Origin: Serratia sarumanii
GTDB lineage: Bacteria; Pseudomonadota; Gammaproteobacteria; Enterobacterales; Enterobacteriaceae
Reading direction: 5' to 3'
Length of the DNA: 64,000 nucleotides
Assembly (NCBI RefSeq): GCF_029962605.1
Contig: NZ_CP124750.1
Coordinates: forward strand, 1,054,001-1,118,000
The position numbers and the translations under genes were made by a program. The notes below the pieces were generated by a model that ran no database searches, had not been told where the DNA came from, and saw nothing but the letters and a program-made list of their open reading frames with translations. Positions 1 to 64,000 of this stretch are shown here, piece after piece. Position 1 is the first letter of the stretch; the number at the start of each line of letters is the position of its first letter.

Positions 1-1847
1 TGCTCAAAATCATCCTGGCCCTGATCATCCTGTCATTCGTTCTGACCGGGGTGGGTAACTACCTGATCGGCGGCTCCGGCGATTATGCTGCGAAAGTAAA
101 TGGTCAGACGATCGAGCGCGCTCAGCTGGAACAGGCTTTCCAAAGCGAGCGTAGCCGCATGCAGCAGCAGCTGGGTGACCAGTTCTCCGCGCTGGCCGGC
201 AACGAAGGCTATATGCAGCAGATGCGCCGTCAGGTGTTGTCCCAGTTGATCGACAACATGCTGCTCGACCAGTACGCCAAGAAGCTGGGCCTGGCGGTCA
301 GCGACGATCAGATCAAGGACGCCATCCGCAAGGCGCCTTACTTCCAGACCAACGGCCAGTTCGATAACGCCAAATACCTCGACCTGATCGGCCGCATGGG
401 CTACACCGCCGACAACTTCGCGCAGTCGATGCGCCAGCAGTTGGTCAATCAGCAGGTGATCCAGGCCTTCGGCGATTCCGGCTTCGTGCTGCCGTCTGAA
501 TCGCAAGCCATGGCGGCGTTGGTGCTGCAGGAGCGCGACGTGCGCCTGGCGACCATCGATTTGAAAGCGCTGCAGGCGAAACAGAGCGCCGGCGACGACG
601 AACTGAAGGCGTATTACGATCAGAACAAGAACAGCTTCATCGCACCTGAGCAGGTGAAGGTGAGCTATATCCCGCTGGACGCTGCGTCCATGCAGGACAA
701 GGTGAAAGTGAGTGAAGAAGACATCAGCGCTTACTACGACCAGCACAAGAGCAGCTACGGCCAGCCGGAGCGTAAAAACTACAGCGTGATCCAGCTGAAA
801 ACCGAGGCGGAAGCCAACGCGGCGCTGGACGAGCTGAAGAAGGGCGCCGATTTCGCCACGCTGGCGAAAGAGAAATCCACCGATATCATCTCACGCCGCA
901 CCGGCGGCGAGCTGGGTTGGCTGGAGCCGGAAACCACCGCCGACGAGCTGAAGCAGGCTAACCTGACCGAGAAAGGGCAGCTGTCCGGCGTGGTGAAGTC
1001 TTCCGTCGGCTACCTGATCGTGCGTTTGAACGATATTGAGCCTGAGAAAGTGAAGCCGCTGAGCGAAGTGCATGACGCCATCGCCAAGCAGGTGCAGCAG
1101 GAGAAAGCGGTAGACGCGTATTACGCGCTGCAGCAGAAGGTGAGCGAAGCGGCGACCAGCGACAACGAATCTCTGGCCTCGGCTGAAGAAGCGGCCGGCG
1201 TGAAAGCGGCGCAAAGCGACTGGTTCACCCGTGACAACATTCCTGCCGCGCTGAACTTCAAGCCGGTCGTGCAGGCGATCTTCGACGGCTCGCTGATCGG
1301 CGAGAACGGCGCGCCGGGCAGCAACTCCGACGTGATCACCGTAGACGGCGACCGCGCCTTCGTGGTGCGCGTGAGCGGCCACAAGCCGGAAGGCATCGAA
1401 CCGTTCGACCAGGTGAAAGACCGCGTGGCGGAACTGGTGAAGCGCAACAAGGCGCTGCAGGCAGCGAAACTGCAGGGCGAGAAGCTGCTGGTTGAGCTGA
1501 AGCAGGGCAAGGGCGACGAGGCGATGAAAGCCGCCGGCCTGAGCTTTGGCGCCGTGCAGAAGATGGCGCGCGCGCCGGAAGACAGCCAGCTGGTAGAGAG
1601 CGTGTTCGCGCTGCCGCACCCGCAGGACGGTAAACCGGTATACGGCATGTCGCAGGATCGTCAGGACAACGTGGTGCTGATCGCGCTCGATGCGGTGAAG
1701 CCAGGCACGTTGCCGGAAGACGAAATGAAAACCTTCGTTGGCAAGATGGAAGAGGGCGCGACCGGCGTCTCCTTCGATTCGCTGCTGGCGAGCCTGCGTA
1801 AAGAAGCCGAGATCAAAATGGGCGCCGCTGAGCAACAGCCTCAGTAA
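1..1847 (+). CDS. ppiD: PpiD, periplasmic folding chaperone (5' truncated by window)
   Basis: The reading frame is already open at the window edge, so the N-terminus is missing. The first visible residues (LKIILALIILSFVLTGV) are the single membrane anchor of PpiD, followed by YLIGG and a long periplasmic part. A SurA-N-like chaperone region covers the first half and one parvulin domain follows; the RRTGGELGWLEPET stretch near 890-940 is the typical parvulin core. About 615 residues are visible, against 623 in E. coli, so only a handful of codons are lost. PpiD sits in the inner membrane near the Sec translocon and helps newly exported outer-membrane proteins; its isomerase activity is weak or absent in E. 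coli. An annotation starting at the GTG at 51 would cut off the anchor. A rho-independent terminator follows. Confidence 0.97.
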   Translation, partial: LKIILALIILSFVLTGVGNYLIGGSGDYAAKVNGQTIERAQLEQAFQSERSRMQQQLGDQFSALAGNEGYMQQMRRQVLSQLIDNMLLDQYAKKLGLAVSDDQIKDAIRKAPYFQTNGQFDNAKYLDLIGRMGYTADNFAQSMRQQLVNQQVIQAFGDSGFVLPSESQAMAALVLQERDVRLATIDLKALQAKQSAGDDELKAYYDQNKNSFIAPEQVKVSYIPLDAASMQDKVKVSEEDISAYYDQHKSSYGQPERKNYSVIQLKTEAEANAALDELKKGADFATLAKEKSTDIISRRTGGELGWLEPETTADELKQANLTEKGQLSGVVKSSVGYLIVRLNDIEPEKVKPLSEVHDAIAKQVQQEKAVDAYYALQQKVSEAATSDNESLASAEEAAGVKAAQSDWFTRDNIPAALNFKPVVQAIFDGSLIGENGAPGSNSDVITVDGDRAFVVRVSGHKPEGIEPFDQVKDRVAELVKRNKALQAAKLQGEKLLVELKQGKGDEAMKAAGLSFGAVQKMARAPEDSQLVESVFALPHPQDGKPVYGMSQDRQDNVVLIALDAVKPGTLPEDEMKTFVGKMEEGATGVSFDSLLASLRKEAEIKMGAAEQQPQ

Positions 1848-1881
1848 TCGCCGCATTTTTCTGCAACGCAGTGCAACAAAC

Positions 1882-1904
1882 AAAGGCCGCTTTCGCGGCC
1901 TTTT
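1882..1904 (+). terminator. Rho-independent terminator after ppiD
   Basis: A nine-base stem (AAAGGCCGC / GCGGCCTTT) with a TTTC loop is followed by a short T run, 35 bases after the ppiD stop codon. Confidence 0.85.
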
Positions 1905-1955
1905 CCACATCTGATATCCGCCGATTGCTGAATATCCGCCGCCGCGGCAAGGTAA

Positions 1956-2366
<411 letters not shown>

Positions 2367-2424
2367 TCCCGGTCGCGGCTGCGTGGCAAAATGCCGCTGA
2401 GGCCGAAACTCCTCTGCTACATTT

Positions 2425-2441
2425 TACAGGTCTTACCAGTT
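2425..2441 (+). promoter_or_regulatory. FadR operator upstream of fadM
   Basis: The 17-mer TACAGGTCTTACCAGTT matches the palindromic FadR consensus AACNGGTCNGACCNGTT at all but two positions. It lies about 80 bases before the fadM ATG. E. coli fadM is repressed by FadR and induced by fatty acids, so conservation here predicts the same control. Confidence 0.75.
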
Positions 2442-2462
2442 TGGCGCGTTGACCAAACGGGC

Positions 2463-2489
2463 GAGGGAGCCAGCGCGGCTCCCTCTTTC
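2463..2489 (+). terminator. Terminator-like hairpin between ybaV and fadM
   Basis: A perfect nine-base stem GAGGGAGCC / GGCTCCCTC is followed by TTTCT. The T tract is short, so termination may be partial. It sits between the FadR-like operator and the fadM start and could act as a ybaV terminator or in the fadM leader. Confidence 0.5.
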
Positions 2490-2520
2490 TGTAATCACCA
2501 GGCAGGAGCGATCGTTCCCT

Positions 2521-2934
2521 ATGCAAACCTTTATCAAAGTTCGCGGTTATCATCTTGATGTTTACCAGCACGTTAACAATGCTCGCTATCTGGAGTTTCT
2601 GGAAGAGGCGCGTTGGGAGTGGCTGGAGAACGAGGCCGGGTTCCGCTGGATGACGGAAAACAACATCGCTTTCATCGTGGTGAACATCAATATCAATTAC
2701 CGCAGCCCGGCGGTATTGGGGGATAAGCTGCGTATCGACAGCCAGATGGTGCAGCTCAACGGCAAGAGCGGCGTGTTGAGCCAAAAGGTGACGCAGGATC
2801 CGGCGGGGACGCCGGTGGCCGACGCGCTGCTGACTTTCGTGTGCGTCGATCTGAAAACGCAGCGTGCGCTGCCGCTCGAGGGGGAACTGCGTGCGCATCT
2901 GGAGGCGCTTGTGCCGCAGGAAAACTCACGGTAA
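2521..2934 (+). CDS. fadM: FadM, long-chain acyl-CoA thioesterase
   Basis: A 137-residue single hot-dog-fold thioesterase. The start is the ATG of MQTFIKVRGYHLD, which matches the E. coli N-terminus; the open frame runs upstream to 2449 but that part is not conserved. The motif YHLDVYQHVNNARYLEF carries the catalytic Asp region of the 4-hydroxybenzoyl-CoA thioesterase family. FadM hydrolyses long-chain acyl-CoA esters, notably 3,5-tetradecadienoyl-CoA, a dead-end product of oleate beta-oxidation. The FadR-like site upstream fits control with the fatty-acid degradation regulon. It converges on queC. Confidence 0.96.
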   Translation: MQTFIKVRGYHLDVYQHVNNARYLEFLEEARWEWLENEAGFRWMTENNIAFIVVNININYRSPAVLGDKLRIDSQMVQLNGKSGVLSQKVTQDPAGTPVADALLTFVCVDLKTQRALPLEGELRAHLEALVPQENSR

Positions 2935-2976
2935 ACAGGGGGATAATGGGCGGCAGAAGCTGCCGCCGTCACTGCC

Positions 2977-3675
2977 TCAGGCCAGACCGGCCTTTTGTTT
3001 CAATGCGGCCATCACTTCCGCCTGATTGGCGCGATACTGCGTCAGGCCATTGGCGCGCAGGTTGCAGGCGGCGCACTCGCCGCAGCCGTCACCCTTGATG
3101 CCGTTGTAGCAGGTCAGCGTATCCTGGCGCACGCGATCCAGCTGGTGGTAATAGTCCGCCAGCGCCCAGGTCTCGGCCTTGTTCAGCCACATCAGCGGCG
3201 TTTCGAAGCGGATATCGCGGGCGATGCCCAGCGTCACCGCCTTGTTCAACGCTTTAACGAACTCGTCGCGGCAATCGGGGTAGCCGGAGAAATCGGTTTC
3301 ACACACGCCGGTGATCACCGCTTCCGCTTCCACCTGGTAGGCGTAGATCGCCGCCAGCGTCAGGAACAGGATGTTGCGGCCCGGCACGAAGGTGCTCGGC
3401 AGCGCATTTTTCTGATTGGGATCGTAGGCGGGAACCGGGATATTGTCGCGCGTCAGGCTGCTGACGGCCAGCTCGTTGAGCAGCGTTACGTCCAGCACCT
3501 TGTGCGCCTTGGCGCCGAGGGCCATTGACAGCTCCTGAGCCACTTCAATCTCGGCGCGATGGCGCTGGCCGTAATCGAACGTGACGCAGTGAACTTCGTC
3601 ATACTGTTGCAATGCCTGGATCAAGCAGGTCGTGGAGTCTTGTCCACCGCTGAAAACGACAACCGCGCGCTTCAT
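2977..3675 (-). CDS. queC: QueC, 7-cyano-7-deazaguanine synthase
   Basis: A 232-residue protein of queuosine biosynthesis that converts 7-carboxy-7-deazaguanine to preQ0 using ATP and ammonia. The N-terminus has the ATP-pyrophosphatase P-loop ([10 protein letters not shown]). Near the C-terminus a zinc-binding cysteine cluster is visible (CYNG, then CGECAACN). The start is the ATG of [11 protein letters not shown] preceded by an AAAAGGTGA ribosome site; the open frame extends 25 codons further upstream without similarity to the family. It is convergent with fadM and sits where E. coli has queC (ybaX). Confidence 0.97.
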
Positions 3676-3789
3676 AAAATCACCTTTTTGGGCTTTGGCC
3701 TCTCCCGATACACATTCGGGCGGCAGGATAAAATTGCGTTGCGGCGACAATGGTAGCAGAAAGGGCCGCCAGGTGCAGGGCGGTTCGGC

Positions 3790-5505
3790 TCAGGCCGGGG
3801 CGTCGTCCACCGGCGGCGGCAGCCACGCCTGGCAAAAATCGAACCAGCCGTGGGCGGTCAGCGTGACGCCATGCATGCGCGGCGGCGCGCTGATCTGATA
3901 CTGGTAGTGAAACAGCGGCGTGATGATGGCGGCGGCCATCAGCCGTTGATAATAAGCCTGCAGTTGTGCGAAGCGCGGTTGCTGCGCCTGCAGCTGCTGG
4001 ATCTGCCGCAGCGTGTCCTGTTGCTGTTGCCAGCGGCTTTCCGTCAGGATGCCGCGCCACAGCGTATCCTGCCGCAGCCAGCTCTCCAGCGTCGCCTCCG
4101 GCGCTTCGCCGATCAGGTTGTCCGCCAGCAGCAGGTCGGCCTGGGCGATCTGTTCCTCGCTTTGCCAGCGCTTGCCGGCGTAGTAGCGCACTTCCAGCTC
4201 GCAGCCGTGCTGCGCGAGCAGCCGCTGTAGCGCGGCCGTCACCGTTTCCAGCTCGACCGGCGGCCGATACAACAGCGTCAGCCGGGCGGGCAGGGCGACG
4301 TCCTCTTCGACCTGTTGGCGGGGGATGCGCCAGCCGGGCAGCATTTCATGGCTGGGGGTGATCACGCTGTTGGGGATCGGCAGATGGCTCAGCAGGCCGG
4401 ATTGCTGGATCAGCATCAGCAGTTTTTGCCCCTGGGCTTCGCTCAGCACGCCGTGGCGCAGGTTCAGCGCCAGATAACACCAACCCAGGCTCATGCTGCG
4501 CTGCACCGGCCGGGCCTGCGCCAAATCGTCTTGTTGACCGATGGTGATGCGCACCGGATGTTGGCAGCTGGTGTAGGGGGCGGCGGTGGGCAGATCGGGG
4601 GTGATCCAGTATTCGATGGTGTCCAGATACGGATGCTGCAGGTGGTAACCGGCGTGCTGTTCCAGCCGCACCAGCTGCGGTTCATTCAGCGTCAGCTTGA
4701 ACGGGCCGGCGCCGATGGCCGGCAGCTCCGGGTGGGTCATCAGGCAAGGCAGTTCCGCCAGCCGGTGGGCCAGCCAGTAATCCGGCAGATGCAGATCGAA
4801 CTGAACGCACAGCGGATGCGGCAGGCTGATGCGCGCGACGTTGGCCAGGCTCGGTTGGCTGCGCGGGTGGTGTTGCAGTTTTTCCAGCGTTTGCAGCAGC
4901 TGGTGGCCGGTCAACGGTTCGCCGTTGTGCCAGCGCAGCTGGCTGCGCAGAAAGAAGCGCCAGCGCAGGCCGCGATCGCTAATCTGCCAATGGTGCGCCA
5001 GATCGGGCTGCGGTTCCGGGTTACCGGTCATCAGGCGCGTCAGCCCGGCGTGCAGGGTCGACACCAGGTGTTGCTCGGCGCGGCCGGTCAGCGTGAGCGG
5101 GTCGAGCGCTTCCAGCGTGCGGTAATAGGGAATGCGCAGCGTCGGGCTGCCGGCCTGCCATTGCCCGCCGAGGTGCGGGCTGAGCAGATCCTGCAGGTGC
5201 TGCGGATCGAGCTGCGCCATCTCCAGCGCCCCCTGATGGTTGCCCTGTTGCAGCAGCTGTTGCAACAGCTGCGCGCGTAGCTCATCCGGGGTTTTCAGGC
5301 AGTGCAGGCGAGCGCGTTTGCCCCGGCCGGGCTGCGAATGCCAGCTCAGCCAGCCCTGATCCTGCAGCTGTTGCACCAGCGTGCGGGCGTGCCGCTCGCT
5401 GCAGTAGAACATCGCCGCCAGTTCGCCGATGGTCACGGCGACCGGCGCGCTGCCGAGCTGATGGTACAGGCGTTGATATTGGCTGAGGCGGTGAACCAGG
5501 CGCAT
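3790..5505 (-). CDS. ybaE: YbaE, SgrR-family transcriptional regulator with solute-binding domain
   Basis: A 571-residue protein. Residues 1-110 resemble the SgrR N-terminal winged helix ([26 protein letters not shown] is the helix-turn-helix). From about residue 130 onward it resembles a periplasmic oligopeptide-binding protein (SBP_bac_5 type), as in SgrR, which senses sugar-phosphate stress. There is no signal peptide, so the binding domain is cytoplasmic and probably senses a small ligand, which is unknown. Position between queC and cof is the ybaE position of E. coli. It is divergent from cof. Confidence 0.9.
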
Positions 5506-5609
5506 GGGCAGAAATCCGGAACGGTTTTTTCAAATTGTTCACTATTACTTCCGCAAATACCATTCCATACTGCACGGATTGTAATCGCGTTCACATTCAA
5601 GAGGTCTTT

Positions 5610-6434
5610 ATGTATCGCCTGGCAGCTTTCGATATGGACGGCACGCTGTTGATGCCGGATCACCGGGTTGGCCCGGAAACGCTGGCGGTGCTGAACCAGC
5701 TGGTGGAACGGGAGATGGTGGTGACGTTCGCCACCGGGCGGCACTACCTCGACGCGCAGCCGATCATGGCGCAGCTGGGGCTGCAGGGCTACCTGATCAC
5801 CGGCAACGGCACGCGGGTGTATGACAACCGCGGCCAACAGCTGCACGCTACCGATCTGCCGGCGGCGGTCGCCGAAGAGGTGCTGCATCATCATTGGCGC
5901 ACCCGCGCCAGCATGCATGTGTTCCGCGACGAAGGCTGGCTGACCGAGTTTCCCGTGCCGGAAGAGATGCTGCGGGCGCACCACCTGAGCGGCTTTCGTT
6001 TTCAGCTGGCCGACGTGCGCCGCCTGCCGGCGTTCGGCAACAGCAAGGTGTGCTTTGTCGCGCCGCACGAGGAGCTGCTGGCGTTGCAGGTGCAGCTGCG
6101 GGCGCAGCTGGGTGACGAGGCAGACCTGTGCTTTTCCGCCTACGATTGCCTGGAGGTGCTGCCGCTCGGTTGCAATAAGGGCACGGCGCTGGACCGGCTG
6201 AGCCGCCATCTGGGGCTGACGATGGCCGACTGCATGGCGTTCGGCGACGCGATGAACGACAAAGAGATGCTGGGGGCGGTGGGGCACGGCGTGGTGATGG
6301 GCAACGCCCTGCCGCAGCTGAAATCCCTGCTGCCGCAACTACCGGTTATCGGCCATTGCCAACAGCAGGCGGTGGCCCACTATTTACAACATTGGCTGCG
6401 TTCACCTTGCCTCACCTATTCCCCCGAAGAATGA
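5610..6434 (+). CDS. cof: Cof, HAD-superfamily HMP-PP / sugar phosphatase
   Basis: A 274-residue HAD type IIB phosphatase (E. coli 272). Motif I is FDMDGTLL at residues 7-14 with both catalytic aspartates; motif II is TFATGR; motif III/IV is NKGTAL followed by [13 protein letters not shown]. coli Cof hydrolyses HMP-pyrophosphate, a thiamine precursor, and several sugar phosphates. The start is the ATG at [11 protein letters not shown], preceded by GAGG; upstream in-frame codons lack homology. It ends in a strong terminator and converges on ccdA. Confidence 0.95.
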
Positions 6435-6451
6435 GGTTCTCCTTACAGCCG

Positions 6452-6479
6452 GCCGGGTATGACTACCCGGCTTTTTTTT
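6452..6479 (+). terminator. Rho-independent terminator of cof
   Basis: Stem GCCGGGTA / TACCCGGC, loop TGAC, followed by a run of eight T residues, 18 bases after the cof stop. The minus strand has no T tract, so it serves cof rather than ccdA. Confidence 0.9.
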
Positions 6480-6494
6480 ATCCGCAGCCTGGCG

Positions 6495-7535
6495 TTACAA
6501 ATCCGCCAGCTGCGCCAGATACGGCTGCAGATCGCCGATGTTATTGCTGACCCATTCCGGGTTGTAATAGGTATCCAGATAACGCTCGCCGCTGTCGCAC
6601 AGCAGGGTGACGATCGACCCTTGCTCGCCGTTTTCCCGCATCTGTTTCGCCAATTGCAGCGCCCCCCAGACGTTGGTGCCGGTGGAAGCGCCAACCTTGC
6701 GGCCGAGCACGCCTTCCAGCCAGTGAATGGTGGCGACGCTGGCGGCATCCGGCACCCGCAGCATGTTGTCGACCACCGACGGGATGAACGACGGCTCGGC
6801 ACGTGGGCGGCCGATGCCTTCGATGCGGCTGCCGCAGCTGCCGATCAGGGTGCGATCGCCGTGGTGGAAGCAGTCATAGAACACCGAATTTTCCGGATCG
6901 ACCACCGTCAATTGCGTATCGTGCCCCTGATAGCGGATGTAGCGCCCCAGCGTGGCGGAGGTGCCGCCGGTGCCGGCGCTCATCACGATGTGTTTCGGCA
7001 CCGGGAAGGGTTCGCGCGCCATCTGGCGGAAGATGCTGTCGGCGATATTGTTGTTGCCGCGCCAGTCGGTGGCGCGCTCGGCGTAGGTGAACTGATCCAT
7101 ATAGTGGCCGTTCAGCTCTTTCGCCAGCTGTTCGGAGGCGGCGTAGATCTGGGCGGCGTGATCGACGAAGTGACAGCGGCCGCCGTAAAAGGCGATCTGC
7201 TCCACCTTGCGGCGCGCGGTGCAGGACGGCATCACCGCGATGAACGGCAGGCCGATCAGACGGGCGAAGTAGGCTTCGGACACCGCGGTGCTGCCGGAAG
7301 AGGCCTCGATGATGGTGGTGTTTTCGGTGATCCAGCCGTTGCACAGGCCATAAAGGAACAGCGAGCGCGCCAGACGGTGTTTCAGGCTACCGGTCGGGTG
7401 GGTGCTCTCATCTTTCAGATACAGGCAGATGCCGGGAAACGCCGGCAGGTTCAGGCGAATCAGGTGCGTATCGGCGGAGCGCTGAAAATCCGCTTCTATT
7501 TCACCGATAGCATATTTTACCCAAGAGTTTGTCAT
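6495..7535 (-). CDS. ccdA: PLP-dependent cysteine desulfhydrase (CcdA-like)
   Basis: A 346-residue fold-type II PLP enzyme of the cysteine synthase/CBS family. The PLP lysine is in HPTGSLKHR (near residue 53), the substrate loop is [11 protein letters not shown], the phosphate-binding loop is [13 protein letters not shown], and the C-terminal [10 protein letters not shown] holds the serine near the pyridine nitrogen. It is divergent from an Lrp-family regulator. From memory, Pantoea ananatis has the same pair (ccdA/ccdR), where the enzyme is a cysteine-inducible desulfhydrase that detoxifies cysteine. The assignment rests on that arrangement; a cysteine synthase-like activity cannot be excluded from sequence alone. 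Confidence 0.8.
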
Positions 7536-7629
7536 GATTTGGCCTCAGAATAGGGGGCTGGTTTATGGCGTAGCATAGCCTGTCGGCAGGAAAAAAGGAT
7601 TGCCATTTTCCCTGTTTAATCGCCTAATG

Positions 7630-7646
7630 GGAGAAAATTTTTCTCC
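7630..7646. promoter_or_regulatory. Candidate DecR/CcdR operator
   Basis: A perfect inverted repeat GGAGAAAA-T-TTTTCTCC ends 11 bases before the decR ATG, in the decR-ccdA divergent intergenic region. Lrp/AsnC proteins bind symmetrical AT-centred sites of this size, so this is the natural candidate for autoregulation and cysteine-dependent control of ccdA. It overlaps the position where the decR ribosome site should be. Confidence 0.55.
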
Positions 7647-7657
7647 TGGTAGCCGCT

Positions 7658-8119
7658 ATGTTAGATAAAACAGACCGTAAGCTGCTGTGCATGCTGCAGC
7701 AAGATTGCACCCAGTCGCTGCAGGCGCTGGCCGATGCGGTCAATTTGACCTCGACGCCGTGCTGGAAACGGCTGAAGCGCCTGGAAGACGAGGGCTATAT
7801 CCGCGGCCGGGTGGCGCTGCTGGATAACGAAAAGCTCGGCCTGGGGCTGACGGCGTTTGTGCTGATCAAGACCCAGCAGCACAGCAGCGAGTGGTATCAG
7901 GCGTTTGTGCAGTTGACCAGCCAGATGCCCGAGGTGCTGGCGTTCTACCGCATGGCGGGGGAGTACGATTACCTGATGCAGGTCGAAGTGGCGGACATGA
8001 AAAGCTACGACGGCTTTTATAAGCGCCTGGTGAACGGCGTGCCGGGCCTCATCGACGTCACCTCGAGCTTTGCCATGGAAAAAATCAAATACACCACTGC
8101 ATTGCCGGTGCCGGAGTGA
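7658..8119 (+). CDS. decR: DecR (YbaO), Lrp/AsnC-family cysteine-responsive regulator
   Basis: A 153-residue Lrp/AsnC-family protein. The N-terminal helix-turn-helix covers residues 2-60 ([23 protein letters not shown]) and the C-terminal RAM ligand-sensing domain covers about 68-145 ([20 protein letters not shown]). It is nearly co-linear with E. coli YbaO/DecR, which activates cysteine detoxification genes. Here the adjacent divergent target candidate is the PLP desulfhydrase gene. The ribosome site is weak. Confidence 0.95.
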
Positions 8120-8211
8120 AAAGTTCACCGGACGGGCGGCTCAACGGTGGTATCCTGCTCCGCTGAAGCAGAAAAAGAGACAAATCCCATAAAATCCTGG
8201 AATCAAACTGC

Positions 8212-9987
8212 GTGAGATTATTTGCTCAAATCGGCTGGTACTTCCGCCGGGAGTGGCGCCGCTACCTCGGGGCGGTGGTGCTGCTGATCGTCATCGCCAT
8301 CCTGCAACTGTTGCCGCCTAAGCTGGTCGGCATCATCGTGGACGGCGTCACCGAAAAACAAATGTCTACCGGCGTGCTGATGGCCTGGCTCGGGCTGATG
8401 ATCGGCACCGCGATCGTCGTTTACCTGCTGCGCTATGTGTGGCGGGTATTGCTGTTCGGCGCGTCCTACCAGCTGGCGGTCGAGCTGCGCGAGAACTTTT
8501 ACCGCCAGCTCAGCCGGCAAAACCCGGCGTTCTACCTGCGCCACCGCACCGGCGATCTGATGGCGCGCGCCACCAACGACGTGGACCGCGTGGTGTTCGC
8601 CGCCGGCGAAGGCGTGCTGACGCTGGTGGATTCGCTGGTGATGGGGTTGGTGGTGCTGGTGGTGATGAGCACCCAAATCAGCTGGCAGCTGACGGTGCTG
8701 GGGTTGATCCCGATGCCGCTGATGGCGATCGCCATCAAATATTACGGCGACCAGCTGCACCAGCGCTTTAAATCGGCGCAGGCGGCGTTTTCCAGCCTGA
8801 ACGATCAGGCGCAGGAAAGCATGACCAGCATCCGCATGATCAAGGCCTTTGGGCTGGAAGATCACCAATCCAACCGCTTTGCCGACGTCGCGGCGCAGAC
8901 CGGCGCCAAGAACATGCACGTGGCGCGGGTGGATGCGCGCTTCGATCCGACCATTTATATCGCCATCGGCGCCTCTAACCTGCTGGCCATCGGCGGCGGC
9001 AGCTGGATGGTGGTGAACGGGTCGCTGACGCTCGGGCAACTGACCAGCTTTGTGATGTACCTCGGCCTGATGATCTGGCCAATGCTGGCGCTGGCCTGGA
9101 TGTTCAACATCGTCGAGCGCGGCAGCGCGGCCTACAGCCGCATCCGCAGCCTGCTCGACGAGGCGCCGGCGGTGCAGGACGGCCCGCAGGCGCTGCCGGC
9201 CGGGCGCGGCGTGCTGGACGTGGATATCCGCGCGTTCCACTACCCGGAAAACCCGCACCCGGCGCTGCATGATGTGGCGCTGACGCTGAAACCGGGGCAG
9301 ATGCTGGGGCTGTGCGGGCCGACCGGCGCCGGCAAATCGACGCTGCTGTCGCTGATCCAGCGCCAGTTCGACGTCGATCAAGGGCAGATCCGCTATCACG
9401 GCCTGCCGCTGCCGCAGGTCAAACTCGACGACTGGCGTTCGCGGCTGTCAGTGGTGAGCCAAACGCCGTTCCTGTTCTCCGATACCGTGGCGAACAACAT
9501 CGCGCTGGGCCATCCGGGGGCGACGCAGGCGCAGATCGAACAAGCGGCGCGGTTGGCCAGCGTCCATGAGGACATTCTGCGGCTGCCGCAGGGCTATGAC
9601 ACCGAAGTGGGCGAACGCGGCGTGATGCTGTCGGGCGGGCAGAAACAGCGAATCTCCATTGCGCGCGCGCTGCTGCTGGATGCGGAGATCCTGATCCTCG
9701 ACGACGCGCTGTCGGCGGTGGACGGCCGCACCGAACACCAGATCCTGCACAACCTGCGCAGCTGGGGGCAAGATCGCACGGTGATCATCAGCGCGCACCG
9801 GCTGTCGGCGTTGACCGAAGCCGGCGAGATCCTGGTGATGCAGCACGGTGGCGTGGCGCAGCGCGGCGATCATGCGGCGCTGGCGGCGCAGCCGGGCTGG
9901 TATCGCGATATGTACCGTTATCAGCAGCTGGAAGCGGCGCTGGACGAAGCGCCGGAAAACGGCGAGGAGGCGTTGGCCGATGAATAA
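8212..9987 (+). CDS. mdlA: MdlA, multidrug-type ABC exporter subunit
   Basis: A 591-residue half-transporter: a six-helix transmembrane domain (residues 1-310) and an ATP-binding domain (about 325-580). Walker A is GPTGAGKST, the signature is [10 protein letters not shown], Walker B is LILDDALSA, and the H-loop is ISAHRLSA. The aspartate after Walker B replaces the usual catalytic glutamate, so this half has a degenerate catalytic site typical of heterodimeric exporters. The start is GTG ([15 protein letters not shown]), matching E. coli. It overlaps mdlB by eight bases, consistent with translational coupling and heterodimer formation. The substrate is unknown. Confidence 0.96.
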
Positions 9988-11758
9988 AGTGCAAAAGCTG
10001 TGGCCGACGCTGAAGCGGCTGCTGGCCTACGGTTCGCCGTACCGCAAACCGCTGGGACTGGCGGTGCTGATGCTGTGGATCGCGGCGGCGGCGGAAGTCG
10101 CCGGGCCGATCCTGGTGAGCTATTTCATCGATAACTACGTCGCCAAAGGGCAGCTGCCGCTGACGATCGTCGGCGGGCTGGCGGCGGCTTACATTCTGCT
10201 GGAGCTGCTGGCGGCGGCGCTGCACTACTTCCAGGCGCTGCTGTTCAACCAGGCTGCGGTGGGGGTGGTCCAGCGGCTGCGTACCGACGTGATGGACGCC
10301 GCGCTGCGCCAGCCGCTCAGCGCCTTCGACACCCAGCCGGTCGGGCAATTGATCTCGCGCGTCACCAACGACACCGAGGTGATCAAGGATCTGTACGTGA
10401 TGGTGGTCTCCACGGTGCTGAAAAGCGCCGCGCTGATCGGCGCCATGCTGGTGGCGATGTTCAGCCTCGACTGGCGCATGGCGCTGGTGGCGGTCTGCAT
10501 CTTCCCGGCGGTGTTCGTGGTGATGGGCATCTATCAATACTACAGCACGCCGATCGTGCGCCGGGTGCGCAGCTATCTGGCGGACATCAACGACGGTTTC
10601 AACGAAGTGATCAACGGCATGGGCGTGATTCAGCAGTTCCGCCAGCAGGTGCGCTTCGGCGAGCGCATGAGCGCCGCCAGCCAGTCGCACTATCTGGCGC
10701 GTATGCAGACCCTGCGGCTCGACGGTTTTCTGCTGCGGCCGCTGCTCAGCCTGTTTTCGGCGCTGGTGCTGTGCGGCCTGCTGATGCTGTTCGGCTTCAG
10801 CGGCGAAGGCGTGATTGGCGTCGGCGTGCTCTACGCCTTCATCAATTACCTGGGGCGCCTGAACGAACCGCTGATCGAGCTGACTTCGCAGCAGTCGATC
10901 CTGCAGCAGGCGGTGGTGGCCGGCGAACGCATCTTCGAGCTGATGGATCGCAGCCAGCAGAGTTACGGCGCCGACGATCGTCCGTTGGCCGGTGGCCGCA
11001 TCGACATCACCGATCTGAGCTTCGCCTACCGCGCGGACAAAAAGGTGCTGCAGCACATTTCGCTGGCGGTGCCGTCGCGCGGCTTCGTGGCGCTGGTCGG
11101 GCATACCGGCAGCGGCAAGAGCACCTTGGCCAACCTGCTGATGGGCTATTACCCGGTCAGCGAAGGGGAAGTGCGCCTCGATGGCCGCCCGATCTCCAGC
11201 CTGTCGCACCGCACGCTGCGCCAGGGCGTGGCGATGGTGCAGCAGGATCCGGTGGTGATCGCCGATTCGGTGCTGGCTAACGTCACGCTGGGGCGTAACA
11301 TCGAGGAAGACGCCGTGTGGCGGGCGCTGGAAACGGTGCAGCTGGCGGATCTGGTGCGCGGCTTCCCGCAGGGCATTCACACCCGGCTGGGGGAGCAGGG
11401 CAATAACCTGTCGGTCGGGCAGAAACAGCTGCTGGCGATGGCGCGGGTGTTGGTGCAGGCGCCGCAGATCCTGATCCTCGACGAGGCGACCGCCAATATC
11501 GACTCGGGCACCGAACAGGCGATCCAGCGCGCGCTGCGTGCGATCCGCGAGCACACCACGCTGGTGGTGATCGCCCACCGGCTGTCGACCATCGTCGATG
11601 CCGATTCCATCCTGGTGCTGCATCGCGGCCAGGCAGTGGAGCAGGGCAATCATCAGCAGCTGCTGGCGCAGCAGGGGCGCTACTACCAGATGTACCAGCT
11701 GCAGCTGGCGGGCGAGCAGCTGGCGGAAGCGGTGCGCGAAGAGAGCCAACCCGCCTGA
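9980..11758 (+). CDS. mdlB: MdlB, multidrug-type ABC exporter subunit
   Basis: A 592-residue ABC half-transporter with the same layout as MdlA. Walker A is GHTGSGKST, Walker B is LILDEATAN with the catalytic glutamate, and the H-loop is IAHRLST. The signature is LSVGQKQLL, with V where the consensus has G. This heterodimer therefore should have one canonical and one degenerate ATP site. The ATG lies inside the end of mdlA; the longer frame from 9848 only overlaps mdlA. A strong hairpin follows. Confidence 0.96.
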
Positions 11759-11762
11759 GCAT

Positions 11763-11790
11763 GGGCCGCGATCGCGGCCCTTGTTTCTTT
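11763..11790 (+). terminator. Rho-independent terminator of mdlAB
   Basis: A perfect palindrome GGGCCGCGATCGCGGCCC followed by TTGTTTCTTT, four bases after the mdlB stop. Confidence 0.85.
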
Positions 11791-11854
11791 CCCTCGCACC
11801 ACAAGCAGGCAACCCGCCTGCGTCACGCCCCCTTTCTGCACTTTTTCGACGCGA

Positions 11855-11875
11855 TGCGCACCAAATCAGTGCGCA
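11855..11875. promoter_or_regulatory. NtrC-binding site (glnK enhancer)
   Basis: Seven-base perfect arms TGCGCAC / GTGCGCA flank a seven-base centre, with GCAC-N7-GTGC spacing identical to the NtrC consensus GCACCAN3TGGTGC. The centre lies about 130 bases upstream of the predicted glnK transcription start, normal for an enhancer. A weaker half-matching site (GCAC-N7-ACGC) lies at 11838-11852, one to two helical turns away. Confidence 0.75.
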
Positions 11876-11968
11876 TTATTTAACCCATTCAAGGTATCGG
11901 TGCTGCGCTACGTCGCGGGGGCGCCCGCGCGCCCGCTAATTCGCTGAATCGCCATGAAAAATTAAATT

Positions 11969-11984
11969 TGGCACAGCCCTTGCT
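11969..11984 (+). promoter_or_regulatory. Sigma-54 promoter of glnK-amtB
   Basis: TGGCAC at 11969 and TTGC at 11980 place the invariant GG (-24) and GC (-12) exactly ten bases apart, as in TGGCACN5TTGCW. Transcription should begin near 11995, giving a leader of about 40 bases before glnK. With the upstream NtrC site this predicts nitrogen-limitation induction. Confidence 0.9.
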
Positions 11985-12036
11985 ACACAAGAGGCGTACC
12001 AGGGGGGAGTTTGGGCTTAATTCGTGGAGGGGCAAT

Positions 12037-12375
12037 ATGAAGCTGGTGACCGTGGTAATCAAACCGTTCAAGCTGGAGGACGTGCGCGAGGCCCTGTCCT
12101 CCGTGGGCATTCAGGGGTTGACCGTAACCGAAGTGAAGGGCTTTGGCCGCCAGAAGGGGCACGCCGAGCTGTATCGTGGCGCTGAATATAACGTCAACTT
12201 CCTGCCCAAGGTCAAAATCGACATCGCCATCGCCGACGATCAGTTGGATGAAGTGGTTGATGTGATTAGCAAAGCCGCCTATACCGGCAAAATCGGCGAC
12301 GGCAAAATTTTCGTTGCCGAGTTGCAACGCGTGATCCGCATTCGCACCGGCGAAACCGACGAATCGGCACTGTAA
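12037..12375 (+). CDS. glnK: GlnK, PII nitrogen-regulatory protein
   Basis: A 112-residue PII protein. The T-loop carries the uridylylation tyrosine in GAEYNVNF (residue 51), and the B/C-loop signatures TGKIGDGKIFV and RIRTGE are intact. GlnK binds ATP/ADP and 2-oxoglutarate and blocks the AmtB channel when ammonium rises. The start is the ATG of MKLVTVVIKPF, with GGAGGGG upstream; the longer frame to 11968 would include the promoter. It is co-transcribed with amtB (35-base gap). Confidence 0.98.
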   Translation: MKLVTVVIKPFKLEDVREALSSVGIQGLTVTEVKGFGRQKGHAELYRGAEYNVNFLPKVKIDIAIADDQLDEVVDVISKAAYTGKIGDGKIFVAELQRVIRIRTGETDESAL

Positions 12376-12410
12376 CCGCGAACTCAGTTAAGTGATGGGG
12401 ATGATTGATA

Positions 12411-13697
12411 ATGAAAAGACTGTTATCCATGTTGGGCCTGAGTTCGGTAACCCTGGTTCCTTCTTTGGCCCTGGCCGCTCCGGCGGTCGCTGATAAGGCC
12501 GACAACGCCTTTATGATGATCTGCACCGCGTTGGTGCTGTTCATGACGCTGCCCGGCATCGCGCTGTTTTACGGCGGCCTGCTGCGCGGCAAAAACGTGC
12601 TGTCGATGCTGACGCAGGTCACCGTCACCTTCGCGCTGGTTTGCGTGCTGTGGGTGCTGTATGGCTACAGCCTGGCGTTCAGCGAGGGCAATGCGGTGTT
12701 CGGCGGGTTCGAGACGGCGATGCTGAAAGGCATCGGCATCGACAGCGTCACCGGCAGCATCAGCCAGATGATCCACGTCGCCTTCCAGGCCTCCTTCGCC
12801 TGTATCACCGTGGCGCTGGTGGTGGGCGGCTTCGCCGAACGCATTCGCTTCTCGGCGGTGCTGATCTTCGCGATCCTGTGGTTCACGTTGTCTTACCTGC
12901 CGATCGCGCACATGGTGTGGGGCGGCGGCTACCTGGCCGCCGACGGCGCATTGGACTTCGCCGGCGGCACCGTGGTGCACATCAACGCCGCCAGCGCCGG
13001 GTTGATCGGCGCCTACCTGATCGGCAAGCGCGCCGGCTTCGGTAAAGAGGCCTTCAAACCGCACAACCTGCCGATGGTGTTTACCGGGGCGTCGATCCTG
13101 TATATCGGCTGGTTCGGCTTTAACGCCGGCTCCGCCAGCGCGGCCAACGGCATTGCGGCCCTGGCATTCCTCAACACCGTGGTTGCCACCGCGGGCGCCA
13201 TTCTCTCCTGGACCTTCGCCGAATGGGTGCTGCGTGGCAAGCCTTCGCTGCTGGGCGCCTGCTCCGGCATGATCGCCGGGTTGGTTGCGGTGACGCCGGC
13301 GGCGGGCACCGTGGGCGTGGGCGGGGCGTTGATCATCGGCCTGGTGGGCGGCGTCGCCGGTCTGTGGGGCGTCGTAACGCTGAAAAAATGGCTGAAAGTG
13401 GACGACACCTGCGACGTATTCGGCGTGCACGGGGTGTGCGGCATCGTCGGCTGCCTGCTGACCGGCGTGTTCACCGCCTCTTCACTGGGCGGCACCGGCT
13501 ACGCCGAAGGCGTGACGATGGGCCACCAGGTCTGGATCCAGCTGGTGAGCGTGCTGATCACGCTGGTGTGGTCGAGCGTCGCCGCCTTTATCGCCTTCAA
13601 GATCGCGGGCGCCATGGTGGGGCTGAGAGTGCCGGAAGAGCAGGAACGCGAAGGGCTGGATGTCAACAGCCACGGCGAGAGCGCCTACAACCAATAA
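12411..13697 (+). CDS. amtB: AmtB, ammonium channel
   Basis: A 428-residue Amt/Rh-family trimeric ammonium channel, the same length as in E. coli. A signal peptide (…SLALAAPAVADKADNAF) is followed by 11 membrane helices. The twin pore histidines are in GGTVVHINAAS and VFGVHGVCG. The C-terminal tail (VPEEQEREGLDVNSHGESAYN) is the conserved GlnK-interacting region. The start is the ATG of MKRLLSML; a TTG two codons upstream is less likely. It shares the sigma-54/NtrC promoter with glnK. Confidence 0.98.
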   Translation: MKRLLSMLGLSSVTLVPSLALAAPAVADKADNAFMMICTALVLFMTLPGIALFYGGLLRGKNVLSMLTQVTVTFALVCVLWVLYGYSLAFSEGNAVFGGFETAMLKGIGIDSVTGSISQMIHVAFQASFACITVALVVGGFAERIRFSAVLIFAILWFTLSYLPIAHMVWGGGYLAADGALDFAGGTVVHINAASAGLIGAYLIGKRAGFGKEAFKPHNLPMVFTGASILYIGWFGFNAGSASAANGIAALAFLNTVVATAGAILSWTFAEWVLRGKPSLLGACSGMIAGLVAVTPAAGTVGVGGALIIGLVGGVAGLWGVVTLKKWLKVDDTCDVFGVHGVCGIVGCLLTGVFTASSLGGTGYAEGVTMGHQVWIQLVSVLITLVWSSVAAFIAFKIAGAMVGLRVPEEQEREGLDVNSHGESAYNQ

Positions 13698-13745
13698 GAC
13701 TCGAAGCAGGGCAGTGCGCTAAAGACTAAAATAATGATGAAGCCA

Positions 13746-13777
13746 AAAGGGGCGATGGAAACATCGCCCCTTTCTTT
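13746..13777. terminator. Bidirectional terminator between amtB and tesB
   Basis: A twelve-base stem AAAGGGGCGATG / CATCGCCCCTTT with a GAAA loop. T-rich stretches follow on the plus strand (TTTCTTTAT), and TTTTGGCTTC follows on the minus strand, so it can serve both convergent genes. Confidence 0.85.
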
Positions 13778-13787
13778 ATATTGCGGA

Positions 13788-14651
13788 TCAGGCGTCGCGC
13801 TGGCGAATCACCCCTTCCTGCACGGTGGTGGCGACCAGTACGCCGTCGCGGGTGTAGATCTGGCCGCGCACAAAGCCCCGTGCGCCGGAGGCGGAGGAGC
13901 TCTCCACCGCGTACAGCAGCCAGTCATCCATGCGGAACGGACGGTGGAACCACATCGAGTGGTCAATGGTGGCCACCTGCATGCCCGGCTCGAGGAAGCC
14001 GACGCCGTGCGGCTGCAGCGCCGTCGGCAGGAAGTTAAAGTCCGACGCGTAGCCCAGCAGATATTGGTGGATGCGCTGATCGTCCGGCATGCTGCCGTTG
14101 GCGCGGAACCACACGTAGCGATGCGGTTCTTCCACGCTGCCTTTCAGCGGGTTGTGGAATTTCACCGGGCGCATTTCGATCGGCTTCTGGCCGATAAATT
14201 TTTCGCGCACTTTTTCCGGCAGCATATGCGCCAGTTTCTGGGCGATCTCTGACTCGGACAGCAGCCCTTCCGGCGGCGGTACGTCCGGCATCAGGTTCTG
14301 ATGCTCGAAACCCGCTTCCGGGCTCTGGAAGGAAGCAGTCATATAGAAGATAGGTTTGCCGTGCTGGATGGCGCTGACGCGGCGCGCGCTGAAGCTGTTG
14401 CCATCGCGCAGGGTTTCCACGTCGTAAACGATAGGCTTGCTGCTGTCGCCCGGGCGAAGGAAGTAACTGTGGAACGAATGCACGCTGCGTTCGTCCGGCA
14501 CCGTCTGTTTGGCTGCGTACAGCGCCTGGCCGACCACTTGCCCACCGAACACCTGGCGCAGCCCCAGATCTTCACTCTGGCCGCGGAACAGCCCTTCTTC
14601 GATTTTCTCCAGATCCAGCAGATCGAGGAGGTTTTGCAATGCCTGGCTCAT
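13788..14651 (-). CDS. tesB: TesB, acyl-CoA thioesterase II
   Basis: A 287-residue double hot-dog thioesterase (E. coli 286). The C-terminal domain contains [13 protein letters not shown] with the catalytic Asp and a [15 protein letters not shown] ending that holds the catalytic Gln. TesB hydrolyses medium to long acyl-CoAs in the cytoplasm. It converges on amtB and its promoter region (14652-14882) is shared divergently with ybaY. Confidence 0.97.
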
Positions 14652-14882
14652 AAAGTTATTACCTTTCTAATAATCATTTTGCGCAGTGTGCGGAATATCA
14701 CGGCGCGGCGTCAACATTTTGCGTTAAAGGGCCGATGAGAATGCTCTTAATCGTGGACGCCTTGAGTTGTTTAAGTGATTAATAGGCAGGGTAAAGTGGA
14801 TTTATCAGTGTTTTGTGCTAGGTTTAATAGGTGAGGTGGTGAAAGCCACCAACATGTTGATAATAAAAAAGGAGACCGATCC

Positions 14883-15374
14883 ATGAAACTCTGGCAAATC
14901 GTAGGCGGTGCCGCGGCACTGACGATCACGCTGGCGGGATGCGCGCAAAAGAGTGCTGATGTGCCTACCCAGGCGGCCGGTAACCCGGCGGCTGCGCAAA
15001 CGCAGATTCAGGGCCCGGCGGTGACAGGTTCGGTTAATATACGTCAGCGCATTGCGCTGCCGCCGGACGCCGTACTGACGGTCACCCTCTCTGATGCCTC
15101 GCTGGCAGATGCGCCGTCCAAAGTGATTGCACAGCGCGCGGTTCGTACTGAAGGGCAGCAGGCGCCATTCAGCTTTACGCTGCCGTACAACCCGTCCGAC
15201 ATCCAACCGAATGCGCGTATCATTCTGAGCGCGGCGGTGACGGTCAACGGGCGACTGATGTTTATTACCGACACCATCCAGGAAGTGGTTAACCGCAACG
15301 GCACCCGTGCCGATCTGCTGCTGGTTCCGGTTCAGGGTGTGCCGATTCAGGCTGCGCCAACCGCCATGCAGTAA
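14883..15374 (+). CDS. ybaY: YbaY, small glycan-associated lipoprotein
   Basis: A 163-residue lipoprotein. The signal peptide ends in the lipobox LAGC (Cys at residue 21), followed by a low-complexity linker and one type III secretion pilotin-like (YbaY/YscW) beta domain (RIALPPDAVLTVTLSDASLAD). The ribosome site AAAGGAG is strong. Position between tesB and ybaZ matches E. coli. The function is not established. Confidence 0.92.
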   Translation: MKLWQIVGGAAALTITLAGCAQKSADVPTQAAGNPAAAQTQIQGPAVTGSVNIRQRIALPPDAVLTVTLSDASLADAPSKVIAQRAVRTEGQQAPFSFTLPYNPSDIQPNARIILSAAVTVNGRLMFITDTIQEVVNRNGTRADLLLVPVQGVPIQAAPTAMQ

Positions 15375-15438
15375 GCTTACCGCGGTACAGCAAGATGAAA
15401 TCAGCAGCCTTTGCGCTTCGGCCAAAGGCTGTTTTGTT

Positions 15439-15753
15439 TTACCAGCGCCAGCCGTAGCGATCGAAATCGACCGTGCTGTGCGGGCCGAAAATAATCCCCT
15501 CCGCCAGCAATGCCTGCCGTTGCCGTTGAAAATCCTCCCCCTGCTGCGAGATCTGTCCGTGCCGGTTGATCACCCGGTGCCAGGGCAGCGTGCTGCCTTC
15601 CGGCAAACGCCGCAGCACGCCCCCGACCTGACGCGCGGCGCGCGGCGAGCCGGCCAGCCGGGCGACTTCGCCGTAGGTGGTGACTTTGCCGAACGGGATG
15701 GCGGCCACGATATGGAAAACCCGCTGGCTGAAAGAGGCGTCTTCTGGTTGCAT
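15439..15753 (-). CDS. atl: Atl (YbaZ), alkyltransferase-like DNA repair protein
   Basis: A 104-residue protein homologous to the DNA-binding domain of O6-alkylguanine methyltransferase. The active-site PCHR motif is PWHR here: tryptophan replaces the alkyl-accepting cysteine, the hallmark of Atl proteins. They flip out and bind O6-alkylguanine and pass it to nucleotide excision repair without dealkylating it. The helix-turn-helix region GSPRAARQVGGVLRRLP is intact. It is shorter than E. coli YbaZ (129) because the N-terminal extension is absent. It lies divergent from ffs. Confidence 0.93.
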   Translation of the reverse strand: MQPEDASFSQRVFHIVAAIPFGKVTTYGEVARLAGSPRAARQVGGVLRRLPEGSTLPWHRVINRHGQISQQGEDFQRQRQALLAEGIIFGPHSTVDFDRYGWRW

Positions 15754-15901
15754 ATTGCTGTTCCTGCGTGACTCAAAACCCAGGCGAAGAGTGTGCCACA
15801 GCGCAGGTGGGTAAGAAAACAGCGGTTAACCCCGGTTGGCTTGCTATTTGATGGGGCATCGCCGATAATGCCCACCGCTTCGGAGTACAGAAGCCGTCAA
15901 T

Positions 15902-16015
15902 GGGGGCCCTGTTGGTTCTCCCGCAACACTAACTTGTGAACTCGGTCAGGTCCGGAAGGAAGCAGCCGCAGCAGGTGACGTGTGTGCCGGGATGTAGCTG
16001 GCAGGGTCCCCACCC
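15902..16015 (+). ncRNA. ffs: 4.5S RNA, signal recognition particle RNA
   Basis: About 114 nucleotides closely matching E. coli 4.5S RNA. The ends GGGGGCCCTG and CAGGGTCCCC pair to close the long hairpin. The Ffh-binding apical region GGTCAGGTCCGGAAGGAAGC with its GGAA tetraloop and AGCAGCC is intact. It binds Ffh to form the bacterial SRP for co-translational membrane targeting. The position next to ybaZ/atl is the same as in E. coli. The exact ends are inferred by comparison. Confidence 0.97.
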
Positions 16016-16352
16016 ATTTTGCGGCCCGCAAAACGCTTATCCCCGTTATTCCTCATGTCGACAAGCTGCGCAAGCGTCATTTCGTACGCCGCGAGCGTGA
16101 ATATTTCCTCTGCGCCGTTTTTGCCCTTCTCCTCCCGTGACCAAATCTATTGTTGCCAACAGATCCGATGACGGTGAAAAAATAGCGTTTATATCGTTAT
16201 TTGTGGGACAAATAATGACGCAGGGATAGGGAAAATTCTTAAAGTTGCACGCCTGTTGGGATGGCGTTAGTATGGTTTATTCTCGTTGCGAAAAAACTAT
16301 CCGCGCTTCGCGGCGGTCGACGAACTGGCTGAATAAGTTTAAATAATAACCC
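16016..16352. other. Gene-free stretch before the membrane-regulator island
   Basis: No credible coding region. It holds a short inverted repeat TTATTTGT-GGG-ACAAATAA at 16197-16215 and a weak sigma-70-like pair (TTGCAC at 16245, TAGTAT at 16268, 17-base spacer) that could serve the downstream regulator gene. Composition becomes AT-richer toward the 3' end. Confidence 0.4.
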
Positions 16353-16373
16353 GTGTGCGCTGTCAGGCTGAAC

Positions 16374-17171
16374 ATGATTTATATCATTGATAAAGATATT
16401 ACATTTAACACTGAAAACGGTTCATTGAAGAGTATAAAGAAGGGACGGGAAGTTTTCTTATCCAGCGTCAATTCGAGAGTATTCAAATGCTTGCTCGAGC
16501 ATGGCCACGAGGCGGTAAGCCGGGAAACGCTGTTGCAACAGGTTTGGAGCGATCACGGCTTGAGCGCTTCTTCCGCGACGTTAAATCAATATATCAGCCT
16601 GACGCGGCGGGCCTTGACGTCTGTCGGTTTCAACGAGCGCCTGATCGTTACCCTCTCTAAAAAGGGGTATAGACTCAATAGAATAATATCGATAGAGCGG
16701 CTGCGGATTGATTTGCCTGAGCCTCCCCACGCCGCGGACGTTCCCGCTACATCGCCCGCATCCGCCGCGGCGTCAAAAAATACCCACCATTATTTTTTTA
16801 TTCTGCTGCGCAGCTTATCGATCGTCGTGCCATTATCTTTTCTGGCGCTGTGCTTCATCTATTACAAACATCATCGCGACAGTGAAAAGAAGCAGGTATT
16901 GTCTTACGTCGGTACGGTGAACGGCTGCCCGATCTACTATGCCGGCCATTTTTTGGAGAATCATCAGGACGACTATTTGCAGTTCTTGATCCGTAAGGAT
17001 CTTTATGGCCAGCGTTGCCGCCCCGGTGAGATTATCATCACCAAGGTTAACCGTTCTCATAATGCCAGTGAAGACAGCGGACGCCAGTTTATCGCCAAAT
17101 GCACGAAGGACAGTGCGGCCGTTTTGCATAATTGTGAGAGCGAGTACATCCGGGCATGGAAAAAAAGTTAA
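16374..17171 (+). CDS. ToxR/CadC-like transmembrane winged-helix regulator
   Basis: A 265-residue protein with an OmpR/PhoB-type winged helix at about residues 5-100 (RETLLQQVWSDHG, then the wing motif LSKKGYRLN). A proline/alanine-rich linker and one membrane helix follow (about 142-164, FFILLRSLSIVVPLSFLALCF). The periplasmic domain of about 100 residues has four cysteines (NGCP, QRCRP, AKCTK, HNCES) that could form two disulfides. The architecture is that of CadC, ToxR or Salmonella MarT, which sense conditions in the periplasm and bind DNA while membrane-bound. The start is the ATG at 16374; a GTG at 16353 is possible. It overlaps the next gene by 16 bases. Low-GC codon use suggests transfer. 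The target genes are unknown; the nearby gsp operon is a candidate. Confidence 0.85.
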   Translation: MIYIIDKDITFNTENGSLKSIKKGREVFLSSVNSRVFKCLLEHGHEAVSRETLLQQVWSDHGLSASSATLNQYISLTRRALTSVGFNERLIVTLSKKGYRLNRIISIERLRIDLPEPPHAADVPATSPASAAASKNTHHYFFILLRSLSIVVPLSFLALCFIYYKHHRDSEKKQVLSYVGTVNGCPIYYAGHFLENHQDDYLQFLIRKDLYGQRCRPGEIIITKVNRSHNASEDSGRQFIAKCTKDSAAVLHNCESEYIRAWKKS

Positions 17172-17650
17172 ATATCTTGTCAGCCACGCTGGTCGGCCTG
17201 TGCGTGTTGACCGGCAGCGTGGTGTATTCCCTGGTGCGCAGCCATCATGGCTTCGGCGATTTGTCCTGCGAAGCGAACGCCACGTTTAATTATTTCAATT
17301 CGCTGGACGCGCAGGCGGCGCACGATGATATCCAGCTGTCGCTAAAAATAAACTACATCTTTTTGTCCGGCGATAAGGGCGTGATGATGCTGTCGGGCCT
17401 GGCCAACGATGGCGAAGAGAAGTATTTCGTCAACCGACGGGTTAACTTCAGCTACGTCTCGCAAGGCAGTTTTTATCGCTTCCACTATGGCGAGGTGAAT
17501 TATTCGCCGCGTGATACCTTGCCGGACGAGGTGTATACTTACTTTTTCAGCACTGAATCGACGTTTTATCATATTCGCAGCGTGGATAAGAATACGTTGA
17601 TGTTTAGCGATGCTTACTCGCCGATGTTTTTATGCAATATTGAATCCTGA
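17156..17650 (+). CDS. FidL-like membrane-anchored accessory protein
   Basis: A 164-residue protein with a short cytoplasmic start, one membrane helix (about residues 8-28, SATLVGLCVLTGSVVYSLV) and a periplasmic domain of about 135 residues. It overlaps the upstream ToxR-like gene by 16 bases, so the two are translationally coupled. The arrangement recalls ToxR-ToxS, PsaE-PsaF and Salmonella MarT-FidL pairs, where the second protein stabilises or tunes the membrane regulator. Assignment as FidL-like rests on layout and overall look rather than a measured alignment. Confidence 0.7.
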   Translation: MEKKLNILSATLVGLCVLTGSVVYSLVRSHHGFGDLSCEANATFNYFNSLDAQAAHDDIQLSLKINYIFLSGDKGVMMLSGLANDGEEKYFVNRRVNFSYVSQGSFYRFHYGEVNYSPRDTLPDEVYTYFFSTESTFYHIRSVDKNTLMFSDAYSPMFLCNIES

Positions 17651-18047
17651 TGTGCATGCTATTTTATATGGGTTAAGGTGTATTCTGGTTACCTTTTATA
17701 TCCTCGCGCCTGCCTTTTTCGCACGCAGCTAATAACATGGGTTATTATGCGTGAATGCCTATTTTTTCATTGTTAATCAAATTTAATGGTGATTTAGCTA
17801 TTTTATAAAAACGGCTATCATCATGTTTTTAAATGATTTAATGAATCTAAGGCGATGCGGTGTAGCCATATTAATTTTATATTGTTTATATTAAAGAAAT
17901 AAGTTGCATGAATGTTTTTCGCATGATTAATTGAGGCCGCTCTTGAAACGGCGAACTATTAATTTTCATTGAAAATGCATCTCGCCGCATGCGTGCAAAG
18001 GTGATGGCACAAGAGCCTTTGGACTTCATTAAACTGATAGGCGAGAG
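17651..18047. other. AT-rich gene-free stretch between membrane-regulator genes
   Basis: Nearly 400 bases with no credible ORF and much lower GC than the surroundings, rich in TTTTAT and ATTAAT runs. Besides the hairpin at 17722-17767 no firm element is seen. Such segments in enterobacteria are typical H-NS binding regions and promoter regions of acquired genes; that is inference. Confidence 0.4.
17722..17767 (+). terminator. Candidate terminator or operator after the FidL-like gene
   Basis: A long inverted repeat: CACGCA(GC)TAATAAC, loop ATGG, GTTATTATGCGTG, giving thirteen base pairs with a two-base bulge. A six-T run follows eight bases downstream. It could end the two-gene transcript. 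Its AT-rich symmetry also resembles a winged-helix operator, so the role is open. Confidence 0.5.
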
Positions 18048-18533
18048 ATGGACATACATAACATTGCCCTGAACGAGACTCTGTTGGAAAATGAGTTGGT
18101 GATATTAAACAACAATGAAAAAACGCTGTTGTTTAAAAAAGAGAATGTGCTCATTGAAATGACCGAATTACAGCGGCGCTTCATGCTGTGCCTGTTGAGC
18201 GGTATTTATAAGAAGAACGACATTATTCGCGCGGTCTGGTTTTGCAATCATGAGACCATCAGCGACAACAATTATTATCAGATGATATTCCAATGCCGTT
18301 CTTTGCTCTCACGCCACGGTATTCCCGGCGAGGTGATCAAGACCATTCCCCGATTTGGCGTGATGCTGAGCTTTCAGGCCTGCGAGCGCGCGGCCGCTAA
18401 TTTGCAGGGGGAATGCCCGTCGCCATCGGCTAATAAGCGCCGGCGAACGTGGTTGGACGCCGTGAATTATAAAGTGGCCCTGATCATCACGCTGCTGTTT
18501 TCTGTCGCGATGGTGGTCGGTATTTCCGCTTAG
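18048..18533 (+). CDS. Tail-anchored winged-helix protein
   Basis: A 161-residue protein. Residues 10-110 look like an OmpR/CadC-type winged helix (ELQRRFMLCLLSG, then KKNDIIRAVWF, and a wing ending in IKTIPRFGVMLSF). A basic linker (NKRRRTW) precedes a single membrane helix at the extreme C-terminus (YKVALIITLLFSVAMVVGISA), with no periplasmic domain. This differs from the classical ToxR-like layout and from the first regulator at 16374. It lies 30 bases upstream of gspC on the same strand, so it may be co-transcribed with the secretion operon. Function unknown; a local regulator of gsp is the simplest idea. Confidence 0.8.
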   Translation: MDIHNIALNETLLENELVILNNNEKTLLFKKENVLIEMTELQRRFMLCLLSGIYKKNDIIRAVWFCNHETISDNNYYQMIFQCRSLLSRHGIPGEVIKTIPRFGVMLSFQACERAAANLQGECPSPSANKRRRTWLDAVNYKVALIITLLFSVAMVVGISA

Positions 18534-18563
18534 CGTTGACACCGTTGAATAACCGGGGGGCAC

Positions 18564-19067
18564 GTGAGCAAGCGGTTGACAGACCTTCTTATTCTACTTT
18601 TCTGCCTGATAAATCTGGCATTCATGCTCCAGCTGGGATGGCGAATGGTGGCCGGGGATGGCACGCCCGTTGAGCCGAGCCGTGAAAACGCGCGCGGGCC
18701 GGTGCGTCATAGTGTCTTTCCTCAGGAAGATGACATCGGAAAAATTCATGACGCGCACTGGTTTGGCCGCTATCAAGCGGCGAAAAACGGCGAAAAGGCG
18801 CACGGGTATAAAGTCGGCGAATGGGCGATCGGTGCCGAGCTGCTGGCTAACGCGCCGGAAGCCGCAGCGCTCGGCAAGATAGCCGGCCTGCTGTTCAGCG
18901 ACAACGCCAAAAAAAGCCTGGTCATCGTCGAGCATGGCGGCAAGCAAACCGGTTATGGCGTTGGCGACCGTCTGGCCGGCAGCAATGCCGTTATCGTGCG
19001 GATAGTGAAAAATAAAATACTGCTCGATGAAAACGGCTATTACGCCACGCTGACGTTTAAAGAGTAG
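18564..19067 (+). CDS. gspC: GspC, type II secretion inner-membrane connector (short form)
   Basis: A 167-residue GspC with an N-terminal membrane helix (about 7-27) and the homology-region domain (about 65-165; GYKVGEWAIGAELLANAPEAA to LLDENGYYATLTF) that contacts GspD in the periplasm. The usual C-terminal PDZ or coiled-coil domain is missing; PulC and OutC are about 270-280 residues. The frame ends in a normal stop close to gspD, with no sign of a frameshift. The start is GTG with a GGGGGG ribosome site. It opens the gsp operon. Confidence 0.9.
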   Translation: MSKRLTDLLILLFCLINLAFMLQLGWRMVAGDGTPVEPSRENARGPVRHSVFPQEDDIGKIHDAHWFGRYQAAKNGEKAHGYKVGEWAIGAELLANAPEAAALGKIAGLLFSDNAKKSLVIVEHGGKQTGYGVGDRLAGSNAVIVRIVKNKILLDENGYYATLTFKE

Positions 19068-19115
19068 CCGGCGCGCCGTTTCGGCGCGGGGTGTTTCATA
19101 GCATAAGGCGACATT

Positions 19116-21083
19116 GTGATTACGCATTTCATTTATCGTTCCGGCCCAGGCTGGAGCGCCGGCTTATGGCGCGCATTGGCGGCGGCGGCCGTCATGATCG
19201 CGCTGGGGGGCGCGGCGCGCGCGGAGCAATTCTCTGCCAATTTCAAAGGCACGGACATTCAGGAATTTATCAATACGGTCAGTAAAAACCTGGGCAAAAC
19301 CATCATTATCGATCCGGCGGTGAAAGGTAAGGTCACGGTGCGCAGCTACGAACAGCTCGACGAGAAGCAGTATTACCAGTTCTTTCTCAACGTGCTGGAC
19401 GTCTATGGCTATACGGTCATCGGCATGCCCAACAACGTCCTGAAGGTGATTGCCGCCAAAGAGGGAAAAAGAGCCGCGCTGGCGCAAAACGGCGCAGAGG
19501 CGATCGCCGAAGGGGATGAGGTGGTGATGCGCGTGGTGCCGCTGCGCAATATCGCGGCCAAGGACGTTTCGCCGATATTGCGCCAGCTTAACGACAGCAT
19601 CGGCGTGGGCAGCGTGGCGCATTACGAGCAGGGCAACGCGCTGTTGATCACCGGCCGGGCCAGCGTGGTCAACGGCCTGCTCGAGCTGGTCAGGGAGATG
19701 GATCAGGACGACGGCAATCGGATCGAGACCCTCGCGCTGAAGCATGCGGCGGCGCCGGAGATCGCGCGCATGGTGAACGAACTGTTTCGCGAAGAGGGCA
19801 AGCGGCGTACGGCCGGCGCGAGCTCGCTGCGGCTGGTGGCGGATGAGCGAACCAACAGCGTGATGATCGCCGGGGACGATCGGGCCCGCGAACACGCCAA
19901 AGAACTGATTGATCAGCTGGATAACAAGAGCGTCACCCAGGGCAATACCCAGGTTATTCCGCTCAAATACGCCAAGGCGCAGAGCCTGGTCGAGGTATTG
20001 ACCGGCGTGAGTGCGGGCCTGCAAAACGAGAAAGAGAGCGCCGCCGCCAACGTGGCGCTGCTGAAAAACGTGGTGATCAAGGCCGATGAGCAGACCAATG
20101 CGCTGATCATCACCGCCGCGCCGGACGTGATGCGCGATCTGGAGGCGGTGGTCGCCAAGCTTGACGTGCGCCGCGCGCAGGTGCTGGTCGAAGCGGTGAT
20201 CGTCGAAGTGCAGGATGGGCAGGGGCTGAACATCGGCGTGCAGTGGGCCAACAAATACGGCGGCGGCACGCAGTTCGCCGGCTCGGCGCCCGGGGTGTCG
20301 GCGGGGTTCGAAAACGGCATGAGCGACGTGTTCGGCAAGGCCAACGGCCTGATGACCGGTTTCTACAGCGGTAACTGGGGCGTATTGCTGTCCGCCATCG
20401 CCAGCAACAACCAAAACAATATCCTGGCCACGCCGAGCATCGTCACGCTGGATAACGCCGAGGCGGAGTTCAGCGTCGGGCAGGATGTGCCGATCCTGAC
20501 CGGTTCGCAAACCACCAACAGCGATAACGTCTTCAATACCGTGTCGCGCAAGACGGTGGGGATCAAACTCAAGGTCAAACCGCAGATCAACCAGGGCCAG
20601 TCCGTGTTGCTGCAGATCGAACAGGAGGTCTCCAGCGTTGCCGACAGCGCCGGCGCCACGCCGGATTCGCTGGGGGCGACCTTCAATATCCGCACGGTCA
20701 ACAACACGGTGCTGGTGGACAGCGGCGAAACCGTGGTGGTGGGCGGCCTGTTGGACAAGTCCAACTCGGAGCTGGAGAGCAGCGTGCCGATCCTTGGCAA
20801 GATCCCGCTGGTGGGGGCGCTGTTTCGCTCGACCGCCACCAAAGCGAGCAAGCGCAATTTGATGCTGTTTATCCGCCCGACCATCATTCGCAGCACCGAG
20901 GGGTATGCCCGGCAGAGCCAACGCAAGTTAGGCAAGTTCGACGCCGAGCAGCAGGACGATCGTGAGCTGAATGACGCGCTGCGCGGCGAGATCGCCGGCG
21001 ATAAGAAGGCGCTCGACAATCGGGCGTTTCTCGCCACCGTTGCCAGTATCGACGCGTTTTATCCGCGGGGAGCCCGCCCGTGA
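19116..21083 (+). CDS. gspD: GspD, type II secretion outer-membrane secretin
   Basis: A 655-residue secretin precursor with a signal peptide (to GGAARA, about residue 36). The N0 domain ([16 protein letters not shown]) is followed by three N-domains and the C-terminal secretin domain (about 330-600), with the VPILTGSQT gate region and the VGGLLDKSN motif. The last 55 residues after the secretin core are the likely S-domain, docking site for a pilotin such as the gspS product encoded at 29014. The start is GTG preceded by AAGG at seven bases. The stop overlaps gspE by four bases. Confidence 0.97.
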
Positions 21084-22576
21084 AGCGCCGTTCCGCGGGG
21101 CCGCTGCTGCCTTTCGCCTGGGCGCGCCAGCATGGCGTGCTGGCCGTCGATGGGCAGAGCGGCATCCAAATGTATTGCCATCCTGAAACGAGCCACGCCG
21201 GGTTGATGGAGGCCTACCGCTGCCTGCCCGGCGTGCCGGCGCTGGCCCGGCTGGAGGTGGAGGCTTTTGATCAACGGCTGGTGGCGCACTACCAGCAGGA
21301 GAGCGGCCAGGCGCAGAGAATGATCGACGATCTGGGCGGCGAACTGGATTTTTACGCGCTGGCCGAAGAGCTGCCGCAGCAGCAAGACCTGTTGGACGAA
21401 CAGGACGATGCGCCGATTATCCGCCTGATCAACGCCTTACTGAGCGAGGCGATCAAAGAGCGCGCCTCCGATATCCACATCGAAACCTACGAGAGCGAGC
21501 TGGTGATCCGCTTTCGCATCGACGGCGCGCTGCGGCGGATTCTGGCACCGCAGCGCAAGCTGGCGGCGCTGCTGGTGTCGCGCATCAAGGTGATGTCGAA
21601 GCTGGATATCGCCGAGAAGCGCGTGCCGCAGGACGGGCGCATGGCGCTGAAGGTCGGCGGGCGGGCGATCGACGTGCGGGTGTCGGTGATGCCGGCCAGC
21701 CACGGCGAGCGCGTGGTCATGCGCCTGTTGGACAAACAGGGCGTGCGGCTCGAACTGCCCAGCCTGGGCATGGCGCCGGCGCACCAGCAGGCGTTGCTGC
21801 GTCTGATCCGCCAGCCGCACGGCATTATTTTGGTCACCGGGCCGACCGGCTCCGGCAAGAGCACCACGCTCTATACCTTGCTGAGCCAGATCAACGATGA
21901 ACAGCGCAACATCATGACGATCGAAGATCCCGTCGAGTATGAGTTGGCCGGCATCGCGCAGACTCAGGTGAATCCCAAGGTGGACATGACCTTCGCACGC
22001 GGCCTGCGCGCGCTGTTGCGGCAGGATCCCGACGTGGTGCTGATCGGCGAGATCCGCGACGGCGAAACGGCGCAGATCGCGGTGCAGGCCTCATTGACCG
22101 GGCATTTGGTGCTGTCGACCCTGCATACCAACACGGCGATCGGCGCCGTGACCCGGCTGCGGGACATGGGGGTCGAACCGTTTCTGCTTTCGAGTTCGCT
22201 CAGTGGCGTGTTGGCGCAGCGCCTGGTGCGTCGGCTTTGTCCGCAGTGCCGCGAGCCTTATGCGCTGTCTGACGCGCAGCGGCGCCTGCTGGGGCTGCCA
22301 CCGACGCAGGCGGTGACCTGCTGGCGCCCGTTGGGGTGCGAGGCCTGCGGCGGGCAGGGATATCACGGCCGAATCGGCTTGCACGAACTGTTGGTGCTGG
22401 ATGAACCGATGCGCATGGCGATCCATCGCGGTGACGGCGAGCTGGACATCGCGAAACTGGCCGCCGAACGCTACCTGCCGCTGCGCCAGGATGGGATCGC
22501 CAAGATGCGCGCCGGGGAGACCAGCCTGGAGGAAGTGCTGCGAGTGACGCGCGAAGGGGACGGCGATGAAGTTTGA
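21080..22576 (+). CDS. gspE: GspE, type II secretion ATPase
   Basis: A 498-residue cytoplasmic assembly ATPase. Walker A is [12 protein letters not shown] (about residue 254), the Asp box is [10 protein letters not shown], Walker B is [13 protein letters not shown], and the His box is LSTLHTNTA. The zinc-binding tetracysteine element CPQC…CEAC is intact. It powers pseudopilus assembly and docks to GspL. The GTG start overlaps the gspD stop (GTGA), and its 3' end overlaps gspF by eleven bases. Confidence 0.97.
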
Positions 22577-23777
22577 TTATCGCGCCTGCGACCGTGAGGG
22601 GCGCGCCCAGCGCGGCGTGTTGGAGGCGGATTCTCTGCGCCACGCCCGCGATCGCCTGCGTGAAAAGGGGTGGCAGGTGCTGGCGGTGCAAGCGCGCGGG
22701 CGGCCCGTTTTCGCCGGCATGTTGGCTGGCCGCTGGATGAGCGGCGTGAGCAGCGGCGATGTGGCGCTGTTGACCCGGCAGCTGGCGACGCTGCTCTCCG
22801 CTGCGCTGCCGCTCGAGGAAGCGTTGATGGCGGTGGCGCGGCAAACGGAGAAAAAAGGCCTGCAGGCGGCGTTGGCTCAGGTGCGGCAGCGCATTCTGGA
22901 GGGCTTCCCGCTGGCGCAGGCTCTAGGGCAGCATCCGCGGATTTTTGACCGTCTCTACTGCGCCATGGTGGCGGCCGGTGAGATTTCCGGCCATCTGGCG
23001 CCGGTGCTGGAGCGGCTGGCCGACTATGTCGAACAGCGCCAGCAAATGAAGAACAAGATCGTGCAGGCGCTGGTGTACCCAATGGTGCTGACGGCGGTGG
23101 CGATCGGCGTGGTGGCGATCCTGTTGACGGCGGTGGTGCCGAAGGTGATCGAACAGTTTGTGCATATGAAACAGACCTTGCCGCTGTCGACCCGGATGCT
23201 GCTCGGCGCCAGCGACGGGCTGCGCCAATGGGGGGCATTGGCGCTGATGTTGGCGCTGGCGAGTCTCGGCGCTTTCCGCTATCGCCTGCGGGATCCGGCG
23301 CGGCGCGTGCGCTGGCATGCGTTCATCCTGCGGTTGCCGCTGGTCGGCAAACTGTCGCTGGCGGTGAATACGGCGCGCTACGCCAAAACGCTGAGCATTT
23401 TGAACGCCAGCGCGGTGCCGTTGCTGGAGGCGATGCGCATCAGCGCCGGTGTGTTGGGCAACGACGCCGCCCGCGAACGGCTGCTGGCGGCGATGGAGCG
23501 GGTGCGGGAGGGCGAAGGGTTATCGCCGTCGCTCGAGGGCACCGCGCTGTTCTCGCCGATGATGCGGCACATGATCATGTCCGGCGAGCGCAGCGGTGAG
23601 CTGGACATGATGCTCGAGCGGGCGGCGACGATGCAGCAAGAGGCTTTCAGCCGGCAAATCACGCTGGCGCTGGGGCTTTTCGAGCCTTTATTGGTGATCG
23701 CGATGGCCGGTTCGGTGCTGTTCATCATTTTGGCCATCCTGCAGCCGATATTGCAGCTCAATAATATGGTCGGCTAA
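22566..23777 (+). CDS. gspF: GspF, type II secretion inner-membrane platform protein
   Basis: A 403-residue polytopic protein with two repeated GspF cytoplasmic domains (about 70-190 and 270-395), each followed by a membrane hairpin. The signatures [18 protein letters not shown] and [19 protein letters not shown] mark the two repeats. It links the ATPase to pseudopilin assembly. Embedded in the overlapping gsp operon. Confidence 0.96.
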
Positions 23778-23779
23778 TC

Positions 23780-24253
23780 ATGCCGTTAATGGAGAGTAAA
23801 GTGAGTCATATCAGCAAGATGCGCAGGTCGCGGCAGCGAGGGTTTACGCTGCTGGAAATCATGGTGGTGATCGTCATTCTGGGGCTGTTGGCCAGCCTGA
23901 CCATTCCAAGCCTGATGGGAAACAAGGAGAAGGCCGATCGGCAAAAGGCCGCCAGCGATATCGTGGCGCTGGAGAACGCGCTGGATATGTACAAGCTGGA
24001 TAACGGGCGTTATCCCAGCGCGGAACAGGGGCTGGCGGCGCTGGTGACCCGGCCGGCGCTGGCGCCGATCCCGAGGAATTATCCCGAAGACGGTTATATC
24101 CGCCGGTTGCCGCAAGATCCCTGGGGGCAGGAGTATCGTCTGCGTAATCCGGGGCGTCACGGCAAGCTGGACGTGTTTTCTCTGGGGCCGGACGGCATCG
24201 CCGACACCGATGACGATATCGGCAACTGGGTGGCCGACGCCGACGCGCCATGA
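23780..24253 (+). CDS. gspG: GspG, major pseudopilin
   Basis: A 157-residue prepilin-like protein. The leader ends RSRQRG and cleavage by GspO before FTLLEIMVV gives the mature major pseudopilin with the key Glu at +5. The mature part has the typical C-terminal calcium-binding loop region (FSLGPDGIADTDDDIGNW). The actual start could be a later in-frame GTG or ATG: the annotated ATG at 23780 gives a long 21-residue leader, and a start at 23801 (GTG) or 23819 (ATG) would be nearer the family norm. Confidence 0.95.
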   Translation: MPLMESKVSHISKMRRSRQRGFTLLEIMVVIVILGLLASLTIPSLMGNKEKADRQKAASDIVALENALDMYKLDNGRYPSAEQGLAALVTRPALAPIPRNYPEDGYIRRLPQDPWGQEYRLRNPGRHGKLDVFSLGPDGIADTDDDIGNWVADADAP

Positions 24254-24720
24254 GGCGCATACGCGGCTTTACGCTGCTGGAGATCATGCTGGTATTGCTG
24301 CTGCTGGGGGTGACCAGCGGCCTGGTGATGCTGAGTTTTCCGGCGGATGAGAAAGCGTTGGCACGGCAGGGGGAGCGGCTGAACCATTGGCTGTATGCCC
24401 TCGCCGAGCGGGCCGAACGTGAAGGGGTTAGTTATGGCGTGGCGTTCTCCAGCGGCGGTTGGCGCAGCGTCGCCGCCGAAGAGGGGCGGGATGAATACGT
24501 TTTGCCGGAGGGCATCGCGCTGCGGCTGAGCGTTGAGGGGCAAGCCGTCACGCTTGACGACGCGGCGGCGCAGATGCCGCAGGTGTGGCTGTATCCGGGG
24601 GGCGAAACCACGGCGTTCAGCGTGGCGCTGTCGCAGGGCAAGTGCCAGTGGCGATTGCAGGCACCCGGTTACTTCGTATTTGAAACGACGGATATTCGTT
24701 GCGATGACGCGGAAAATTAA
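24250..24720 (+). CDS. gspH: GspH, minor pseudopilin
   Basis: A 156-residue minor pseudopilin with a very short leader (MRRIRG) cleaved before FTLLEIMLVLLLLG. The body is the GspH/FimT-type domain. It overlaps gspG by four bases (ATGA) and gspI by 17 bases. Confidence 0.93.
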   Translation: MRRIRGFTLLEIMLVLLLLGVTSGLVMLSFPADEKALARQGERLNHWLYALAERAEREGVSYGVAFSSGGWRSVAAEEGRDEYVLPEGIALRLSVEGQAVTLDDAAAQMPQVWLYPGGETTAFSVALSQGKCQWRLQAPGYFVFETTDIRCDDAEN

Positions 24721-25081
24721 ACGCCAGCGGGGTATGACGCTGCTGGAGGTAATGGTGGCCTTGATGATCTTCGCCATCGGCTGCCTGGCGCTGATCAACA
24801 GCACCGGCGGCCAGGTGCGCAGCCTGAGCGCGATCGAAGCCAAGACCGTTGCGCTGTGGGTGGCGGACAACCAGTTGACGCTGCTGCAGCTCGACCCGCA
24901 TCCGCCGACGCTGGCCTGGCATTCGGGCACTGCGGCGATGGCCGGTGAAACCTGGCACTGGCGCTATCGCGGGCAGGAGACCAGCGACGCCGGAATGCGG
25001 GCGATCGCGATTGAAGTCCGGCGCGATCCGCAGGATCGCAACGCGCTGGTGGAGATGCTGGCCTACAGGGCACTGCCATGA
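24704..25081 (+). CDS. gspI: GspI, minor pseudopilin
   Basis: A 125-residue minor pseudopilin. The leader MTRKIKRQRG is cleaved before MTLLEVMVALMIFAIGCLAL. The start lies inside the end of gspH; the longer open frame from 24533 is only overlap with gspH. GspI nucleates the GspI-J-K tip of the pseudopilus. Confidence 0.94.
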   Translation: MTRKIKRQRGMTLLEVMVALMIFAIGCLALINSTGGQVRSLSAIEAKTVALWVADNQLTLLQLDPHPPTLAWHSGTAAMAGETWHWRYRGQETSDAGMRAIAIEVRRDPQDRNALVEMLAYRALP

Positions 25082-25689
25082 AACGCGGTTCGCAATGCGG
25101 TTTTACGCTGGTGGAAATGCTGCTGGCCATCGCCCTGTTCGCCATGCTGTCGCTCACCGCGCTGGCGGTCTTTAGGGGCGTGCTGAAAAGCGATGAAATC
25201 ACCCGGCGCAAATCGACGCAGCTGACCCAGCTGCAACGGGCGCTGGCGATCGTCGAACGCGATTTCACTCATGCGCAGGCGCGGGCGCCGATTGGCGATA
25301 AGCGCTTGCCGGCGGTGCCGGAGTTCGCGGTGCGGCAGACGGTGGGCGAGGACGCGGATATACAGCTGCTGCTGATCCGAAACGGCTGGCCGAATCCACA
25401 CGCTCGGCTGCCGCGCGCCACGCTGGAGCGGGTGGTGTATCGCTACCGGCAGGGGCGGCTCGAGCGTCTCAGCTATCCGAGTTTGGACAGCCCGCAGGCG
25501 GCGGCGCGCAGCGTGCTGCTGCTGCCGGAGGTGACGCGGTTCCGCCTGCGTTTTTACCTGCAGGGCGAATGGTTGACGGCCTGGCGCGCCGGCGGGCTGC
25601 TGCCGCAGGCGGTGGAGATCGTCGTCGAAACCCCCGCGCTGGGGGAGGTGCGCCGCATCGTCACGGTGCCCGCCGCGAGGCCATCATGA
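25078..25689 (+). CDS. gspJ: GspJ, minor pseudopilin
   Basis: A 203-residue minor pseudopilin with leader MKRGSQCG and cleavage before FTLVEMLLAIALFAMLSL. The globular C-terminal domain fits the family length. Overlaps gspI and gspK by four bases each. Confidence 0.94.
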   Translation: MKRGSQCGFTLVEMLLAIALFAMLSLTALAVFRGVLKSDEITRRKSTQLTQLQRALAIVERDFTHAQARAPIGDKRLPAVPEFAVRQTVGEDADIQLLLIRNGWPNPHARLPRATLERVVYRYRQGRLERLSYPSLDSPQAAARSVLLLPEVTRFRLRFYLQGEWLTAWRAGGLLPQAVEIVVETPALGEVRRIVTVPAARPS

Positions 25690-26588
25690 AAAAACAACGC
25701 GGTATGGCGCTGTTGATGGTGCTGCTGCTGATGTCGCTGATGGCGATCGTGGCGATCAATATCAACGACAACTGGCAGCGTTCGCTGGCGCGCACCCAGT
25801 CTCAACAGGATCGGCTGAAGGCCAAATGGCTGCTGCTGGGCGGGGAGATCTACGCCCAACAGCGATTGCGGCAGGCGGGAGAGAAGCGCAAGGCTTGGGG
25901 AGCATCAGGAGCGGCGTTCAGGATGCGTACCGAAGAGGGGGAGGTGGCGATACGCCTGCGCCGCGTCGATGCCTGTTTCAACCTAAACGCCCTGATCCGC
26001 GCCGCCGGCCCAACGGAGGCCGGGGATAGCGAGGGGGTTCCCCCCAATAAGGAGAGGCGGATATTCATGCTGTTACTGAACAACCTGGGGATCGCCGACG
26101 CGCAGGCGGGCGCGATTGCCGAGGCCATCGCCGCCAGGGGCGATGACGAGGGGTATCTGATGGGGAATGTCAGCGAACTGCGGGAGCTGGCCGGCATCGA
26201 TCGTGAGCTTTACCTGCGCCTGGCACCGCAGCTTTGTGCGGCGCCGGATGCCGAACTGCGCATCAACCCGGATGCCGTGAGCGAGGCGCAATTACCGCTG
26301 CTGCGGGCGATGCTGATGAACGCCCTGAGCGATGAACGGCTGCGGGAGCTGCTGGCGGCCCGTCCGCCGCAGGGCTGGCAGACGCTGGCGTTTTTGTCGC
26401 AGGAAAAAGCGCTGCAAGACTTGGGTGACGACGATCTCGGCGAGCGATTGACGTTCGACGATAGCCGCTGGATTGCGCAGCTGCAGCTGACGCTGAACGA
26501 CGGGCGCTATCGGCTCGTCAGCGCGTTGCAACCGGGCCAGTCAGGCGTCACGGTCAGCGGACGCCTGTTCGACAGAGGGGAGGGGTAA
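25686..26588 (+). CDS. gspK: GspK, pseudopilus tip protein
   Basis: A 300-residue pseudopilin with leader MKKQRG and cleavage before MALLMVLLLMSLM. It lacks Glu+5, as is normal for GspK, and has a large inserted alpha domain. It caps the pseudopilus tip. The start is the ATG overlapping the gspJ stop; the frame from 25569 is a gspJ overlap. Confidence 0.94.
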   Translation: MKKQRGMALLMVLLLMSLMAIVAININDNWQRSLARTQSQQDRLKAKWLLLGGEIYAQQRLRQAGEKRKAWGASGAAFRMRTEEGEVAIRLRRVDACFNLNALIRAAGPTEAGDSEGVPPNKERRIFMLLLNNLGIADAQAGAIAEAIAARGDDEGYLMGNVSELRELAGIDRELYLRLAPQLCAAPDAELRINPDAVSEAQLPLLRAMLMNALSDERLRELLAARPPQGWQTLAFLSQEKALQDLGDDDLGERLTFDDSRWIAQLQLTLNDGRYRLVSALQPGQSGVTVSGRLFDRGEG

Positions 26589-26591
26589 AGG

Positions 26592-27722
26592 GTGGCGAAT
26601 ACAATCCTGCTTATCGCGCTGAGCGAGGACTTGATGGCCGATGTGCGCTGGGGCCGCGTCGGCGAGACGAGTTGCCGTTTCGCCGCCCACCTCGATCTGA
26701 CCGAAGGCGGCGGCGAGTTGGCGGCCATGGCGCAGGGCAGCCGCGTCGTGGTGTTGGTGCCTGCCCGTCATGTGGCGCTGAGGCAAACGACATTCCAGGG
26801 CAAGGCCCGGCAGGCGACGCCGTTGGCGCTGGCCTACGCCCATGAGGCCGGGTTGTTGGCCGATGCCGAGCAGATGCACTGGGCGGTGCTGGACAAGGCG
26901 CAGCGCGATTTCACCCTCGCCGGCGTCGCGTTGACGCAGATGCAGGAATGGGTCGAGCGCCTGAGCGCCAGCGGCATTCGCGCCGATAAAATGCTGCCCG
27001 ACGTGCTGGCATTGCCGCTGCCCGGTCAATGCAGCGCGCTGCATTGGCGCAACCACTGGTTGATCCGAACGGGAAACGGGCAGGGAATGCAGCTGCCCGA
27101 CGCCTGGCTGGGCTGCGCTTCACTGCCGACGCCGGACTGGTGTCTGCACCGCGGCGGGGAGGTTCCGGCGGGCTGGGAAGCGGCGCGCATTGACGAGGAT
27201 CCGCTCTGGCGACTGGCGGAAGAGGCCTGGAACAGTACATTCACGCTGCTGCAGGGACGTTTCAAACCGAGCGTACGCTGGCCGCGCCGCCTGCCCGACA
27301 AGACCGCCTGCGCGCTGCTGTTGCTCAGCGGTTCGCTGCTGGTGGGCGGTTTGCACCACCAACAGATGGCCCGGCAGAGCGAGAGCCAGATTGCGGCGCT
27401 CTCACGGCACCTGCTGCCGGGCCAGGCCGCGTCGGCGTTTGCCGAGCAGGCGGTGAAAGCGCGGGTGCGGCGTATGCAGGATGCCCTGAATGCGCCGCAG
27501 CTGTTCAGGCTGTTGCCCTACGCGGCCGGGGCGCTCGCGTTATGGGCGCCCCAGCAGCTGCAGGCGCTGGCTTTCGACGCCGCCGACGATCGTCTGGTGG
27601 TGACGGTGAACAGAAACGACGTGCCGCTGCCGGCGCCGGTTAACGACGGCGAGGTCAGCATGGCGTTCAGCGAAGGCGGTGCGTCCAACCAGGCGATCCT
27701 GACGGTGAGAGGTGAGCGATGA
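26592..27722 (+). CDS. gspL: GspL, inner-membrane platform protein
   Basis: A 376-residue bitopic protein: an actin-like cytoplasmic domain (about 1-235) that recruits GspE, one membrane helix (about 240-258, ACALLLLSGSLLVGG) and a small periplasmic ferredoxin-like domain. GTG start with a GAGGGG ribosome site. Overlaps gspM by four bases. Confidence 0.93.
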   Translation: MANTILLIALSEDLMADVRWGRVGETSCRFAAHLDLTEGGGELAAMAQGSRVVVLVPARHVALRQTTFQGKARQATPLALAYAHEAGLLADAEQMHWAVLDKAQRDFTLAGVALTQMQEWVERLSASGIRADKMLPDVLALPLPGQCSALHWRNHWLIRTGNGQGMQLPDAWLGCASLPTPDWCLHRGGEVPAGWEAARIDEDPLWRLAEEAWNSTFTLLQGRFKPSVRWPRRLPDKTACALLLLSGSLLVGGLHHQQMARQSESQIAALSRHLLPGQAASAFAEQAVKARVRRMQDALNAPQLFRLLPYAAGALALWAPQQLQALAFDAADDRLVVTVNRNDVPLPAPVNDGEVSMAFSEGGASNQAILTVRGER

Positions 27723-28165
27723 ATATCGGGTGGCGCGATAAGGCGTTGCGGCGGGCGGTGCTGTTAAGCCTGTTGCTGCTGGCAGCCTGCGGCTACTGCC
27801 TGTATCAGTTTTCACAGGCGCAGAAAAGCGCACAGCGCCTGGCCGCGTTGCAGGGGCAGGCACGCGTCATCCAGCAACTGCAGGCGCGCTTGCCGCCGGA
27901 TGCCGCTGCGCGCGAGCAACTGCCGGAGCGGCTGCGGCAGAGCGCGCAGGCGTTCCGCATCCCCATCATCGCCCTGACGGAAAGTGATGCGCAGATGCAG
28001 GTGGGGCTGCCGCCCGTGCCGTTTGAAAGCCTGCTGTCGTGGCTGGCCGCCCTGCAGCGTGAGTATGGCATCCGCGTGCTGGCGCTCGCCGTGGAGCGCG
28101 CGGAGCAGGCGCCGGGCGTAGTGCAGGTCAACCTGCTGCGGGTAACGACGCAGCCGTCGATGTAA
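27719..28165 (+). CDS. gspM: GspM, inner-membrane platform protein
   Basis: A 148-residue protein with one N-terminal membrane helix (about 12-30, AVLLSLLLLAACGYCLYQF), a coiled-coil stretch and a periplasmic ferredoxin-like domain. It stabilises GspL. It is the last of the overlapping genes; gspO follows after 36 bases, and no gspN is present. Confidence 0.92.
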   Translation: MNIGWRDKALRRAVLLSLLLLAACGYCLYQFSQAQKSAQRLAALQGQARVIQQLQARLPPDAAAREQLPERLRQSAQAFRIPIIALTESDAQMQVGLPPVPFESLLSWLAALQREYGIRVLALAVERAEQAPGVVQVNLLRVTTQPSM

Positions 28166-28201
28166 CCAACGCGAAAGAATCATCAGGGATCAGAAAAAAT
28201 C

Positions 28202-29017
28202 ATGCTATTTGCTATAAATGCGGCGGCAGATGAACACTGGCTGTTATTTAGCGCCGTGTTGAGTTTGTGCGTCGGTAGTTTTATTAACGTAGTCGTTTAT
28301 CGGCTGCCCATTATGCTTGAGCGCGAAATGGAAACGGCGCAGGCCGAGCGGTTCGATCTCTTTTGGCCGCGTTCATTCTGTCCGTCATGCACAAAAAAAT
28401 TATCGGCGTTCGATAATATTCCTTTATTAAGTTGGCTGCTGTTGCGTGGCCGCTGTCGTTATTGCCGCCGTCCTATTGCCGTGCGTTATCCACTGCTGGA
28501 ATTATTTCTGATGCTGATGGGGATAACGCTGGCCTGGCGGCTCGGCATCGGGGTGGATTGGTTTTTCATGCTGGCGTTGGTTGCGCTGTTGCTGGCGTTG
28601 GCGGCGATCGACAGCCAATGTCAGCTGCTGCCGGATTGCCTGACGCTATCGCTGCTGTGGATCGGCTTACTGTGGCATTGCCTGGCGCACCCGGCCTTTT
28701 TGCCGGCGGCGGTCATTGGCGCGATGGCGGGCTATCTGGCGCTCTGGCTATTGTATTGGGGATTTCGTTTGGCGACCGGCCGCGAGGGGCTGGGATACGG
28801 CGATTTCAAACTGTTGGCGGCGCTTGGCGCCTGGGGCGGCTATGCCGCTTTGCCGTCGATCCTGCTGTTCGCCTCCGCCGGCAGCCTGCTGTGGCTGTTG
28901 CTGCGCGCGTGGCGCGGCGGCGATGCGGCCCAACCCCTGCCCTTCGGGCCGGGGTTGGCGACGGCGGGTGCCGGCGCGGTGGCCTGTCAGTGGCTTGCGC
29001 TGCCGATAGGGGGCTAA
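28202..29017 (+). CDS. gspO: GspO, prepilin leader peptidase and N-methyltransferase
   Basis: A 271-residue type IV prepilin peptidase (family A24). The N-terminal cytoplasmic loop has the zinc-type cysteines CPSC and CRYC. The two catalytic aspartates are in AAIDSQCQLLPD and GLGYGDFKLL. It cleaves and methylates GspG-K. The 5' part has lower GC than the 3' part. It converges on gspS, overlapping by four bases at the 3' ends. Confidence 0.95.
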   Translation: MLFAINAAADEHWLLFSAVLSLCVGSFINVVVYRLPIMLEREMETAQAERFDLFWPRSFCPSCTKKLSAFDNIPLLSWLLLRGRCRYCRRPIAVRYPLLELFLMLMGITLAWRLGIGVDWFFMLALVALLLALAAIDSQCQLLPDCLTLSLLWIGLLWHCLAHPAFLPAAVIGAMAGYLALWLLYWGFRLATGREGLGYGDFKLLAALGAWGGYAALPSILLFASAGSLLWLLLRAWRGGDAAQPLPFGPGLATAGAGAVACQWLALPIGG

Positions 29018-29376
29018 CGCAGCTGGGCTAAAAAAGGCGCCAGCGAGCGGTTGAGTCCACGGCACTTTTCCTGCAGCGGCGTGGCGTCGGCCTCCAGCTG
29101 CGCGGCGACGTGTTTACCCGCCGCAAGCAGTTGGGCGCGATTGAGCGCCGGCGTCCAATCTTTTTCCTTCGCTTCCTGCAGCGCCGCCGCCGCGAGCTTA
29201 TCGCCGGCCGGAATATCGGCGCGGTTGCACCTGTCTCTTAGAAATTGACCGGCGCCGACCAGCGACGACAGCTGGTCGCGTTGGGTGGCGGCGTCAGGAG
29301 CCGATTTGGCGACGTGCTGGCAGCCGGATAACAGCAGGGATGCCACGATCGCTGCGGCAATATTTTTCAATGTCAC
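29014..29376 (-). CDS. gspS: GspS, PulS/OutS-type pilotin lipoprotein
   Basis: A 120-residue lipoprotein with lipobox LSGC (Cys at residue 19) and an all-helical body. The cysteine pair RDRC and QEKC is placed as in PulS/OutS pilotins, where it forms a disulfide. Pilotins bind the C-terminal S-domain of GspD and carry the secretin to the outer membrane. It is encoded at the end of the gsp operon on the opposite strand. Confidence 0.85.
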   Translation of the reverse strand: MTLKNIAAAIVASLLLSGCQHVAKSAPDAATQRDQLSSLVGAGQFLRDRCNRADIPAGDKLAAAALQEAKEKDWTPALNRAQLLAAGKHVAAQLEADATPLQEKCRGLNRSLAPFLAQLR

Positions 29377-29629
29377 GTTATTTTCTCTGCGGTGTTGGTA
29401 CGGTGTATTTATTTTCTTGCTCGGTGCTACGGTATTTCACGCTTTCCGGATTATTTTAAACGTTTGTCATGCCATTTAATATCATGACGATATTAGGTTT
29501 TATTATTTTAATGCATTCTAAGTGCCGGGCGTTCAGGGCTTCTACTTATTATTCCTCTCGCGGTATCGCCGCATCTCTTTGAGTTTCTTCTCACTCAGTT
29601 GGAATCCAATAAATTTAACTGGAGTCGTA

Positions 29630-31060
29630 ATGAAATTATCCAAAATCGCCCTGATGATGGCAACGCTCGCGGCCTCCTCGGCCGCCTGGTCGCACGGTTA
29701 TATCGAAGTGCCCGAGAGCCGCGCCTACAAGTGCAAGCTGGGCAGCAACACCGACTGCGGCCGGGCGCAGTGGGAACCGCAGAGCGTCGAGCAGGTTTCC
29801 GGCTTCCCTGGCGGCGCGACGCCGCTCGACGGCCAGCTGGCCAGCGGCGGGGTGAACGGCTTCGAGTCGTTGGATCGCCAGGGCGTCAACGTCTGGGCGT
29901 TGAATACCATGAAGCCGGGGCCACAGACGTTCACCTGGTACCACACCGCCAAGCACAAAACCAATAACTGGCGTTACTACATCACCAAACAGGACTGGGA
30001 TGTGAACAAGCCGCTGTCGCGCGAGGCCTTCGAAAAAGAGCCGTTCTGCGAGATTGATGGCCATGCCAAGCCGCCAAAAGATCGCGAAGTGCACCAGTGC
30101 GTGGTGCCGGAGAGAACCGGCTATCAGGTGATTTACGGCGTGTGGGAAATCAATGACACGGTAAACAGTTTCTATCAGGTGGTTGACGTTAACTTCGAAG
30201 ACGACGGCGTCGTGTCGGAATGGCGCAAGCAGCTGCAAGGTTCCCTCACCGGTAAAAACCTGCAGGTTGGCGACAAGGTGATCGCCCGCTTCTTCGATGC
30301 GGACGGTGAAGTGCTGACGATGAAAACCGAACTGGCGATCGACAGTGAGACGCTGACCGACAAAAACCGCTGGGGTCACGCGCTGGCCAGCAAGATCAAC
30401 GCCGAACAGAAAGCGGTGCGTGCCGGGGTGAAAGACGGCAAAGGCAACGTCAATCCGGTATTCGGCAACAACGCGGTCTACGCCAAGCAGGGCAGCACGA
30501 TGAAGAGCGTGGTGATTTCCTATGAGGAAGAAACGCCGGCTATCACCGAAGAGATCCGCATCGGCAACCTGTCCAGCACCAAAATCAAGGACGGCAAAGC
30601 TCAGCTGACCTTCAATGCCGAGGTCAAAGGCAAACTGACGGTTGAAGCGCGCGTTTACGACCACGGCCAGACGGAGAAAGGCTATGTGAAAGCGACGCTG
30701 GAAGACGCCAGCCAGCCGCTGACTATGGCGCTGAGCAACGTCAGCGAAGGCCACCACATGCTGAAAGTGATCGCCAGCAACGACAACGGGCAGAGCATTC
30801 AACCAGATATCGAAAACTTCAACCTGGAAGCGGAATCCACCGGCGGTGGCGGCGGCAACGGCGACTATAACTTCGTCTTCCCGAACGCGCTGAGTAAATA
30901 CACTGCCGGCACCACGGTGCTGCAACCGAAAGACGGCAAGGTATATCAGTGCAAACCTTTCCCTTACAGCGGTTACTGCATGCAGTGGAACAGCGGCGCG
31001 ACTCACTTTGAGCCGGGCGTGGGTTCCAACTGGCAGGATGCCTGGGTCGTGAAAAAGTAA
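29630..31060 (+). CDS. gbpA: GbpA-like chitin-active lytic polysaccharide monooxygenase
   Basis: A 476-residue exported protein. The signal peptide ends AAWS, exposing His as the first mature residue (HGYIEVPESR), the first copper ligand of AA10 LPMOs. The second histidine is in FTWYHTAKH. The AA10 domain spans about residues 23-200, followed by two GbpA-type modules (about 205-410). A glycine-rich linker (TGGGGGNGD) leads to a C-terminal chitin-binding module with aromatic and cysteine residues (YQCKPFPYSGYC). The length is close to Vibrio GbpA (485). LPMOs oxidatively cleave crystalline chitin and are classic type II secretion substrates, which fits the neighbouring gsp locus. The start is the ATG at MKLSKIALMM; the longer frame from 29522 would disrupt the signal peptide. 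Confidence 0.93.
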   Translation: MKLSKIALMMATLAASSAAWSHGYIEVPESRAYKCKLGSNTDCGRAQWEPQSVEQVSGFPGGATPLDGQLASGGVNGFESLDRQGVNVWALNTMKPGPQTFTWYHTAKHKTNNWRYYITKQDWDVNKPLSREAFEKEPFCEIDGHAKPPKDREVHQCVVPERTGYQVIYGVWEINDTVNSFYQVVDVNFEDDGVVSEWRKQLQGSLTGKNLQVGDKVIARFFDADGEVLTMKTELAIDSETLTDKNRWGHALASKINAEQKAVRAGVKDGKGNVNPVFGNNAVYAKQGSTMKSVVISYEEETPAITEEIRIGNLSSTKIKDGKAQLTFNAEVKGKLTVEARVYDHGQTEKGYVKATLEDASQPLTMALSNVSEGHHMLKVIASNDNGQSIQPDIENFNLEAESTGGGGGNGDYNFVFPNALSKYTAGTTVLQPKDGKVYQCKPFPYSGYCMQWNSGATHFEPGVGSNWQDAWVVKK

Positions 31061-31078
31061 GCGTAAATCGGATAGCCA

Positions 31079-31101
31079 AGCGGCCAGCGATGGCCGCTTT
31101 T
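31079..31101 (+). terminator. Rho-independent terminator of gbpA
   Basis: Stem AGCGGCCA / TGGCCGCT with a GCGA loop and TTT downstream. It lies 18 bases after the gbpA stop and only 12 bases before the cybB start. Confidence 0.75.
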
Positions 31102-31112
31102 AAAGGAGTTTT

Positions 31113-31631
31113 ATGTCACACGAACCTGCCCGTTACGATCTTTTCAGTCGGTTACTGCATTGGGGCATTGCCGCCGTGATGATCTACGTAATGATCGTTG
31201 GTTATTCACTGCATTTTATGACGGATGCACGCATCTTCGCCTTTTTCTCCGTGACCAATATGTCGCTGGCCTTGGTGCTGACACCGCTGATGGCGGCGCG
31301 CTTTATCTGGCGTTTTTTCCGGCCTAAGGTGCCCTATGGCGATATGCTGCAAGGGCACGAGAAGGGATTGGTGCATTTGCTGCACGAAATATTCTACCTG
31401 CTGATTTTCGTGGTGCTGCTCAGTGGATTCCTTATGCTGGAGCACGGCTTTGCCGTTTTCGGTGCGATCGACTTCCCTCGCCCGATAGCAAATCTCGACG
31501 TTAACCGCTTCTTTTTCGCCGTGCACCGTTATTCGTGCATCGCGCTGTCGGCCATGGTCGTGCTGCACATAGCGGCGGTGATTAAACACCACTGCTTCGC
31601 CGGGCAGGCGATTTTGCGCCGCATGCTCTGA
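31113..31631 (+). CDS. Cytochrome b561 family protein
   Basis: A 172-residue four-helix membrane cytochrome. Candidate haem-ligand histidines are in the expected helices (RLLHWGIA, LLHEIFYL, FAVHRYSC, VVLHIAAVIKHH). The family (CybB/YodB/YceJ type) passes electrons from quinol; E. coli CybB has been linked to superoxide-quinone chemistry. A strong AAAGGAG ribosome site is present. The partner is unknown. Confidence 0.9.
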   Translation: MSHEPARYDLFSRLLHWGIAAVMIYVMIVGYSLHFMTDARIFAFFSVTNMSLALVLTPLMAARFIWRFFRPKVPYGDMLQGHEKGLVHLLHEIFYLLIFVVLLSGFLMLEHGFAVFGAIDFPRPIANLDVNRFFFAVHRYSCIALSAMVVLHIAAVIKHHCFAGQAILRRML

Positions 31632-31927
31632 TTTTACGGGGCGATCACGCCGCCCGGCGAGGCAGTGCGGCGGCGTGGCCGCGAAGGTAATAGGGAAGAG
31701 CGACGGCATGACCGTGACGCGTGTGGCCGATAAGCAGGGAGTGCGAGAGACAGCACGCGTTAATCGCGTTAAGGCGTAATACCCCGGACAGGAACAGAGA
31801 ATTGTTTCTATTTATTATTAACGATAAAAATGAACGTAATTAACATTTCATTGTCAATAGGAAAAATACGTATTCAGTTTGAACATTGAAGCCGATAAAA
31901 GCATCGGCTCAACGCGTTGGGGGATGA
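31632..31927. other. Gene-free stretch between cytochrome b561 and hha
   Basis: No credible gene. The part near hha is AT-rich and contains a hairpin AGCCGAT-AAAAGC-ATCGGCT (31890-31909), in the right place to end the tomB-hha transcript, although the T tract on the minus strand is poor. Confidence 0.4.
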
Positions 31928-32131
31928 TTATCTGACATATTTCCAAACGGAGGTGGGGATTTTGTCATACAGTTTGTTCATGGTGAGCTCCGCCAGACGG
32001 TGATCGGCCGCTGAGTAAAACAGCTCCAGTTCATCATCGGAAAGCTCGTACTTATTTTTCTCAATAACACGTTCGAGAGTATCAATCGTGGTGCATTTAC
32101 GTAAACGCATCAGATAGTCGGTTTTAGTCAT
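31928..32131 (-). CDS. hha: Hha/YmoA, H-NS co-regulator
   Basis: A 67-residue protein almost identical in my recollection to Yersinia YmoA ([22 protein letters not shown]…). Hha proteins bind H-NS or StpA and strengthen silencing of AT-rich, often horizontally acquired, genes. It follows tomB by 49 bases on the same strand, as in E. coli. Confidence 0.97.
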
Positions 32132-32180
32132 GGTGGCCTTTAGTTTAATAACCGTAAAATAGCTCGGGAATAATTATCCC

Positions 32181-32549
32181 CTAAGTTTTCATTGTCGTAC
32201 AGATGTCCTCTCCTGAGAACATTCTGAATAATCTCGCCTTGGTTTTTTGCCAGCGGCGCAGGTCGGAATCATTGATACCGTAGCTGCTGAACAGCGTATA
32301 GGTATCGTCGAGATATTCTTCGACTAACTCCGACAGGTCTGATTCGTCCATGTATTTAATTTTATAACTCATCACAAACGAAGCGATATGTTCGATCAAC
32401 TCATTAAGCTGCAGGTTGACGGAGGACGTCGGATCGTTGACCCACCCATGGTGACTGTCTCCCAGGGTAGCGATACCTTCATCATACAAATTTTCGCACA
32501 AGAATTTGAGCTGAGCAATGTCGTGTCGCTTAGGCGAATACTCATCCAT
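32181..32549 (-). CDS. tomB: TomB (YbaJ), Hha toxicity modulator
   Basis: A 122-residue acidic cytoplasmic protein matching YbaJ/TomB (MDEYSPKRHDIAQLKFLCENLYDEG…). TomB counteracts Hha toxicity, apparently by promoting oxidation of an Hha cysteine; the Hha here has that cysteine in RKCTT. The pair is an antitoxin-toxin-like operon affecting biofilm and persistence in E. coli. Confidence 0.96.
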   Translation of the reverse strand: MDEYSPKRHDIAQLKFLCENLYDEGIATLGDSHHGWVNDPTSSVNLQLNELIEHIASFVMSYKIKYMDESDLSELVEEYLDDTYTLFSSYGINDSDLRRWQKTKARLFRMFSGEDICTTMKT

Positions 32550-32707
32550 ATCATCCCCTCCGTAAGTCTTAATTGCGGTGTGATAACACTATGTGAGTAA
32601 GCTGATTTACATCATGGACGGAGGCAGCTTAACGGTGGTTAAATAAACTTCCCGTAAAATGAATATAAATCATTTTTTCGCGTTTGGCCTGCAGTTATTA
32701 CGTAAAC

Positions 32708-33061
32708 TTACAATTCATCCGCAGTTGATGGCCGTGAGTTATCAATGATGTCGAAGATTAAACCCCGCTCCGTCACTCGGAACCGTACGCTGTCGTTGAT
32801 GATATCTTCGCTGTTGATATCCAGACAGGCATTAAAAATGCCCCACTTATAGCGATAACTCATTGAATAATCGCCGTCACCTTGTCGTACTATATCAAGT
32901 ATTTCTAATGAATCTTCGGCATAGCGTGCGCTTTCAGAATAAAAACTCAGTCCGCTGGTCAGCGCCGGCACTAACTCCGCTATATTGTCATTAATCACTT
33001 TCTTTAATTTTTTAACAGAAAGTGCGTTGACGTCCAGGCTACAGGCAAGGGTAACAAGCAT
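32708..33061 (-). CDS. Hypothetical protein, 117 residues
   Basis: An open frame upstream of tomB on the same strand, with protein-like composition and a moderately low GC. It encodes a soluble, acidic, probably alpha/beta protein (MLVTLACSLDVNALSVKKLKK…VRFRVTERGLIFDIIDNSRPSTADEL). There is no signal peptide, membrane helix or recognised motif. The ribosome site is weak. I do not recognise the family; the gene is real on grounds of codon use and absence of a competing frame. Confidence 0.65.
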   Translation of the reverse strand: MLVTLACSLDVNALSVKKLKKVINDNIAELVPALTSGLSFYSESARYAEDSLEILDIVRQGDGDYSMSYRYKWGIFNACLDINSEDIINDSVRFRVTERGLIFDIIDNSRPSTADEL

Positions 33062-33284
33062 TAATCTCGGCCAACAGCAATGTTATCTGCTTATCTTACT
33101 CCTTTTTCACTCACGCCGGTAAATTTTTCGATTTACCGCTGTTCTTTACCTTATGCCAACATTTCAACCGAATGGGAATATCCCTGGATTTGATAAGGAG
33201 GCTGCGGGGGAAGCGCCGCTGCGCGAAGGACTGTTACGTTCCGTTGCATTATTGTCGCGCCATAGCTTGAGATGTGGTAGTGGG

Positions 33285-33310
33285 TGTGATGTTATATTAT
33301 AACTATTAAC
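33285..33310. promoter_or_regulatory. Zur box upstream of the zinc ABC operon
   Basis: A perfect 13-base palindrome GTTATA-T-TATAAC at 33291-33303 within TGATGTTATATTATAACTATTA. It matches the enterobacterial Zur consensus (ATGTTATANTATAACAT) at the core and most of the left flank. It lies about 20-30 bases before the small ORF and about 165 bases before the ATPase start. Confidence 0.8.
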
Positions 33311-33330
33311 CCATCATTTTGGTCACCACA

Positions 33331-33471
33331 TTGACTCCCTCTTCACAACATGACGCCGCGCCGTCACTGAATTCGTTGTTTACCACCTCCGCCGCCGCGC
33401 GCTGTGCGGGGGCCGTTGCGCTGCTGGCCCTGCTGTGGCTCGGCATCTTCTGGGCGGTATCGCTGCCATGA
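33331..33471 (+). CDS. Small single-helix membrane protein coupled to the zinc ABC genes
   Basis: A 46-codon frame starting at TTG (or a TTG twelve bases upstream) and ending in CCATGA, where the stop overlaps the ATPase start by four bases. The translation begins TPSSQHDAAPSLNSLF and ends with a convincing membrane helix (AGAVALLALLWLGIFWAVSL). There is no ATG in frame and the ribosome site is poor, so expression is uncertain. The ATGA overlap, the Zur box directly before it, and the hydrophobic tail support a real coupled leader or subunit gene. Confidence 0.5.
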   Translation: MTPSSQHDAAPSLNSLFTTSAAARCAGAVALLALLWLGIFWAVSLP

Positions 33472-34181
33472 TCTCCTTGCGCCAACTGGCGATAGGCTAT
33501 GGCGTCACGCCGCTTTTCCCGCCGCTGAGCGGGCAGTTCAGCGCCGGTTCGTTAACCGCGGTGGTGGGCGTCAACGGGGCCGGGAAATCGACGTTGCTGA
33601 AAACGCTCGCCGGATTGTTGCCGCCGCTGGGCGGCAGTCTGAGTTTTAGCGGCGGCAAGCCACCGCGCAGGGCTTATCTACCGCAGCAGGCCGAGTTGGA
33701 TCGGCAATTCCCGATCGCGGTAAGCGATCTGGTGGCGATGGGCTGTTGGCCGCAAAGCGGCATGTTCGGTGGCATGAACAGGCGCGCGGCAAGCCAGGTC
33801 AATGAGGCGCTGGCGAACGTTGGCATGAGCGCGCTGGCGCGCAGCCCGGTGGGCGAACTGTCCGGCGGCCAGCTGCAGCGGGTGCTGTTTGCGCGCCTGC
33901 TGGTTCAACCGGCGCCGCTGATTTTGCTGGATGAACCTTTCACCGGCATCGACAGCGCCACCACGCAGATCCTGCTGCAGGCGATCGCGCAACTGCATCG
34001 GCAGGGGAAAACGGTGATCGCCGTGCTGCACGATATGTCGATGGTCGCCGAGCATTTTCCACAGGTGCTGTTGCTGACGCCGCAGGCTTGCCACTGGGGC
34101 GCGGCCGAGCGGGTATTGGAACAGGTGCCGAGGTATCACGCCGCCGAACGGCAGCCGGATCTGCGGGCGGTGGCGCCATGA
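33468..34181 (+). CDS. Zinc/metal ABC transporter, ATP-binding protein
   Basis: A 237-residue ABC ATPase of the ZnuC/manganese-chelate family. Walker A is GVNGAGKST, the Q-loop is YLPQQAE, the signature is LSGGQLQRV, Walker B is LILLDEPF, and the H-loop is VLHDMSM. The ATG overlaps the preceding small ORF (ATGA) and its stop overlaps the permease start the same way. The Zur box and downstream ribosomal paralogues argue for zinc; manganese or iron cannot be excluded from the ATPase alone. Confidence 0.92.
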   Translation: MISLRQLAIGYGVTPLFPPLSGQFSAGSLTAVVGVNGAGKSTLLKTLAGLLPPLGGSLSFSGGKPPRRAYLPQQAELDRQFPIAVSDLVAMGCWPQSGMFGGMNRRAASQVNEALANVGMSALARSPVGELSGGQLQRVLFARLLVQPAPLILLDEPFTGIDSATTQILLQAIAQLHRQGKTVIAVLHDMSMVAEHFPQVLLLTPQACHWGAAERVLEQVPRYHAAERQPDLRAVAP

Positions 34182-35035
34182 TGCTGTGGCATGGGCTTAT
34201 CGATCCTTTCCTCTATTTCGGTTTTATGCGCCGCGCGCTCATGGCGTGCCTGGCGTTGTCGCTCAGCGCCGCCCCGCTGGGCGTGTTTTTGCTGCTGCGC
34301 CGCATGAGCCTGGTGGGGGATGCCTTGTCCCACGCGGTGTTGCCGGGCGCGGCGATCGGCTATCTGATCTCCGGTATGTCGCTGGTGGCGATGGGGGTGG
34401 GCGGCTTTATCGCCGGGCTGGCGGTGGCGATGCTGTCCGGCCTGGTGAGCCGCCGCACGCCGCTGAAAGAGGACGCCAGTTTCGCCGGGTTCTATCTGGG
34501 CTCACTGGCGCTGGGGGTCACGCTGGTCTCGCTGCGCGGCTCCAGCGTGGATCTGCTGCACGTGCTGTTCGGTTCGATCCTGGCGGTGGATGCGCAGGCG
34601 ATGCTGATGGTCGGAGCGATCGCCTCGGTTTCGCTGCTGGCGCTGGCGGCGCTGTACCGTGCATTGGTGATCGAGTCCTTCGACGTCACGTTCCTGCGCG
34701 TCAACGCGCCGCGCCGGTTGGCGCTGATCCACGGCCTGTTTCTGGCGCTGGTGGTGGTCAATCTGGTGGCGGGATTCCAGATCCTCGGCACCCTGATGTC
34801 GGTGGGGCTGATGATGCTGCCCGCCGCCAGCGCGCGCTTCTGGGCGCGCAATCTGCCGCAGACGCTGGCGACGGCGATGGGCATCGGCGCGCTTTCCAGC
34901 CTGATTGGGTTGGTGTGGTCCTATTACGCTTCGCTGCCCGCCGGCCCGGCGATCGTGCTCAGCGCCAGCGTCATCTTTTTCGTCTCGATCCTGTTTGGAA
35001 CGCGCGGAGGCATTTACGCCTTCGCGCGCCGTTGA
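34178..35035 (+). CDS. Zinc/metal ABC transporter, permease
   Basis: A 285-residue ABC-3 family (ZnuB-like) permease with eight or nine membrane helices. The conserved GDALSHAVLPGAAIGYLISG motif follows the second helix. The start is the ATG in the ATPase stop (ATGATG); the longer frame from 34088 lies inside the ATPase gene. Confidence 0.93.
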   Translation: MMLWHGLIDPFLYFGFMRRALMACLALSLSAAPLGVFLLLRRMSLVGDALSHAVLPGAAIGYLISGMSLVAMGVGGFIAGLAVAMLSGLVSRRTPLKEDASFAGFYLGSLALGVTLVSLRGSSVDLLHVLFGSILAVDAQAMLMVGAIASVSLLALAALYRALVIESFDVTFLRVNAPRRLALIHGLFLALVVVNLVAGFQILGTLMSVGLMMLPAASARFWARNLPQTLATAMGIGALSSLIGLVWSYYASLPAGPAIVLSASVIFFVSILFGTRGGIYAFARR

Positions 35036-35060
35036 GAAGTGCCATTTGCAAGGAGAAAGT

Positions 35061-35939
35061 ATGAAACGTTTACCTATATCGCTGGCGGTCGCTGCGCTGC
35101 TGGCCAGCCCATTGGCGATGGCGAAGACCGTCGACGCCGTCGCCAGCTTTTCCATTCTGGGCGATATCGTCAAACAGGTGGGGGGCGATCACGTCAAGGT
35201 CAGCACGCTGGTGGGGCCGGATGGCGATCCGCACAGTTTCGAGCCTTCGCCGCAGGACGGCAAAAAGTTGGCTCAGGCTGATGTGGTATTCGTCAGCGGA
35301 CTGGGGCTGGAAGGGTGGATCGATCGCCTGGTCAGCGCTTCGGGTTATAAAGGGCAGGTGATCACCGCTTCACAGGGCATCAGCACCCGCCAGATGGAGG
35401 AGGAGGGCAAAGCGATTACCGATCCTCACGCCTGGAACAGCATGAAAAACGGCGTGCAGTACGCCACCAACGTGATGAACGCCCTGATTGCCGCCGATCC
35501 CGAGGATGCCAACTATTTTCGCCAGCGCGGTGCCGAATACATTCAGCAACTGCAAAAGCTGGACCTGTGGGCCAAAACCCAGTTCGCCGCAGTGCCGCCA
35601 CAGAAACGTAAAGTGCTGACCAGCCATGATGCTTTTGGTTACTTTGGGCAAGAGTATGGCGTCACTTTCCTTGCCCCGGTCGGATTTTCCACCGAGGCCG
35701 AAGCCAGCGCCAGCGACGTGGCCGGCCTGATCAAGCAAATCAAACAGGAAAAGGTCAACGCTTACTTTATCGAGAATCAGACCGATCCGCGGTTGGTGAA
35801 ACAGATTGCCGCCGCCACCGGCGCCAAGGCGGGCGGCGAGCTGTACCCTGAAGCGCTCTCCCGTACGGGCGGCCCGGCGGCCACCTATGAACAGGCGTTC
35901 AAACACAATGTCGACGCGCTGCTGAGCAGCATGAAGTAA
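35061..35939 (+). CDS. Zinc/metal ABC transporter, substrate-binding protein
   Basis: A 292-residue cluster A-I (ZnuA/TroA-type) binding protein with signal peptide (cut after LAMA, residue 21). Expected metal ligands are visible: His in DGDPHSFEPSPQD, His in TDPHAWNSMKN, His in TSHDAFGYFG and an Asp in ENQTDPRLVKQ. The His/Asp-rich flexible loop of E. coli ZnuA is absent, which is more like AztC, TroA or PsaA proteins. A strong ribosome site (AAGGAGA) is present. Periplasmic metal capture for the preceding permease. Confidence 0.92.
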   Translation: MKRLPISLAVAALLASPLAMAKTVDAVASFSILGDIVKQVGGDHVKVSTLVGPDGDPHSFEPSPQDGKKLAQADVVFVSGLGLEGWIDRLVSASGYKGQVITASQGISTRQMEEEGKAITDPHAWNSMKNGVQYATNVMNALIAADPEDANYFRQRGAEYIQQLQKLDLWAKTQFAAVPPQKRKVLTSHDAFGYFGQEYGVTFLAPVGFSTEAEASASDVAGLIKQIKQEKVNAYFIENQTDPRLVKQIAAATGAKAGGELYPEALSRTGGPAATYEQAFKHNVDALLSSMK

Positions 35940-35991
35940 CCTCTGCCCCCGCCTGCCGGCGGGGGACAGCTTGCAGGCACTTTCTCGCCAT

Positions 35992-36024
35992 AAAAAAAGC
36001 CCCGTTGAGCAGCAACGGGGCTTT
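35992..36024 (-). terminator. Terminator of rpmE2-rpmJ2 (also facing the ABC operon)
   Basis: Stem AGCCCCGTTG / CAACGGGGCT with loop AGCAG, followed on the minus strand by seven T residues. On the plus strand only three T residues follow, so it may weakly terminate the ABC operon too. Confidence 0.85.
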
Positions 36025-36045
36025 GCGACAGATGACTCTGGGGAG

Positions 36046-36186
36046 TTAACGCTTTTTCTTACGTCCCTGTACCGCTTTGAATCGCGGATTGCTTTTACAG
36101 ATCACATAGATGCGGCCACGACGACGCACGACTTTGCAATCCGGGTGGCGATTTTTCGCCGAACGCAATGAACTCAATACCTGCAT
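36046..36186 (-). CDS. rpmJ2: Ribosomal protein L36 type B (YkgO)
   Basis: A 46-residue protein starting [20 protein letters not shown] and ending [14 protein letters not shown]. It matches YkgO, the L36 paralogue without the four-residue zinc ribbon: only two cysteines (HPDC, VICK) remain. In zinc starvation such C-minus proteins replace the zinc-bound L36 on ribosomes and spare zinc. It follows rpmE2 by 12 bases. Confidence 0.95.
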
Positions 36187-36198
36187 GGGATTTCCTTG

Positions 36199-36453
36199 TT
36201 ACTTATTGCCGATAAAGCGGCCAAAGCGCTGCTGGAAGCGCGCCGTGCTGCCTTCTTTGGAATAGTCTTTCTGCTTGCCGGTGTAGTACGGATGCGAAGC
36301 GGAAGAGACGTCGAGGGTGACATACGGCCAGCTTTCGCCGTCCAGCTCGATGGTGCGATCGGTTTTGATGGTCGATCCCACTTTAAAGTAGGCGTTGGCG
36401 CTGACGTCGTGGAAGACCACGGTGCGGTAATCGGGATGGATGCCGGGTTTCAT
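36199..36453 (-). CDS. rpmE2: Ribosomal protein L31 type B (YkgM)
   Basis: An 84-residue L31 of the zinc-free type: no CxxC pairs, starting [16 protein letters not shown]. In zinc starvation it replaces zinc-containing L31 and frees its zinc. The start is the ATG at 36453; the longer frame to 36537 is not conserved and would include the Zur box. The Zur-box palindrome lies immediately upstream. Forms an operon with rpmJ2. Confidence 0.95.
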
Positions 36454-36467
36454 AATGGCTCTCTCGT

Positions 36468-36490
36468 GTAATGTTATACTATAACAATAA
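36468..36490. promoter_or_regulatory. Zur box upstream of rpmE2-rpmJ2
   Basis: GTAATGTTATACTATAACAATAA contains the perfect core GTTATA-C-TATAAC (36473-36485) with matching outer positions. It fits the Zur consensus very well and lies 14 bases upstream of the rpmE2 start codon, so repression by zinc-loaded Zur is predicted. Confidence 0.88.
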
Positions 36491-36582
36491 TTATGCGCCG
36501 ACCCGGCGTCGCGATCAAGCGTAAATTGCGCCCACAAGTGAATTAATGAGAACGGTTTGCATTAAGCAACTGAAGCAAAAGA

Positions 36583-36606
36583 AAAAGGCCGCATGTGCGG
36601 CCTTTT
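36583..36606 (-). terminator. Rho-independent terminator of acrAB
   Basis: A perfect stem AAAAGGCCGCA / TGCGGCCTTTT. It lies 34 bases beyond the acrB stop (minus strand) with T residues on either side, so it can work in both directions. Confidence 0.85.
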
Positions 36607-36639
36607 CGATTATCGGGTGGAGCTCATATCACTGAGCGA

Positions 36640-39600
36640 TCAGTGGTGCTCTACCGGATGGCTGTGTTCCAGGTCTTCGTTCTTCTTGCTGAAGCGGCGG
36701 CGAACCACCACGAAGAACACCGGTACGAAGAAGATCGCCAAGACGGTGGCGGTGATCATCCCGCCCATTACGCCGGTACCTACCGCGTTCTGTGCGCCGG
36801 AGCCCGCACCGCTGCTGATAACCAGCGGCAGAACCCCGAGGATGAAGGCCAGAGACGTCATCAGGATTGGACGCAGACGCATACGCACCGCTTCCAACGT
36901 CGCTTCGATCAGGCCTTTGCCTTCTTTCTCCATCAGATCCTTGGCGAATTCCACGATCAAGATGGCGTTCTTCGCCGATAGACCGATGGTGGTCAGCAGC
37001 CCCACCTGGAAGTACACGTCGTTGTTCATGCCGCGCATCGTCGCGGCCAGCAACGCACCGATAACCCCCAGCGGCAATACCAGCATGACCGAGAACGGCA
37101 CGGACCAGCTTTCATACAGCGCCGCCAGACACAGGAACACCACCAGAATCGAGATGGCGTACAGCGCCGGCGCCTGGTTGCCCGACAGACGTTCCTGATA
37201 GGACATGCCGGTCCAGTCGTAACCGATGCCGCTTGGCAGTTTGGACGCCAACTGTTCCATCAGGTTCATCGCTTCACCGGTACTCTTGCCCGGTGCAGCC
37301 TGGCCCAGAATTTCCATCGACGGCAAGCCGTTATAGCGTTCCAGGCGCGGTGAGCCATATTCCCATTTCGCCGAAGAGAAGGCGGAGAATGGCACCATTT
37401 GGCCGCTTGTACCGCGCACGTACCACTTGTTGATGTCTTCCGGCAGCATACGGAACGGCGCGTCGGCCTGTACGTATACCTTCTTCACACGACCGCGGTC
37501 GATGAAGTCGTTGACGTACGAGCCGCCCAGCGCGGTGCTCAGCGTGCTGTTGATGGTGGTGATGCTGACGCCCAGCGCCTTGGCTTTCTCCTGATCGACG
37601 ATCAGTTTGAACTGCGGCGTATCTTCCAGGCCGTTCGGGCGCACGCCCACCAGCACGTCCGGATGTTGAGCAACCATGCCCAACAGCTGGTTACGCGCTT
37701 CGGTCAGTTTCTCGTGCCCCAGGCCGCCCTGGTCAATCAGCTCGAAGTCGAAGCCGGTTGCGGTACCGAGTTCGATGATCGCCGGCAGGTTGAACGGGAA
37801 TACCAGGCCTTCTTTAATCTGCGAGAATGCGCCCATGGCGCGACCCGCAATCGCTTCGACCTTGTTCTCGCTCCCTGGACGCTCGCCCCAGTCTTTCAGG
37901 CTGACGAATGCCAGGCCGTTGTTCTGGCCGTTACCGTTGAAGCCGAAGCCCGCGACGGTAAACACCGAAACCACGTTGTCCTTTTCCTTGTTCAGGAAGT
38001 AGTCGGAGACTTCTTCCAGCACTTTGTTGGTGCGGGACTCGGTGGCGCCGGCAGGCAGCTGCACCATGGTCAACAGGATGCCCTGATCTTCGTCCGGCAG
38101 GAACGAGGAAGGCAGGCGCAGGAACAGCAGGCCCATGCCAACCACGATCAGCAGGTAGATGATCAGATAGCGGCCGGTGCTGCGCAGGATGTTGCCCACG
38201 CTGTCGGTATAGTGATGCGTGCTTTTCTCGAACATGCGGTTAAACCAGCCGAAGAAGCCTGTTTTAACCCCGTGATCGCCTTTCGGGATCGGTTTGAGCA
38301 TGGTGGCGCACAGCGCCGGCGTCAGGATCAAGGCCACCAGCACCGACAGCGCCATCGCGGACACGATGGTGATCGAGAACTGGCGATAGATGGCGCCGGT
38401 TGAACCGCCGAAGAACGCCATCGGCACGAATACCGCCGACAGCACCATGGCGATACCCACCAGCGCGCCCTGAATCTGGCCCATCGATTTACGGGTAGCT
38501 TCTTTCGGCGGCAGCCCCTCTTCGGCCATGACGCGCTCGACGTTTTCCACCACCACGATGGCGTCATCCACCAGCAGGCCGATCGCCAACACCATGCCGA
38601 ACATCGTCAGGGTGTTTATCGAGAAGCCGAACGCCGCGAGTATCGCAAAGGTCCCCAGCAGCACCACCGGCACCGCGATGGTTGGGATCAGCGTCGCGCG
38701 GAAGTTCTGCAGGAACAGATACATCACCAGGAATACCAGGATGATGGCTTCGATCAGCGTTTTCACCACTTCGTTGATGGAGATCTTAACGAACGGGGTG
38801 GTGTCGTACGGATAAACCACTTTCATCCCTTGCGGGAAGAATGGCGTCATCTTGGCCAGCTCGTCTTTCACACCTTTGGCGGTGTTCAAGGCGTTGGCGC
38901 CGGTTGCCAGTTTGATACCCAGACCGGCGGCAGGCTTACCGTTATAGCGAGCGGTAACGGCATAGCTTTCCGCGCCGCGCTCGATGTGAGCGACGTCGCG
39001 CAGGCGTACCTGGGAACCGTCGGTATTCACCTTCAGCAGGATCTTGCCGAACTCTTCCGGCGAAGTCAGACGGGTCTGCGCGATGATCGAGGCGTTCAAC
39101 TGCTGCCCCGGTACCGGCGGCAGGCCGCCCAGCTGGCCTGCGGCGATCTGGTTGTTCTGCTCGGTGATGGCGGAGGTCACGTCCGTGGTCGTCAGCTGGT
39201 AGTTGTTCAGCTTGTTCGGATCCAGCCAGATACGCATCGCGTACTGGGCACCGAACAGCTGCACTTCACCCACGCCGGACGAACGGCTGATCGGATCCTT
39301 GATGTTGGACGCAACGTAGTCCGCAATATCGTCCTGAGTCATGTTCGGATCGTCGGAAACGAAGCCGGCCACCATCAGGAAGCTGCTGCTGGATTTTTCT
39401 ACTTTCAGGCCCTGTTGCTGAACTTCTTGCGGCAGCAACGGGGTGGCCAACGACAGTTTGTTCTGGACCTGAACCTGCGCGATGTCAGGATCGGTGCCGG
39501 ATTCAAACGTCAGGGTAATGGTGACGCTACCAGAGGAATCACTGGTGGAGGACATGTACATCAGGTTATCGATACCGTTCATGTTCTGTTCGATAATCTG

Positions 39601-39786
39601 CGTGACGGTATCCTGCACCGTTTTGGCATCTGCGCCCGGGTAGTTGGCGGAAATACTCACCGCCGGCGGTGCAATAGTGGGATACTGCGCAATAGGCAGT
39701 TTCATTATTGCAAGCACCCCCGCCAACATGACGATGATGGCGATTACCCAGGCGAAAATTGGGCGGTCTATAAAGAACTTAGCCAT
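36640..39786 (-). CDS. acrB: AcrB, RND multidrug efflux pump
   Basis: A 1048-residue inner-membrane RND transporter (E. coli 1049), starting [17 protein letters not shown]. The proton-relay aspartates are in [17 protein letters not shown] (about residue 407). The two large periplasmic loops and 12 helices fit the HAE1 family. With AcrA and a TolC encoded elsewhere it expels dyes, bile salts and many antibiotics. It follows acrA by 17 bases. Serratia has other RND pumps (SdeXY, SdeAB); synteny with acrR identifies this as AcrB. Confidence 0.98.
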
Positions 39787-39803
39787 GTATTACAGGCTCC
39801 TTT

Positions 39804-40991
39804 TTATGACTTCTGCGCTTCAGACTGCGGCTGTTTTTGCGCCTGAGTGTCAACTTCCTGCACTTTTACCTGCGCGCCCGGATGCACTTTCATCAGGCCG
39901 GAGACGATCACGCGATCGCCGGCTTTCAGGCCATCGGTAACCAGCCATTTGTCGCCAATCGCCTGGTCCGCCTTCAGCGTGCGCAGCTCAACTTTGTCGT
40001 CTGCCCCTACCACCAACGCCGTCGCTTCGCCGCGCGGGTTGCGGGTGACGCCTTGCTGAGGCACCAGCAGCGCATCGCTGCGCACGCCTTCGTCCAGACG
40101 GGCGCGCACGAACATGCCCGGCAGCAGCGTATCGTTCGGGTTAGGGAACAGGGCGCGAATGGTGATGGAGCCGGTGGTCTCGTCGACGGTGACGTCGGAG
40201 AATTCCAGCGTGCCTTCCTGTGCGTATTCGGTGCCGTTTTCCAGCAGCAGTTTCACTTTAGCCTTGCCGTTTTCCTGCTTCAGCGCGCCGCTGGCCAACT
40301 CTTGCTTCAGGCGCAGGAAGTCGGTGCTCGACTGGGTGACGTCGACATACATCGGATCCAGCTGCTGCACGGTGGACAGGGCGGTCGCCTGGCCGTTGCT
40401 GACCAGCGCGCCTTCGGTCACGGCGGACTTGCCGATGCGGCCGGAGATCGGGGAGGTCACCTTGGTGTACGCCAGGTTGATGCGCGCGGTTTCCACGGCG
40501 GCCTTGGCGGCCACCACGGCGGCATCCGCCTGCTGCAGGGTGGAGACGGCGTTGTCGTAGTCCTGCTTGCTGATGTAGCTGGTACCCAGCAATGGCTTGT
40601 AGCGGTTTACCGTCACGCGTGCGATGGAAGCGCTGGCCTGTGCTTTGGCCAAATCGCCTTTCGCGCTGTCGTAGCTGGCTTGATAGGTGGCGGGATCGAT
40701 TTGGTACAGAGACGTCCCGGCCTTGATATCGCTGCCTTCAACGAAGTTGCGCTTCAGGATGATGCCGCTGACCTGAGGGCGAACTTCGGCGATACGATAC
40801 GCAGCGGTGCGGCCAGGAAGATCGGTAGTGATGTTGAGAGGCTCGGCCTTCAAGGTGACTACGCCCACTTCAGGCGCCTGTTGTTGGGCGCCTTGCTGTT
40901 GGGTTTCTTTATCGTTACATCCTGTTAGCACTAAGCTGCCTGAAAGCATCAGAACGGCCGCCAGAGGCGTTAACCCTCTGTTTTTGTTCAT
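39804..40991 (-). CDS. acrA: AcrA, periplasmic membrane-fusion lipoprotein
   Basis: A 395-residue adaptor with lipobox LTGC (Cys at about residue 25), lipoyl/barrel-sandwich domain, alpha-helical hairpin (residues 100-170) and beta-barrel. It bridges AcrB to the TolC channel. Divergent from acrR with the AcrR operator between them. Confidence 0.98.
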   Translation of the reverse strand: MNKNRGLTPLAAVLMLSGSLVLTGCNDKETQQQGAQQQAPEVGVVTLKAEPLNITTDLPGRTAAYRIAEVRPQVSGIILKRNFVEGSDIKAGTSLYQIDPATYQASYDSAKGDLAKAQASASIARVTVNRYKPLLGTSYISKQDYDNAVSTLQQADAAVVAAKAAVETARINLAYTKVTSPISGRIGKSAVTEGALVSNGQATALSTVQQLDPMYVDVTQSSTDFLRLKQELASGALKQENGKAKVKLLLENGTEYAQEGTLEFSDVTVDETTGSITIRALFPNPNDTLLPGMFVRARLDEGVRSDALLVPQQGVTRNPRGEATALVVGADDKVELRTLKADQAIGDKWLVTDGLKAGDRVIVSGLMKVHPGAQVKVQEVDTQAQKQPQSEAQKS

Positions 40992-41081
40992 AGAAAAACC
41001 TCAAGTGTCCGATTTCAAAATGATCAATGGATCACAAGCTTTAAAACCCATTGCTGCGTTAATTATATGTGCGTGCTATGG

Positions 41082-41105
41082 TACATACATTCGCGAATGT
41101 ATGTA
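41082..41105. promoter_or_regulatory. AcrR operator in the acrA-acrR intergenic region
   Basis: A perfect 24-base palindrome (TACATACATTCG and its complement). It agrees with the E. coli AcrR operator TACATACATT…AATGTATGTA. It lies 28 bases upstream of acrR and about 90 bases upstream of acrA, controlling both. Confidence 0.93.
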
Positions 41106-41133
41106 AATCACACTCCCCCTAAATAACAATGCC

Positions 41134-41808
41134 ATGGCACGAAAAACCAAACAGCAGGCGCAAGAAACCCGACAGCAAATCCTTGATGCTGCGGTGAGAG
41201 AGTTCTCTGAACGTGGCGTTGCTGCAACGTCACTGACAGATATTGCCACCGCTGCCGGGGTTACGCGTGGAGCCATTTACTGGCACTTCAAGAATAAGGT
41301 AGACCTGTTTAATGAAGTTTGGGAATCTACCGAGCCGAAAATTGACCAGCTCGAAACAGAGTATCAGGCAAAGTTTCCCGATAATCCACTGCGGGTTATC
41401 CGAGAAATTCTGATTTACATTCTGACGTCTACGGTTGAAGACGGCCGTAGGCGGGCGTTGATGGAAATTATATTCCACAAATGCGAGTTTGTCGGTGAAA
41501 TGATGCCGCTGCTGGATTCGCGCAAGGTGCTGTACCTCGCCGGCTACGAACGCATTGAAGCGGTGCTGTATAACTGCATTCACCACGGGCAATTACCCGC
41601 CGATTTACATACCCGCCGCGCGGCGATCATCCTGCGCGGTTATATTACCGGCCTGATGGAAAACTGGCTGTTTATGCCGGAAAGTTTCGATCTGCGGGCC
41701 GAAGCCGAAGCGCTGGTGGACGCGTTTTTGGAAATGCTGCAGTTTTGCCCCACCTTGCGCCTCAAACCCGACGCGGCGACGTCTGACGCCGACCGCCTTC
41801 CTTTATAA
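41134..41808 (+). CDS. acrR: AcrR, TetR-family repressor of acrAB
   Basis: A 224-residue TetR-family regulator. The N-terminal helix-turn-helix ([27 protein letters not shown]) is highly conserved with E. coli AcrR (215 residues). The C-terminal domain binds drugs and dyes, releasing the operator. The frame is full length, with no inactivating change seen. Confidence 0.97.
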
Positions 41809-41819
41809 GGAGAGATTTC

Positions 41820-42173
41820 ATGTCATCCATCGTTCTCATCGCCAATGGCGCCGCCTATGGCCATGAATCCTTGTTCAATGCGCTGCGGTTGGCCATCGCC
41901 ATGAAAGAGCAGCAGAGCAGTCTCGACCTGCGGCTATTTCTGATGTCCGATGCGGTGGTGGCCGGGCTGGCCGGGCAGCAGCCGCACGAGGGATACCACC
42001 TGCAGCAGATGCTGGAGATCCTCACCGCGCAGCAGGTGCCGGTCAAGCTGTGCAAGACCTGTGCCGACGCGCGCGGCGTCAGCCGCTTGCCGCTGGCGGA
42101 CGGCGTGGCGATCGGTACGTTGGTCGAGCTGGCGCAGTGGACGCTGGCGGCGGAAAAAGTGCTGACTTTCTGA
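41820..42173 (+). CDS. DsrE/YchN-family small protein
   Basis: A 117-residue DsrE/F-like protein. The core (VLIANGAAYGHESLFNALRLAIAM…LFLMSDAVVAGLAGQ) is that of sulfur-relay-type and YchN proteins, which form multimers. The conserved cysteine position is occupied by VKLCKTCADARG, so persulfide chemistry is possible. It starts 11 bases after acrR, suggesting co-transcription. E. coli K-12 has mscK at this place. Function unknown. Confidence 0.85.
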   Translation: MSSIVLIANGAAYGHESLFNALRLAIAMKEQQSSLDLRLFLMSDAVVAGLAGQQPHEGYHLQQMLEILTAQQVPVKLCKTCADARGVSRLPLADGVAIGTLVELAQWTLAAEKVLTF

Positions 42174-42426
42174 TTCCGCTGCAACGGGCCATCAGCTGCA
42201 ACGCTTTTGTTGTTCGTTGCCCGCCGGCGGCCGTGACACTCTTCAGGCTTCTTAACCGATCCGAAGCTAAATCATGCAGCGCTGATTGATTTTGCCTTCT
42301 CTGGCGCCGCTCACGTTTGTCGATGCATCGCCGCCGCGACACGCTTTTTTTTCCTTGTTTATTTGCGCGCTCAGCTCGCCGGACGAAGGCGGCCAGACGG
42401 CGGGCTGATGAGCGTTGAAAGACGAA

Positions 42427-42447
42427 AGGGACAGCGGCGCTGTCCCT
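42427..42447 (-). terminator. Rho-independent terminator of rsmS
   Basis: A perfect ten-base inverted repeat AGGGACAGCG / CGCTGTCCCT with T-rich sequence after it on the minus strand, immediately after the rsmS stop. Confidence 0.8.
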
Positions 42448-42449
42448 GA

Positions 42450-42629
42450 TTACTGTCCGGCAGGCAGATAGGGAGAGGTGACGCCGGCGCGCTGCAGTTT
42501 TTCCTGATAATCCCGTTTGACGATATCCAGCGCCGCCAGCGCGGTGGCCGGATCGATCTCGTTGCATTCCAGCAGGTAAATTAAGTCTACCGCCAGCTGC
42601 AGTTCGGGTGAGGCGTTTTCCAGAGACAT
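42450..42629 (-). CDS. rsmS: RsmS (YbaM), small regulator protein
   Basis: A 59-residue protein ([21 protein letters not shown]…) of the YbaM/RsmS family: small, acidic, mostly helical. From memory, RsmS homologues in Pectobacterium and Serratia affect secondary metabolites and exoenzymes; the molecular action is unknown. It sits upstream of nothing in its own direction but beside priC, as in E. coli. Confidence 0.88.
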
Positions 42630-42732
42630 AGCACCTGCGCTTAATTAATGAAATGAATAACTCGCGTACCGGCAGAGTATAGTGAACCCGGCGCGCAACC
42701 GGGAATAATCATTAAAATATTGTGATAAATCT

Positions 42733-43269
42733 TCAAAAACCGTTTTCTTTGCGCTCGATATTGCGCTCGATGCGCGCCAGCGCCTGGCGGCAGCGCATCA
42801 GGCGCCCCTCCAGCGCCGCCAGCTCGTGCTGCAGCTTTTGCTGCGCCGCCAGCGTGGTCTGGCGGCCGAGCAGGCTTTCCCGATCCTGAATCATGGCGAT
42901 CAGCCGGCGTTCGTAGTCCTGATGCTCGGCCAGCTTGTGGTACAGATCGGCCTCGGGGGCTTCTTTCGGCTGGTTCTTGCGCCGCAGCGCCTGGGTGGCC
43001 AACTCGCGCTGCAGGGCGGCGATCTGAGCCACCAGTTTTTCGGCCAGAAAGGCTACCTGGCTGGTACGGCTGTCGTTGGCGGCGCTTTGCAGCTGGGCGA
43101 AATTCTTCTCCACCTCGGCCAGGTAGTCGCGCAGCCGCGTGCCGCGGTTGGCGAACAGGGCGGCGTCGAAGCGCGCCTGCGGGATCGGAACGTCGCCGCG
43201 CGGGGTCACTTCGGCTGCCAGCGCCGCGATCTGCTGTGCCAACACCTGTAATAGACGCTGAGTGCTCAC
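42733..43269 (-). CDS. priC: PriC, primosomal replication protein N''
   Basis: A 178-residue PriC (E. coli 175). It starts MSTQRLLQVLAQQIAALAAEV and is rich in helices. PriC binds SSB and stalled forks and helps reload DnaB at forks with a leading-strand gap. The start is the ATG at 43269; the frame to 43489 is a longer antisense read-through. Confidence 0.92.
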   Translation of the reverse strand: MSTQRLLQVLAQQIAALAAEVTPRGDVPIPQARFDAALFANRGTRLRDYLAEVEKNFAQLQSAANDSRTSQVAFLAEKLVAQIAALQRELATQALRRKNQPKEAPEADLYHKLAEHQDYERRLIAMIQDRESLLGRQTTLAAQQKLQHELAALEGRLMRCRQALARIERNIERKENGF

Positions 43270-43403
43270 ATAAGCTCCCTCTTGATTTCAACAGGCGTAA
43301 GCTTGCCCGCGATCCTGCCGTGAAACAAGCGCCGCACGCATATTCCGCCGGCGCGGCGCCGATGCTACAGTAGGCGGCAACCGATTGAGGAGCGAAGAGC
43401 CGC

Positions 43404-43784
43404 ATGACGCGTGGGTTATTGATCATTTTGGGCTGGCTGGCGGTGGTGCTGGCGACGTTGGGCGTGGTGCTGCCGCTGTTGCCGACCACGCCGTTTCTGC
43501 TGTTGGCCGCCTGGTGTTTCGCCCGCTCTTCGCCGCGCTTTCATCACTGGCTGCTGCACCGCTCCTGGTTCGGCCCCTACCTGCGCCACTGGCAACAGCA
43601 TCGCGCGCTGCCGCCGGGAGCGAAGTGGAAGGCGGTGCTGGTGATCGTGCTCACCTTCGCCTGTTCGCTGTGGCTGGTGAAAATCTGGTGGGTGCGCGGG
43701 CTGTTGCTGCTGATGCTGGTCATTTTGCTGACCTTTATGCTGCGCCTGCCGGTTATTGACCTGCCGCAACAAAAACAGCGCTGA
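43404..43784 (+). CDS. ybaN: YbaN, DUF454 inner-membrane protein
   Basis: A 126-residue integral membrane protein with three or four helices. The DUF454 signature LPTTPFLLLAAWCFARSSPRFHHWLL is intact. Position between priC and apt matches E. coli. Function unknown. Confidence 0.93.
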   Translation: MTRGLLIILGWLAVVLATLGVVLPLLPTTPFLLLAAWCFARSSPRFHHWLLHRSWFGPYLRHWQQHRALPPGAKWKAVLVIVLTFACSLWLVKIWWVRGLLLLMLVILLTFMLRLPVIDLPQQKQR

Positions 43785-43796
43785 TTGTCCCTTAAA

Positions 43797-43920
43797 CTCC
43801 CCAATAGCTTTCAAGCCGCAGCTAGACGACAAACGCAGGCATCCCCGGGAGCTTACTTAGGTAAGTGACCGGGGGGAATGCGTGCAGTCAACAACGCTGC
43901 GGGTTGAAAGATGCAGGGGA
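43797..43920. repeat. ERIC (IRU) palindromic element upstream of apt
   Basis: A 124-base imperfect palindrome. The core CATCCCCGGGAGCTTACTTAG and GTAAGTGACCGGGGGGAA matches the ERIC-PCR primer sites (AATCCCCAGGAGCTTACAT and AAGTAAGTGACTGGGG). The outer ends pair (CCAATAGCTTTCAAGCCGCAG with CTGCGGGTTGAAAGATGCAG). It lies between ybaN and apt, 12 bases after ybaN, and will be transcribed in the ybaN/apt region, where its long hairpin may affect mRNA stability or termination. Confidence 0.9.
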
Positions 43921-44062
43921 GAGTTGCATTTGTCCGCCAGTTTGCATAGATTTGGGCGTTTTCGTGCGCGGATCGCCTGCCATTTCATCTCCGGTGTGTT
44001 TCACCCGGCGGCGGCGGGTGAGCGGCGCGCCGGTTTTCAGGCAGTTTTATCAGGCAACAATT

Positions 44063-44614
44063 ATGACCGCTACTGCGCAGCAGCTTCAGTTTATTAAAGA
44101 CAGTATCAAAACCATCCCGGATTATCCGAAGCCGGGCATCCTGTTCCGCGACGTGACCAGCCTGCTGGAAAACCCGTTGGCCTACGCCGCCAGCATCGAG
44201 CTGCTGGTTGAGCGCTATCGCGAAGCGGGCGTGACCAAGGTGGTGGGTACCGAAGCGCGTGGTTTCCTGTTCGGCGCGCCCGTCGCGCTGGCGTTGGGCG
44301 TCGGTTTCGTGCCGGTGCGCAAACCGGGCAAACTGCCGCGCGCCACGCTCAGCGAAAGCTATGAGCTGGAGTACGGCACCGACAAGCTGGAGATCCACAC
44401 CGACGCCATCACCGCGGGTGACAAAGTGCTGGTGGTGGACGATCTGCTGGCGACCGGCGGCACCATCGAAGCGACCACCAAACTGATCCGCCGCCTGGGC
44501 GGTGAAGTGAACGACGCCGCATTCATCATCAACCTGCCGGATCTGGGCGGGGAAGCGCGTCTGAACAAGCTGGGCATCGACTGCTACTGCCTGGTGGACT
44601 TCGCCGGCCATTGA
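44063..44614 (+). CDS. apt: Apt, adenine phosphoribosyltransferase
   Basis: A 183-residue cytoplasmic enzyme that makes AMP from adenine and PRPP (purine salvage). The PRPP loop is [13 protein letters not shown] and the adenine-side TEARGF motif is intact. The start is the ATG at [16 protein letters not shown]; the longer frame from 43865 includes leader sequence. Confidence 0.97.
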
Positions 44615-44706
44615 TGCGGCATCGCCCCTTGGGCACAACGGCCTCGCGGATCGCCGCGGGGCTGTGTTAGCATGACCCTCCAGATTCCTCGACTTCTCCG
44701 GTATTA

Positions 44707-46665
44707 ATGAGCTATCAGGTTCTCGCCCGTAAGTGGCGCCCTCAAACGTTCGCAGACGTGGTCGGCCAGGAACATGTCCTGACCGCGCTGGCCAACGGCC
44801 TCTCGCTGGGGCGGATCCATCACGCCTATCTGTTCTCGGGCACGCGCGGCGTGGGGAAAACCACCATCGCGCGCCTGCTGGCCAAAGGCCTGAACTGTGA
44901 AACCGGCATCACCGCCACGCCGTGCGGCCAATGCGACAACTGCCGCGAGATCGAGCAGGGGCGCTTCGTCGATCTGATCGAGATCGACGCCGCTTCCCGA
45001 ACCAAGGTGGAAGATACCCGCGATCTGCTGGACAACGTTCAGTACGCGCCGGCGCGCGGCCGCTTCAAGGTCTACCTGATCGATGAAGTGCACATGCTCT
45101 CGCGCCACAGCTTCAACGCGTTGCTCAAGACGCTGGAAGAGCCGCCGCCGCACGTCAAATTCCTGTTGGCCACCACCGATCCGCAAAAGCTGCCGGTGAC
45201 CATTCTCTCGCGCTGTCTGCAATTCCACCTCAAGGCGCTGGACGTCGATCAGATCCGCCAGCAGCTGGAAACGGTGCTGACGGCGGAGCAGATCACCAGC
45301 GACGCCCGCGCGCTGCAGCTGCTGGCGCGCGCCGCCGACGGCAGCATGCGCGATGCGCTGAGCCTGACCGATCAGGCGATCGCCATGGGGCAGGGGCAGG
45401 TGACCGCCGCCACCGTCAGCCAGATGCTCGGCACGCTCGATGACGAACAGCCGCTGGCGATCCTCGAAGCGCTGGTCAGCGCCGACGGCGAAAAGGTGAT
45501 GGCTCAGGTCGCACAGGCCGCTTCGCGCGGCGTGGACTGGGAAAACCTGCTGGTGGAGACGCTGGCGCTGCTGCACCGCATTGCGATGGTGCAGCTGCTG
45601 CCTTCGATGCTCGACAATCAGTACGCCGCCGTGGAACAACGGCTGCGCGAGCTGGCGCGCACCCTGCCGCCGGCCGATGTGCAACTTTACTACCAGACGC
45701 TGTTGGTGGGCCGCAAAGAGCTGGCCTATGCGCCGGATCGCCGCATGGGGGTTGAGATGACCCTGCTGCGCGCGCTGGCGTTTCACCCGAAAGCGGTGAT
45801 CCCGGAGCCGGTGGCGTTGGTGCAGACCGCGCCGGCTCCGATGGCGCAGCCGCAGGCCGCCGCATCGCAACAGCCGTCGCAGTTTCAGGACGCGCCGCCG
45901 CCGCTAGGGCAGCCGGCCGCGCCGTCGCGGCAATCATCGACCCCATTACCGGATGCCACCGCCCAGCTGTTGAAAGCGCGGTCCCAGCTGCAGCGGCAGC
46001 AGGGAGCATCCACACCAAAAAAGAATGAGCCGGCGGCGCCAGGAATAGCGCGGCCGGCAAACTCGGCGCTGGGGCGTTTGGCTTCCGTGACCGAGCGTAG
46101 CCAGCAGCGTCTGGCGGAGAAGAAGGTGCCGGAAAAACCGGCCAAGCCGGAAGCCTATCGCTGGCGCGCGCAGACCGAGCCGGAAGCGGCGCCGGAACCG
46201 CTGGCGACGCCGAAAGCGTTGCGCACGGCGTTGGAGCACGAGAAAACGCCGGAGCTGGCCGCCAAGCTGGTGGTGGAGTCGCTGGAGCGCGACGCCTGGG
46301 CGGCGGAAATCGACAGGCTGAAGATCCCGAAACTGGTGCAGCAGCTGGCGTTGAACGCCTTCAAGCAGCAGCCGGAAGCGGGCAAGATTTGCCTCCATCT
46401 GCGGTCTTCGCAGCGTCATCTGAATTCGCCTTCGGCGCAGAAGACGCTGGCCGAAGCGCTCGGCGAGCTGTACGGCAGCCCGATCGAGCTGACCGTGATA
46501 GAGGATGATAATCCGGCGGAGCGCACCCCGCTGGAATGGCGACAAGCCATCTATGAAGAAAAGCTGGCGCAGGCGCGCCAGTCCATCGTTGCGGATACCC
46601 ATATTCAGACGCTGTGCCGGTTCTTCGACGCGGATCTGGATGAAGAGAGTATTCGCCCCCTTTAA
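44707..46665 (+). CDS. dnaX: DnaX, DNA polymerase III tau/gamma subunit
   Basis: A 652-residue tau subunit (E. coli 643). Walker A is GTRGVGKTTIAR, the zinc module is CGQC/CRE with a preceding Cys, and sensor and AAA+ clamp-loader domains I-III cover about 1-370. A Pro/Ala/Gln-rich hinge follows, then the tau-specific C-terminal domains that bind DnaB and the polymerase core. A programmed -1 frameshift site at 46017 yields the shorter gamma form. The apt-dnaX-ybaB-recR order is the same as in E. coli. Confidence 0.98.
   Translation: MSYQVLARKWRPQTFADVVGQEHVLTALANGLSLGRIHHAYLFSGTRGVGKTTIARLLAKGLNCETGITATPCGQCDNCREIEQGRFVDLIEIDAASRTKVEDTRDLLDNVQYAPARGRFKVYLIDEVHMLSRHSFNALLKTLEEPPPHVKFLLATTDPQKLPVTILSRCLQFHLKALDVDQIRQQLETVLTAEQITSDARALQLLARAADGSMRDALSLTDQAIAMGQGQVTAATVSQMLGTLDDEQPLAILEALVSADGEKVMAQVAQAASRGVDWENLLVETLALLHRIAMVQLLPSMLDNQYAAVEQRLRELARTLPPADVQLYYQTLLVGRKELAYAPDRRMGVEMTLLRALAFHPKAVIPEPVALVQTAPAPMAQPQAAASQQPSQFQDAPPPLGQPAAPSRQSSTPLPDATAQLLKARSQLQRQQGASTPKKNEPAAPGIARPANSALGRLASVTERSQQRLAEKKVPEKPAKPEAYRWRAQTEPEAAPEPLATPKALRTALEHEKTPELAAKLVVESLERDAWAAEIDRLKIPKLVQQLALNAFKQQPEAGKICLHLRSSQRHLNSPSAQKTLAEALGELYGSPIELTVIEDDNPAERTPLEWRQAIYEEKLAQARQSIVADTHIQTLCRFFDADLDEESIRPL
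46001..46060 (+). other. Programmed -1 frameshift site of dnaX (gamma subunit)
   Basis: A Shine-Dalgarno-like AGGGAG at 46001-46006 stands ten bases before the slippery heptamer A AAA AAG at 46017-46023 (codons for Pro-Lys-Lys). A GC-rich hairpin (CCGGCGGCGC pairing with GCGCGGCCGG, one mismatch) lies directly downstream. A -1 shift reads GAA then TGA at 46026-46028, giving a gamma of about 440 residues ending Lys-Lys-Glu, like E. coli gamma. All three E. coli elements are present. Confidence 0.92.
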
Positions 46666-46691
46666 ACGCCGCGCGAGGTGCGCGGCCCTAG

Positions 46692-47035
<344 letters not shown>

Positions 47036-47036
<1 letters not shown>

Positions 47037-47641
47037 TGCAAACCAGCCCGCTCCTTGAATCCCTGATGGAGGCGCTGCGCTGCCTGCCGGGCGTCGGCCC
47101 GAAATCGGCGCAGCGCATGGCGTTTCAGCTGCTGCAGCGCGATCGCAGCGGCGGCATGCGCCTGGCGCAGGCGTTGACGCGCGCGATGTCGGAAATCGGC
47201 CACTGCGCCGACTGCCGCACCTTCACCGAGCAGGACGTCTGCACCATCTGCGCCAATCCGCGCCGTCAGCAAAACGGCCAGATTTGCGTGGTGGAAAGCC
47301 CGGCGGATATCCACGCCATCGAGCAGACCGGCCAGTTCGCCGGGCGCTACTTTGTGCTAATGGGGCATCTGTCGCCGCTGGACGGCATCGGGCCGGGCGA
47401 TATCGGTCTGGATCGCCTGGAGCAACGGCTGGAAAAGGAGAGCATCACCGAAGTGATCCTCGCCACCAACCCGACGGTGGAAGGGGAAGCGACCGCCAAC
47501 TATATCGCCGAGATGTGCGGCCAGTATGGCGTGCTCGCCAGCCGCATCGCCCACGGCGTGCCGGTGGGCGGCGAGCTGGAGATGGTCGACGGCACCACGC
47601 TGTCGCATTCGCTGGCCGGGCGTCACGCCATCAAGTTCTGA
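47036..47641 (+). CDS. recR: RecR, recombination mediator
   Basis: A 201-residue RecR. Helix-hairpin-helix at about 10-45 ([14 protein letters not shown]), zinc finger CADC…CTIC (about 57-72), then a Toprim domain ([12 protein letters not shown]) and C-terminal Walker B-like tail. With RecF/RecO it loads RecA on SSB-coated gaps. Confidence 0.98.
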
Positions 47642-47703
47642 TGTTTTCCCGGATGGGGCCGTTCGGCCCCGTCATTTTTTTGCCAAAAATCTCCCGCCGT
47701 CCG

Positions 47704-47732
47704 CTTGAAAAACAAGACCCTGACCCTCATCT
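47704..47732 (+). promoter_or_regulatory. Sigma-32 heat-shock promoter of htpG
   Basis: CTTGAAA (-35) at 47704-47710, a 14-base spacer, then CCTCATCT (-10) at 47725-47732. This fits the RpoH consensus CTTGAAA-N11-15-CCCCATNT with one mismatch. It lies about 48 bases upstream of the htpG start, as in E. coli. Confidence 0.88.
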
Positions 47733-47779
47733 GATCCTCATTGTTCGATTTTGGTAGCCATTGTCTTTTGAGGTAATCA

Positions 47780-49651
47780 ATGAGTATGAAAGGTCAAGAA
47801 ACCCGCGGGTTCCAGTCTGAAGTAAAACAGCTGCTTCATTTGATGATCCATTCGCTGTACTCCAACAAAGAAATTTTCCTGCGCGAGCTGATTTCCAACG
47901 CCTCTGACGCCGCCGACAAGCTGCGTTTCCGCGCCCTGTCCGCGCCAGAGCTGTACGCCGGCGACGGCGAGCTGCGCGTCCGCTTGTCCTTCGATAAAGA
48001 GCAGCGCACCCTGACCATCGCCGACAACGGCATCGGCATGCGCCGCGAAGAAGTGATCGAAAACCTCGGCACCATCGCCAAGTCCGGCACCAAAGCGTTC
48101 CTGGAATCCATCGGCTCCGATCAGGCGAAAGACAGCCAGCTGATCGGCCAGTTCGGCGTCGGTTTCTACTCGGCGTTCATCGTGGCGGACAAAGTGACCG
48201 TGCGCACCCGCGCCGCCGGCGCCGCCGATGACGAAGGCGTGTTCTGGGAGTCTGCCGGCGAAGGCGACTACACCATCGCCGACATCACCAAAGAGACGCG
48301 CGGCACCGAAATCACCCTGCATCTGCGCGAAGGCGAAGATGAGTACCTCGACGCCTGGCGCCTGCGCTCGGTGATCGGCAAATATTCCGATCACATCGCC
48401 CTGCCGGTGGAGATCGAAAGCAAAAACGAAGAAGACGACACCGTCACCTGGGAGAAGATCAACAAGGCGCAGGCCCTGTGGACCCGCAGCAAGGCTGACG
48501 TGACCGACGAAGAGTACAAAGAATTCTACAAGCACATCGCCCACGACTTCACCGATCCGCTGAGCTGGAGCCACAACCGGGTAGAAGGCAAGCAGGAGTA
48601 CACCAGCCTGCTGTATATCCCGGCGCAGGCGCCGTGGGACATGTGGAACCGCGATCACAAGCATGGTCTGAAGCTGTACGTGCAGCGCGTGTTCATCATG
48701 GACGACGCCGAGCAGTTCATGCCGAACTACCTGCGCTTCGTGCGCGGCCTGATCGACTCCAACGATCTGCCGCTGAACGTGTCGCGCGAGATCCTGCAAG
48801 ACAGCCGCGTGACGCAAAACCTGCGCGGCGCGCTGACCAAGCGCGTGCTGCAGATGCTGGATAAGCTGGCCAAAGATGACGCCGAAGGCTACCAGAAATT
48901 CTGGCAGCAGTTCGGTCTGGTGCTGAAAGAGGGCCCGGCGGAAGACCACGGCAACCAGGAAGCGATCGCCAAGCTGCTGCGCTTTGCCTCCACCCACGGC
49001 GACAGCTCGGCGCAGACCGTGTCGCTGGAAGAGTATGTCGGCCGCATGGCGGAAGGGCAGGAGAAGATTTACTACATCACCGCCGACAGCTACGCCGCCG
49101 CCAAGAGCAGCCCGCACTTGGAGCTGTTCCGCAAGAAAGGCATCGAAGTGCTGTTGCTGTCCGATCGCATCGACGAGTGGATGATGAGCTACCTGACCGA
49201 ATTCGACGGCAAGCCGTTCCAGTCGGTTAGCAAAGCGGATGAAACGCTGGATAAACTGGCGGATGAAACCGAAGAGCAGAAGGCCGCCGAGAAGCAGCTG
49301 GAGCCGTTCATCGAACGCGTGAAAACCCTGCTGGGCGAGCGGGTGAAGGATGTGCGCCTGACGCACCGCCTGACCGATACGCCGGCGATCGTGGTGACCG
49401 ACGCCGACGAAATGAGCACCCAGATGGCCAAGCTGTTCGCCGCCGCCGGCCAGCAGGCGCCGGAAGTGAAGTACATTTTCGAGCTCAATCCGGAGCATGC
49501 TCTGGTCAAACGCGCATCCGATGTGGGCGATAACGAACATTTCGCCGAATGGATCGACCTGTTATTGGATCAGGCGCTGCTGGCTGAACGCGGCACGCTG
49601 GAAGATCCGAACCTGTTCATCCGTCGCATGAACAAGTTGCTGTCCGCCTGA
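47780..49651 (+). CDS. htpG: HtpG, bacterial Hsp90 chaperone
   Basis: A 623-residue Hsp90. The N-terminal ATP site shows [14 protein letters not shown] (catalytic Glu), DNGIGM and GQFGVGFYS. The middle and C-terminal dimerisation domains are full length. The GAGG ribosome site is six bases before the ATG at 47780 (MSMKGQETR); the ATG at 47786 corresponds to the E. coli start and cannot be ruled out. Cytoplasmic, heat-induced, works with DnaK. Confidence 0.98.
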
Positions 49652-49661
49652 AACTGAAAAT

Positions 49662-49700
49662 ATGCGCCCTTAACGGCACCGTTAGGGGCGCATTGCCGAT
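49662..49700 (+). terminator. Rho-independent terminator of htpG
   Basis: A long stem TATGCGCCC-T-TAACGG pairs with CCGTTA-G-GGGCGCAT, followed by a T run (GATTTTT) nine bases later. Confidence 0.7.
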
Positions 49701-49826
49701 TTTTCCCCGCCTTTTCTCGCTTTTTGTTCGTCCGTTTTTTTGCACATTCCGCAATCGATTTCCTTCGCGCGCCTTGAGCCTGCCCCCCCTGAAATGGTAT
49801 CGTTGAGCGTTTTCGCAATTTTATAA

Positions 49827-50498
<672 letters not shown>

Positions 50499-50519
50499 TC
50501 GCAAGCGCGTTGTGCATGA

Positions 50520-50548
50520 CGCCGGGCCTGTGGCCCGGCGTTTTTTTT
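50520..50548 (+). terminator. Rho-independent terminator of adk
   Basis: A nine-base stem CGCCGGGCC / GGCCCGGCG with TGT loop followed by eight T residues. Confidence 0.95.
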
Positions 50549-50663
50549 GCCGTTTTCCCGCCAAATTGTGATCGCGGCGGCTTGTTGCGGCCGTGCCCGT
50601 TAATCGCCCGCGCCAAATGGCGTATAACAAGCCTGCGTTTTCACCCTCAGTAGGGAGCCGGGC

Positions 50664-51797
50664 ATGCTCAGACAAACCAATCTTCTGGCGGAAGCCACCG
50701 CGCGCCAGATCGTCCAGCGGGCGATGGGCATCATCAGCCATTCCGTCAACGTGATGGACAGCAACGGCGTGATTATCGCCTCCGGCAACCCGCAGCGCCT
50801 GTTCCAGCGCCATGAAGGCGCCGTGCTGGCGCTGGCGGAGAACCGGGTGGTGGAAATCGACCGCGCCACCGCCGAACATCTGAAGGGCGTGCGGCCCGGC
50901 ATCAACCTGCCGTTCAGCTTTCGCAACCAGCGGGTGGGGGTGATCGGCATCTCCGGCGAACCGGCCGAGGTGCGCGCCTACGCCGAGCTGGTGAAGATGG
51001 CGGCGGAGATGATGGTGGAGCAGGCGGCGCTGCTGGATCAGCACCAGTGGGAAAAACGCTACCGGGAAGAGCTGGCGAACCAGCTGCTGCAGCCCCAGCC
51101 GAACACCGCGTCGCTGGCGGCGATGGCGGCGTATTTGGGATTGGATCTGCGCCAGGCGCGCATCGTGTGGATCGTCGAGCTGCAAGAGGCGCAGCCGCAC
51201 CTGCTGCGCGAGCTGCTGGCGGAGCTGGAGGCCACCCAGCGCGACGCGTTGATCGCCATTACCGGCTTCAATGAAATGACCCTGCTGCGCCCGGCCTGCA
51301 TGGTGCAGGGCGAATGGAGCCTGAAGCTGGAGCGCCAACAGGCCCAGCGTTTGCAAAACCAACTCAAACACCGCTTCCGGGTGCGGCTGATCGTCGGCGG
51401 TTTTTATGACGATCCGCAAAGCGCCTACCGTTCCAGCCTGACGGCGCGCGCCACTCAGGCGATGGCGCAGCGCCTGAAACTGCGTCACGCCACGCTGTTC
51501 TACCACGACTATCCGCTGCCGTCGCTGTTGTGCGATCTGGGGGAGGATTGGCGCGCGCAGGAGCTGGGTCGCCCCTGGCGGACGCTGGGCGAACAGGACG
51601 AAAAAGGCGTGCTGCGCGGCACGCTGCGCCACTATTTTTCGCAGAATTGTGATCAGACGCAGACCGCTGCGCAGCTGCATATCCACGTCAATACCCTGCG
51701 CTATCGCCTGCAGCGTATCGAAGCAATAACCGGCATGAAAATCAACCAATTAACCGACGCTCTGCGGTTATATATCGGCATGCTGATGCACGACTGA
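50664..51797 (+). CDS. CdaR-family sugar-diacid regulator
   Basis: A 377-residue PucR/CdaR-type activator. An N-terminal sugar-diacid recognition domain (about 5-135, MGIISHSVNVMDSNGVIIASG), a central GGDEF-like region, and a C-terminal helix-turn-helix (DQTQTAAQLHIHVNTLRYRLQRIE). E. coli CdaR (SdaR) activates glucarate, galactarate and glycerate genes. The following permease and glycerate kinase, same strand, are the obvious targets. The trio is not at this place in E. coli. Confidence 0.88.
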   Translation: MLRQTNLLAEATARQIVQRAMGIISHSVNVMDSNGVIIASGNPQRLFQRHEGAVLALAENRVVEIDRATAEHLKGVRPGINLPFSFRNQRVGVIGISGEPAEVRAYAELVKMAAEMMVEQAALLDQHQWEKRYREELANQLLQPQPNTASLAAMAAYLGLDLRQARIVWIVELQEAQPHLLRELLAELEATQRDALIAITGFNEMTLLRPACMVQGEWSLKLERQQAQRLQNQLKHRFRVRLIVGGFYDDPQSAYRSSLTARATQAMAQRLKLRHATLFYHDYPLPSLLCDLGEDWRAQELGRPWRTLGEQDEKGVLRGTLRHYFSQNCDQTQTAAQLHIHVNTLRYRLQRIEAITGMKINQLTDALRLYIGMLMHD

Positions 51798-51916
51798 GTT
51801 GTGCCAACCCACAAATTCCACGCCGTTCCCCCGGCGATTTTTTGTTGTTTCCCCTCAGGCCAACGCCGGGCGCGCGGGATATGTTGGCCTGCACATCAAC
51901 CACGGAGAAAACAACA

Positions 51917-53182
51917 ATGACAACCGTATCCACTCTGGGGGCGCTGGTGGCGTTAGCCGTCGCCATCGTCCTGATTCTACGCAAGGTGCCGCCGGCTTAC
52001 GGCATGATCGCCGGCGCGCTGGCGGGCGGGCTGTGCGGCGGCGCCGACCTGGTGCAGACCGTAACGCTGATGATCGGCGGGGCGCAGGGTATCACCAACG
52101 CCGTGATGCGCATCCTGGCGGCGGGGGTGCTGGCCGGGGTGCTGATCGAATCCGGCGCGGCGCACACCATCGCCGAAACCATCGTGCGCAAGGTGGGCGA
52201 AACCCGCGCGCTGCTGGCGCTGGCGGTGGCTACACTGATCCTGACGGCGGTGGGAGTGTTTATCGACGTGGCGGTGATCACCGTCGCGCCGATCGCGCTG
52301 TCGATCGCCCAAAAGGCCGGCATTTCGCGCGCGGCGATCCTGCTGGCGATGATCGGCGGCGGCAAGGCCGGCAACGTGATGTCGCCCAACCCGAACACCA
52401 TCGCGGCGGCGGACAATTTCCACGTGCCGCTCACCTCGGTGATGATGGCCGGCATCGTGCCGGGGCTGTGCGGCCTGGTGGTGGCCTACCTGCTGGCGCG
52501 CCGCCTGAGCGATAAAGGCAGTAAAGTGATGGCTGAAGAGCTGACTCAGCATGCCGAAGGGGCGCGGCCGGGCTTCGCTGCGGCGATCAGCGCGCCGCTG
52601 GTGGCGATCCTGCTGCTGTCGCTGCGGCCGATCGCCGGCATCGCCGTCGATCCGCTGATCGCGCTGCCGGCCGGCGGCTTGGCGGGCGCGCTGCTGATGG
52701 GGCGCATCCGCCAGTGCAATCAGTTTATGGTCTCCGGCCTGTCGCGCATGGCGCCGGTGGCGATCATGCTGCTCGGCACCGGCACGCTGGCGGGCATTAT
52801 CGCCAACTCGGCGCTGAAGGATGTCTTGATTAACGGCTTAACGCATACCGGGCTGCCGGCCTGGCTGCTGGCGCCGCTGTCCGGCGCGCTGATGTCGATG
52901 GCGACCGCGTCGACCACCGCCGGCACCGCCGTGGCTTCCGGGGTGTTCAGCTCCACGCTGCTCGAGCTGGGCGTGAGCGGGCTGGCCGGCGCTGCGATGA
53001 TCCATGCGGGCGCCACGGTGCTGGATCACCTGCCGCACGGCAGCTTCTTCCACGCCACCGGCGGCAGCGTCAATATGGCGGTGCACGAGCGGCTGAAGCT
53101 GCTGCCGTACGAAACGCTGGTGGGGTTCACCATTGCGGCAATCTCGGCGCTGATGTTTGGCGTATTTAACCTGGCGGGATAA
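51917..53182 (+). CDS. GntP-family gluconate/glycerate-type permease
   Basis: A 421-residue membrane protein with about 12 helices, of the gluconate:H+ symporter (GntP) family. The GMIAGALAGGL start, GGGKAGNVMSPNPNT loop and DHLPHGSFFHATGGSVNM C-terminal motif are characteristic. Given the glycerate kinase seven bases downstream, D-glycerate or a related sugar acid is the likely substrate. The start is the ATG at 51917; the longer frame covers the leader. Confidence 0.88.
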   Translation: MTTVSTLGALVALAVAIVLILRKVPPAYGMIAGALAGGLCGGADLVQTVTLMIGGAQGITNAVMRILAAGVLAGVLIESGAAHTIAETIVRKVGETRALLALAVATLILTAVGVFIDVAVITVAPIALSIAQKAGISRAAILLAMIGGGKAGNVMSPNPNTIAAADNFHVPLTSVMMAGIVPGLCGLVVAYLLARRLSDKGSKVMAEELTQHAEGARPGFAAAISAPLVAILLLSLRPIAGIAVDPLIALPAGGLAGALLMGRIRQCNQFMVSGLSRMAPVAIMLLGTGTLAGIIANSALKDVLINGLTHTGLPAWLLAPLSGALMSMATASTTAGTAVASGVFSSTLLELGVSGLAGAAMIHAGATVLDHLPHGSFFHATGGSVNMAVHERLKLLPYETLVGFTIAAISALMFGVFNLAG

Positions 53183-53191
53183 GGAACAGTG

Positions 53192-54340
53192 ATGAAAACG
53201 CTGAAAAAAGTGGTTATTGCCCCGGATTCTTTCAAAGAGAGCCTGAGCGCGCTCGGCGTCGCCGACGCCATCGAGCGGGGGTTCCGCCAAATTTACCCGC
53301 AGGCGCACTACGTGAAGCTGCCGATGGCGGACGGCGGCGAAGGCACGGTGGAGTCGATGGTGGCGGCCACCGGCGGTGAAATCGTCCAGGTGACGGTCAC
53401 CGGGCCGCTGGGGGAGCCGGTGCAGGGGTTCTATGGCCTGCTGGGCGACGGCGAAACCGCGGTGATTGAAATGGCCGCCGCCTCAGGGCTGCACCTGGCG
53501 CCGCCCGGCCGGCGCGATCCGCGCATCACCACCAGCTACGGCACCGGCGAACTGATGCTGGCGGCGCTGGAACGCGGCGTGAAGGCGGTCATTCTCGGCA
53601 TCGGCGGCAGCGCCACCAACGACGGCGGCGCCGGGATGATGCAGGCGCTGGGCGTGAAGTTGCTGGATAAGGCACGCCGGCCGCTGCCGGCGGGCGGAGC
53701 GGCGCTGGCGCAGCTGGCGCATCTCGATCTCGCCGGGCTGGATGCGCGTTGGCAACGGGTGAGCGTGACCGCCGCCTGCGACGTCGATAACCCGCTGTGC
53801 GGCGAAAAGGGTGCCTCGGCGGTGTTCGGGCCGCAGAAGGGAGCGACGCCGGAGATGGTGGCGCAGCTCGATGCGGCGCTGTATCACTATGGCGAGCTGC
53901 TGGAACGGGAAACCGGCCGCGCGGTGCTCACCCAGCCAGGGGCGGGTGCGGCGGGCGGCATGGGGGCGGCGCTGCTCGGCATGCTCAATGCGCGTTTGCG
54001 GCCGGGCATCGAGATCGTCACCGAAACCCTGTGCCTGGATGAGGCGGTGCGCGATGCCGATCTGGTGATCACCGGGGAAGGCCGGCTGGACAGCCAGTCG
54101 ATCCACGGCAAAACGCCGATCGGCGTGGCGCGGGTGGCCAAGCGCCACGGCGTGCCGGTGATCGCCATCGCCGGCAGCCTGACGTCGGATTACCAGGTGG
54201 TGCATCAACACGGCATCGACGCGGCGTTTTCGGTGCTCGATGGCATCGTGACGCTGGAAGAAGCGCTGGCGGGCGCCGATCGCAATCTGCAGGTGACGGC
54301 GCGCAACGTGGCGGCGGTGTGGCGACTGGCGCAAGGGTGA
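53192..54340 (+). CDS. Glycerate kinase (GlxK/GarK type)
   Basis: A 382-residue class I glycerate kinase. The N-terminal VIAPDSFKESLSA signature and the GIGGSATNDGGAGM motif identify the family. It phosphorylates D-glycerate to 2-phosphoglycerate, feeding lower glycolysis. The ATG has an AAGGA ribosome site; the GTG one codon earlier is less likely. Nine bases separate it from the permease stop, so the two form an operon. Confidence 0.93.
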   Translation: MKTLKKVVIAPDSFKESLSALGVADAIERGFRQIYPQAHYVKLPMADGGEGTVESMVAATGGEIVQVTVTGPLGEPVQGFYGLLGDGETAVIEMAAASGLHLAPPGRRDPRITTSYGTGELMLAALERGVKAVILGIGGSATNDGGAGMMQALGVKLLDKARRPLPAGGAALAQLAHLDLAGLDARWQRVSVTAACDVDNPLCGEKGASAVFGPQKGATPEMVAQLDAALYHYGELLERETGRAVLTQPGAGAAGGMGAALLGMLNARLRPGIEIVTETLCLDEAVRDADLVITGEGRLDSQSIHGKTPIGVARVAKRHGVPVIAIAGSLTSDYQVVHQHGIDAAFSVLDGIVTLEEALAGADRNLQVTARNVAAVWRLAQG

Positions 54341-54474
54341 GGCCCACAGGCATAGCCTGTTGCTGTTATCGGTTTCGATGCACGACTTTTCCGTTACAAT
54401 AGCCGGCATTAATGGCTGCTGACATCCCGACCCAGAACGGAATGCCGGCCGGAAAGGAAATGAGGGGAACTGAG

Positions 54475-55437
54475 ATGAAGCAAGAGAAACACGGCGTATT
54501 GCTGGTGAACCTGGGCACGCCAGATGCGCCGACCTCGTCGGCGGTCAAACGCTATCTGAAGGAATTCCTCAGTGACGATCGCGTGGTCGACACGGCGCCG
54601 CTGATCTGGTGGCCGATCCTCAACGGCGCGATCTTGCCGATCCGTTCGCCGCGCGTGGCGAAGCTCTATCAGTCGGTGTGGATGGAAGAAGGCTCGCCGC
54701 TGCTGGTGTACAGCCGCCGCCAACAGCGGGCGCTGGCGGCGCGCATGCCGAATACGCCGGTGGAGCTGGGCATGAGCTACGGCTCGCCGAGCCTGGCGGA
54801 AGCCATCGACAAGCTGCTGGCGCAGGGCGTGACCAACCTGGTGGTGCTGCCGCTCTATCCGCAATATTCCTGTTCCACCAGCGCGGCGGTATGGGATGGC
54901 GTAGCGCGGGTGCTGAAAGGCTATCGCCGCTTGCCTTCTGTGGCCTTCATCCGCGATTACGCCGAACACCCGGCCTACATCGCCGCGCTGCAGCAAAGCG
55001 TGGAGCGCTCGTTCGCCGAGCATGGCCAGCCGGATCGGTTGGTGCTGTCGTTCCACGGCATCCCCAAACGCTATGCGCGCCTGGGCGACGACTACCCGCA
55101 GCGCTGCGAGGATACGCTGCGAGCGCTGAGCGCCACGCTGCCGCTGGCGCCGGAGCGAGTGATGATGACGTACCAATCGCGCTTCGGCCGCGAGCCGTGG
55201 CTGACGCCGTACACCGATGAGACCCTGAAGGGGCTGCCGGCGCAGGGCGTGAAGCACATTCAGCTGATTTGCCCGGGTTTCTCGGCGGACTGCCTGGAAA
55301 CGCTGGAAGAGATCAAGGAGCAGAACCGCGAGATCTTCCTCGAGGCCGGCGGCGAGAAGTTTGAGTATATCTCTGCGTTGAACGACGAGCCGGCGCATAT
55401 CGATATGATGCAGCAGCTGGTGGCGCAGCGCCTCTAA
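54475..55437 (+). CDS. hemH: HemH, ferrochelatase
   Basis: A 320-residue ferrochelatase, the same length as E. coli. The catalytic histidine is in [10 protein letters not shown] and the acidic cluster is in [19 protein letters not shown]. It inserts ferrous iron into protoporphyrin IX, the final haem step. The start is the ATG of [14 protein letters not shown] with AGGGGA upstream; earlier in-frame ATGs (54460, 54412) would add an unconserved extension. E. coli has aes between hemH and gsk; here gsk follows directly. Confidence 0.97.
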
Positions 55438-55527
55438 TCATCAATAATCTGTATATTAGAATCATCGTGATCGGGCGGGAATGTGTTAACATTCTCCGCT
55501 TGTTAAATCGCCACCACCGCCAATCAC

Positions 55528-56832
55528 ATGAAATTTCCTGGTAAACGCAAGTCCAAACACTATTTCCCGGTGAGCGCCCGCGATCCGCTTCTGCAGCAGG
55601 CCCAGCCCGAAAGTGAAATCAGCACCTCGTATATCGTCGGCATCGACCAGACGCTGGTGGATATCGAGGCGAAGGTGGACGACGCTTTTGTCCAGCGCTA
55701 CGGCCTGAGCCTGGGCCACTCTCTGGTGATCGAAGACGACGTCGCCGAGGCGCTGTATCAGGAACTGAATGAAAACAACCTGGTTACCCATCAGTTCGCC
55801 GGCGGCACCATCGGCAATACCATGCACAACTATTCGGTGCTGGCGGACGATCGCTCGGTGCTGCTCGGCGTGATGTGCAGCAACGTGAAAATCGGCAGCT
55901 ACGCCTACCGTTACCTGTGCAATACCTCCAGCCGTACCGATCTCAACTATCTGCAGGGCGTAGACGGCGCCATCGGCCGCTGTTTCACGCTGATTGGCGA
56001 AAGCGGCGAGCGCACCTTCGCCATCAACCCGGGCCAAATGAACCAGCTGCGCCCGGAAAGCATTCCTGAAGAAGTGATCGCCGGCGCGTCGGCGCTGGTG
56101 CTGAGCTCTTATCTGGTGCGCTGTAAGGAAGGCGAGCCGATGAAGGCTGCCACCCTGCAGGCGATCGAATACGCCAAAAAGCACGACGTGCCGGTGGTGT
56201 TGACGCTGGGCACCAAGTACGTCATTGCCGACAACCCACAGTGGTGGCGCGACTTCCTGAAGGAAAACGTGACGATTCTGGCGATGAACGAAGACGAAGC
56301 GCTGGAGCTGACCGGGCTGAGCGATCCGTTGACCGCCTCGGACATGGCGCTGGAGTGGGTGGATCTGGTGCTGTGCACCGCCGGGCCGAACGGCCTGTAT
56401 ATGGCGGGTTACACCGAAGAGGCCAACAAGCGCCAGACCCAGCACCCGCTGCTGCCGGGGCATATCGCCGAGTTCAACCGCTACGAATTCAGCCGCGCCA
56501 TGCGCCGCGAACACTGTGAAAATCCGCTGCGCGTTTATTCGCACATCGCGCCGTATATGGGCGGGCCGGAGAAGATCATGAACACCAACGGCGCCGGCGA
56601 CGGCGCGCTGTCGGCGTTGCTGCACGATATCGCCGCCAACGGCTATCACCGCCACAACGTGCCGAACTCCAGCAAGCACGTGCGCAGCTACCTGACTTAC
56701 TCCTCCCTGGCGCAGGTGTGCAAATACGCCAACCGCGTCAGCTACCAGGTGTTGAACCAGCATTCGCCGCGCCTCACTCGCGGCCTGCCGGAGCGGGAAG
56801 ACAGCCTGGAAGAGTCTTACTGGGAGCGTTAA
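55528..56832 (+). CDS. gsk: Gsk, inosine-guanosine kinase
   Basis: A 434-residue PfkB-family kinase that phosphorylates guanosine and inosine (purine salvage). The substrate motif AGGTIGNTMHNYSVL and the catalytic NTNGAGDGALSA with the anion-hole GAGD are intact. Full length for the family. Ends in a strong bidirectional terminator shared with ybaL. Confidence 0.97.
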   Translation: MKFPGKRKSKHYFPVSARDPLLQQAQPESEISTSYIVGIDQTLVDIEAKVDDAFVQRYGLSLGHSLVIEDDVAEALYQELNENNLVTHQFAGGTIGNTMHNYSVLADDRSVLLGVMCSNVKIGSYAYRYLCNTSSRTDLNYLQGVDGAIGRCFTLIGESGERTFAINPGQMNQLRPESIPEEVIAGASALVLSSYLVRCKEGEPMKAATLQAIEYAKKHDVPVVLTLGTKYVIADNPQWWRDFLKENVTILAMNEDEALELTGLSDPLTASDMALEWVDLVLCTAGPNGLYMAGYTEEANKRQTQHPLLPGHIAEFNRYEFSRAMRREHCENPLRVYSHIAPYMGGPEKIMNTNGAGDGALSALLHDIAANGYHRHNVPNSSKHVRSYLTYSSLAQVCKYANRVSYQVLNQHSPRLTRGLPEREDSLEESYWER

Positions 56833-56845
56833 CCCGCTGAAAAAG

Positions 56846-56874
56846 AAAAGGTCCGGCATGCCGGACCTTTTTTT
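56846..56874. terminator. Bidirectional terminator between gsk and ybaL
   Basis: A perfect 20-base palindrome AGGTCCGGCATGCCGGACCT with seven T residues on the plus side and A-rich sequence (T-rich on the minus strand) on the other. Confidence 0.93.
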
Positions 56875-56890
56875 GTGCGCGCGTGGCGCT

Positions 56891-58582
56891 TCAGATAGGG
56901 CAGCCGCCCATTTTTTCTTCTTCGCTCAGGGTGTCCAGCTGCAGGATGTTCAGCATGCTGTTGGCGATCTCCCGTTCGCCCATCACCACCTGGTTGGCGC
57001 CGCGATCGGTGATGTAGGCCACCTCGTCGTCGTAGTGGGCGCGGGCGATGATCTCGATATTCGGCCGCTTGGCGCGCGCCGAGGCGACGATCTCGCCGGC
57101 CTCATAGCCATTGGGGATGGTCAGCAGCAGCCAGCGCGCGCAGTCGAGCCGCGCCAGATCCATCACTTCCGGATTGGCGGCGTTGCCCAGCACCGTCTTG
57201 ATGCCCTGTTCGCGCAGCGCTTCCACCCGCGGGCGGGAGTTCTCGATCACCACCAGCGGGATGCCCGCTTCGGCCAGTTTGCCGCCCAGCAGGCTGCCGA
57301 CGCGGCCATAGCCGACCACCAGCGCGTGATTGCACATATCCACCGGGATTTGCTTCTCTTCTTCCACCGCCTCTTCGAGGATTTGGTCTTCGATGGTTTC
57401 GGTCTTGGCCAGATAGCGTTCCAGCAGGGTGAACAACAGCGGATTGAGCATGATGGACAGAATGGCGCCGGCCAGCACCAGATTGCGGCCGTGTTCCGAC
57501 ATCATGCCGAGCGCAATGCCGAGGCCCGCCAGAATAAAGGCGAACTCGCCGATTTGCGCCAGGCTGGCGGAAATGGTCAGCGCGGTGCGCTTGGAGTGAC
57601 CGAACATTTTCACCAGCAGGAACGCGGCGGCGGATTTGCCGAACACGATGATCGCCAGCGTCGCCAGCACCGCCAGCGGTTCGTTAATCACGATCATCGG
57701 ATCGAACAGCATGCCGACCGAGACGAAGAACAGCACTGCGAATGCGTCGCGCAGCGGCAGGGTGTCATGCGCCGCGCGGTGGCTCAGTTCGGACTCGTTC
57801 AGCACCATGCCGGCGAAGAAAGCGCCCAGCGCGAAGGAGACGTCGAACAGCTTCACCGCGCCGTAGGCGATGCCGAGCGCCAGCGCCAATACCGCCAGGG
57901 TGAACAGCTCGCGCGAGCCGGTGCTGGCGGTTTTGGACAGGATCCACGGCACCAGGCGGCGGCCGACCACGATCATCAGCGCGATAAAGGCGATGACCTT
58001 ACCGATGGTCAGTGCCAGCTCCATCAGCAGCTGGCTGCTGCTGGCGTTGTCGTTGCCCAGCATGTTGCCGAAGGCCGGCAGCAATACCAGCGTCAGCACC
58101 ATCGCCAAATCTTCGACGATCAGCCAGCCGATGGCGATTTGCCCGCGCTGGCTGTCGATCAGCTGCCGCTCCTCCAGCGCGCGCAGCAGCACCACGGTGC
58201 TGGCGGTGGAGAGGCAGAGGCCGAACACCAGGCCGGAGATCAGATCCCAGCCGAGCAGCTTGGACAGCCCCATGCCGAGCAGGGTGGCGACGGCTATTTG
58301 CGCTACGGCGCCGGGAATGGCGATAGATTTTACTGCGAGGAGGTCTTTCAAAGAGAAGTGCAGGCCAACACCGAACATCAACAGGATAACGCCGATTTCC
58401 GCCAGTTCCGGCGCCAATGAGGTATCGGCGACGAAACCGGGGGTGAACGGGCCGGCGAGCACACCTGCGGCCAGATACCCCACCAGAGGGGAGATGCGCA
58501 GGCGGTTCGCCAGCATGCCGAGGAGGAAGGCGAGTACTAACCCTCCGACGATGGTGGTAATGAGCGGTGTTGAATTATGCAT
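56891..58582 (-). CDS. ybaL: YbaL, CPA2-family cation/proton antiporter
   Basis: A 563-residue KefB/KefC-like protein: 12-13 membrane helices in residues 1-395, then a TrkA-N (RCK) nucleotide-binding domain (about 415-535, NHALVVGYGRVGSLLGG with the Rossmann GxGxxG). Probably a K+/H+ or Na+/H+ antiporter regulated through the RCK domain. Synteny with gsk and fsr matches E. coli. Confidence 0.95.
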   Translation of the reverse strand: MHNSTPLITTIVGGLVLAFLLGMLANRLRISPLVGYLAAGVLAGPFTPGFVADTSLAPELAEIGVILLMFGVGLHFSLKDLLAVKSIAIPGAVAQIAVATLLGMGLSKLLGWDLISGLVFGLCLSTASTVVLLRALEERQLIDSQRGQIAIGWLIVEDLAMVLTLVLLPAFGNMLGNDNASSSQLLMELALTIGKVIAFIALMIVVGRRLVPWILSKTASTGSRELFTLAVLALALGIAYGAVKLFDVSFALGAFFAGMVLNESELSHRAAHDTLPLRDAFAVLFFVSVGMLFDPMIVINEPLAVLATLAIIVFGKSAAAFLLVKMFGHSKRTALTISASLAQIGEFAFILAGLGIALGMMSEHGRNLVLAGAILSIMLNPLLFTLLERYLAKTETIEDQILEEAVEEEKQIPVDMCNHALVVGYGRVGSLLGGKLAEAGIPLVVIENSRPRVEALREQGIKTVLGNAANPEVMDLARLDCARWLLLTIPNGYEAGEIVASARAKRPNIEIIARAHYDDEVAYITDRGANQVVMGEREIANSMLNILQLDTLSEEEKMGGCPI

Positions 58583-58827
58583 CCATACTCCTTCTGGCTA
58601 TGCATCGCGGCACGGGAGAAACGCAACAAAGTTACGAAAAGATACATTTAGTTTATTGCATTTGTGCGCGGCTTGCTTGCCTAATTTGGCCTTTTTTGTA
58701 AAAAGACAGAGGATTTCACTTAAGGCGCGGCAATGAGGGGGTTTTGTGCCAGATAGGGAAAATAACATTGATTTATCCGTAAGATAACCCGGAAGAATAA
58801 GTAATTTCGTCCGGGCTAATCGCGGGG

Positions 58828-60048
58828 TTATTGCGGTTTATGCTCCATATTGGGCAGCAGTGCGGTGATAATTCCGATCAGCGGCAGGAAAGCACAGATT
58901 TGGTAGACCAGTTCGATACTGGTCAAATCCGCGACATAACCAAGAACTGCCGCGCCTAATCCGCCCATACCGAAAGCAAAACCGAAGAATAAGCCGGAAA
59001 CCATGCCCACCTTGCCGGGAATCAGCTCCTGGGCGTAGACCAAAATGGCGGAGAACGCCGAGGCGAGAATAACCCCGATAATCACCGTTAAAATGCCGGT
59101 CCAATAGAGCGATGCATAAGGTAAAACAAGGGTAAACGGCGCAGCGCCGAGAATAGAACCCCAAATAACGTATTTTCGCCCTATCTTGTCGCCGAGAGGC
59201 CCACCGATAATGGTGCCTGCCGCCACCGCGAACAGGAAGGCGAACAGGTGAATTTGCGCATTCTGCACCGAAACGCCGAATTTATGTATCAGATAAAAGG
59301 TGTAATAGCTGCTGATGCTGGCCAGATAGAAGTATTTAGAGAAAATCAGCACCAGCAGGATGCCCAGCGAGTAGACTACGGTACGTTTTGGCAGCGGTTT
59401 CAGCGTTGATGGGCTTTTCGGCTGCCCTTTAGTTGCCCGGTGCTGATGTTGATACCACTTGCTGACCTGCAGCAACACCACGATCGCCAGCAGCGCCGCC
59501 AGCGTGAACCAGGCGACGTTACCCTTGCCGTAAGGCGCGATGATCAGCGCAGCCAGCAGCGGGCCTAGCGAGCTGCCGAAGTTGCCGCCGACCTGGAACA
59601 GCGACTGCGCCAGGCCGTGCCGCCCGCCGGAGGCCATGCGCGCCACGCGCGAGGATTCCGGGTGGAACACCGATGAGCCGGTGCCCACCAGCGCCGCCGC
59701 CAGCAGCACCAGCGGGAAGGTGCTCGCCACCGACAGCAGCAGCAGGCCGGACAAGGTAAAGCCCATGCCGATCGGCAGCGAATAAGGCTGCGGGTGTTTA
59801 TCGGTGTAATAACCAATCAGCGGCTGCAGCAGCGAGGCCGTCAGCTGATAGGTCAGGGTGATCATGCCGATCTGCACGAAGCTGAGGTGAAAATCGGCTT
59901 GCAGGATCGGGTAAATCGCCAGGATCAGCGATTGGATCATATCGTTGAGCAGGTGGGACACGCTGATGGCACCGAGGATCGAGAAGGCGGTGCCTTTCAC
60001 CGCACTGCCCTTGGCGGGCGGCATCGCGCTTTGGCTACTGTCGGTCAT
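58828..60048 (-). CDS. fsr: Fsr, fosmidomycin-resistance MFS efflux protein
   Basis: A 406-residue, 12-helix major facilitator, the same length as E. coli Fsr. The conserved GTGSSVFHPESSRVARMASGG region is intact. E. coli Fsr exports fosmidomycin and some other compounds. The start is the ATG of MTDSSQSAM; upstream in-frame ATGs (60108, 60090) would add an unconserved extension. Divergent from ushA. Confidence 0.95.
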   Translation of the reverse strand: MTDSSQSAMPPAKGSAVKGTAFSILGAISVSHLLNDMIQSLILAIYPILQADFHLSFVQIGMITLTYQLTASLLQPLIGYYTDKHPQPYSLPIGMGFTLSGLLLLSVASTFPLVLLAAALVGTGSSVFHPESSRVARMASGGRHGLAQSLFQVGGNFGSSLGPLLAALIIAPYGKGNVAWFTLAALLAIVVLLQVSKWYQHQHRATKGQPKSPSTLKPLPKRTVVYSLGILLVLIFSKYFYLASISSYYTFYLIHKFGVSVQNAQIHLFAFLFAVAAGTIIGGPLGDKIGRKYVIWGSILGAAPFTLVLPYASLYWTGILTVIIGVILASAFSAILVYAQELIPGKVGMVSGLFFGFAFGMGGLGAAVLGYVADLTSIELVYQICAFLPLIGIITALLPNMEHKPQ

Positions 60049-60226
60049 ATTATTATTAGCCTGATAAGTTGTTGAGCACAGAGAAGACATCTTAGGCAGG
60101 GTGCGCAATTTTTACCATATCTGAAATAATCAGACTCACATCGCAAAAATTTGAAATCAGCTGTCATTGATTCGCGCTACAATTTCGCCCTCATCATAAA
60201 AGCCATTTAATACACGGAGATCCGCC

Positions 60227-61879
60227 ATGCGTTTTTCGCTGAAAACCACCGCATGTGCGTTGGCCGTTTCCCTGACGTTGCTGTCGGGGGCCGCCAGTGC
60301 CTGGGAAAAGGATAAGACCTACGCCATCACCATTCTGCATACCAACGACCATCACGGTCACTTCTGGCAGAACGATCATGGCGAATACGGCCTGGGCGCG
60401 CAGAAAACGTTGGTGGACGGCATTCGTCAGGAAGTGGCGGCGCAGGGCGGCAGCCTGCTGTTGCTGTCCGGCGGCGATATCAACACCGGCGTGCCGGAAT
60501 CGGATTTGCAGGACGCCGAGCCGGACTTCCGCGGCATGAACCTGGTGGGTTACGACGCGATGGCGATCGGCAACCACGAATTCGACAACCCGCTGAGCGT
60601 GCTGCGGCAGCAGGAAAAATGGGCGACCTTCCCGCTGCTGTCCGCCAATATCTATCAGAAAAGCACCGGCCAGCGCCTGTTCAAGCCTTACGCCTTGTTC
60701 GACAAGCAGGGCATCAAGATTGCCGTGATCGGCCTGACGACCGACGACACTGCCAAGATAGGCAACCCGGAGTACTTCACCGACATGGAGTTCCGCGTGC
60801 CGGCGCAGGAGGCGAAGCAGGTGGTGGAGCAACTGCGTAAGGACGAGAAGCCGGACGTGATTATCGCCGCCACCCATATGGGGCACTACGACAATGGTGA
60901 ACACGGCTCGAACGCGCCGGGCGACGTGGAAATGGCGCGCAGCCTGCCGGCCGGGTATCTCGACATGATTGTCGGCGGCCACTCGCAGGATCCGGTGTGC
61001 ATGGCCGGCGACAACCGCAAACAGGCAGATTACGTGCCGGGCACGCCGTGCTCGCCGGATCGCCAGAACGGCACCTGGATCGTGCAGGCGCACGAGTGGG
61101 GCAAATACGTGGGCCGCGCCGACTTCGAATTCCGCAACGGCGAGCTGAAGCTGGTGCATTATCAGCTGATCCCGGTGAACCTGAAGAAGAAGGTGGAGAA
61201 GGCGGACGGCACCAGCGAGCGGGTGTACTACACCCAGCAGATCGCGGAAGACCCGACCATGATGAAACTGCTGACGCCGTTCCAGGAGAAGGGCAAGGCG
61301 CAGTTGGGCGTAAAGATCGGCAGCGTTAACGGCAAGCTGGAGGGCGATCGCAGCAAGGTGCGCTTCGTGCAGACCAACCTGGCGCGGGTGATGCTGGCGG
61401 CGCAGAGGGAGCGCGCCGATGCCGACTTCGCGGTGATGAGCGGCGGCGGGGTGCGCGATTCGATTGAAAGCGGCGATATCACCTATAAGAACGTGCTCAA
61501 GGTACAGCCGTTCGGCAACACCCTGGTGCATGTCGATATGAAAGGCAGCGAGGTTGAGCAGTACCTGGCGGTGGTGGCCAACATGAAGCCGGATTCCGGC
61601 GCCTACGCCCAGTTCGCCAACGTCAGCCTGGTGGCGGACGGCAAGGGCGTCAGCGAGGTGAAGATCAACGGCCAGCCGCTGCAGGCGGATAAAACCTACC
61701 GCATGGCGACGCTGAACTTCAACGCGCTGGGCGGCGACGGCTATCCGAAGCTGGACGGGCTGCCGAGCTACGTCAACACCGGCTTTATCGACGCCGAGGT
61801 GCTGAAGCAATACATCGAGAAACATTCACCGCTGGATGCGGCGGCCTACGAGCCGAAGGGCGAGATCGTCTATCGATAA
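60227..61879 (+). CDS. ushA: UshA, periplasmic UDP-sugar hydrolase / 5'-nucleotidase
   Basis: A 550-residue periplasmic enzyme (E. coli 550). The signal peptide ends GAASA at residue 25. Metallophosphatase motifs are ILHTNDHHGHF, GNHEFDNP, ATHMGHYDNGEHG and VGGHSQDPVC; the C-terminal nucleotide-binding domain contains GGGVRDSIESGDI. It degrades UDP-glucose and 5'-nucleotides so nucleosides can be taken up. Confidence 0.98.
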   Translation: MRFSLKTTACALAVSLTLLSGAASAWEKDKTYAITILHTNDHHGHFWQNDHGEYGLGAQKTLVDGIRQEVAAQGGSLLLLSGGDINTGVPESDLQDAEPDFRGMNLVGYDAMAIGNHEFDNPLSVLRQQEKWATFPLLSANIYQKSTGQRLFKPYALFDKQGIKIAVIGLTTDDTAKIGNPEYFTDMEFRVPAQEAKQVVEQLRKDEKPDVIIAATHMGHYDNGEHGSNAPGDVEMARSLPAGYLDMIVGGHSQDPVCMAGDNRKQADYVPGTPCSPDRQNGTWIVQAHEWGKYVGRADFEFRNGELKLVHYQLIPVNLKKKVEKADGTSERVYYTQQIAEDPTMMKLLTPFQEKGKAQLGVKIGSVNGKLEGDRSKVRFVQTNLARVMLAAQRERADADFAVMSGGGVRDSIESGDITYKNVLKVQPFGNTLVHVDMKGSEVEQYLAVVANMKPDSGAYAQFANVSLVADGKGVSEVKINGQPLQADKTYRMATLNFNALGGDGYPKLDGLPSYVNTGFIDAEVLKQYIEKHSPLDAAAYEPKGEIVYR

Positions 61880-61988
61880 GGGCGTAGCGGAACGGCGTTT
61901 CTCGCTTGTCGCGGGGGCGCCGTTCCCGCCGTCGCTTTTTTCCTCCCCATCAACGCTTTCCGTCGGCGTTGCCGTTTTAGACGGCCTC

Positions 61989-62756
61989 TTACTTTCTTCT
62001 CTCCATATACGCCCTCGGCGGGCAGCCCACCATATTCTTGAAAAAAGTGGCGAAGGCGCTGTCGCTGGAAAACGCCAGCCGACCGGCGACGTCGGATTGG
62101 CTCAGCCCTGCGGCCAGCATCTCTATTGCTTTGATCAGGCGCCATTGCTGACGCCACTGTTGATAACTGAGGCCGGTTTCACGGCGGAAAATCCGGCTGA
62201 TGGTTTTCTCGGAAGCGCCGCTGTAGCGCGATAGCTCGTGCAGCGGCGGAAGCATGTCCAGATTGGCCAGATGGCGCAGGCGCCGGTCGCTGGGCAGCGG
62301 CAGCAACGTCAGTTCGCGCGGCGCGGCGGCGATCTCGTCCAGGCAGACCGCCAGAATATTGGCGTGAGGCCCATGCTGCCAGTCGGTGTCGAATGCGGCG
62401 AACGCGATGCGTTCCAACACCTCGCGCAGCAGCGGCGAGGCTGTCAGTACGGCAAGCTGCGCAGGCAGACAGGCATAGCGATCGGCGTCGAGATAAAGCG
62501 AACGGTAACCGACTACGCCGTTGACCTGAACGCGGTGAGCCACTTGCGGCGGGATCCAGGCAACTCTGCCCGGCGGCAGCATACAGATGCTTTGGTTGAG
62601 CGTGATACGCATGCTGCCTTGCTGACAGAACAGCAACTGGCCCCTGTCATGCCAATGCGTGCCAGAGTCGTGCTGCGCCAGTTCGGCGGCGATCCCGAGC
62701 ACGCCGTTGTCGAGCGTATCCGGATTAAAACTGTCCTGCGCCTGAAGCCACGCCAT
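61989..62756 (-). CDS. AraC-family regulator with cupin sensor domain
   Basis: A 255-residue AraC/XylS-type regulator. N-terminal cupin (about 10-85, HDSGTHWHDRGQLLFCQQGSMR) and two C-terminal helix-turn-helix motifs (PLHELSRYSGASEKTISRIFRRETG; SQSDVAGRLAFSSDSAFATFFKNMVG). It is divergent from an MFS transporter, the arrangement of NimR-NimT in E. coli, so it probably controls that transporter. Ligand unknown. Confidence 0.9.
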   Translation of the reverse strand: MAWLQAQDSFNPDTLDNGVLGIAAELAQHDSGTHWHDRGQLLFCQQGSMRITLNQSICMLPPGRVAWIPPQVAHRVQVNGVVGYRSLYLDADRYACLPAQLAVLTASPLLREVLERIAFAAFDTDWQHGPHANILAVCLDEIAAAPRELTLLPLPSDRRLRHLANLDMLPPLHELSRYSGASEKTISRIFRRETGLSYQQWRQQWRLIKAIEMLAAGLSQSDVAGRLAFSSDSAFATFFKNMVGCPPRAYMERRK

Positions 62757-62855
62757 AGTATGTCCGATTTTGTAAATTTATTGTCTTTTATATTGTAATC
62801 GGCGCCGGGAGCAGATGCTACCTTGTGCAGCTTATTCTTGGCTACAGGATCTGTT

Positions 62856-64000
62856 ATGCAACGTAAGCTGACTCTGACATTGGCGACGTCGATGATGATG
62901 TTTCCCCAGGTGGTGGAGACCATCTACAGCCCGGCATTGACGCACATTGCGCACGGTTTCCGGGTAAGTGCGGAAATGGCGGCGCAAACGCTCTCTTGCT
63001 ACTTTTTCGCCTTTGCGCTGGGCGTGGTGGTTTGGGGGCGGATGTGCGACGTCATCGGACGCCGTCCCACCATTTTGGCCGGGCTGACGCTCTATCTGCT
63101 GGCTTCTATCGTCGCACTGTTCAGCGGCAGCTTCAGCGTGCTGCTGGCGGCGCGGGTGCTGGCTGCCTTTGGCGCGGCGGTCGGTTCGGTCGGGACGCAA
63201 ACGGCGATTCGCGATCGCTTCGACGGTTATGAGTTGGCGCGGGTGTTCTCGGTGATGGGGATCGCCATGGCGATCAGCCCGGCGGTTGGCGTATTGAGCG
63301 GCGCAGTGTTGACTCATTACTGGGGCTATCAGGGGGTGTTTAGCGGTTTGGCGCTGCTGGCGGCGCTGTTGCTGGGCTATGCCGGTTGGCAACTGCCGGA
63401 GACGCGTCCGCAACAGGTGGTGAAGCATTCATTTTTCGGCACGCTGGGGCGGATGATCAAGGACGGGGATATTTGGCTCAGTGCGCTGCTGGTGGCGTTG
63501 TTCAATATTTGCATGTTCAGCTATTACCAGCTGGCGCCATTCCACTTCTCGGCGTTGGAACTGCCGGCGCAGTGGTTCGGTTATACCGGTTTGGTGTTGG
63601 CGGCCGGGGTCGGTATCGGCGCGGCGATCAACAAGTTTTTGATCGGCAAACACTGGCTGTTCCCCGCGTTGCTGATGCTGGCCTGCGTTTTGTCACTGGC
63701 CGGCGGCCTGCTGGTACTGCTGCTGGAAGGGAGCTTGTGGTTCGTTCTGCCGATGATGCTGGTGGTGATGGCGTACGGCATCGCCATTCCCAATATTCTG
63801 GCGCGCGCGCTGCGGCATTATAAAGACTGCATGGGCACCGCCGGCGCGATCCTTGGCCTGATGTATTACCTGATGCTCGGCGGTGGCTTGGTGCTGGCCG
63901 GGCTGTCGCAGCACCTGGGCGCCGTACTGTCGCTCTGCAGCCTGTGCGTGCTGCTGTTGGCGTGGCGGGTGGTGCACAACGAGCGCCGTTTGGCGTTGCC
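62856..64000 (+). CDS. MFS transporter, Bcr/CmlA-like (3' truncated by window)
   Basis: An open frame from the ATG at 62856 (MQRKLTLTLATSMMMF) running out of the window after 381 codons without a stop. About 12 membrane helices. MFS motif A is GRMCDVIGRRPTI between helices 2 and 3, and a motif C-like AMAISPAVGVLSG lies in helix 5, typical of drug:H+ antiporters of the Bcr/CflA group. Divergent from the AraC regulator with 99 bases between. The substrate is unknown. Confidence 0.88.
   Translation, partial: MQRKLTLTLATSMMMFPQVVETIYSPALTHIAHGFRVSAEMAAQTLSCYFFAFALGVVVWGRMCDVIGRRPTILAGLTLYLLASIVALFSGSFSVLLAARVLAAFGAAVGSVGTQTAIRDRFDGYELARVFSVMGIAMAISPAVGVLSGAVLTHYWGYQGVFSGLALLAALLLGYAGWQLPETRPQQVVKHSFFGTLGRMIKDGDIWLSALLVALFNICMFSYYQLAPFHFSALELPAQWFGYTGLVLAAGVGIGAAINKFLIGKHWLFPALLMLACVLSLAGGLLVLLLEGSLWFVLPMMLVVMAYGIAIPNILARALRHYKDCMGTAGAILGLMYYLMLGGGLVLAGLSQHLGAVLSLCSLCVLLLAWRVVHNERRLAL

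Follow-up and report, generated by a model that had tools for sequence, protein, structure and literature searches.

In the 64,000-nucleotide stretch of Serratia sarumanii DNA analysed here (the window, part of a 5.19-Mb genome, G000), three genes directly upstream of a type II secretion system (T2SS) operon combine parts of known kinds in an arrangement that looks new. Genes A and B resemble a co-component sensor of the VtrA/VtrC, ToxR/ToxS or MarT/FidL type, and sequence comparison places gene C among the PclR/PypC winged-helix regulators heading T2SS operons, which rules it out as something new. In the literature searched, mostly outside subscription journals, we found no description of a co-component pair before an anchored PclR. 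A sequence-only reading had called this trio an undescribed membrane signalling module, and the novelty stands for the arrangement with A/B and falls for C, as both PclR/PypC and the unit of pclR, T2SS and chiY have been published (PMC3521999; this review and PMC10971746 are cited throughout from excerpts, and Shutinoski 2010 and Wagner 2009 through the former). The position of A/B directly before a pclR-type gene makes the pair a concrete, deletable candidate for the missing input to PclR-headed T2SS; if true, the co-component family, known from the source excerpts for T3SS, adhesins and related virulence genes, would extend to the T2SS of a chitin/GlcNAc-binding protein.

Layout of the island and architecture of genes A, B and C

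The features of the island are collected in Table 1. On its far side (window 31928-32549) lie two genes which we take to be hha-like and tomB-like. The window has 60.6% GC, and A, B and C have 48.6, 48.7 and 48.4%, respectively; in a non-overlapping set of 52 window ORFs with a length of 130 aa or more, no other is as low in GC, and the lowest-GC 400-base stretches lie within and beside the B-C gap. The sequence-only reading had described all three genes as AT-richer than their neighbours, A and B as a ToxR/CadC-like regulator and its FidL-like partner, overlapping by 16 bases upstream of gspC on the same strand, and C as lying 30 bases from gspC; the base composition, the domain matches and the coordinates agree with this on every point. 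The GspC of the window (18564-19067, 167 aa) has a T2SSC match and is about 70-150 aa below the NCBIfam GspC models (259-319 positions).

Table 1. Coordinates of the island in the window and of the A'/B' pairs in other loci (positions refer to the window unless a locus is named)
Feature	Position	Strand	Product length	Basis or remark
ffs (small SRP RNA)	15910..16006	+		Rfam RF00169, 75.7 bits; left flank of the island
Gene A, ToxR/VtrA-like factor	16374..17171	+	265 aa	Pfam Trans_reg_C, alignment, hydrophobic segment
Gene B, FidL-like partner	17156..17650	+	164 aa	Pfam FidL_like, predicted structure
B-C gap	17651..18047			AT-rich; candidate control region of C (putative function)
Gene C, PclR/PypC-family winged helix with C-terminal membrane anchor	18048..18533	+	161 aa
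gspC to gspO, T2SS operon	18564..29017	+		gspC start is GTG at 18564
gspS pilotin (PulS_OutS)	29014..29376	-		Antisense to the operon
gbpA, chitin/GlcNAc-binding protein, chiY counterpart	29630..31060	+		Mechanical ORF opens at 29522
Cytochrome b561-like gene	31113..31631	+		Right end of the island; homologues near gsp elsewhere
A'/B' pair, L158	4370-5490
A'/B' pair, L160	4768-5915
A'/B' pair, L163	3991-5150
A'/B' pair, L159 and L161

The Pfam matches of A to Trans_reg_C (E 2e-14) and of B to FidL_like (E 1e-8) lie above the Pfam cut-offs. A displays the domain order of co-component regulators, with an N-terminal winged helix (about residues 1-105), one transmembrane segment (TM, about 141-165) and a periplasmic domain containing four invariant cysteines (185, 215, 243 and 254), of which 243 and 254 are invariant in 10/10 aligned A proteins. 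B, encoded by the adjacent overlapping gene as expected for a co-component partner, has an N-terminal TM and a predicted lipocalin-like periplasmic domain with two invariant cysteines (38 and 160); FidL_like (PF15941) is matched by 8/9 B members, ToxS and VtrC are the nearest to its predicted structure, and no PDB sequence matched B below E 1. Protein searches found 21 relatives for A and 11 for B, and those with a named source are all from Serratia, except for one distant Brenneria match to A. VtrA/VtrC-type systems likewise consist of overlapping sensor genes beside a secretion system; however, VtrA/VtrC-VtrB of V. parahaemolyticus serves T3SS2, whereas A/B/C adjoin a T2SS, in which their role is predicted. 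MarT/FidL of Salmonella SPI-3 and GrvA/FidL share FidL_like with B and the domain order with A, but the output of these systems, as given in source excerpts, is an adhesin (MisL) or LEE and not a T2SS, and their overlap details are unlike those of A/B.

Alone, C has no Pfam match. Trans_reg_C was matched at E <= 1 by 7 of the 19 members of the C alignment (best 4.6e-5), and the C profile matches the DNA-binding domains of SaeR and ToxR (E 0.0026). The predicted structure of C, a check that the sequence-only reading had called for, comprises an OmpR-type winged helix (four strands, three helices and then the wing region) and a C-terminal helix, with a mean pLDDT of 72.5; the leading PDB matches of the model are OmpR/PhoB-type response-regulator DNA-binding domains (best E 0.01, none below 0.001). 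The best hydrophobic stretch spans residues 143-160 and is followed by 1 residue, which leaves no periplasmic domain, so that the layout proposed earlier, a winged helix with a C-terminal anchor alone, is borne out by profile, model and hydropathy. This layout had also been called unusual; it is rare among the relatives of C, but VtrB of Vibrio, likewise a winged helix with a C-terminal TM alone, has the like (PMC10971746). C and VtrB have the fold in common, and C is related to PclR/PypC.

Among the Serratia copies of C, 10 of 11 carry their most hydrophobic 18-residue stretch at the C-terminal end (mean hydropathy 2.2-2.6); 0-1 residue comes after it in nine and 11 residues in G005, strain H1w being the exception. 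Of 29 gsp-linked named loci, five have strongly hydrophobic tails (at least 2.1), all of them from Serratia, and the highest tail hydropathy among the others is 1.72, in a Pantoea locus. Hence the anchored layout belongs mainly to the Serratia lineage and not to the whole PclR/PypC family. Three Erwinia and Pantoea loci (L144, L148 and L152) encode C relatives (196-204 aa) whose C-terminal tails are also strongly hydrophobic; a gspO-like gene follows these at a distance of 210-283 bases, and neither gspC nor gspD was recognised directly downstream. Elsewhere in the genome of the window (L002, G000:C1:4272919-4275062), two genes for winged-helix proteins of 271-274 aa lie on opposite strands, facing each other, and one of them is a weak C relative (28% identity).

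In Yersinia, PclR precedes Yts1 and PypC precedes Yts2 (von Tils 2012, PMC3521999), and the pclR-yts1-chiY unit has been recorded for Erwinia and S. proteamaculans, a linked cytochrome b561-like gene being mentioned by the same review (PMC3521999). The block of C, gspC-O, antisense gspS and gbpA in the window matches this published unit. Window C scored 75-90 BLAST bits against the gsp-head copies compared, and it shares with PclR/PypC of Yersinia a homologous winged helix, the place before gspC, and an antisense gspS and a chitin-binding gene at the end of the cluster. In contrast to the Yersinia copies compared, whose PclR or PypC labels were assigned from their neighbours and which have no strongly hydrophobic tail, C is anchored and preceded by A/B.

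Linkage to the secretion operon in Serratia and beyond

Among 30 genomes of the genus, C (E 2e-36 or better) was found in 10/10 with an intact gspD and in 0/20 without it, and A and B orthologs in 8/10 and 0/20, respectively, always directly before C; the genome sets hold one genome per species, which are related, and these counts are not independent. Strain H1w provided a ninth locus with A and B. The overlap of 16 bases between A and B is kept in 9/9 loci with both genes, and C adjoins gspC at 16-49 bases in 11/11 Serratia loci compared. The gene gbpA is present in the window and in 9 of the 10 gsp-positive genus genomes, being absent from G019. A tie by position of the membrane module to gsp, as drawn by the sequence-only reading, and to gbpA is supported across the genus. 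The trio is not an indivisible unit: in G019 (matched to S. proteamaculans) and in G020, C and gsp lie at another chromosomal site, with C 48 bases from gspC, and A/B are absent.

The unit lies directly after ffs in 6/10 gsp-positive genus genomes; other DNA separates ffs from A in G014 and G005, where A-B-C-gsp is intact. Across the genus, the interval from ffs to the hha/tomB-like genes varies, holding the gsp island, other inserts (G014, G005, G013 and G003), or remnants of gspD, gbpA and the cytochrome b561 gene. In G013, a gspD scrap is fused to cytochrome sequence at the island site, and in G021, gbpA and the cytochrome gene are kept beside tomB, with gbpA at a contig end; this scrap and this gbpA remnant suggest that the island was lost repeatedly.

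In wider sets, 20 of the best-scoring loci of a profile search in 392 family genomes had a C relative directly before gspC/gspD in nine cases, a decayed arrangement in one, gspO only in two, and no gsp in eight. Of 52 named loci (no C ORF was recognised in L157), gspC/gspD was directly downstream in 29, gspO within 4 kb in 6, and neither in 17, where gspD was required to exceed 300 bits and L133 and L149, in which weak gspD pieces lie at a distance of 1.3 kb, were counted as not linked. The sequence-only reading had named wide occurrence of the trio without gsp as evidence against it; no such case was found for A/B in the 20 genus genomes lacking an intact gspD, and C relatives without gsp do occur outside Serratia, in the 17 loci just given. 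Of the 92/392 family genomes with gspD at E <= 1e-60, 12 have C next to it, in 13 loci, as picked by eye among the matches listed, which for C stop short of the weakest. Short C relatives with no hydrophobic tail and no gsp nearby were observed in L100, L101 and L114-L118; in L100 and L101 the gene adjoins what are presumably mutT-secA and hofB/hofC-like genes.

A and B were present in 5/51 named loci with C, which rules the pair out as a part of all PclR loci. FidL-type partners (PF15941) occur in 65/392 family genomes; among the matches listed, a gspD is close to those in G000 and G014 and to one in G002, and to no others, which rules out a general FidL-gsp association; in the sets examined, a FidL-type pair beside a T2SS is, as judged from these matches, a Serratia arrangement.

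A different pair was found at the opposite end of other clusters. In five of nine other PclR/PypC loci with the far end examined, the T2SS is closed by an overlapping pair, A'/B', in which A' is a winged helix-TM factor and B' a protein of 158-164 aa with an N-terminal hydrophobic stretch, the overlap being 16 bases each time. Four of these loci (L158-L161) belong to one genus, three being matched to Yersinia species, and L163 is matched to Candidatus Fukatsuia. The pair is the next after gspO on its own strand in L158, L159 and L163; it follows a gspM-like gene in L161, and a reverse 804-aa ORF following gspK in L160, with no gspO recognised in either. No such pair was found at the far end of L162 and L164-L166. 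In three reduced or decayed genomes, similar genes were observed near C, two of them with gspO.

The A'/B' pairs share with A/B the combination of a winged helix-TM factor and a small membrane partner, the 16-base overlap and the association with a PclR/PypC T2SS cluster, but they stand at the operon's opposite end, whereas A/B lie upstream of C. Sequence comparison detected no similarity between B' and B, B' has no FidL match, and homology of the two was discarded on this basis; A' resembles A in the winged helix only, and for these reasons the pairs look like independent recruitments. We propose tentatively, as a possibility short of a probable one, that PclR/PypC T2SS heads acquired membrane-bound co-component receptors on more than one occasion and from unrelated cassettes (in Serratia upstream, in Yersinia-type clusters at the far end), following the sensor-plus-terminal-regulator logic of VtrA/VtrC-VtrB; in Serratia the terminal regulator would be anchored too, so that sensing, transcription and machine assembly could share one membrane site.

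The B-C gap and candidate routes of regulation

The B-C gap measures 397 bases with 35.5% GC in the window, and 361-412 bases in all nine loci with A and B. Conserved blocks were compared in 8/9 B-C gaps, 8/9 regions upstream of A (G012, close to G014, was omitted) and 8/9 gbpA regions. A 20-base block upstream of C, at a distance of about 180 bases (126 in G002), shows 0-3 mismatches in 7/9 loci, the query being the window sequence, whose 0 mismatches arise by construction; in G005 and H1w, as in G019 and G020, which have no A/B, the best match was no better than in shuffled sequences. Before A, the block has 5-7 mismatches, equalled by 1.7-11% of shuffles in 8/9 loci and by 32% in H1w. A motif common to the promoters of C, A and gbpA was discarded, with 8-9 mismatches before gbpA and 81-99% of shuffles as good. 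The conserved block fits a candidate site for A. Promoter-like matches in the gap region were not in excess (7 vs 4.3 +/- 2.3 expected), and no terminator-like site was found between C and gspC. An sRNA in the gap was rejected, the best match (RsaD, 21.9 bits vs a cut-off of 50) being taken as chance, and a scan of L048 gave no support to a stronger promoter in an A/B-less locus.

The analysis establishes what the genes are, how they are built, which folds B and C are predicted to adopt, how the genes are linked and that their spacing is constant. As the best explanation of these findings, held with moderate confidence, we propose a chain in which A/B respond to a periplasmic cue by turning on C, and C in turn co-regulates gbpA and possibly gsp. 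A and B would form an inner-membrane co-component receptor, presumably a heterodimer, in which the lipocalin-like domain of B pairs with the periplasmic domain of A, and the cue may be lipid-like. The winged helix of A would then activate transcription that starts in the AT-rich gap between B and C, probably by countering silencing of the H-NS type; tail-anchored C would be made from this transcript, and run-through across the 30-base gap would add to gsp expression. Held at the membrane, C would activate gbpA in Serratia, matching the secreted substrate to its machine. In Y. enterocolitica, overproduced PclR raised chiY, at high Mg2+ only, and neither yts1C nor genomic pclR (PMC3521999), which backs a link from C to gbpA and argues against a strong one from C to gsp; overproduced PypC raised yts2C about fourfold (PMC3521999). 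Mg2+ and temperature have been proposed as cues for PclR, which may require a partner regulator according to the 2012 review (PMC3521999).

Several results count against this route through A/B and C: the two genomes with C and gsp and no A/B, the failure of overproduced PclR to raise yts1C or pclR (against a strong step from C to gsp in particular), the FidL-type partners located away from gspD elsewhere, the match to the 20-base block in G005 and H1w, which is no better than in shuffled sequences, and the promoter-like matches that do not exceed expectation. The same two genomes would be accounted for if C alone regulated gbpA/gsp on a cue of its own and A/B were a separate co-component cassette joined to the island and controlling other genes, which we count as possible though doubtful. 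The four of nine other PclR/PypC loci with no far-end pair, the occurrence of A/B in just 5/51 named loci with C, the usual distance of FidL-type cassettes from gspD among the matches listed, and an ffs-side site that takes other inserts too all agree with such a cassette; however, A/B were never found away from C among the 30 genus genomes, their order and spacing are fixed in 9/9 loci, and a different pair sits at the other end of PypC-type clusters.

We consider it improbable that A/B bypass C and control gbpA and/or gsp directly, alongside it. Both A and C have OmpR-type winged helices at one locus, and ToxR and VtrA of Vibrio act jointly at one promoter (PMC10971746), but the intergenic stretch that is longest and richest in AT, and that carries a conserved block, is the B-C gap and not the region before gbpA, where the 20-base block was not found. 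Still further from what we expect, and very improbable, is that C serves the secretion machine as an inner-membrane accessory and is not a regulator: it adjoins gspC in every Serratia locus compared and is anchored in most of these copies, but its conserved part is the winged helix, the anchor is missing in most relatives, and overproduced PclR and PypC altered transcription (PMC3521999).
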